26,764 nucleotides of DNA from contig NZ_JOID01000043.1 of NCBI RefSeq assembly GCF_000719865.1, forward strand, positions 1 through 26,764, in the 5' to 3' direction. Position 1 is the stretch's first letter. Each line of letters opens with the position of its first letter. This document shows positions 1 to 26,764 of the stretch, piece by piece. Origin of the DNA: Streptomyces albus subsp. albus. GTDB taxonomy: Bacteria; Actinomycetota; Actinomycetes; Streptomycetales; Streptomycetaceae. The position numbers were made by a program, and so were the translations under genes. Below the pieces are notes generated by a model. That model saw only the letters and a list, made by a program, of their open reading frames with translations, was not told where the DNA came from and made no database searches.

Positions 1-402
1 TCCTGGGTGAAGCCGGTGGACAGCTATGTGAAGGGCTCCACCTTCGGTATCGGTGGTGACCGCTGGGCCAACAAGCACTCCGGCCAGGACTTCGCCGCGC
101 CGACCGGTACGCCGGTGAAGAGCGTGGGCGCGGGCACCGTGGTCGAGGCCGGCTGGGGTGGCGCGTACGGCAACAACGTCGTGGTCAAGCACGGCAGCGG
201 CACCTTCACCCAGTACGCCCACCTGTCGAAGATCACCGTCCCGGTCGGCACCCAGCTGACCGTCGGGCAGGAGATCGGCAAGGTCGGTTCCACCGGTAAC
301 TCCACCGGTCCGCACCTGCACTTCGAGACCCGCACCACCCCGAACTACGGCTCCGGCGTCGACCCGGTGGCCTTCCTGAAGCAGCGCGGCGTCACCCTGT
401 GA
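1..402 (+). CDS. M23 family (LytM-type) peptidase, C-terminal part
   Basis: The reading frame is open from the first base (S-W-V-K-P), so the gene starts outside the window and only its last 133 residues are seen. They form an M23 peptidase domain: HSGQDF carries the first zinc-binding His and Asp, and HLHFE near the end gives the HxH pair that completes the zinc and catalytic site. Between them lie the usual beta-sheet segments (GAGTVVEAGW, GNNVVVKHG, TQYAHLS). This family cuts peptide cross-links in peptidoglycan outside the cytoplasmic membrane; in actinobacteria the N-terminal part normally carries a signal peptide, which cannot be checked here. The domain looks complete and not degenerate. 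It faces the minus-strand TetR gene convergently with a gap of about 30 nt. Family assignment is firm; substrate bond and partners are not visible. Confidence 0.93.
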   Translation, partial: SWVKPVDSYVKGSTFGIGGDRWANKHSGQDFAAPTGTPVKSVGAGTVVEAGWGGAYGNNVVVKHGSGTFTQYAHLSKITVPVGTQLTVGQEIGKVGSTGNSTGPHLHFETRTTPNYGSGVDPVAFLKQRGVTL

Positions 403-417
403 CGGATGCGTGACGCA
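390..417. terminator. Small inverted repeats between convergent genes
   Basis: CGTCAC (390-395) and GTGACG (399-404) form a 6-bp hairpin over the stop codon of the peptidase gene. A second short palindrome, TGCGTGACGCA, follows at 407-417. The position between convergent genes fits weak bidirectional termination, but the stems are short and there is no T-tract. Confidence 0.3.
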
Positions 418-433
418 CCGCGCGGCCGCGGGG

Positions 434-1024
434 TCACGGAGACCGCTTGAGGGAGCGGCCGGCATCCGCCGCGGCGATCAGATCGAGGGCGACCTCGAGG
501 ACGGCAGCACGCTTGTCCTCGGGGTCGCCCTCGATGTCCTTCAGCGCCAGCACCCCGGCGTGGATGGTGAAGAGCGCGCTGACGGAGCGGACCTGGTCGG
601 TCAGGGACGCGTCCGGGTCCTTCACCAGGTCGAAGAGGGCGAACATCCGCTCCTTGACGTTGTCGCCGATGCTCAGGTCGCGCACCGTCGCCTGGTTCTC
701 CTGGACGAAGCGGAAGACGGGGGTGGCGTCGTGGAGCGCGGCGCTGTAGCGGCGCAGCAGCTCCCGCTTGGTCTCCTGGTTCCGGGGCTGCTCGCGGCCC
801 CAGGCGATCAGTTCGTCGAGGGACCGGGTCCGGTCCTCGAAGAGGCTGATGAGGATGTCCTCCTTGGTCTTGAAGTGGTAGTAGAGCGCCGCCTTGGTCA
901 CGCCGAGCTGGGCGGCGATCTCGCGCAGCGAGGTCTTCTCGTATCCCTGCTCGACGAAGAGGGAGAGCGCGGCGTCCTGGATGCGGCGGCGGGTGTCCTT
1001 CCGGCGCGTATGCGGTGTGGGCAC
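434..1024 (-). CDS. TetR family transcriptional repressor (drug exporter regulator)
   Basis: This 196-residue protein has the N-terminal TetR DNA-binding domain: RRRIQDAALSLFVEQGYEKTS followed by the helix-turn-helix at about residues 31-52 (TSLREIAAQLGVTKAALYYHF) and the typical KTKEDIL. The C-terminal helical part would hold the ligand pocket and dimer interface; its ligand cannot be read from sequence. I chose the GTG at 1024 because GGGGAG lies 5 nt upstream and the TetR domain begins a few residues later; an ATG at 1072 would add 16 unlike residues. The gene is divergent from an MFS exporter 330 nt away, and the shared spacer carries two copies of a near-palindromic sequence (1118-1139, 1166-1185). 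The usual arrangement is a repressor that controls both itself and the exporter, released when a drug-like ligand binds. Confidence 0.93.
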   Translation of the reverse strand: MPTPHTRRKDTRRRIQDAALSLFVEQGYEKTSLREIAAQLGVTKAALYYHFKTKEDILISLFEDRTRSLDELIAWGREQPRNQETKRELLRRYSAALHDATPVFRFVQENQATVRDLSIGDNVKERMFALFDLVKDPDASLTDQVRSVSALFTIHAGVLALKDIEGDPEDKRAAVLEVALDLIAAADAGRSLKRSP

Positions 1025-1117
1025 GGTGGCTCCCCTGCTCCCTGCTCGTGTGTGTAGCGGTCCGACCCGCACCGTACGGCCCGCACGGCGGTGGCGCGCC
1101 TCTGGCCCGCATCGAAT

Positions 1118-1185
1118 TTACTTGACGCCCGGCAAGTTAGCGGGTTAGCGTCCCGGCGTATTCTGCTAGCCGGGCGGCAAGTAAG
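1118..1185 (+). promoter_or_regulatory. Paired TetR operators and exporter promoter
   Basis: TTACTTGACGCCCGGCAAG starts at 1118 and reads on to TTA at 1139, giving arms TTACTTG and CAAGTTA. The reverse strand of 1166-1185 contains TTACTTGCCGCCCGGCTAG, which matches the first copy at 17 of 19 positions. The two sites are inverted relative to each other, with centres about 45 bp apart. A plus-strand promoter overlaps the first site: TTGACG (1122-1127), 18 bp, TAGCGT (1146-1151). A repressor bound here would block the -35 box. The rest of the 330-nt spacer (1025-1117, 1186-1354) shows nothing beyond the ribosome binding site of the exporter gene. Confidence 0.72.
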
Positions 1186-1354
1186 TTTGGTGCGGGTGGC
1201 CTGCGCGGCGGTGTACGCGGCGGTGTGCGCGCACCCTTCGCGCCCGTCCGCGCCTCCCCGCGCCGCACACCCGGTCGGCGGCCCGTACAGCCCTTCCGCA
1301 CCGCCTCCACTTCGCACAGCCGTCATCTCGCGCACTCCCGGGGGAGCGATCGCC

Positions 1355-3082
1355 ATGGTCCAGGCCACGCCCGACACCGTCCACGACGCACCGCCACCCG
1401 CCGGTCCGCCGGCCACGGCGCCACCCGGGCGCAGCGTCCGCGTCGTGCTGCTCGCGCTGATGATCGCGATGCTGCTCGCCATGCTCGACAACATGATCAT
1501 CGGGACCGCGATGCCGACCATCGTCGGCGAACTGGGCGGCCTCGAACACCTCTCCTGGGTGGTGACCGCCTACACCCTCACCACCGCGGCCTCCACCCCG
1601 GTCTGGGGCAAACTCGGCGACCTGTACGGCCGCAAGGGCATCTTCATCACCTCGATCGTGGTGTTCCTGCTCGGCTCCGCCCTCTCCGGCATGGCCCAGA
1701 CCATGGGCCAGCTGATCGGCTTCCGCGGCGTCCAGGGCCTGGGCGCGGGCGGTCTGATGGTCGGCGTGATGGCGATCATCGGCGATCTCGTCCCGCCCCG
1801 GGAGCGCGGCCGGTACCAGGGCATGATGGCCGGGGTCATGGCCCTGGCCATGATCGGCGGGCCGCTCGTCGGCGGCACCCTCACCGACACCCTCGGCTGG
1901 CGCTGGAGCTTCTACATCAACCTCCCGCTCGGCGCCGTCGCCCTCGTCATGGTCTCGACGGTGCTGCACCTGCCGAAGAAGCGGACGAAGGCGCGCATCG
2001 ACTACGCGGGCGCGGCGCTGCTCACCGTGGCCATCACCTCGATGGTGCTCCTCACCACCTGGGGCGGCATCGAGTACGCCTGGGACTCCGGCGTCATCCT
2101 CGGGCTCGCCGGCACCGCCGCGGTCACGACGGTGGCGCTGCTGGTGGTGGAGAGCCGGGTCGCGGAGCCGGTGCTGCCGCTCGGCATCTTCCGCAGCCGC
2201 AACTTCTCCCTGATGACCCTCATCGGCTTCCTGACCGGCTTCGTGATGTTCGGCTCGATGACCTTCCTGCCGCTCTACCAGCAGACCGTGCAGGGCGCCT
2301 CGGCCACCAACTCCGGGCTGCTCCTGCTGCCGCTGCTGCTGGCGATGATGGCGGTCTCGCTGATCGCGGGACGGGTCACCACCAGCAGCGGCAAGTACAA
2401 GATCTTCCCGATCCTCGGCGGCGGGCTGATGGTCGCCGGCCTGTTCCTGCTGTCGACGATGGACACCGGCACCTCCCGCTTCGTCTCCGGCTGCTACATG
2501 GCGGTCCTCGGCGCCGGCCTCGGTTTCCTGATGCAGATCACCATGCTCGTCGCCCAGAACAGCGTCGAGATGAAGGACATGGGCGTCGCGTCCTCGACCA
2601 CGACCCTGTTCCGCACGGTCGGCGGCTCCTTCGGTGTCGCCATCATGGGCGCCCTCTTCACCCACCGGGTGCGGGACGGCATGGCGGGCGGGGCCGGGCC
2701 CGGTGCCCCGGCCGTCACGGAGGGGGCCGTCCAGCTCGACGCGGCGAGCCTGGCGAAGCTGCCGGACGTGGTACGGGAGGCGTACCAGTCGGCGGTGGCC
2801 GACGGGACGCACATCGTCTTCCTGGTGGCCGCCTTCGCGGCCGTGGCCGGGTTCCTGGCGGCCTGGTTCGTCGAGGAGGTACCGCTGCGGGGAGCCGGCC
2901 CGGCCGGGCCGGGAGCGGGCCCCGGAGGGCCGGAGGGCGCGCGGGCGGAGGAGACGGCCGGCGGCACGGAGGCGCACGCGGGCGCCGGAGCGGTTGACGG
3001 AACGGGCTCCGGCCGCGGTTCCGGCCGCGGCTCCGGCGGAGGTGTTCCGGCGAGCGGATTCCCGGCGGCCAAGTCCGTCTGA
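1355..3082 (+). CDS. MFS drug:H+ antiporter, DHA2 (EmrB/QacA) family, 14 TM
   Basis: The 575-residue product is a polytopic membrane protein of the DHA2 family, which exports drugs in exchange for protons. After a Pro-rich cytoplasmic lead of about 28 residues comes helix 1 with LDNMIIGTAMPTI (motif D1), then GKLGDLYGRKG (motif A, loop 2-3), GGPLVGGTLTD (motif C, the antiporter signature in helix 5), and further hydrophobic segments consistent with 14 helices. A long Gly/Arg/Ser-rich tail of about 65 residues follows the last helix (FLAAWFVEEV). The ATG at 1355 is preceded by GGGGAG with 8 nt spacing; the frame is open to 1091, but that extension is low-complexity and covers the operator region. 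The promoter at 1122-1151 overlaps a TetR operator, so inducible export of a toxic compound is the likely role. The substrate is unknown. Confidence 0.93.
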   Translation: MVQATPDTVHDAPPPAGPPATAPPGRSVRVVLLALMIAMLLAMLDNMIIGTAMPTIVGELGGLEHLSWVVTAYTLTTAASTPVWGKLGDLYGRKGIFITSIVVFLLGSALSGMAQTMGQLIGFRGVQGLGAGGLMVGVMAIIGDLVPPRERGRYQGMMAGVMALAMIGGPLVGGTLTDTLGWRWSFYINLPLGAVALVMVSTVLHLPKKRTKARIDYAGAALLTVAITSMVLLTTWGGIEYAWDSGVILGLAGTAAVTTVALLVVESRVAEPVLPLGIFRSRNFSLMTLIGFLTGFVMFGSMTFLPLYQQTVQGASATNSGLLLLPLLLAMMAVSLIAGRVTTSSGKYKIFPILGGGLMVAGLFLLSTMDTGTSRFVSGCYMAVLGAGLGFLMQITMLVAQNSVEMKDMGVASSTTTLFRTVGGSFGVAIMGALFTHRVRDGMAGGAGPGAPAVTEGAVQLDAASLAKLPDVVREAYQSAVADGTHIVFLVAAFAAVAGFLAAWFVEEVPLRGAGPAGPGAGPGGPEGARAEETAGGTEAHAGAGAVDGTGSGRGSGRGSGGGVPASGFPAAKSV

Positions 3083-3145
3083 GCCGCCGGGAACGGCGCA
3101 CCCCCGGCCCCTTCGGCCCCGCCGCACCGCGCACGTCGTTACGAG

Positions 3146-3177
3146 CGGAGCCCCGCGCCACCCGGTGCGGGGCTCCG
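3146..3177. terminator. Strong bidirectional hairpin between exporter gene and cseC
   Basis: CGGAGCCCCGC (3146-3156) pairs perfectly with GCGGGGCTCCG (3167-3177). The stem can extend by three pairs (one G-U) to an ACCC tetraloop. It lies between two convergent genes and has no long T-tract, as is common for Streptomyces terminators. Confidence 0.8.
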
Positions 3178-3269
3178 TCCGGCCCGCCGTGCCTCCCCGG
3201 GCCGGGCCGCGCGCCGCAGGCGGGTGTGCCGCGCCGCGTGTGCCGCGGGGGAGCCGCGTCTCCCGGCGC

Positions 3270-4781
3270 TCAGGCCCGGGGGCCGGGCACGATCGTGGTC
3301 ACGACGGGGATGCCGCCGGTGGACGTGGGCGCCGTGCCCGGCAGCCACAGCACGGCGACCGCCCCGCCGTCGGGCGCGTTGCGGAAGGTGAGGGCCGCCC
3401 CCAGCACCCGGGCCTGGCCGGCCGCGATGGTCAGGCCCAGGCCGTGCCCCCGCCCGGCCCGGTCCGCGCTGCCGGTGCGGAACCGGCTCGGCCCTTCGGC
3501 CAGCAGCGCCGGCGGGAAGCCCGGCCCGTGGTCCCGTACCCGCAGCACCCGGCCCTCCACGGTGACCTCGACCGGCCCCCGGCCGTGCTTGGCCGCGTTG
3601 GCCAGCAGATTGCCCAGGACCCGCTCCAGCCGCCGCGGATCGGTCTGCACCCGCGCGTCCCGGACCACCTCCATCCCGGCCTCCGGCGCGAGGACGCGCA
3701 CCCGGCGGGCGACGAACTCGCCGAGCGCCACCTCCTGCAGCTCGGCCCGCTCGGTGGCACCGTCCAGCCGGGCCACCTCCAGCACGTCCTCCACCAGGGT
3801 CCGCAGCGCCTGCGCCCGGTCCCGCACCAGCTCCGAGGGGCGGCCGGGCGGCAGCAGTTCGGCCGCCGTGACCAGCCCGGTCACCGGGGTGCGCAGTTCG
3901 TGCGCGATGTCGGCGGTGACCCGCCGCTCGGCCTCCAGCCGCTGCTGGAGCGCGTCGGCCATGGCGTCCACGGCGCGGGCCAGATCGTCCGTCTCGTCCC
4001 GCACCCGGCCGCCGATCGCGTCCCGTACGCGCACCCCCGTATCGCCCTGCGCCACCCGGCCGGCGGCGCACGCGGCCTGCCGCAGCCGCCGGGAGAGCTG
4101 GCCGCCGACGAGCACGCCCAGCAGGCAGCCGCCGCCGATCACCGAGACGGACCCGATGGACAGCGCCCGGTCCAGATCGCCCAGGACGGCGTAACGGTCC
4201 TCGAAGCGGGTGTGGATGGACAGGACCCGGCCCCCCGCCAGCGGTACCGCCGCCCACACCTCGGGGGCACCCTCGCCGGTGTCCTCCAGATACGTGGCGC
4301 GCTGCCCGCCCCGTACCGCCTCGCGCAGCTCGGGGGGCAGGTCGGGGTCGTCGATGTGCGCGTCGAAGTTGAGCCGGCCCGTGGACTCGTAGATCCGCTG
4401 CGCGAACGTGACCCGTTCGTCCTGGATGTCGCGGCTGCCGTTGAGCAGCGAGACGCGGGCGGCGTTGTGGACGGCCAGGCTGAGCGCGAGGGCGACCAGC
4501 GCGCCCACCGCGGCGATGGCGGCACTGAGCTTCCAGCGCAGCCCCGTGCGGGGGCGGAACCGGCCGGAGGGGACGAGGCGCCGGAGGCGGCGGAGCCGGG
4601 CGCCGCCCGCCCGGTGGGCGGTCGGCGCGGAGTCGGTCCCGTCGGCGGCGGACGGCGGGGAGGCGGACGCCGGGGCGGCGGACGGCTCGGAGGAGGACGC
4701 GGCGGCGGCCGGGCCGGGCGGAGGCGGGGCCGCGGCGGACTGCGGGGACGGCCGCGGCGAGGACGGGTCGCGGGTCGGCAC
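3270..4781 (-). CDS. cseC: Sensor histidine kinase CseC
   Basis: This 503-residue transmembrane kinase is the sensor of the CseB/CseC system, which responds to cell-wall damage and drives sigE. A Pro/Ala/Ser-rich cytoplasmic stretch of about 80 residues leads to TM1 (about 85-104), an extracytoplasmic sensor (about 105-206), TM2 (about 207-226), HAMP (to about 280), the H-box DIAHELRTPV with phospho-acceptor His at about 294, and a HATPase domain with the N-box NLLANAAKHG, DHGPGF and GRGHGLGLTI. The GTG at 4781 lies 14 nt after the cseB stop and has GGGGA about 8 nt upstream; the open frame runs further upstream only as a shadow inside cseB. Identity rests on the family plus the operon order sigE-cseA-cseB-cseC, known from S. 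coelicolor. The low-complexity N-terminal tail is an unusual addition. Confidence 0.93.
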   Translation of the reverse strand: MPTRDPSSPRPSPQSAAAPPPPGPAAAASSSEPSAAPASASPPSAADGTDSAPTAHRAGGARLRRLRRLVPSGRFRPRTGLRWKLSAAIAAVGALVALALSLAVHNAARVSLLNGSRDIQDERVTFAQRIYESTGRLNFDAHIDDPDLPPELREAVRGGQRATYLEDTGEGAPEVWAAVPLAGGRVLSIHTRFEDRYAVLGDLDRALSIGSVSVIGGGCLLGVLVGGQLSRRLRQAACAAGRVAQGDTGVRVRDAIGGRVRDETDDLARAVDAMADALQQRLEAERRVTADIAHELRTPVTGLVTAAELLPPGRPSELVRDRAQALRTLVEDVLEVARLDGATERAELQEVALGEFVARRVRVLAPEAGMEVVRDARVQTDPRRLERVLGNLLANAAKHGRGPVEVTVEGRVLRVRDHGPGFPPALLAEGPSRFRTGSADRAGRGHGLGLTIAAGQARVLGAALTFRNAPDGGAVAVLWLPGTAPTSTGGIPVVTTIVPGPRA

Positions 4782-4795
4782 AGGCGGTTCCCCGG

Positions 4796-5509
4796 TCAGC
4801 CGCGGAGCTTGTAGCCGAAGCCGCGCACCGTGTCGATGCGGTCCTGGCCGATCTTGGTGCGCAGCCGCTGCACATGGACGTCCACGACCCGGGTGTCGCC
4901 GCCCCAGTCGTAGTCCCACACCCGCTCCAGCAGCCGGTCGCGGGAGAGCACCGTGCCGGGCGCGCTGGAGAACTCCAGCAGCAGCCGCATCTCGGTCGGC
5001 GTCAGCGCGACCGGCTCGCCGTCCTTGCGGACCTCCATGCCGCCCGTGTCGATCTCCAGGTCGCCGAAGCGCAGCGGCTCGCCCTCCGCCTCCCCGGCCG
5101 CACCGGCCCGCGCGGAGCCGCCGTCCGGACCGCCGGCCGCGTGCCCGAAGCGGCGCAGCACCGCCCGGATCCGGGCCACCAGGACCGCGCTGTCGAAGGG
5201 CTTGGTCACGTAGTCGTCCGCGCCCGCCTCCAGACCCAGCACCACGTCGATCGAGTCGGCCCGCGCCGACAGCATGATCACCGGCACGGTCGACTCGTCC
5301 CGGATGCGGCGGCACAGGCTCACCCCGTCCAGGCCCGGGAGCATCACGTCGAGCAGCGCGATGTCCGGCCGGCCGCCCCGGAAGAGCTCCAGACCCGTCA
5401 GCCCGTCCGGCGCAGCCGTCACCACGAGCCCGGCGCGCTCCAGGGCGAGCTGGGTCGCCTCGCGGATGACGTCGTCGTCCTCGACGAAGAGCACATGCGT
5501 TCCGGCCAT
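4796..5509 (-). CDS. cseB: Response regulator CseB (OmpR/PhoB family)
   Basis: This 237-residue two-domain regulator has a receiver with the acidic pocket EDDD (10-13), phospho-acceptor Asp54 in LLDVMLPG, Ser81 in MLSARAD and Lys103 in YVTKPF. After a Gly/Ala-rich linker (about 125-145) comes a winged-helix DNA-binding domain ending VVDVHVQRLRTKI and VRGFGYKLRG. In the characterised S. coelicolor system CseC phosphorylates CseB, which activates the sigE promoter. The ATG at 5509 is 10 nt downstream of the cseA stop, and the sequence across the junction supplies a GAGGAG ribosome binding site. It is followed 14 nt later by cseC. All key receiver residues are present. The likely DNA target here is the inverted-repeat region upstream of sigE at 6934-6999. 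Confidence 0.96.
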   Translation of the reverse strand: MAGTHVLFVEDDDVIREATQLALERAGLVVTAAPDGLTGLELFRGGRPDIALLDVMLPGLDGVSLCRRIRDESTVPVIMLSARADSIDVVLGLEAGADDYVTKPFDSAVLVARIRAVLRRFGHAAGGPDGGSARAGAAGEAEGEPLRFGDLEIDTGGMEVRKDGEPVALTPTEMRLLLEFSSAPGTVLSRDRLLERVWDYDWGGDTRVVDVHVQRLRTKIGQDRIDTVRGFGYKLRG

Positions 5510-5519
5510 CGCCCGCTCC

Positions 5520-6296
5520 TCACTCCGCCGGCCGCGGGCTGGGCGATGGCTCGTCGTGACCGCCGCCCGCGGACTTGCTGTAGTCGTTGTATATGTGCGC
5601 CCGCTCGGAGAACGCCCCCTCGCGCCACCGGTACGTGATCACTTCCTCGCCGGAGGGGCAGCAGACCTTGTCGCCCGTCGCGTAGACCTGCTTCTTGATC
5701 TCCAGCTCGCCCCCGATGATCTCGGCGTAGACCGGTGAGATGTCGTCGGCGAAGACATTGCGGTACCAGCGGCCGTCCACGCTGACGGTTCCGGGAAGTT
5801 CGTCCCCGTTGTCGCGCTCCCGGCCGCCGGGACGGGGCGTGGCGGGATTCTGCTCGCGGTAGACGTAGGACGCGATCCCGAAGGAGTCCTGGCAGGTCAG
5901 CACGTTGATCACAACATCGGGCACGTCGTTGCCGGTGAGCGTCCCGTAGCTGACGTCCACCGGGTACTCGTCCGCCGCGCACGGCACGAGACGCTTGCGG
6001 ACCTCGGAGGTGACCTTGGGGTCGTTCTTGAGGATCTCCACCGGATCGACCCTGCGGGGTGTCGCCGAGGACGGCGCCGGGGAGGGCGTCGGCGCGGACT
6101 CGGTCCGCGCCGGCCCCTCCGCGCGGACCCCGGTTCCGGGCACGCTGCACCCCGCCAGGAACAGGGCGGCGGCGGCCGCGCCGGCGGCGGCCGTCCCGAT
6201 CCGCACGAGACCCGCCGGGACGGTGCGCGTCCGGGCGGGTCCGGTTCCGGTTCCGGCGGGCTCCGGGAGCCCCCGGGGACGTTCGGTGTCGATCAC
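5520..6296 (-). CDS. cseA: Lipoprotein CseA, negative modulator of sigE
   Basis: The product is a secreted lipoprotein of about 258 residues. The hydrophobic stretch GTAAAGAAAAALFLAGC ends in the lipobox LAGC, with Cys50 as the lipid-attachment site. A Pro/Ser/Thr-rich segment follows, then a folded domain with four Cys (LVPCAAD, VLTCQDS, KVCCPSG) and a polar tail. In S. coelicolor loss of CseA raises sigE expression, so it is thought to damp sensing by CseC outside the membrane. I used the GTG at 6296, whose bases overlap the sigE stop as GTGA, suggesting translational coupling. A second GTG at 6206 would give a tidier signal peptide and cannot be excluded. Little sequence similarity to other families is visible, so the name rests mainly on its place in the operon. 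Confidence 0.88.
   Translation of the reverse strand: MIDTERPRGLPEPAGTGTGPARTRTVPAGLVRIGTAAAGAAAAALFLAGCSVPGTGVRAEGPARTESAPTPSPAPSSATPRRVDPVEILKNDPKVTSEVRKRLVPCAADEYPVDVSYGTLTGNDVPDVVINVLTCQDSFGIASYVYREQNPATPRPGGRERDNGDELPGTVSVDGRWYRNVFADDISPVYAEIIGGELEIKKQVYATGDKVCCPSGEEVITYRWREGAFSERAHIYNDYSKSAGGGHDEPSPSPRPAE
6258..6272 (-). terminator. Hairpin just after sigE, possible partial terminator
   Basis: GGGCTC (6258-6263) and GAGCCC (6267-6272) form a 6-bp stem with a 3-nt loop about 20 nt past the sigE stop, inside the first codons of cseA. In S. coelicolor most sigE transcripts are reported to end just after sigE, with the rest reading through to the cse genes. This hairpin is a candidate for that partial stop. 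The stem is short, so confidence is limited. Confidence 0.4.
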
Positions 6297-6847
6297 GCCG
6301 CGCACTGCGGCTGCCCTCGGTCCATGCGCTCTCTGCGTTCCGTCTCCCGCGCGTCCAGCTCGCGGTTCTCCAGCTCCTGCCGCATCCGGGCCAGCGCCCG
6401 GTGCAGGGTGCTCTTCACGGTTCCGGTGGACATGCCCAGGGCCGCCGCCGTCTCCTGCGTGCTCATCTGCTCCCAGTGTCGCAGGACGACCACACTGCGC
6501 TGCTTCGGGGCCAGCACCCGCAGCACGTCCATCAGCAGCGCCCGGTCCGCACGCTGCTCGGCGCCGTCCTCCAGGCTGGCCTCCGGCAGCTGGTCGACGG
6601 GCACCTCGTCGAGCTTGCGGGCCCGCCACCACTCGGTCCGGGTGTTGATCATCACGCGCCGGAGATAGGCGTCGGCCAGTGATTTGTCGGCGATGCCGTC
6701 CCAGCGGCCGAAGGTGCGGGCGAGCGCCGTCTGCAGCAGATCCTGCGCGTCGACGGGATCCTGGACGAGCCTGCGGGCGCTGCGCAGCAGGGCGTCCTGC
6801 CGGGTCCGTACGTACTCCTCGAAGCCCAGCACCTCGTTGTCCGCCAT
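6293..6847 (-). CDS. sigE: ECF RNA polymerase sigma factor SigE
   Basis: The 184-residue protein has only sigma regions 2 and 4, as in ECF sigma factors. Region 2 spans about residues 10-75 (FEEYVRTRQDALLRSARRLV, DAQDLLQTAL, and RRVMINTRTEWWR, the -10 recognition helix). Region 4 lies at about 110-165 (LAPKQRSVVVLRHWEQMSTQETAAALGMSTGTVKSTLHRAL). SigE directs transcription of cell-envelope maintenance genes and is controlled at its promoter by CseB rather than by an anti-sigma factor. The ATG at 6847 has GGAGG 9 nt upstream; an in-frame extension to 6907 has no ribosome binding site. The gene ends in a GTGA overlap with cseA, and mutY lies upstream on the same strand. The strong match to the SEYV/EEYVRTRQDALLRSARRL type and the complete cse operon make this identification secure. 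Confidence 0.97.
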   Translation of the reverse strand: MADNEVLGFEEYVRTRQDALLRSARRLVQDPVDAQDLLQTALARTFGRWDGIADKSLADAYLRRVMINTRTEWWRARKLDEVPVDQLPEASLEDGAEQRADRALLMDVLRVLAPKQRSVVVLRHWEQMSTQETAAALGMSTGTVKSTLHRALARMRQELENRELDARETERRERMDRGQPQCAA

Positions 6848-6913
6848 CGCCGACCGCCTCCGTCCCCGCTCTTCCCACCCCGTGTGTGGCCGGTTTTTCC
6901 CCGGCACGGAAGC

Positions 6914-6999
6914 AAGCTACTGAGCGGCTGTAACGGAGCCGTCCGCTCCGCCCCTCGGTGGGCGCACGGGAACCCATCGGTTGTGTAACAACTCCCGTG
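6914..6999 (-). promoter_or_regulatory. sigE promoter region with two inverted repeats (candidate CseB target)
   Basis: On the minus strand TAGCTT (6914-6919) is a good -10 box about 67 nt before the ATG, predicting a start near 6907. No consensus -35 box is present at 17-18 bp, which fits activator dependence. Two inverted repeats lie upstream: CGGAGC (6934-6939) with GCTCCG (6945-6950), which covers the -35 area, and CACGGGA (6965-6971) with TCCCGTG (6993-6999), which encloses a smaller GTTG/CAAC pair. Either could be the CseB operator; the sequence alone does not decide. Confidence 0.55.
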
Positions 7000-7049
7000 G
7001 GAGGGACGGGCGGTGGAACCGACCGGGCCCAGGAGGCTTCCCCGGCCGG

Positions 7050-7066
7050 GAGGCTCGGCCGGCCTC
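7050..7066 (-). terminator. Hairpin after mutY
   Basis: GAGGC (7050-7054) pairs with GCCTC (7062-7066) around a self-complementary CGGCCG, starting 8 nt beyond the mutY stop codon. The surrounding sequence is also rich in GGCCGG elements. It is a plausible but weak terminator. Confidence 0.4.
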
Positions 7067-7074
7067 GGCCCGGC

Positions 7075-8160
7075 TCAGCTCAGCGGCAGCCGGTACGTGC
7101 CGTCCGCCAGCGGTTCGACGAGGCCGTCCGCCACCAGCCCGTCCAGCGCCCGGGCCCGCTGCACCGGCTCCTCCCACACCGCGTCCAGGACGGACTGCGG
7201 CACCGGCCCCGTCGCCTCCCGGAGCACCGCGAGCAGCTTGCCGCGCACCTGGCGGTCCGTACCGGCATAGGTCTGCCCGCGGCGCGGCGGCCCGTCGTGC
7301 GGCGGCGAACCGGCCAGCCGCCAGGCGCACCGGGCGGCGATCGGGCAGCGGCCGCAGGCCGGGTTGCGCGCCGTGCACACCAGGGCGCCGAGTTCCATCG
7401 TCGACGCGGCCCAGCGGGCGGCCGTGCCCTCGTCCTCCGGCAGCAGGGCGCGGGCGAGGCGGCGTTCGGCGGCGGTCGTGGCCGTCGGCGGGTACTGGAC
7501 GCCGGTCACGGCGCGCGCGAGGACCCGACGGACGTTGGTGTCCAGCACGGCGTGCCGGCCGCCGTACGCGAACGAGGCCACGGCGGCGGCCGTGTACTCG
7601 CCCACGCCGGGCAGCGCCAGCAGCTTCGCGTGGTCGCGCGGTACGTCACCGCCGTGCCGTTCCGCTATCGCCACGGCGGCGCCGTGCAACCGCAGCGCGC
7701 GGCGCGGGTAGCCGAGCCGCCCCCAGGCGCGGACCGCCTCGCCGGGGGCCTCGGCGGCGAGGCGGGCGGGACGGGGCCAGCGCGCCAGCCACTGCTCGTA
7801 GACGGGCAGCACGCGGGCCACCGGGGTCTGCTGGAGCATGAACTCGCTGACCATGACGCCCCATGCGCCGGCTTCGGGGCGGCGCCACGGAAGATCGCGG
7901 GCGTGCTCGCCGAACCAGTCGATCACGGCGGAGTGGAGAACGGCGGGGGCTGCGACGGGGGCCGCGGCGGGAGCGGGGACGGCGGCGGGGGCGCCCATGG
8001 TTGCGGCGCGCGCCGTCGCCGCGCTCTCACGGGGCGACGCGCCCGCCGGTGGTCTCGCGTTCTCCGGGGCCGCTGTACTCCCCGGGGCCGGCGTGGACTT
8101 CGCGGCTGCCGGGGCTGCGGGGGGCTTCGGGTGCATCGGGTGCTCCGGGATCGCGGGCAT
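7075..8160 (-). CDS. mutY: A/G-specific adenine DNA glycosylase MutY (no NUDIX domain)
   Basis: MutY removes adenine paired with 8-oxoguanine. The HhH-GPD fold runs from about residue 75 to 260: catalytic Glu106 in SEFMLQQTPV, the helix-hairpin-helix LPGVGEYTAAAV, and catalytic Asp207 in VLDTNVRRVLAR. The [4Fe-4S] cluster motif is complete (Cys262-x6-Cys269-x2-Cys272-x5-Cys278). What follows is only about 80 residues, resembling a small winged helix, and not the larger NUDIX-like domain that reads 8-oxoG in E. coli MutY. The first 72 residues are Ala/Pro-rich and low-complexity. The ATG at 8160 was chosen; it has a poor GGGGAC site, and CAGGAT 10 nt upstream (8171-8176) could be a -10 box. 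A later ATG at 7998 would remove the extension. It lies downstream of disA and radA on the same strand, consistent with a genome-integrity group. Confidence 0.93.
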   Translation of the reverse strand: MPAIPEHPMHPKPPAAPAAAKSTPAPGSTAAPENARPPAGASPRESAATARAATMGAPAAVPAPAAAPVAAPAVLHSAVIDWFGEHARDLPWRRPEAGAWGVMVSEFMLQQTPVARVLPVYEQWLARWPRPARLAAEAPGEAVRAWGRLGYPRRALRLHGAAVAIAERHGGDVPRDHAKLLALPGVGEYTAAAVASFAYGGRHAVLDTNVRRVLARAVTGVQYPPTATTAAERRLARALLPEDEGTAARWAASTMELGALVCTARNPACGRCPIAARCAWRLAGSPPHDGPPRRGQTYAGTDRQVRGKLLAVLREATGPVPQSVLDAVWEEPVQRARALDGLVADGLVEPLADGTYRLPLS

Positions 8161-8449
8161 GACGTCCCCGATCCTGCCAGAGCCCTCCGACGGCAGGGTC
8201 CTTCCGCCGTCCCGGCCGCCGCCCGCCGGGAACGGACGGGGCGCGCCGCGGCTCTCCGCGCGCCCGACTCCCCGGCGGCGCACTTCGGTTACCCGAAGCG
8301 TGTGAGCCGCGACTCCTCGTGGCCGCCCCGTCGATCGCGGCGCGGTGAAGCGGTGATCGGGGGGCCGGCCGAGACCGAACCGGAATGATGATCGTCAAAA
8401 GTTGCGGTGGCGGCGGCGGGTATACGCCTGAACGGGGCCTCTTCTCTCG
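8161..8449. other. Divergent spacer upstream of mutY and the membrane-anchored protein
   Basis: This spacer is about 300 nt long together with the promoter at 8450. On the minus strand CAGGAT (8171-8176) may serve mutY. The segment 8385-8425 is less GC-rich (GATGATCGTCAAAAGTTG, then TATACG at 8421-8426), which suggests promoter or operator DNA. I see no convincing gene in it. Confidence 0.4.
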
Positions 8450-8455
8450 TAAGGT
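8450..8455 (+). promoter_or_regulatory. -10 box TAAGGT, predicted leaderless start
   Basis: TAAGGT ends 7 nt before the GTG at 8463, so the predicted transcription start coincides with the start codon. No consensus -35 box is seen at 17-18 bp (CCTGAA at 8427-8432). Confidence 0.55.
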
Positions 8456-8462
8456 TTCCGGC

Positions 8463-9296
8463 GTGGGTTCTCTGCGCAATCCTGTCGGGCCGCTTCCCTC
8501 CTCCATCTACTGGCGCCGGAGGGCGGTAGCCCTGTGCGTGGTCGCGTTGCTGGCCGTGCTCGTCGTCTGGGCCGTCCGGTCCACCGGCGGTGGCGGCGGT
8601 GACGGAGGCGGCGGAGCCGACGGCAAGGGCCCGGCGCAGTCCATCACCCCCGGACCGTCCTCCTCCGGCCCCGCGATCAGCGAACGGCCCGGCGGCCGCG
8701 ACGACTCGGGCGGCACCGGGGGCGGAACCGGCGGCGGTGACGGCGGTGACACGGGCGGCTCGGCCGGCACCGGCGGCGGCTCGGGCGGGGGCGCCGGAAG
8801 CGGCGGCGGCGATGTGGCCGGCGGCGCTGCGGCCGGTGGCGGCGCGGGCTCCGGGGGCAGCGGCGGCAGCGGCGTCCCCGCGGGCACGACGCTCCCCGAC
8901 TGCGGTGACGGAGACGTGGAACTGCGGATCCGCAGCGTCAAGAACCGCTACGGACCGGGCGAGAAGCCCGAGTTCGAGCTGATCGCGGAAAGCACCTCGA
9001 AGCGCTCCTGCGAGGTGGACTTCGGCGAGAAGACCGCGGTGCTCACCATCACCCCGGCCGACGGGGACGACCCGCTGTGGGCGTCCGACGACTGCCTCAA
9101 GGAGAGCCGGGAGATCCGGCTGCGGGTGCCGGCCGGCGGCGAGGCCACGTACACGGTCGAATGGGACCGCAGGCCGAGCGAGCCCAAGTGCGCCACGCCC
9201 GACGGGGGTTCGGCGAAGGCGGGCACCTATCTGATCGAGGCCGAGGCCAAGGGCGTCGACAAGGCCGAGATCTCCTTCGTCCTGGCCAAGGACTGA
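8463..9296 (+). CDS. Membrane-anchored protein with Gly-rich linker and extracellular Cys-containing domain
   Basis: I do not recognise a named family. The 277-residue product starts with a short basic cytoplasmic end (WRRR at 17-20), one membrane helix (about 21-38), then about 100 residues of Gly/Ser/Asp-rich linker (about 41-140). A folded C-terminal domain follows (about 143-277) with Cys147, 183, 211 and 243, which could form two disulfides outside the cell. Its alternation of strands (VELRIRSVKNRYGPGEKPEFELIAES, AVLTITPADG, GGEATYTVEWDR, GTYLIEAEAKG) resembles an immunoglobulin-like secreted domain. The GTG at 8463 was chosen because it sits 7 nt after TAAGGT and just before the membrane helix. 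It lies between mutY and disA but on the opposite strand, so there is no operon link. A role at the cell surface is inference. Confidence 0.85.
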   Translation: MGSLRNPVGPLPSSIYWRRRAVALCVVALLAVLVVWAVRSTGGGGGDGGGGADGKGPAQSITPGPSSSGPAISERPGGRDDSGGTGGGTGGGDGGDTGGSAGTGGGSGGGAGSGGGDVAGGAAAGGGAGSGGSGGSGVPAGTTLPDCGDGDVELRIRSVKNRYGPGEKPEFELIAESTSKRSCEVDFGEKTAVLTITPADGDDPLWASDDCLKESREIRLRVPAGGEATYTVEWDRRPSEPKCATPDGGSAKAGTYLIEAEAKGVDKAEISFVLAKD

Positions 9297-9361
9297 CCCG
9301 GCCGGCCGCCCGGTTCACCTGCCGGGCGCCGGAACGGCGGGCGCCGCAAGCCCGTTGAGCC

Positions 9362-9378
9362 GGTCCCGCGGCGGGACC
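9362..9378. terminator. Bidirectional hairpin between the membrane protein gene and disA
   Basis: GGTCCCG (9362-9368) pairs with CGGGACC (9372-9378) over a 3-nt loop between two convergent stop codons. A second possible hairpin, CGCCG/CGGCG, lies a little upstream. Confidence 0.6.
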
Positions 9379-9410
9379 CGCCCCCGCGCGTCCCGCCGCC
9401 CCGCGCCTCC

Positions 9411-10535
9411 TCAGACGTAGCGTTCGAGGATCGAGGACTCCGCCAGCCGGGACAGGCCCTCGCGCACCGAGCGCGCCCGGGCCTCGCCCACCCCGTCGAC
9501 CGTCTGCAGGTCGTCGACGCTCGCGGCGAGCAGCTTCTGCAGCCCGCCGAAGTGCTCCACCAGCCGCTCGATGATGGTGTTCGGCAGCCGCGGCACCTTC
9601 GCCAGCAGCCGGTAACCACGCGGCGACACCGCCGAGTCGAGCGTCTCCGGCGAACCGCTGTAGCCCAGGGCGCGCGCCACCACCGGCATTTCCAGCAGCT
9701 CGGTGTGCGACAGCTTGTCGAGTTCGGTGAGCGCCTCGGCGACCGTGCGGGTCCGCTTGGCGGTCGGCTCGGGCACGTAGTCCCGCACCACCAGCTCGCG
9801 TTCCGGCTCGACGCCCGCGATCAACTCGTCCAGCTGGAGCGAGAGAAGCCGGCCGTCGGTGCCGAGCTCGACGACGTACTCGGCGATCTCGGTGGCGATG
9901 CGGCGGACCATCTCCAGCCGCTGCGCCACGGCGGAGACGTCCCGGATCGTCACCAAGTCCTCGATCTCCAGGGCGGAGAGGGTGCCCGCCACCTCGTCGA
10001 GACGGAGCTTGTACCGCTCCAGCGTGGCCAGGGCCTGGTTGGCGCGGGACAGGATCGCCGCCGAGTCCTCCAGCACCCGGCGCTGCCCGCCGACGTACAG
10101 CGCGATCAGCCGCATCGACTGGCTGACCGAGACCACGGGGAAACCGGCCTGGATCGAGACGCGCTGCGCCGTGCGGTGCCGGGTGCCGGTCTCCTCGGTG
10201 GGGATCGACGCGTCGGGAACGAGCTGCACACCCGCCCGCACGATCTTGGTGATGTCCTTGTCGAGGATGAGCGCGCCGTCGAGCTTGCACAGCTCGCGCA
10301 GGCGCGTCGCGGAGAACTCCACATCGAGGACGAATCCGCCGGAGCACATCGCCTCGACGTGCTTGTCCATACCCAGCACGATCAGTCCGCCGGTGTTGCC
10401 GCGGAGAACGCGCTCGAGTCCGTCGCGCAGGGCGGTACCGGGCGCGACTGCGCTCAGCGAGGCGCGCATCAGGCCCTCGGTACCGGAGCTCCCGCCGGAT
10501 TTTCCGGGAGTCGCTGCCCGGTCGTTGGCTGCCAC
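9411..10535 (-). CDS. disA: Diadenylate cyclase DisA (c-di-AMP synthase, DNA integrity scanner)
   Basis: DisA makes cyclic di-AMP from two ATP and binds branched DNA such as Holliday junctions, which lowers its activity. The N-terminal DAC domain has the catalytic DGA at residues 86-88 and RHRTA at 119-123. A helical linker follows, and the C-terminal third contains helix-hairpin-helix DNA-binding sequence ([27 protein letters not shown]). The length, 374 residues, is normal for the family. The GTG at 10535 has a clear GGAGGA 5 nt upstream; the open frame to 10853 lies in repetitive spacer and is not needed. It is downstream of radA on the same strand with a 345-nt gap, so it probably has its own promoter (TAGACT at 10598-10603). 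In Streptomyces c-di-AMP affects osmotic balance and development; the pairing with RadA fits reported inhibition of DisA by RadA. Confidence 0.97.
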
Positions 10536-10597
10536 TGCACTCCTCCGGTCGCAGAATTCGGGGCCCGGGTGCGTACGTACGGGCGAGACCAGGGCAA

Positions 10598-10603
10598 AGT
10601 CTA
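10598..10603 (-). promoter_or_regulatory. Candidate -10 box for disA
   Basis: TAGACT on the minus strand lies about 63 nt before the disA GTG. There is no clear -35 hexamer at 17-18 bp. The palindromic CGTACGTACG sits between it and the start, at about 10572-10581. Confidence 0.4.
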
Positions 10604-10782
10604 CCGGCGGCCGGACGACTTGTGTGGTGCGTCTCGGCTCAGGGGTGCGCGGTGCGCCCTCCGCGAGCCCCGGAGCGCGCGCCGGGGAGCACGGTGGGGA
10701 CCACCGGAAGCCTCTCCGGGGGTACCGCCCGGAGAGCCTGCCCGGCTCGGCCGGAGAGCGGGCGGAGAAGGGCCGGAGAGGA

Positions 10783-10838
10783 GCCGGACAGCGGCCGGAC
10801 AGCGGCCGCGGACGTCCGGTGAGGGCGTCCGGTGAGGG
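10783..10838 (+). repeat. Short tandem repeats in the radA-disA spacer
   Basis: GCCGGACAGCG occurs twice in tandem (10783-10793, 10794-10804), and CGTCCGGTGAGGG occurs twice in tandem (10813-10825, 10826-10838). Looser CCGGAGAG motifs precede them from about 10725. These are two different units side by side, which looks like local slippage. Apart from these repeats and the disA promoter, the 345-nt gap (10536-10880) shows no gene. Confidence 0.8.
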
Positions 10839-10880
10839 ACCCGGAGCGGTCACCGGACGGCCGTCCGCCGGGCTGTGAAC

Positions 10881-12386
10881 TCAGCCGGACGCGCCTCCTG
10901 AGAGCGGCGAAGCCTCCGCGGCCCCGCCCTCCGGCGGCCCGGCCCGCCCGGCCCGCCCCGTGCGCCCGGACCGGTCCGGTTCCCCGGACCCCTCCGGCCG
11001 CTCCCTGCGCGGCCGGCGCGGCAGCACCCGCAGAGCCTCGCCCATGTCCGCGACCTCGATGACCCGCATCCCCTCCGGCACCCGCCCCGGGTCGGTCGGC
11101 ACCAGCGCGTGGGTGAAGCCCAGCCGGGCCGCCTCCGACAGCCTGCGCTGTACCCCCGTGACCCGCCGCACCTCGCCCGCGAGGCCGACCTCGCCGATCG
11201 CGACGAGGTTCTTCGGCAGCGGGGTGTCGCTCGCCGCGCTCGCCAGCGCCAGGGCGATCGCGAGATCCGCCGCCGGCTCCGACAGCTTCACCCCGCCGAC
11301 CGTGGCGCTGTAGATGTCCCGCTTCCCGAGCTGGGAGATCTTGCCGCGCTGCTCCAGCACCGCCAGCATCATCGACACCCGCGAGGTCTCCAGACCCGAG
11401 GTCGTACGGCGCGGTGACGGGATCTGCGAATCGACCGTGAGCGCCTGCACCTCGGCGACCAGCGGCCGGCGCCCCTCCAGCGTCACGGTCAGGCAGGTGC
11501 CCGGAACGGGCTCGGCGCGGCGGGTGAGGAAGAGACCCGACGGGTCGGCGAGGCCGGTGATCCCCTCGTCGTGCAGTTCGAAGCAGCCGACCTCGTCCGT
11601 CGTCCCGTAGCGGTTCTTGACACCGCGGACCAGCCGCAGCCGGGCGTGCCGGTCGCCCTCGAAGTGCAGCACCACGTCGACCAGATGCTCCAGCAGCCGG
11701 GGTCCCGCGATGGCGCCGTCCTTGGTGACGTGCCCCACCAGCAGCGTGGACATCCCGCGCTCCTTGGAGGCCCGGATCAGCGCCCCCGCCACCTCACGGA
11801 CCTGCGCCATGCCGCCGGGCGCGCCGTCGATCTCCGGGGAGGCCACCGTCTGCACGGAGTCCAGGACCAGCAACGACGGCTTCACCGAGTCGAGATGGCC
11901 GAGCACGGCCGACAGATCCGTCTCCGCGGCCAGATACAGATGGTCCGAGATCGCCCCGATCCGGTCGGCGCGGAGCCGCACCTGGCTCGCGGACTCCTCG
12001 CCGGTGACGTAGAGCGTGCGCTCCTGCTCGGTGGCCGCCTTGGCGGCGACGTCCAGCAGCAGCGTCGACTTGCCCACGCCCGGCTCGCCCGCCAGCAGCA
12101 CGACGGCGCCCGGCACCAGACCGCCGCCCAGCACCCGGTCCAGCTCGGGCACGCCCGTGGCCCGCGCGGTCGCCCGGCGGCCGTCGACCTGGCCGATCGG
12201 CAGCGCCGCGGTGGACACCCGGCCGGGCGCGGTCGTCCGCACGGCGGGCGTGCCGCCGGCCTCCTCGACCGTGCCCCACGTCTGGCACTCGGGGCAGCGG
12301 CCGAGCCACTTGGCGGTGGTCCAGCCGCACTCGGTGCAGCGGTAGGAGGGACGGTCCTTGGCGGACGTACGGGTACGGGAAGCCAT
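10881..12386 (-). CDS. radA: DNA repair protein RadA (Sms), with extended C-terminus
   Basis: RadA is a RecA-like ATPase and helicase that helps branch migration in recombination. The 501-residue protein begins with a C4 zinc finger (Cys17, 20, 31, 34), then the RecA-type core with Walker A GEPGVGKST at about 100-108, Walker B LLVLDSVQT, and the RadA-specific KNRYG at 257-261. The Lon-protease-like domain follows (AIALALASAASDTPLPKNLVAIGEVGLAGEVR). After about residue 455 comes a Pro/Gly/Arg-rich tail of roughly 45 residues that is not part of the family core. The ATG at 12386 starts directly before the zinc finger. It has no evident ribosome binding site, but TAGCGT lies 6 nt upstream, so a leaderless mRNA is possible. 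disA lies downstream on the same strand, and the next upstream gene is divergent. Confidence 0.96.
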   Translation of the reverse strand: MASRTRTSAKDRPSYRCTECGWTTAKWLGRCPECQTWGTVEEAGGTPAVRTTAPGRVSTAALPIGQVDGRRATARATGVPELDRVLGGGLVPGAVVLLAGEPGVGKSTLLLDVAAKAATEQERTLYVTGEESASQVRLRADRIGAISDHLYLAAETDLSAVLGHLDSVKPSLLVLDSVQTVASPEIDGAPGGMAQVREVAGALIRASKERGMSTLLVGHVTKDGAIAGPRLLEHLVDVVLHFEGDRHARLRLVRGVKNRYGTTDEVGCFELHDEGITGLADPSGLFLTRRAEPVPGTCLTVTLEGRRPLVAEVQALTVDSQIPSPRRTTSGLETSRVSMMLAVLEQRGKISQLGKRDIYSATVGGVKLSEPAADLAIALALASAASDTPLPKNLVAIGEVGLAGEVRRVTGVQRRLSEAARLGFTHALVPTDPGRVPEGMRVIEVADMGEALRVLPRRPRRERPEGSGEPDRSGRTGRAGRAGPPEGGAAEASPLSGGASG

Positions 12387-12392
12387 GCCGCA

Positions 12393-12398
12393 ACGCTA
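12393..12398 (-). promoter_or_regulatory. -10 box TAGCGT, predicted leaderless radA start
   Basis: On the minus strand TAGCGT ends 6 nt before the radA ATG, so transcription could start at the codon itself. TTGTCA (12410-12415) is nearby but only 11 bp away, too close for a normal -35 box. Confidence 0.5.
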
Positions 12399-12770
12399 AC
12401 GCCGGGCGGTGACAACGCGCGGGGCGGCCCGGGCCCGCGGGCGTCCGCGGAGCACCCGGCACACGGAACGGGGCGGGACGGACCGGGGCGGAACCAGCCT
12501 GCTCCGACCCGGCGCACGGAACGGGTTGTGCGGACCGGGTACGGGGATCGGGTGCGCAGACCGTGGTGGGCAGTTGAGACGCACGGACCCGGCGCACGGA
12601 CCCTGTGCACGATCCGGGCGCCCGGATCGGACGCCGGACCGGGTGCGGGCGGCGGGGCCGTACCGGACGCTCTGCCGTCCCGTGGCACCACCGGCCGGGC
12701 GACCGGGAGCGCCCATCACCCGTAGGGATGAAAACCGCGGGAGCGGCGCGAGCGGGCCGCCCCGTCCCCC
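12399..12770. other. Spacer between radA and the BACON-domain gene
   Basis: This stretch of about 370 nt has no convincing gene. It is built from degenerate CGGACCGGG and CACGGAACGGG motifs. The 15-nt sequence GACCCGGCGCACGGA occurs exactly twice, at 12506-12520 and 12586-12600, 80 nt apart. Confidence 0.55.
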
Positions 12771-12776
12771 TACCGT
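12771..12776 (+). promoter_or_regulatory. -10 box TACCGT, predicted leaderless start
   Basis: TACCGT ends 6 nt before the GTG at 12783, which is immediately followed by an ATG. No Shine-Dalgarno sequence is visible, so the transcript may start at the GTG. Confidence 0.5.
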
Positions 12777-12782
12777 CGCCGG

Positions 12783-14435
12783 GTGATGAACAGGCCCGAG
12801 CACCCGACCCACGCCACCGGCGCGCGCTACGAGCCGTACCTCGACGGGTTGTTCACCTACTGCCTCGCCGCGATGTGCGAACACGACGCGGCGACCGCCG
12901 TCCTCGGCGAGGTCCTCGCCCACGCGGAGCGGCGCCACCGGCGCTCGCCGGCCGAGCCGGAGCGGCAGCGTTCCCGGCTCTACGCCCTCGCCCGCTGGAC
13001 CTGTCTGCGGCATCTCGCCGCCCGCCCCCGGCCTCCCGCACCGCACCGCTCCGCGCGTCCGCCCGCCCCGCACGGCCCGCCCGCCCAGGGCCCCTCGGGC
13101 GGCCCGTCCGGTTCCGGCCTCTCCGAGGAGACCGCCGCCCGGCGCCGCCGGGAACTCTCCACGCTCGTCTGGCCGGAGGCCGCGGGCACCACTCGCGAGC
13201 AGCGCGAGGCCCTGGAACTCGCCGTGCGGCACCGGCTGACACCCCCGGAAGTCGCCGCCGTGCTCGGCACGGACGAGGAGAAGGCGCGCGGCCTGCTGAC
13301 CGCCGGCGCCCGCGAGGTCGAGCGCACGCGGGCCGCGCTGGCCGTCGCGGAGGGCGGCGGCTGTCCGGCCGTCAACCGGCTGACCGGGGACGCCCGGGCC
13401 CTGATGGGCAGCGACCTCCGCCGCGAACTGCTGCGGCACATCAAGGACTGCGATTCCTGCCGCCGCACCGTTCGGCGTTCCCCGGCCGACGGTTCGGGGC
13501 CGGGCGGCAGCGGCACCGCCGCCGGCGCGCTGCCCCTGGTCCCCGCGCCGCGCGCCGAGGCCGCCGCCGCGATGCGCGCCGCGCTCCGCGTCCGCCCTCG
13601 GGACGTCCCCTCCGGCCCGCCGCGCTACGACCGGCGGGGCTTCCCGATGGGCCCGGGGCGCCTGGCCGCGCGCCGCCGGACCGTGCGCCGCCGCGTCGCG
13701 ACGGCGGCCGTGGTGACGGCCGCCGTCACCGCACCGGTCGTCGCGCTGTGGGCGGCGTACCGGGGCGCGCCCCCGGGCCAGGACCGGTACGCCGGCCCCG
13801 TCTCCGCCGCCGAGGACGACCGCCCGGGGGCACATCCGTACGATCCGGCGGACGGCTCGGACGGCGCCCCGCTCGGCCGGGACGGCCACAGGCCGCCCGG
13901 CGGTCCGGCGGAACGGGGCGGCGACAGGGGCGGCGAGGACGGCGCGCCCCGTGAGGACGGCGGCACCGAGCGGGACGGCAACGGCGGCGACGAACGGAGC
14001 GGGGCCCGGCTGACGGTCGTCAGCCGGAGCGGCGGAGACGGCACCCTCATCACCCTGACGGCCTCGGGCAGCGAACCGGTCGGCTGGACCGCGCGCACCG
14101 ACGCGTCCTGGCTGCGCCTCAGCGCCACCGCGGGCACCGTCCGCCCCGGACGCTCGGTGAGCCTCACCGTGACGGTGGACCGGGCGCGGCAGCCGGGCGG
14201 CGCGTGGACGGGCCGGGTGACGATCGGCCCGTCCGGCACGGTGGTCACCGTGCGGGGCCGCGGTGAGCCCTCCCGGCCGGGCGGACCGGAGGAGCCGCCG
14301 CCGGCCGCCCCGCCGGACCCGGACCCGGAGCCCGCCCCGTCACCCCCGGCGCAGGAGCCGACGGGCGAGCCACCGGAGGACGGGGACGCGGGGGGCGCCG
14401 GGGGCGCGGAGGATGGCGGGGACACCGCCGGGTGA
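12783..14435 (+). CDS. Fused ECF-sigma-like / zinc anti-sigma-like / TM / BACON-domain protein
   Basis: This 550-residue protein would usually be called BACON domain-containing. Residues 16-80 ([34 protein letters not shown]) resemble a diverged sigma region 2. Residues 138-185 resemble sigma region 4 with a helix-turn-helix ([22 protein letters not shown]). Next comes Cys194, then H219-x3-C223-x2-C226, the zinc-binding pattern of ZAS anti-sigma factors. A single membrane helix spans about 305-323. Outside the cell there would be an acidic Gly-rich linker, a beta-rich BACON-like domain (about 407-493, with [13 protein letters not shown]) and a Pro/Glu-rich tail. BACON domains are thought to bind glycan or protein. 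The layout suggests a membrane-tethered transcription factor. ECF groups with C-terminal zinc-finger and TM extensions are known in actinobacteria. Start: GTG 12783 or ATG 12786. The sigma-like part may be degenerate. Confidence 0.8.
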
Positions 14436-14463
14436 GGCCCCGTCCGCCCGGGCCCACCGACTC

Positions 14464-15330
14464 CTACGAGCCGGACCGGCCCGCCGCGCTCGCCGAGCCG
14501 GCCCCACCCGCCGGGTCCGCCGGATGCGGCGCCACCGGCAGCTCCGCCGCCAGCCGCTGCGCGCACAGCACGGCCAGCCGCTCGTACGCCGCCCTGCCCA
14601 TGAGCTCCGTGAGCTCGGGCCGGTACGAGACGTACACCGGCTCGCCCGCCCCGTGCGCGCTCGTCGCCGAGGTGCACCACCAGTGCAGGTCGTGGCCGCC
14701 CGGGCCCCAGCCCCGGCGGTCGTACTCGCCGATCGACACCTGCAGGATCCGGGTGTCGTCCGGGCGGTCGATCCACTCGTACGTCCGCCGGATCGGCAGC
14801 TGCCAGCACACGTCCGGCTTGGTCTCCAGCGGCTCGCGGCCCTCGCGCAGCGCCAGCGTGTGCAGGGCGCAGCCGTGGCCGCCGGGGAAGTCCGGGCCGT
14901 TGTGGAAGATGCACGCGCCGCCGAAGCGGCGGGTCTTGCGGGCGCCGTCCTCGTCGCGTTCCGTCCAGCCGCGCGGGCCGGTGCCCTCGGCGTGGTGCTG
15001 CCAGGTCGCGGGTGTGAGCCGCGTCATGTGCTCCGCGACGCGCTGCTCGTCGTCCTCGTCGGAGAAGTGCGCGCCCAGGGTGCAGCAGCCGTCGCTCGCC
15101 CGCCCGGCCTCGATGCCCTGGCAGCCGCGGCCGAAGACGCACGACCAGCGGGAGGTGAGCCAGGTCAGATCGCAGCGGAAGACCTGCTCGGGGTCCTCCG
15201 GGTCGGGGAACTCGACCCATGCCCGGGGGAAGTCCAGCCCCTGCTCGTCGGCGGGAGCGGACCGTGGCGGTTTCTTCGGGGCCCGGGCGGGCTTCCCGCT
15301 GTCCGGCTTGGCCTTTTTCGTCTTCGACAC
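14464..15330 (-). CDS. Cys-rich conserved protein, probable metal-binding (YkgJ/DUF3109-like)
   Basis: The product has 288 residues. After a Lys/Pro-rich start (1-30), the core has a conserved-looking Cys series: Cys53, 64, 70, a CC pair at 82-83, Cys140 in GACIFHN, Cys154 in GHGCALH and Cys175 in [12 protein letters not shown] pair followed by GxCxLH and KPxxCWxxP recalls the putative zinc- or iron-chelating YkgJ/DUF3109 proteins; this is pattern-based and no function is established. The second half has aromatic-rich sequence ([17 protein letters not shown]). The GTG at 15330 was chosen; the much longer open frame upstream is antisense to the Ppx and isomerase genes. TACGCT 6 nt upstream and the lack of a ribosome binding site suggest a leaderless mRNA. 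It is divergent from the phosphatase gene and convergent with the BACON gene, 28 nt away. Confidence 0.85.
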
Positions 15331-15336
15331 GTCTTC

Positions 15337-15342
15337 AGCGTA
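15337..15342 (-). promoter_or_regulatory. -10 box TACGCT, predicted leaderless start
   Basis: On the minus strand TACGCT ends 6 nt before the GTG at 15330. The whole divergent spacer to the phosphatase gene is only 81 nt, so both promoters must be compact. Confidence 0.5.
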
Positions 15343-15411
15343 GGCGGACGGAGCCCGGTACGAGCCGCTCACCTGCCGCGTTGCCCCGGGCCGTATGAGA
15401 ATCTGCACGCT

Positions 15412-16341
15412 ATGAGACTCGGTGTCCTCGACGTGGGTTCCAACACGGTGCATCTGCTGGTCGTGGACGCACACCCCGGTGCCCGCCCGCTTCCCGCCCA
15501 TTCCCACAAGGCGGAGCTGCGGCTCGCCGAACTGCTGGACGAGCACGGCGCGATAGGCGACGCGGGCGTCGACCGGCTGGTCGCCGTGGTCGGCGAGGCG
15601 CTCCAGGCGGCCGAGGACAAGGGGGTCGAGGAGGTGCTGCCCTTCGCCACCTCCGCCGTCCGCGAGGCGCCCAACGCGGAGGAGGTGCTGACCCGGGTCG
15701 CCGACGAGACGGGCGTACGTCTGACCGTGCTGTCCGGCGAGGAAGAGGCCAAGCTCACATTCCTCGCGGCCCGCCGCTGGTTCGGCTGGTCGGCCGGACG
15801 GCTGCTGGTGCTCGACATCGGCGGCGGCTCCCTGGAGGTCGCGTACGGCATCGACGAGGAACCGGACAAAGCGGTGTCGCTGCCGCTCGGCGCGGGCCGG
15901 CTCACCGCTGCCCGGCTGCCCGGCGACCCGCCGGACCCGGAGGACGTACGGGCGCTCCGCCGCCATGTGCGGGCCGAGATCGCCCGGATCGTGGGCGAGT
16001 TCAGCCGTATGGGCCCGCCGGACCACGTGGTCGCGACGTCCAAGACCTTCAAGCAGCTCGCGCGGATCGCGGGCGCGGCGCGCTCGGCCGAGGGCGTCTA
16101 CGTCCAGCGGGGGCTGACCCGTGCGGCGCTGGAGGAGTGGGTGCCCGAGCTGTCGGTGATGACGGTGGAGCGGCGCGCGGAGCTGCCCGGCGTCTCGGCC
16201 GGACGGGCCCCGCAGCTGCTCGCCGGGGCGCTGGTCGCGGAGGCGGCGATGGACCTCTTCGGCGTGGACGAGCTGGAGATCTGCCCCTGGGCGCTCCGCG
16301 AGGGCGTCATCCTGCGGCGCCTGGACCATCTGCCGGAGTGA
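15412..16341 (+). CDS. Ppx/GppA-type exopolyphosphatase
   Basis: This 309-residue protein belongs to the Ppx/GppA branch of the ASKHA fold, enzymes that release phosphate from polyphosphate or hydrolyse pppGpp. The first phosphate-binding loop is [14 protein letters not shown] (6-19), the catalytic Glu lies in [11 protein letters not shown] (about 107-117), and the second phosphate loop is [11 protein letters not shown] (133-143). It has about the length of the short mycobacterial Ppx type and lacks the extra C-terminal domains of E. coli Ppx. The ending [16 protein letters not shown] is typical. The ATG at 15412 begins at the fold itself. No ribosome binding site is clear, and GAATCT 7 nt upstream is a weak -10 candidate. 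In Streptomyces polyphosphate turnover affects antibiotic production; which substrate this copy prefers cannot be told from sequence. Confidence 0.92.
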
Positions 16342-16348
16342 CACCGGC

Positions 16349-16428
16349 CCTGGACGGCTGCCGGACGTCGCTCCGGGACGGCTGCCGGTCTCCGGGACGG
16401 CTGCCGGGGTGCCCGGGACGCCTGCCGG
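16349..16428 (+). repeat. Four copies of a 16-nt GC-rich motif
   Basis: CCGGGACGGCTGCCGG or a close variant starts at 16349, 16373, 16392 and 16413, with spacing 24, 19 and 21 nt. A fifth, partial copy follows (ACGCCTGCCG). The motif begins and ends with CCGG, so each copy can form a small hairpin. It begins 8 nt after the phosphatase stop codon. Confidence 0.75.
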
Positions 16429-16441
16429 GGCGACGCCTGCC

Positions 16442-16525
16442 GTACCCCGGGTCCCCGGTGCTTCGGTCGGTACCCCGGGTCCCCAGCCCTGCGGTCCGCA
16501 CCCCGGTCCCCACCCCTGCCGCCCG
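16442..16525 (+). repeat. 28-nt imperfect tandem repeat, three units
   Basis: Units start at 16442, 16470 and 16498, exactly 28 nt apart. Units 1 and 2 share GTACCCCGGGTCCCC at their start; unit 3 begins GCACCCCGGTCCCC. The second halves have diverged. This directly follows the 16-nt motif cluster, so most of the gap after the phosphatase gene is repetitive. Confidence 0.75.
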
Positions 16526-16560
16526 CGCCCCGATCCCGCCGTCCGCACGCCCCGACCTGC

Positions 16561-16586
16561 TGTTCGTCGCCCCCGTGTGACGAACA
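16561..16586. terminator. 8-bp inverted repeat upstream of the isomerase gene
   Basis: TGTTCGTC (16561-16568) pairs with GACGAACA (16579-16586) over a 10-nt loop. It could end the phosphatase transcript or be an operator, since its arms are less GC-rich than its surroundings. Between it and the promoter at 16741 I see nothing recognisable. Confidence 0.45.
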
Positions 16587-16740
16587 CCGCACCGCCGCGG
16601 CCGCCCCTACCGGGGGAACACCCGTACGGGCCGCTCACCGCCCCTTTCGTCCCGCCCCGCGCCCCCGGAAGCGGAGCCCGAACGTCCGCCGCCCGGGCGC
16701 ACACGCTCCGGTGCCCCCTTCGGGCCGATCGGCCACGCCG

Positions 16741-16746
16741 TAGGCT
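16741..16746 (+). promoter_or_regulatory. -10 box TAGGCT, predicted leaderless start
   Basis: TAGGCT ends 6 nt before the GTG at 16753. There is no Shine-Dalgarno sequence, so transcription probably starts at the codon. Confidence 0.55.
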
Positions 16747-16752
16747 GTTTCC

Positions 16753-17604
16753 GTGGCTCAACCAGTGGTGCGCACCCCGGAAGTGAAGGTCGCCCTGTCC
16801 ACCGCCTCCGTGTACCCGGAGTCGACGGCGACGGCCTTCGAGATCGCCGGACGCCTGGGTTACGACGGCGTCGAGGTCATGGTCTGGACGGACCCGGTCA
16901 GCCAGGACATCGAGTCGCTGCGCAGACTGTCCGACTACCACGGCGTCCCGATCCTCGCGGTGCACGCGCCCTGCCTCCTGATCACCCAGCGGGTGTGGTC
17001 CACCAACCCCTGGACGAAGCTCCAGCGCGCCCGGGCCGCCGCCGAGAAGCTCGGCGCCTCGGCCGTCGTGGTCCACCCGCCGTTCCGGTGGCAGCGCAAC
17101 TACGCCCGCGACTTCGTGGACGGCATCTGGCGGATGGCCGACGAGACGGACGTCCGGTTCGCCGTCGAGAACATGTACCCCTGGCGCTACCGCGACCGCG
17201 AGATGCTCGCCTACGCCCCGGACTGGGACGTCACCAACGACGACTACCGCCACTTCACCGTCGACCTCTCCCACACCGCCACCGCCCGGAGCGACGCCCT
17301 CGACATGATCGGCCGGATGGGCGACCGGCTGGCGCACGTCCATCTGGCCGACGGCAGCGGCTCCGGCAAGGACGAGCACCTGGTCCCCGGCCGCGGCAGC
17401 CAGCCCTGCGCCGAGCTGCTGGAACGGCTCACCACCAGCGGATTCGACGGCCATGTGGTCGTCGAGGTGAACACCCGCCGCGCCATGTCCGGCGCCGAGC
17501 GCGAAGCCGACCTCGCCGAGGCCCTTGCCTTCACCCGGCAGCACCTGGCGACGGCCTCACGGATGCCCGGCGCCCCCCGGACACCCGGAACACCCCGGCC
17601 GTGA
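16753..17604 (+). CDS. Sugar phosphate isomerase/epimerase (AP endonuclease 2 fold)
   Basis: The 283-residue product has the xylose-isomerase-like TIM barrel. Strand-end motifs include [75 protein letters not shown] and HVVVEVNTR. The Glu, Asp, His and Glu residues in these motifs are the usual metal ligands of the family, which includes epimerases, isomerases and endonuclease IV. The substrate cannot be assigned; no sugar catabolic genes are adjacent. The GTG at 16753 follows a TAGGCT box by 6 nt. The stop overlaps the GTG of the downstream TetR gene as GTGA, so the two are coupled. The last 20 residues are a Pro/Arg-rich tail of low complexity. Confidence 0.9.
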
Positions 17605-18281
17605 CGGACCCGGCCACCGCGGAACCCGGCCCCGGCGCCGGGCCCGCCAACCCCGCCCCCGCCCCCGCCCCCGCTCCGGCCCGCCGGCGCGGCCGCGGCC
17701 GGCCCGCCGCCCGCGACGGCGGGGCCGGACCCGGCGCGCGCGACCGTATCCTGCAGGCCGCCCGCGCCGAGTTCGCCGACCGCGGCTACGACAAGACGTC
17801 CATCCGCGGCATCGCGAAGAAGGCGGGGGTGGACCCGGCCCTGGTGCACCACTACTTCGGCACCAAGGAACAGGTCTTCACCACCGCGGTCGAGCAGTCC
17901 TTCGAGCCGGCCCTCCGGGTGCCCGATCTGCTGGCCCAGGGCCCGGGCGGCATCGGCGAGCGGCTGGCCCGCCACTTCGTCGGCGTCTGGGAGAACCCGG
18001 CGACCCGCGCGCCCCTGCTGGCCGTGGTGCGCTCGGCCGTCACCAACGAGACGGCGGCCGCGCTGCTGCGCGGCTTCGTCCTGCGCAGGCTCCTGGAGCG
18101 GGTGGCGGCGGAGCTGGACGTACCCGACTCGCGGTTCCGGGTCGAGCTGGCGGTGTCGCAGCTCCTCGGCGTCGCGATGCTGCGCTACGTCGTCAAGGTC
18201 GAGCCGATGGCGAGCGCGGACGTCGAGGACATCGTCGGAGCGGTCTCCCCGGCGCTCCAGCGCTACCTGACCGAGCCGTGA
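17601..18281 (+). CDS. TetR family transcriptional regulator
   Basis: This 226-residue regulator has an unusually long N-terminal arm of about 45 residues rich in Pro, Ala and Arg ([13 protein letters not shown]), then the TetR domain [21 protein letters not shown] and the helix-turn-helix at about 67-88 ([21 protein letters not shown]), followed by GTKEQVF. The C-terminal helical part ([41 protein letters not shown]) is typical of a widespread actinobacterial TetR subgroup. The GTG at 17601 overlaps the isomerase stop codon, so this regulator depends on the isomerase promoter and on coupled translation. The arm may begin downstream in reality, but there is no better start with a ribosome binding site. 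Targets are unknown; autoregulation through the promoter near 16741 is possible. Confidence 0.9.
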
Positions 18282-18317
18282 GGGCGGGACGGGGACAGGG
18301 ACGGGACAGGGGCGGGG
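18282..18317 (+). other. G-quadruplex motif directly after the TetR stop codon
   Basis: Seven runs of three or four G (18282-84, 18286-88, 18291-94, 18298-300, 18303-05, 18309-12, 18314-17) are separated by loops of 1-3 nt. This fits the classical quadruplex pattern and would be present in the mRNA. About 35 nt downstream are C-rich tracts (CCCCGTCCCGCACC, CTCGTCCCGCACCCC) that could pair with it instead. The rest of the 324-nt gap before ilvD is C-rich low-complexity sequence followed by the ilvD promoter region. Confidence 0.7.
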
Positions 18318-18526
18318 AACCGGGCGCACGGAGCGGCGCGGCGGGGCACCACACCCCGTCCCGCACCTCGTCCCGCACCCCACTCCCGGACCCGTCCCCG
18401 AGCCCGTCCCGGCACCAGTCCCGGGCAGGTCCGGCCCTCCCCGCGATCCCGCCGGAGAGCCCTGCGCGAACCGGAAAAATCCGTCTCGGATCCCGGACGA
18501 ACCGTCCGGATCGTGGCGGCGAGGCG

Positions 18527-18532
18527 TAGGCT
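18527..18532 (+). promoter_or_regulatory. Candidate -10 box for ilvD
   Basis: TAGGCT would start transcription near 18539 and give a leader of about 65 nt before the ilvD GTG. No convincing -35 hexamer is seen at 17-18 bp. Confidence 0.4.
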
Positions 18533-18605
18533 CGAAGGATCCCGGACCTCTGGCGACCGCCGGTGGTCCCGAGCAGTACCGCGAGAACCCAAGGGAGTGA
18601 CCACC

Positions 18606-20459
18606 GTGCCAGAGCTGAGGTCCCGCACTGTCACCCACGGCCGCAACATGGCGGGCGCCCGAGCCCTCATGCAGGCCTCCGGCGTAGCGCGCGAGGACTT
18701 CGGCAAGCCGATCATCGCGGTGGCCAACAGCTTCACCGAGTTCGTGCCCGGCCACACCCACCTCCAGCCCGTCGGCCGGATCGTCAGCGAGGCGATCCAC
18801 GCGGCGGGCGGCATCGCCCGCGAGTTCAACACCATCGCGGTCGACGACGGCATCGCCATGGGCCACGGCGGGATGCTCTACTCCCTCCCCTCACGCGACC
18901 TCATCGCCGACTCCGTCGAGTACATGACCGAGGCGCACTGCGCCGACGCGCTGATCTGCATCTCCAACTGCGACAAGATCACGCCCGGGATGCTGATGGC
19001 CGCGCTGCGCCTCGACATCCCCACCGTCTTCGTCTCCGGCGGCCCCATGGAGTCCGGCCGCGCGACCCTCGTCGACGGCACGGTCCGCAAGCTCGACCTG
19101 ATCTCCGCGATCTCCGAGGCCGTCAACGACCAGGTCTCCGACGAGGACATCGCCCGCATCGAGGACAACGCCTGTCCCACCTGCGGCTCCTGCTCCGGCA
19201 TGTTCACGGCCAACTCCATGAACTGCCTGACCGAGGCGATCGGCCTCTCCCTCCCGGGCAACGGCTCGGTGCTGGCCACCCACACCGCCCGCAAGGCGCT
19301 CTACGAGAACGCCGGCCGCACGGTCGTCGAGATCACCAAGCGCTACTACGAGCAGGACGACGCGACCGTCCTGCCCCGCGCCATCGCCTCCCGCGCCGCC
19401 TTCGAGAACGCCATGGCCCTCGACATCGCCATGGGCGGCTCGACCAACACGATCCTCCACCTCCTCGCCGCCGCCCAGGAGGCGGAGCTCTCCTTCGACA
19501 TGAAGGACATCGACGAGCTCTCCCGCCGCCTGCCGTGCCTGGCCAAGGTCGCACCCAACGTCGCCCCCGGCGGCGTCTACTACATGGAGGACGTCCACCG
19601 CGCCGGCGGCATCCCGGCCATCCTCGGCGAGCTGTACCGGGCCGGCCTCCTCAACGAGGACGTCCACACCGTCCACAGCGCCTCCCTCGCCGACTGGCTC
19701 AAGCAGTGGGACGTGCGCGGCGGCTCCGCCTCGCCCGAGGCCGTCGAACTGTTCCACGCCGCCCCCGGCTGCGTCCGCTCCGCGACCGCCTTCTCGCAGT
19801 CCGAGCGCTGGGACACCCTCGACACCGACGCCGCCGGCGGCTGCATCCGCGACGTCGAACACGCCTACTCCACCGAGGGCGGCCTCGCGATCCTCTACGG
19901 CAACCTCGCCGAGGACGGCTGCGTCGTGAAGACCGCCGGCGTCGACGAGTCCATCTGGACCTTCGAGGGCCCCGCCGTGGTCTGCGAGTCGCAGGAGGAG
20001 GCGGTCGACAAGATCCTCAACAAGAAGGTCAAGGAGGGCGACGTCGTCGTCATCCGCTACGAGGGCCCCAAGGGCGGACCGGGCATGCAGGAGATGCTCT
20101 ACCCGACCTCCTTCCTCAAGGGCCGCGGCCTCGGCAAGGCCTGCGCGCTGATCACCGACGGCCGCTTCTCCGGCGGCACCTCCGGCCTCTCCATCGGCCA
20201 CGCCTCCCCGGAGGCCGCGTCCGGCGGCACCATCGCCCTCGTCGAGGACGGCGACCTCATCCGGATCGACATCCCCGCCCGCACCCTCGAACTCAAGGTC
20301 GCCGAGACGGAGCTGGCCGCCCGCCGCGAGGCCCTCGGCGGCCGGTACGCCCCCAAGAACCGCGAGCGCAAGGTCTCCCAGGCCCTGCGCGCGTACGCGG
20401 CGATGGCGACCAGCGCCGACAAGGGCGCCGTCCGCGACGTCGGCAAGCTCGGCGGCTGA
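18606..20459 (+). CDS. ilvD: Dihydroxy-acid dehydratase IlvD
   Basis: IlvD dehydrates 2,3-dihydroxy-isovalerate and 2,3-dihydroxy-3-methylvalerate to the keto acids that precede valine and isoleucine. At 617 residues it has the full length of the family. Visible signatures are the cluster and active-site Cys in [12 protein letters not shown] and [22 protein letters not shown], and the C-terminal [22 protein letters not shown]. The GTG at 18606 has AAGGGAG 8 nt upstream and leads directly into the conserved [20 protein letters not shown]. The gene has a markedly regular, C-ending codon pattern, as expected for a well-expressed gene, and ends before a perfect 12-bp terminator hairpin. It stands alone; no other branched-chain amino acid genes are in the window. 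Confidence 0.98.
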
Positions 20460-20480
20460 CGCACCGGCGTACGTCACACC

Positions 20481-20509
20481 GTCCCGGCCGGGAACAACCC
20501 GGCCGGGAC
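20481..20509. terminator. Perfect 12-bp hairpin after ilvD
   Basis: GTCCCGGCCGGG (20481-20492) pairs perfectly with CCCGGCCGGGAC (20498-20509) over an AACAA loop, 22 nt after the ilvD stop codon. Its right arm ends 4 nt before the -10 box of the next gene. Confidence 0.88.
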
Positions 20510-20513
20510 GGGC

Positions 20514-20519
20514 CATAAT
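20514..20519 (+). promoter_or_regulatory. -10 box CATAAT, predicted leaderless start
   Basis: CATAAT ends 7 nt before the ATG at 20527 and there is no Shine-Dalgarno sequence. Any -35 element would have to lie inside the ilvD terminator hairpin (GGAACA at 20491-20496). Confidence 0.55.
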
Positions 20520-20526
20520 CGGCCGC

Positions 20527-21042
20527 ATGAGCGACACGCGGCAGCCCTCGGCACCCCAGGCTCCCCAGCCCGAGCCCCTCCGGTTCTTCGGCACCACCTG
20601 GGTCGACCACGACGGCGGTTACGCCCTCCGGCGCGCGGGCCTCGCCGCGGGCTCCCTGCTGGCCGCCGCCGTCGGCACCTTCCTGCTGAAACTCGGCTTC
20701 GACGGCCTCCTCATCGCCGATGTCGGCCCCGCCCTCAGCTGGACCATCGTGGTGATCTTCGCGATCTGCGCGGCCCTGGCCTTCCGCCACACCTGGAGGG
20801 GGTTCACGCGAGGCCCCGGCGCGGACTCCGACCCCGCCGTCGAGAGCTCCATGCGGAACGTCAAGGCCATCGGCTTCATCGGCGTCCTGCTCGCCTGGTC
20901 CACCCGCAGCCTCGTCGAGGCCCCCGGCGAGAAACTGCGCCGCGCGGAGTACGAGCGCGCCCGCGAGCTGTACGAGCGGCGGCGCGCGACCCGCACCGGC
21001 AACCCGGCCGCCCGCAAACGCCCCGGCAAGCGGCGCGGCTGA
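20527..21042 (+). CDS. Small integral membrane protein of unknown function
   Basis: I do not recognise a named family. The 171-residue product has a short polar start with a Pro-rich stretch, then FFGTTWVDHDGGYALRRAG and hydrophobic segments at about 38-56 (AGLAAGSLLAAAVGTFLLKLG) and about 62-85 (LIADVGPALSWTIVVIFAICAALAF). A weaker one lies at about 112-126 (KAIGFIGVLLAWSTRSL). The C-terminus is strongly charged (KLRRAEYERARELYERRRATR, then a Lys/Arg-rich tail) and probably cytoplasmic and helical. The ATG at 20527 is 7 nt after CATAAT. It follows ilvD but is separated from it by a strong terminator, so it is a separate transcription unit. Base composition and codon use match the neighbours. 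Confidence 0.83.
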   Translation: MSDTRQPSAPQAPQPEPLRFFGTTWVDHDGGYALRRAGLAAGSLLAAAVGTFLLKLGFDGLLIADVGPALSWTIVVIFAICAALAFRHTWRGFTRGPGADSDPAVESSMRNVKAIGFIGVLLAWSTRSLVEAPGEKLRRAEYERARELYERRRATRTGNPAARKRPGKRRG

Positions 21043-21107
21043 CCCGGTCGGGGCACCCGGCGGCCCGCCGGCCGGGACACCCCAGCCGGGGGGAGGGCCC
21101 GGCCCCG

Positions 21108-21152
21108 GCCTGTCACCCGCCGGCCTGTCACCAGCCTGCCTGTCACCCGCCG
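21108..21152 (+). repeat. 15-nt tandem repeat, three units
   Basis: Units start at 21108, 21123 and 21138. The first and third are GCCTGTCACCCGCCG; the second differs at a few positions. Each contains TGTCACC, which is one base from TGTCACA, the -35 element of ECF41 promoters, but no CGTC follows at the required distance. Confidence 0.8.
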
Positions 21153-21229
21153 GCCGCGAGCCTGCCCGCCGCGTCCCCGCGCCCCGGGCGCACCCCGAGT
21201 GGCGGCGCAACGGGCGCGGCGCCGAACGG

Positions 21230-21261
21230 GGTTGTGAAGACCCGAGGTTGTGACGACCCGG
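21230..21261 (+). repeat. 16-nt tandem duplication
   Basis: GGTTGTGAAGACCCGA (21230-21245) is followed directly by GGTTGTGACGACCCGG (21246-21261), identical at 14 of 16 positions. Confidence 0.75.
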
Positions 21262-21367
21262 CGCGGGCCCGTGCGCGGCGCCGGGACGGCCCCCGGCCCG
21301 GCACCGCCGTACGGCGCGCCCGCCCGCCCCGCCCCCGCCCCGGTGTGCCGCACGTCACGAGCCGCCG

Positions 21368-21394
21368 TGTCACACTCCGGCCGGCCGCTCCGTC
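21368..21394 (+). promoter_or_regulatory. ECF41-type autoregulatory promoter
   Basis: TGTCACA (21368-21374), a 16-bp spacer, then CGTC (21391-21394). This is the bipartite promoter described for ECF41 sigma factors, which normally lies upstream of the sigma gene or its partner gene. It predicts a start near 21400 and a leader of about 115 nt before the sigma gene at 21516. The match is exact in both elements, as I recall the consensus. Confidence 0.75.
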
Positions 21395-21443
21395 CACCTC
21401 CCGAGCACCGGATCGCACGGAACCCGCGCCGGCGAAGGCGGCC

Positions 21444-21498
21444 GGCGACCGGTGACAGGCGACCGGTGACGGACGACCGGTCCAGGCGACCGGCGAGG
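21444..21498 (+). repeat. 14-nt tandem repeat, four degenerate units
   Basis: Units start at 21444, 21458, 21472 and 21486. The clearest are GGCGACCGGTGACA and GGCGACCGGTGACG. The array lies in the predicted leader of the ECF41 mRNA and ends just before its ribosome binding site. With the other two arrays and the promoter it accounts for much of the 473-nt gap 21043-21515; no gene is seen there. Confidence 0.78.
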
Positions 21499-21515
21499 TG
21501 AAGGGGAGGGGCCCA

Positions 21516-22400
21516 GTGGCACGGCTGAGCGAGTTCGAGGAGCACCGCGGACGCCTCTGGGGCGTCGCCTACCGCATCACCGGCTCCGTCGCGGACGCCG
21601 ACGACGCCGTACAGGAGGCATGGCTGCGCTGGCAGGCCGTGCCCGACGGCGAGGCGGCCGAGCCCCGCGCGTATCTCACCACCGTCGTCAGCCGCATCTG
21701 CTACGACCAGCTCGGCTCCGCCCGTTCGCGCCGCGAGAGGTACGTCGGCTGCTGGCTGCCCGAGCCCGTCCTGGGCGGCGACGGAGGCGGTGCCCCGCTC
21801 CCCGAGGACCGGGTCACCCTCGACGAATCCGTCGGCATGGCGCTGCTCGCGGTGCTGGAACGGCTGACGCCGGCCGAGCGGACCGCCTTCGTCCTGCATG
21901 ACGTGTTCGCCGTGCCCTTCACCGAGATCGCCGAGGCCGTGGGCCGCACCCCCGTCTCCGTACGGCAACTGGCCTCACGGGCCCGCAGGCGGGTCCGCGC
22001 CGAGAGCCCGCGCCGGTCCGTCGACCGCGACGAGCACCGGCGGGCCGTGGAGGCCTTCCTCGCCGCCGCCACGGGCCGGGACCTCGACGCGCTCATGAAG
22101 GTCCTCGACCCCGGTGCCGTCTGGCGGGCGGACGGCGGCGGCAAGGTGTCGGCGGCCCGCCACCCGGTGTCCGGCCGCGACAAGGTGTGCCGCCTCGTCG
22201 AGGGGCTGGTGAACCGGTGGGAGCCCGGCACGCTGGTGCTGGAGGTACGGGAGGTCAACGGCGCGCCCGGGCTGGTGCTCAGCCTTCCGGAGAGCGGGCA
22301 GTTCGCGGTCGCCGCCTTCACCGTGTACCGGGGGCTCATCACCGAGATCGACGTCGTCGCCAACCCCGACAAGCTGCGCCACCTCGGGCTGGGCGGCTGA
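21516..22400 (+). CDS. ECF41-type sigma factor with fused SnoaL-like regulatory domain (SigJ-like)
   Basis: This 294-residue protein has sigma region 2 (LSEFEEHRGRLWGVAYRITGSVADADDAVQEAWLRW, PRAYLTTVVSRICYDQLGSAR) and region 4 at about 107-160 (LTPAERTAFVLHDVFAVPFTEIAEAVGRTPVSVRQLASRARRRV). A C-terminal NTF2/SnoaL-like domain of about 130 residues carries the ECF41 signatures DGGGK (206-210) and NPDKL (283-287). In ECF41 proteins this domain contacts the core sigma part and tunes activity, replacing an anti-sigma factor. The GTG at 21516 has AAGGGGAGG about 6 nt upstream; a GTG at 21498 is less likely. The upstream promoter at 21368-21394 suggests autoregulation, and the neighbouring FAD oxidoreductase is one of the partner types (oxidoreductase, epimerase or carboxymuconolactone decarboxylase) usually encoded beside ECF41 genes. 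The triggering signal is unknown. Confidence 0.94.
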   Translation: MARLSEFEEHRGRLWGVAYRITGSVADADDAVQEAWLRWQAVPDGEAAEPRAYLTTVVSRICYDQLGSARSRRERYVGCWLPEPVLGGDGGGAPLPEDRVTLDESVGMALLAVLERLTPAERTAFVLHDVFAVPFTEIAEAVGRTPVSVRQLASRARRRVRAESPRRSVDRDEHRRAVEAFLAAATGRDLDALMKVLDPGAVWRADGGGKVSAARHPVSGRDKVCRLVEGLVNRWEPGTLVLEVREVNGAPGLVLSLPESGQFAVAAFTVYRGLITEIDVVANPDKLRHLGLGG

Positions 22401-22406
22401 ACGCCC

Positions 22407-22428
22407 GGCCGAACCCCGGCCGAACCCC
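22407..22428 (+). repeat. 11-nt tandem duplication
   Basis: GGCCGAACCCC occurs twice in tandem (22407-22417, 22418-22428) just after the sigma gene stop. The remaining spacer before the oxidoreductase gene holds no promoter of the ECF41 type, so the two genes may share one transcript. Confidence 0.7.
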
Positions 22429-22548
22429 CGCCGGCCGCGCATGCGGCTGCCCGAACGCGGTCCCGCGCCGCCGGTCCGCCGCGCCGTGCCCCGGCCCCAC
22501 CGAACCGGGCCCCACCGGACCCGGACCCGCACACCCGAGGGAGACACC

Positions 22549-23739
22549 ATGCCCCAGCAGCACCCGGCCCGGCCGGGCGGCCACGAGACCACGACCGGCC
22601 CGGCACCGGAGACCGGCCGCCCGCACGACCCGGCGGAACACCGCGTCGTCGTCATCGGCGCCGGCTACTCCGGCCTGCTGTCCGCGCTGTGTCTGGCGCC
22701 GCACCACAGGGTCACCCTGATCGACCCGGCCGATCACTTCACCGAGCGGGTACGCCTCCACGAACTCGCCGCCACCGGACGCGAGGTGACTCACCCGCTG
22801 AGCCGCTTCCTCGGCCGGCGCCCCGGCCCCGGCGCCGAACACGTGGCCTCCCGCGCCACCGCCATCGACACCGCGAACCGCCTGGTCCGCACGGACGACG
22901 GCCGCGCCCTCCCGTACGACCGGCTCGTCTACGCCCTCGGCAGCCGCACCGACACCAGCGGCGGCGCTCTTGGCACCGGCGACCGCGCGTACACCGCCGA
23001 GACCGCCGCCGAACTGCGCAAGAGGCTCGCCGACGGCTGCGGCGCGCTCGCCGTCGTCGGCGGCGGCCTCACCGGCATCGAGACGGCCGCCGAACTCGCC
23101 GAGAGCCACCCCGACTGGGAGATCCGGCTGCTCACCTCCGGCGAACCGGGCCCCGGTCTCTCCCCCAGAGGCCGCGCCCACGTCCGCGCCTTCCTCCGCG
23201 ACCACGGGGTCCGTGTCGAGGAGGGCCGCCGGGTGGCCACGGCCGACGAGGCCGACGCCGACGCCGTCTTCTGGGCGACCGCCATGAGAGCCCGTACGGA
23301 GCTCGCCGAAAGGGCCGGGATCGCCCTCGACCCCGCCGGCCGCATCCGCGTGGACCCGACCCTGCGCTCGCTCTCCCACCCGGAGATCTACGCCGTCGGG
23401 GACGCCGCGGCCGCGTCCACCCCCGCCTCCGGGCCGCTCCGCATGGCCTGCGCCACCGCCGTCCCCACGGGCATCCACGCGGCGCATGTCATCACCGCCG
23501 AACTGCGCGGCCGGGAGCGGCGCCCGTTGCGCTTCGGCTACGTGATCCAGTGCGTCAGCCTCGGATGCGGCGACGGCCTGATCCAGTCCGTGCGCCGGGA
23601 CGACAGCCCGCGCGAACGCGCTCTCACCGGCCGGCCGGCGGCCCGCGTCAAGGAACAGGTGGTGCGCTCGACGGTGCACGCCCTGAGCCTGGCGGCCCGT
23701 CATCCGGCGGCACTGCGGTTCCTGCCCGGCACCGGCTGA
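22549..23739 (+). CDS. FAD/NAD(P)-dependent oxidoreductase, NDH-2-like; ECF41 partner
   Basis: The 396-residue enzyme has two Rossmann nucleotide-binding motifs: VVVIGAGYSG (33-42) for FAD and LAVVGGGLTGIETAAELAE (about 167-185) for NAD(P)H. The second FAD motif is EIYAVGDAAA (about 279-288). The arrangement is that of the pyridine nucleotide-disulfide oxidoreductase superfamily, nearest to type II NADH dehydrogenase-like proteins; no redox-active CxxxxC pair is seen. The acceptor is unknown. The ATG at 22549 has GAGGGA upstream; the frame is open to 22441 but the extra part is low-complexity. It follows the ECF41 sigma gene by 148 nt with no obvious promoter of its own, so co-transcription is likely. 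The pairing suggests that the sigma factor controls this enzyme in a redox or detoxification response; that step is inference. Confidence 0.91.
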   Translation: MPQQHPARPGGHETTTGPAPETGRPHDPAEHRVVVIGAGYSGLLSALCLAPHHRVTLIDPADHFTERVRLHELAATGREVTHPLSRFLGRRPGPGAEHVASRATAIDTANRLVRTDDGRALPYDRLVYALGSRTDTSGGALGTGDRAYTAETAAELRKRLADGCGALAVVGGGLTGIETAAELAESHPDWEIRLLTSGEPGPGLSPRGRAHVRAFLRDHGVRVEEGRRVATADEADADAVFWATAMRARTELAERAGIALDPAGRIRVDPTLRSLSHPEIYAVGDAAAASTPASGPLRMACATAVPTGIHAAHVITAELRGRERRPLRFGYVIQCVSLGCGDGLIQSVRRDDSPRERALTGRPAARVKEQVVRSTVHALSLAARHPAALRFLPGTG

Positions 23740-23759
23740 GGGCGGCGCGCCCCGCGGGC

Positions 23760-23792
23760 GCGGCCGGGGCGCGGCCGGGGCGCGGCCGGGGC
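23760..23792 (+). repeat. 11-nt tandem repeat, three perfect units
   Basis: GCGGCCGGGGC is repeated three times without mismatch (23760, 23771, 23782), 20 nt after the oxidoreductase stop codon. The rest of the 205-nt gap up to the ABC exporter promoter is GC-rich and featureless. Confidence 0.85.
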
Positions 23793-23908
23793 GGGGACGA
23801 GGGACGGCGGCGTCGGCGCGGCGGCCCGGCGGCGCGCGAGTCCAGCAGGGTGGCAACGCGGCCGGGCCCCGCCACACCTCCGCGCACCCGGGGCGCGCTC
23901 CCTCATCC

Positions 23909-23937
23909 TTGACCGCGCCCGGCCGCGGGAGCATTAT
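23909..23937 (+). promoter_or_regulatory. Strong promoter of the ABC exporter operon
   Basis: TTGACC (23909-23914), 17 bp, CATTAT (23932-23937). This is the best -35/-10 pair in the window. The predicted start, 7 nt after the -10 box, is at GTG 23945, directly before ATG 23948, so the mRNA would have almost no leader. Confidence 0.72.
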
Positions 23938-23955
23938 TCAACACGTGATGAATAA
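23934..23955. promoter_or_regulatory. 22-bp palindromic operator over the -10 box and start codon
   Basis: The arms TTATTCA (23934-23940) and TGAATAA (23949-23955) flank a central CACGTG (23942-23947). Ten of the eleven base pairs are symmetrical. It is AT-rich in GC-rich surroundings and covers most of the -10 box, the predicted transcription start and the start codon. A dimeric repressor bound here would shut the operon off. No regulator gene adjoins it, so the repressor must be encoded elsewhere. Confidence 0.75.
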
Positions 23956-24814
23956 ATCCCAGGAGCCCGCCGTCCGGGCCCGCGGCCTCCACGTGGTCCG
24001 CGGCGGGCGCACCGTCCTCGACGCCCTCGACTTCGACCTCCACCGCGGCCAGGTCACCGGTCTGCTCGGCCCCAGCGGCTGCGGCAAGTCCACCCTGATG
24101 CGTGCCATCGCCGGCACCCAGGCCCGTGTCTCCGGCACCCTCGACGTCCTCGGCCGCCCGGCCGGCACCGCACCCCTGCGCTCCCGCGTCGGCTACGTCA
24201 CCCAGGCGCCGTCCATCTACAACGACCTCTCCGCCCGCCAGAACCTCGACTACTACGCCTCCGTACTCGACCCCTCCCTCTCCCGCACCGAGCGCGCGGA
24301 CCAGGTGGCCCGCGCCCTCGGCGAGGTCGACCTGGAGGACCACGCCGAGCAGCTCACCGGCAGCCTCTCCGGCGGCCAGCGCTCGCGCGTCTCCCTCGCC
24401 ATCGCCCTGCTCGGCTCCCCGGAACTCCTGGTCCTCGACGAACCCACCGTCGGCCTGGACCCCGTACTCCGCCGGGACCTCTGGAACCTCTTCCACCGGC
24501 TCGCCGACGAGCGCGGCACCACCCTCCTCGTCTCCTCCCACGTCATGGACGAGGCCGAACGCTGCCGACGGCTCCTCCTCATGCGCGCCGGCCGCATCCT
24601 GGCCGACGACACCCCGGAGGAACTCCGCCGCCGCACCGGCTCCGCGACCGTCGAGGACGCCTTCCTGTGCCTGGTCGACGCCGAGAAGCAAGCCGAAAAG
24701 CAGGCCGGGAAGCAAACCGCGAGCGGACATCCCGCCCCGCCCCCCACCGACGGCACCACGCCCGCGCACGACCCGGCCCACCACACCCCGGACACCGGAG
24801 GAGCAGCGCAGTGA
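23948..24814 (+). CDS. ABC transporter ATP-binding protein (ABC-2 exporter type)
   Basis: This 288-residue ATPase powers the export pump formed with the next gene product. Motifs seen: Walker A GPSGCGKST (41-49), Q-loop in VGYVTQAPSIYNDLS, signature LSGGQRSRV (140-148), Walker B LLVLDEP (160-166) with the catalytic Glu165, D-loop GLDP, and switch His198 in LLVSSHVMDEAE. The C-terminal part (VEDAFLCLVDAEK) is typical of DrrA-like drug exporters; a polar tail of about 50 residues rich in Pro, Thr and His follows. Start: ATG 23948; GTG 23945 is the alternative and is the predicted transcript start. The TTG at 23909 is part of the -35 box and is not a start. There is no Shine-Dalgarno sequence. 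The stop overlaps the permease GTG. Regulation is probably through the palindrome at 23934-23955. Confidence 0.94.
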   Translation: MNKSQEPAVRARGLHVVRGGRTVLDALDFDLHRGQVTGLLGPSGCGKSTLMRAIAGTQARVSGTLDVLGRPAGTAPLRSRVGYVTQAPSIYNDLSARQNLDYYASVLDPSLSRTERADQVARALGEVDLEDHAEQLTGSLSGGQRSRVSLAIALLGSPELLVLDEPTVGLDPVLRRDLWNLFHRLADERGTTLLVSSHVMDEAERCRRLLLMRAGRILADDTPEELRRRTGSATVEDAFLCLVDAEKQAEKQAGKQTASGHPAPPPTDGTTPAHDPAHHTPDTGGAAQ

Positions 24815-25548
24815 ACGTCTCCCGCACCCTCGCCACCACCCGGCGCGTACTCCGCCAGCTCCGGCACGACCCGCGCACCGTCGCGCTGATGCTGGTCGTC
24901 CCCCTGGTCCTGCTCTCCCTGCTCTACTGGGTCTACGACGCCAGCCCGCGCACCTTCGACAACATCGGTGCCTCACTTCTCGGCATCTTCCCGATGATCA
25001 CGATGTTCCTGGTGACGTCCATCGCCACCCTCCGCGAACGCACTTCCGGCACGCTGGAGCGGCTGCTCTCCATGCCGCTCGGCAAGGCGGACCTGATCGT
25101 CGGCTACGCCCTCGCGTTCGGGCTGCTCGCCATCGTCCAGGCGGGCCTCGCCACGGCCCTCGCCATCTGGGGCCTCGATCTGGACATCACCGGATCACCG
25201 TGGCTGCTGCTGGTCGTCGCCCTGCTCGACGCTCTCCTCGGCACGGCACTCGGACTGTTCGTCTCCGCCTTCGCGGCCTCCGAGTTCCAGGCCGTCCAGT
25301 TCATGCCGGCGATCATCTTCCCCCAGCTGCTGCTCTGCGGACTGCTCGCGCCCCGCGACTCCATGCAGCCGGTCCTGGAAGCCATCTCGAACGTCCTGCC
25401 GATGTCCTACGCCGTGGACGCCATGAACGAGGTGCTCCGGTACCAGGACGTCACCGGCGACTTCTTCCGTGACGTCGGCATCGTCGCCGGCAGCGCCCTG
25501 CTCGTCCTCGCCCTCGGCGCGGCGACCCTCCGCCGCCGAACGGCCTGA
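24811..25548 (+). CDS. ABC-2 type transporter permease
   Basis: The 245-residue membrane subunit has about six hydrophobic segments. They include VALMLVVPLVLLSLLYWVYD, a segment with GIFPMITMFLVTSIATL, LIVGYALAFGLLAIVQAGLATALAIW, WLLLVVALLDALLGTALGLFVSAFAAS, FMPAIIFPQLLLCGLLAP and VGIVAGSALLVLALGAATL. The sequence RERTSGTLERLLSMPLGKADLIVGY after the second helix is the conserved coupling region of ABC-2 exporters, and LLCGLLAPRDSMQPVLEAISNVLPMSYAVDAMNEVL is the usual end pattern. The GTG at 24811 overlaps the ATPase stop as GTGA, with GGAGGAG about 7 nt upstream, so the two subunits are made together. One ATPase and one permease would form a homodimeric-type exporter of a drug or lipid-like compound; the substrate is unknown. 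Confidence 0.93.
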   Translation: MNVSRTLATTRRVLRQLRHDPRTVALMLVVPLVLLSLLYWVYDASPRTFDNIGASLLGIFPMITMFLVTSIATLRERTSGTLERLLSMPLGKADLIVGYALAFGLLAIVQAGLATALAIWGLDLDITGSPWLLLVVALLDALLGTALGLFVSAFAASEFQAVQFMPAIIFPQLLLCGLLAPRDSMQPVLEAISNVLPMSYAVDAMNEVLRYQDVTGDFFRDVGIVAGSALLVLALGAATLRRRTA

Positions 25549-25759
25549 CCCCCAACGCCGGGACCGGCCGCCACCAGACCCGACGGCCGCCCTGCCCGCC
25601 ACTCGGACACCGCCCACCCCGCTCCCCCTCCGGTGCGAGGATGGCCGCGTACGCGGAACAAGAGAGGCGCGGGACAGGGGATGGCCGGACGCCGTCCGCA
25701 CCTCCGTGTCACCACCCGCACGTCATCGCACATCGCACCGGATGGGGTGAACCCGCACC

Positions 25760-26569
25760 ATGACCCAGAAAGTGGCCGTGCTCGGCACCGGCAAGATCGG
25801 CGAAGCGCTCCTGAGCGGCATGATCCGCGCCGGCTGGCCGACGGACGACCTGCTGGTGACCGCCCGGCGCCCGGAGCGTGCCGCGGAGCTCCGCGAGCGG
25901 CACGGGGTGCGGGCCGTCTCCAACGCGGAGGCCGCCAAGACCGCCGACACGCTGATCCTCACGGTGAAGCCGCAGGACATGGGCCGGCTCCTGGACGAAC
26001 TCGCCCCGCACGTCCCCGCCGACCGGCTGGTCGTCAGCGGGGCGGCCGGTATCCCCACCGCCTTCTTCGAGGAGCGGCTCGCGCCGGGCACCCCGGTCGT
26101 CCGGGTCATGACGAACACCCCGGCACTGGTCGACGAGGCCATGTCCGTCATCTCGGCCGGCAGCCACGCCACGGAGGAGCACCTCGCGCACACCGAGGAG
26201 ATCTTCAACGGCGTCGGCAAGACCCTCCGCGTGCCCGAGACCCAGCAGGACGCCGCCACCGCCCTCTCCGGCTCCGGGCCCGCGTACTTCTATTTCCTCG
26301 TCGAGGCCATGACGGACGCCGGCATCCTGCTCGGCCTGCCCCGCGACAAGGCGCACGACCTGATCGTCCAGGCCGCCATCGGCGCCGCCGTCATGCTGCG
26401 CGACAGCGGGGAGCATCCGGTCAAGCTGCGCGAGGCCGTCACCTCGCCCGCCGGAACCACGATCAGCGCCATCCGCGAGCTGGAGAGCCACGGCGTGCGG
26501 GCAGCGCTCATCGCCGCTCTGGAAGCGGCCCGCGACCGCAGCCGCGAACTGGCCTCCGGCCAGAGCTGA
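25760..26569 (+). CDS. proC: Pyrroline-5-carboxylate reductase ProC
   Basis: ProC reduces delta-1-pyrroline-5-carboxylate to proline with NAD(P)H, the last step of proline synthesis in the cytoplasm. The 269-residue protein begins with the Rossmann fold VAVLGTGKIGEALLSGM, has ILTVKPQDM and VVSGAAGIPT, and carries the family signature ALSGSGPAYFYFLVEAMTDAGILLGL and the C-terminal LREAVTSPAGTTISAIRELE. Length and start are typical. The ATG at 25760 is preceded by GGGGTGA about 10 nt upstream. The 211-nt gap before it, after the ABC permease, has no obvious terminator or consensus promoter, so read-through from the exporter operon is possible but not shown. A GC-rich palindrome follows the stop codon. 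Confidence 0.97.
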   Translation: MTQKVAVLGTGKIGEALLSGMIRAGWPTDDLLVTARRPERAAELRERHGVRAVSNAEAAKTADTLILTVKPQDMGRLLDELAPHVPADRLVVSGAAGIPTAFFEERLAPGTPVVRVMTNTPALVDEAMSVISAGSHATEEHLAHTEEIFNGVGKTLRVPETQQDAATALSGSGPAYFYFLVEAMTDAGILLGLPRDKAHDLIVQAAIGAAVMLRDSGEHPVKLREAVTSPAGTTISAIRELESHGVRAALIAALEAARDRSRELASGQS

Positions 26570-26582
26570 GCGGGCCGGGGCC

Positions 26583-26596
26583 GGGCCCGCGGGCCC
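26583..26596. terminator. GC palindrome after proC
   Basis: GGGCCC (26583-26588) and GGGCCC (26591-26596) pair over a 2-nt gap, so the realistic stem is 5 bp with a 4-nt loop, and it is followed by GATTTGAT. It lies 14 nt after the proC stop and just before the next promoter. Confidence 0.5.
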
Positions 26597-26599
26597 GAT

Positions 26600-26628
26600 T
26601 TGATGACCATCGGCGTGTCGTGTAGTGT
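26600..26628 (+). promoter_or_regulatory. Promoter of the gene entering the right window edge
   Basis: TTGATG (26600-26605), 17 bp, TAGTGT (26623-26628). Spacing and both hexamers fit a housekeeping-sigma promoter. The predicted start near 26635 gives a leader of about 100 nt before the ATG at 26733. Confidence 0.62.
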
Positions 26629-26649
26629 TCTTCGAGTTGTCAGGGCCTC

Positions 26650-26662
26650 TCGTGGTCCACGA
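26650..26662. promoter_or_regulatory. Perfect 13-nt palindrome in the leader
   Basis: TCGTGG and CCACGA flank a single T about 15-27 nt after the predicted transcription start. It could be an operator or a small leader hairpin; nothing else in the window shares it. Confidence 0.4.
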
Positions 26663-26732
26663 CAGCCACCTCGCGCCGCGTCCGGCGGCACCCACTACCG
26701 CACGGCCTCCCCGATAGGGGATCGATTTCGGC

Positions 26733-26764
26733 ATGCCGGAATTCGATACCGAAAGGCTCGATTA
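26733..26764 (+). CDS. Start of an unidentified gene, cut by the window end
   Basis: An ATG at 26733 opens a frame M-P-E-F-D-T-E-R-L-D that runs off the window. AGGGGA lies about 12 nt upstream, a rather long spacing for a ribosome binding site, and a good promoter (26600-26628) precedes it by about 100 nt. Ten residues are too few to name a product, and a later start outside the window cannot be excluded. Confidence 0.35.
   Translation, partial: MPEFDTERLD

Follow-up and report, generated by a model that had tools for sequence, protein, structure and literature searches.

A gene in the 26,764-nt stretch of Streptomyces albus DNA analysed here (the window) encoded σ2-like, σ4-like, ZAS, transmembrane (TM) and BACON segments in one chain. 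The Streptomyces protein was interpreted as a σ–ZAS protein tethered to the membrane, in which promoter recognition of the classical type has probably been lost and which would act via protein contacts, a reading to which we assign a probability of roughly 0.55. It is a nearly genus-wide Streptomyces envelope protein, found in 146 of 150 genomes (the four misses were assemblies of 630 to 1010 contigs), and its gene has a constant place next to disA, which encodes the c-di-AMP synthase.

Domain architecture and sigma fold

The sequence-only reading that preceded this analysis had described a single σ2–σ4–ZAS–one TM–BACON polypeptide, and structure prediction, the homology chain and the zinc ligands agreed with it (Table 1). 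From charge, the N-terminus of the S. albus protein probably lies on the inner side of the membrane. BACON_2 (PF19190) was matched by the S. albus protein at 35.9 bits (cut-off 25) and by 29/29 Streptomyces family members. The ZAS motif is defined as C/H-x24/25-H-x3-C-x2-C; the S. albus protein carries it, and its ligands were invariant in 29 members, which bears out the earlier assignment of a ZAS-like C...H-x3-C-x2-C pattern.

Table 1. Features of the σ–ZAS–TM–BACON locus in the window.
Feature	Position	Strand	Remarks
disA (c-di-AMP synthase)	9411..10853	−	conserved neighbour
radA	10881..12386	−	divergent conserved neighbour
Box 1	12716..12733	+	TCACCCGTAGGGATGAAA; 18-bp imperfect palindrome
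Box 2	12769..12778	+	CCTACCGTCG; −10-like; begins 53 nt past box 1 start, ends 4 nt before GTG
σ–ZAS–TM–BACON gene	12783..14435	+	GTG start, 550 aa; alternative ATG at 12786, 549 aa
σ2-like domain	12816..13022	+	residues 12–80; structure prediction
σ4-like domain with helix-turn-helix	13125..13355	+	residues 115–191; recognition helix ~163–177
ZAS zinc motif	13362..13460	+	C194-x24-H219-x3-C223-x2-C226; sequence pattern
Transmembrane helix	13695..13763	+	residues ~305–327; predicted helix spans 291–327 in model
BACON_2 domain	13998..14270	+	residues ~406–496
Proline-rich C-terminal tail	14271..14432	+	residues 497–550

No sigma family in Pfam or NCBIfam was reached over cut-off by the S. albus protein alone: Pfam σ2 gave no match, σ4 scored 12.8 bits (cut-off 25.7), and TIGR02937 was reached weakly (E≤0.01) by 10/29 Streptomyces members, the S. 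albus protein not among them. TIGR02937 was matched by all 11 relatives, and a profile of eleven relatives matched the PDB entries of SigW (E=2e-19), AlgU (5e-19), E. coli RpoE (2e-13) and SigL (4e-12). Among 246 genomes of the class, 76 gave a match to the profile of the 29 Streptomyces members, and 22 of these 76 were from the same genus; many non-Streptomyces matches were weak or confined to BACON, and the strong distant ones covered residues ~20–295. Ten relatives were scanned, and both Sigma70_r2 and Sigma70_r4_2 were over cut-offs in four (L133, L134, L136 and L150). A sigma region and BACON_2 were both over cut-offs in two (L109 and L150), and the fusion is thus not unique. Our own lenient profile detected a BACON-like domain in 12/37 fetched ORFs and 69/120 database relatives, and precomputed Pfam PF19190 annotated 12 of the same 120.

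Structure prediction gave both the σ2 and the σ4 domain in the N-terminal part, as had been proposed, and together with the homology chain assigned the S. albus protein the ECF layout (σ2 and σ4, with σ3 absent). Foldseek returned nothing at E≤0.001 for the N-terminal model, although the best rows were ECF sigmas, and nine matches for the full model, two of which were ECF sigmas. The predicted σ2–σ4 arrangement fitted anti-sigma-bound sigmas (RpoE–NepR, 3.6 Å over 143 residues; also SigW–RsiW), fitted SigK with its anti-sigma more poorly (8.4 Å), and did not fit RNAP-bound sigmas (21–28 Å over two domains). The N-terminal part is predicted to have the ECF-sigma fold because structure prediction was joined by a chain leading from the Streptomyces profile via other Actinomycetes relatives to solved ECF sigmas such as SigW.

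Loss of sigma contact positions

The joint alignment comprised 44 Streptomyces rows (<75% mutual identity, from 111), 16 sister-family ORFs, 51 relatives (21 ORFs taken from fetched loci and 30 database proteins, every fourth of 120), 27 same-genome ECFs as controls and one ECF52 protein (L008). The controls were 27 of 50 S. albus loci, the other 23 having no full-length match to the sigma profiles built here. Five positions were scored (39, D/E; 42, Q; 72, N; 174 and 176, R/K), which we take from sigma structures to be core, −10 and −35 contacts and which were chosen after the alignment had been viewed.

None of the five contact positions was kept in 37/44 Streptomyces rows and one in 7/44; D39, Q42, N72 and the R174/R176 pair were gone from most or all of the 44, and residue 72 was W in 44/44. 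The ECF controls (n = 27) kept all five in 5 cases, four in 12, three in 6, two in 3 and none in 1, that is, at least two in 26/27. The corresponding counts for the relatives (n = 51) were 23 with five, 12 with four, 5 with three, 4 with two, 3 with one and 4 with none (two or fewer in 11/51), and those for the sister-family ORFs of both tandem types (n = 16) were 1 with three, 4 with two, 7 with one and 4 with none. L008 kept three and was without Q42 and N72. Net charge of the recognition helix was +3.1 in 21 controls, +1.43 in relatives, −0.59 in Streptomyces and −1.06 in sister-family ORFs. Judged from the alignment, BACON-type relatives around the same locus show intermediate states of this loss: the copies read D-H-N-K-R in L133 (4/5), D-Y-N-R-W in L109 (3/5) and D-Y-R-D-W in L110–L112 (1/5), and L113–L116 kept none. 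Another divergent sigma-like protein of S. albus (L231, C40 ~22566), followed closely downstream by a zf-HC2 match (C40:22913-23005), had 0/5.

Columns conserved in the controls were kept in Streptomyces at 4/14 polar and 16/29 non-polar positions, and in the relatives at 6/14 and 22/29, respectively; the loss was not purely polar, non-polar columns being partly lost too. Because R169, where canonical recognition helices have a conserved lysine, was retained in 40/44 Streptomyces rows and an acidic residue at position 43 in 39/44, some DNA or core contact of the σ module may survive. In a quick tree (no bootstrap; outgroup not cleanly on one side of a branch), nine rows from Streptomyces formed a clade with three BACON copies of the sister family (SH-aLRT 99), the stem leading to Streptomyces being long, and L008 fell, on a very long branch, among ordinary ECF controls outside the BACON family (support 98).

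Per-position entropy was computed over 95 non-redundant Streptomyces sequences (<90% mutual identity). Near invariance was found at residues 20–28, 65–76 (73 excepted), most of 125–150, 178–190 and C194, the last present in 95/95, and positions 163–167, 170 and 174 were variable. This pattern, together with the anti-sigma-bound-like predicted arrangement, suggests that the σ–ZAS complex within the chain is under stronger selection than the face turned to the promoter. Retention of H-x3-C-x2-C in orthologues, to which the sequence-only reading had tied its case, was seen at 94/95 Streptomyces loci; the sole locus without it in the stretch searched was L064.

Distribution and gene neighbourhood

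Matches were found in 146/147 genomes of the order sample, including 15/15 from two other families. Some orthologue matches, such as G069, G096, G055, G012 and G018, contained one in-frame stop, which may be real, a sequencing error or an overrun of the alignment into untranslated sequence. Both radA and disA were present at 87/88 loci (80 Streptomyces, 8 sister-family), and the gene adjoined radA divergently in the arrangements listed. At L109, the σ/BACON ORF between radA and ppx was located by profile, not by tblastn. Seven sister-family loci (L110–L116; e.g. L111, 7400-9145) had a tandem σ–ZAS paralogue between radA and the BACON gene; the tandem copy of L113–L116 was without the first cysteine of C-x2-C. 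L136 carried a tandem pair of σ–ZAS–TM genes (2267-3619 and 3878-5269). L133, whose protein carries the name Sporichthyaceae, had disA, radA, upf, the σ–ZAS gene and a TIM-barrel gene all within 7 kb, in a different arrangement: upf lay between radA and the σ–ZAS gene, which had the same direction as radA. On the basis of the radA/disA neighbourhood and its arrangement, positional orthology is firm across the order and likely for the L133 gene.

Elsewhere in the window, an ECF sigma factor gene with a SnoaL_2 extension just below the Pfam cut-off (21498-22400) adjoined a pyridine-nucleotide oxidoreductase gene (22441-23739).

According to the accessible text of the respective reports, S. coelicolor RadA is SCO3351 (PMC3897704), a candidate exopolyphosphatase is SCO3348 (PMC4433243) and SCO3353 is a glycoprotein (PMC6593405). 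Counting along the order of SCO3348, SCO3351 and sigE (SCO3356), the S. coelicolor orthologue should therefore be SCO3350; SCO3353, considered as a candidate, was ruled out by the same order. SCO3350 was named in no paper found by a literature search mostly covering non-subscription journals.

Conserved upstream element

The box 1 consensus TCACCCGTANGGRTTAAA, derived from the same upstream sequences on which it was scored, was present with at most one mismatch in 100/108 distinct upstream regions, and each of 108 shuffles had at least four mismatches. From the start of box 1 to CCTACSGTCG, which ended just ahead of the start codon, the distance was 54 nt in 101 regions and 53 nt in 7 (S. albus: 53); a transcript from box 2 would be leaderless. 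CGTC or GGTC in box 2 was presumed to be an ECF-like −10.

The pattern TCACCCGTANGGNTTAAA, allowing one mismatch, had exactly one match in 35/41 Streptomyces genomes and none in six, and its reversed control had zero matches in the 41 genomes. Comparison with gene positions covered 34 of the 35 sites (G017, whose gene position was not listed, was left out), and all lay upstream of the σ–ZAS–TM–BACON gene, at most ~430 nt from the start of the profile match. The S. albus genome had three more box-1-like places, only at two mismatches. A dimeric regulator with a single operator per genome would be the simplest reading of box 1.

At L110–L112, TCAC[CT]C-N4-GGGTGA (0 to 1 mismatch to TCACCC-N4-GGGTGA) was located 53–54 nt from CCTAGCGTCG; L113–L116 had the palindrome with 1 to 3 mismatches, box 2 being absent at that spacing, and neither a box-1-type palindrome nor box 2 was found upstream at L109 and L133. 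Two other readings of the upstream box were rejected: as a small ORF, the varying base would fall at codon position 2 with third positions nearly fixed, and as a PhoP box, by the motif as we take it to be, there was one GTTCACC-like unit and no repeat was seen. The window had no Rfam match at gathering scores, and a literature search for the box sequence gave no relevant title among the matches listed.

Interpretation

The evolution and the topology, sensing, release and partner of the protein might be as follows. The ancestor would have been a canonical ECF sigma tethered to the membrane, carrying in the same chain a zinc-type anti-sigma of its own, a single TM helix and a BACON domain on the outside, and its gene would long have resided near radA–disA. 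In Streptomyces, the fold, zinc site and membrane anchor are retained and conserved residues for contact with the RNA polymerase core, the −10 and the −35 have been replaced, so that the protein most likely does not select promoters as a sigma factor. The ZAS domain would keep the σ-like module closed at the membrane until a cue from the envelope, acting on the side of BACON and the proline-rich tail, opened or freed it, by conformation or proteolysis; the module would then bind a protein partner, which may be RNA polymerase or, as with PhyR, a further anti-sigma factor. The sequence-only reading had placed output, inhibitor and sensor in one polypeptide. Its architecture stood; for Streptomyces, where contact positions kept by many relatives are lost, it is doubtful that the σ half is a working output.

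The chief alternative, which we consider about half as probable as not, is a working ECF sigma with altered promoter specificity, held by the fused ZAS and freed by regulated proteolysis as proposed for the ECF52 protein SCO4117. The architecture is the same as in ECF48/52/53, both Pfam sigma regions are over cut-offs in four of the ten relatives scanned, R169 is retained, and the near-invariant W72, C74, R76, R149 and H150 of Streptomyces could form a new specificity set; the presumed −10 of box 2 would allow autoregulation. Q42 and N72 are absent from L008 too, although knockout of SCO4117, a relative of L008, gives a clear phenotype. Against these points stand the contact positions gone from the Streptomyces rows, a recognition-helix DNA face that differs among species, and the single occurrence of box 1 per genome, owing to which no regulon is visible through it.

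The σ fold might also be a mere scaffold in an envelope structural or adaptor protein without signalling output. The proline-rich tail would suit this, as would the proposal, given in the accessible text of PMC11216935, that BACON is a spacer, which also weakens its earlier description as a sensor; the strong invariance of the σ2, σ4 and ZAS cores and the dedicated upstream element at fixed spacing suggest regulated intracellular use instead, and we regard the scaffold as improbable. That the σ2/σ4 likeness is chance or an unrelated helical HTH fold would accord with the sub-threshold family searches and the Foldseek result for the N-terminal model, but is hardly credible in view of the homology chain, the structure comparison and the canonical-looking relative L133 within the same gene neighbourhood.

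If, as in the preferred reading of a tethered σ–ZAS protein acting via protein contacts, the σ part is a mimic, the protein would be a membrane-tethered PhyR counterpart in Actinobacteria, and the copies around this one locus, grading from the canonical to the degenerate form, would be a natural record of a sigma factor losing its function. Since box 1 occurs once per genome, control of the gene can be tested directly. More tentatively, and at somewhat less than even odds, the σ–ZAS–BACON protein anchored in the membrane would be a 'retired' sigma, borne by Streptomyces species in general and serving as a σ-shaped envelope signalling module, with promoter recognition given up and a dedicated regulator whose sole genomic operator lies before the gene.

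Comparison with known systems

PhyR of Alphaproteobacteria, a response regulator, has NepR as a separate partner, whereas the Streptomyces protein has fused ZAS, TM and BACON; the likeness to the σ-like domain of PhyR is limited to fold and weak profile similarity. One ECF52 candidate, L008, with zf-HC2 over cut-off, was found in the S. albus genome. It differs from the BACON protein in its recognition helix, which has a charge of +3 and both arginines, and its external domain, by eye, presumably resembles NPCBM, not BACON. A Mycolicibacterium protein of ECF48/ECF53-like layout (P0135) was among the relatives.

The ECF52 protein SCO4117 of S. coelicolor, which affects development and antibiotic production, is alike in having a σ, a zinc finger, a TM helix, a proline-rich part and an external carbohydrate-type domain in a single chain, as given in the accessible text (PMC5826349). 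ECF48 and ECF53, compared by description, are Actinobacterial and alike in being fused C-terminally to a zinc finger with one or two TM helices; BACON is not mentioned in the accessible part of these descriptions (PMC8999054). BACON_2 proteins, counted at 929 in Actinomycetota, share the PF19190 match, and the accessible text of the paper giving this count (PMC11216935) does not establish that BACON binds carbohydrate. By title and start of abstract, mostly outside subscription journals, no description of a BACON and sigma factor fusion was found, nor, in the literature searched, one of the BACON family with its degenerate σ and cis element. That ECF groups with zinc-finger and TM extensions exist had been stated in the sequence-only reading: ECF48, ECF52 and ECF53 are described as σ–ZAS–TM fusions expected to be released by proteolysis (accessible text of PMC8999054). 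The σ–ZAS–TM fusion is therefore of a kind already known, of which the BACON family, whose σ is degenerate and which has a cis element of its own, is a variant.
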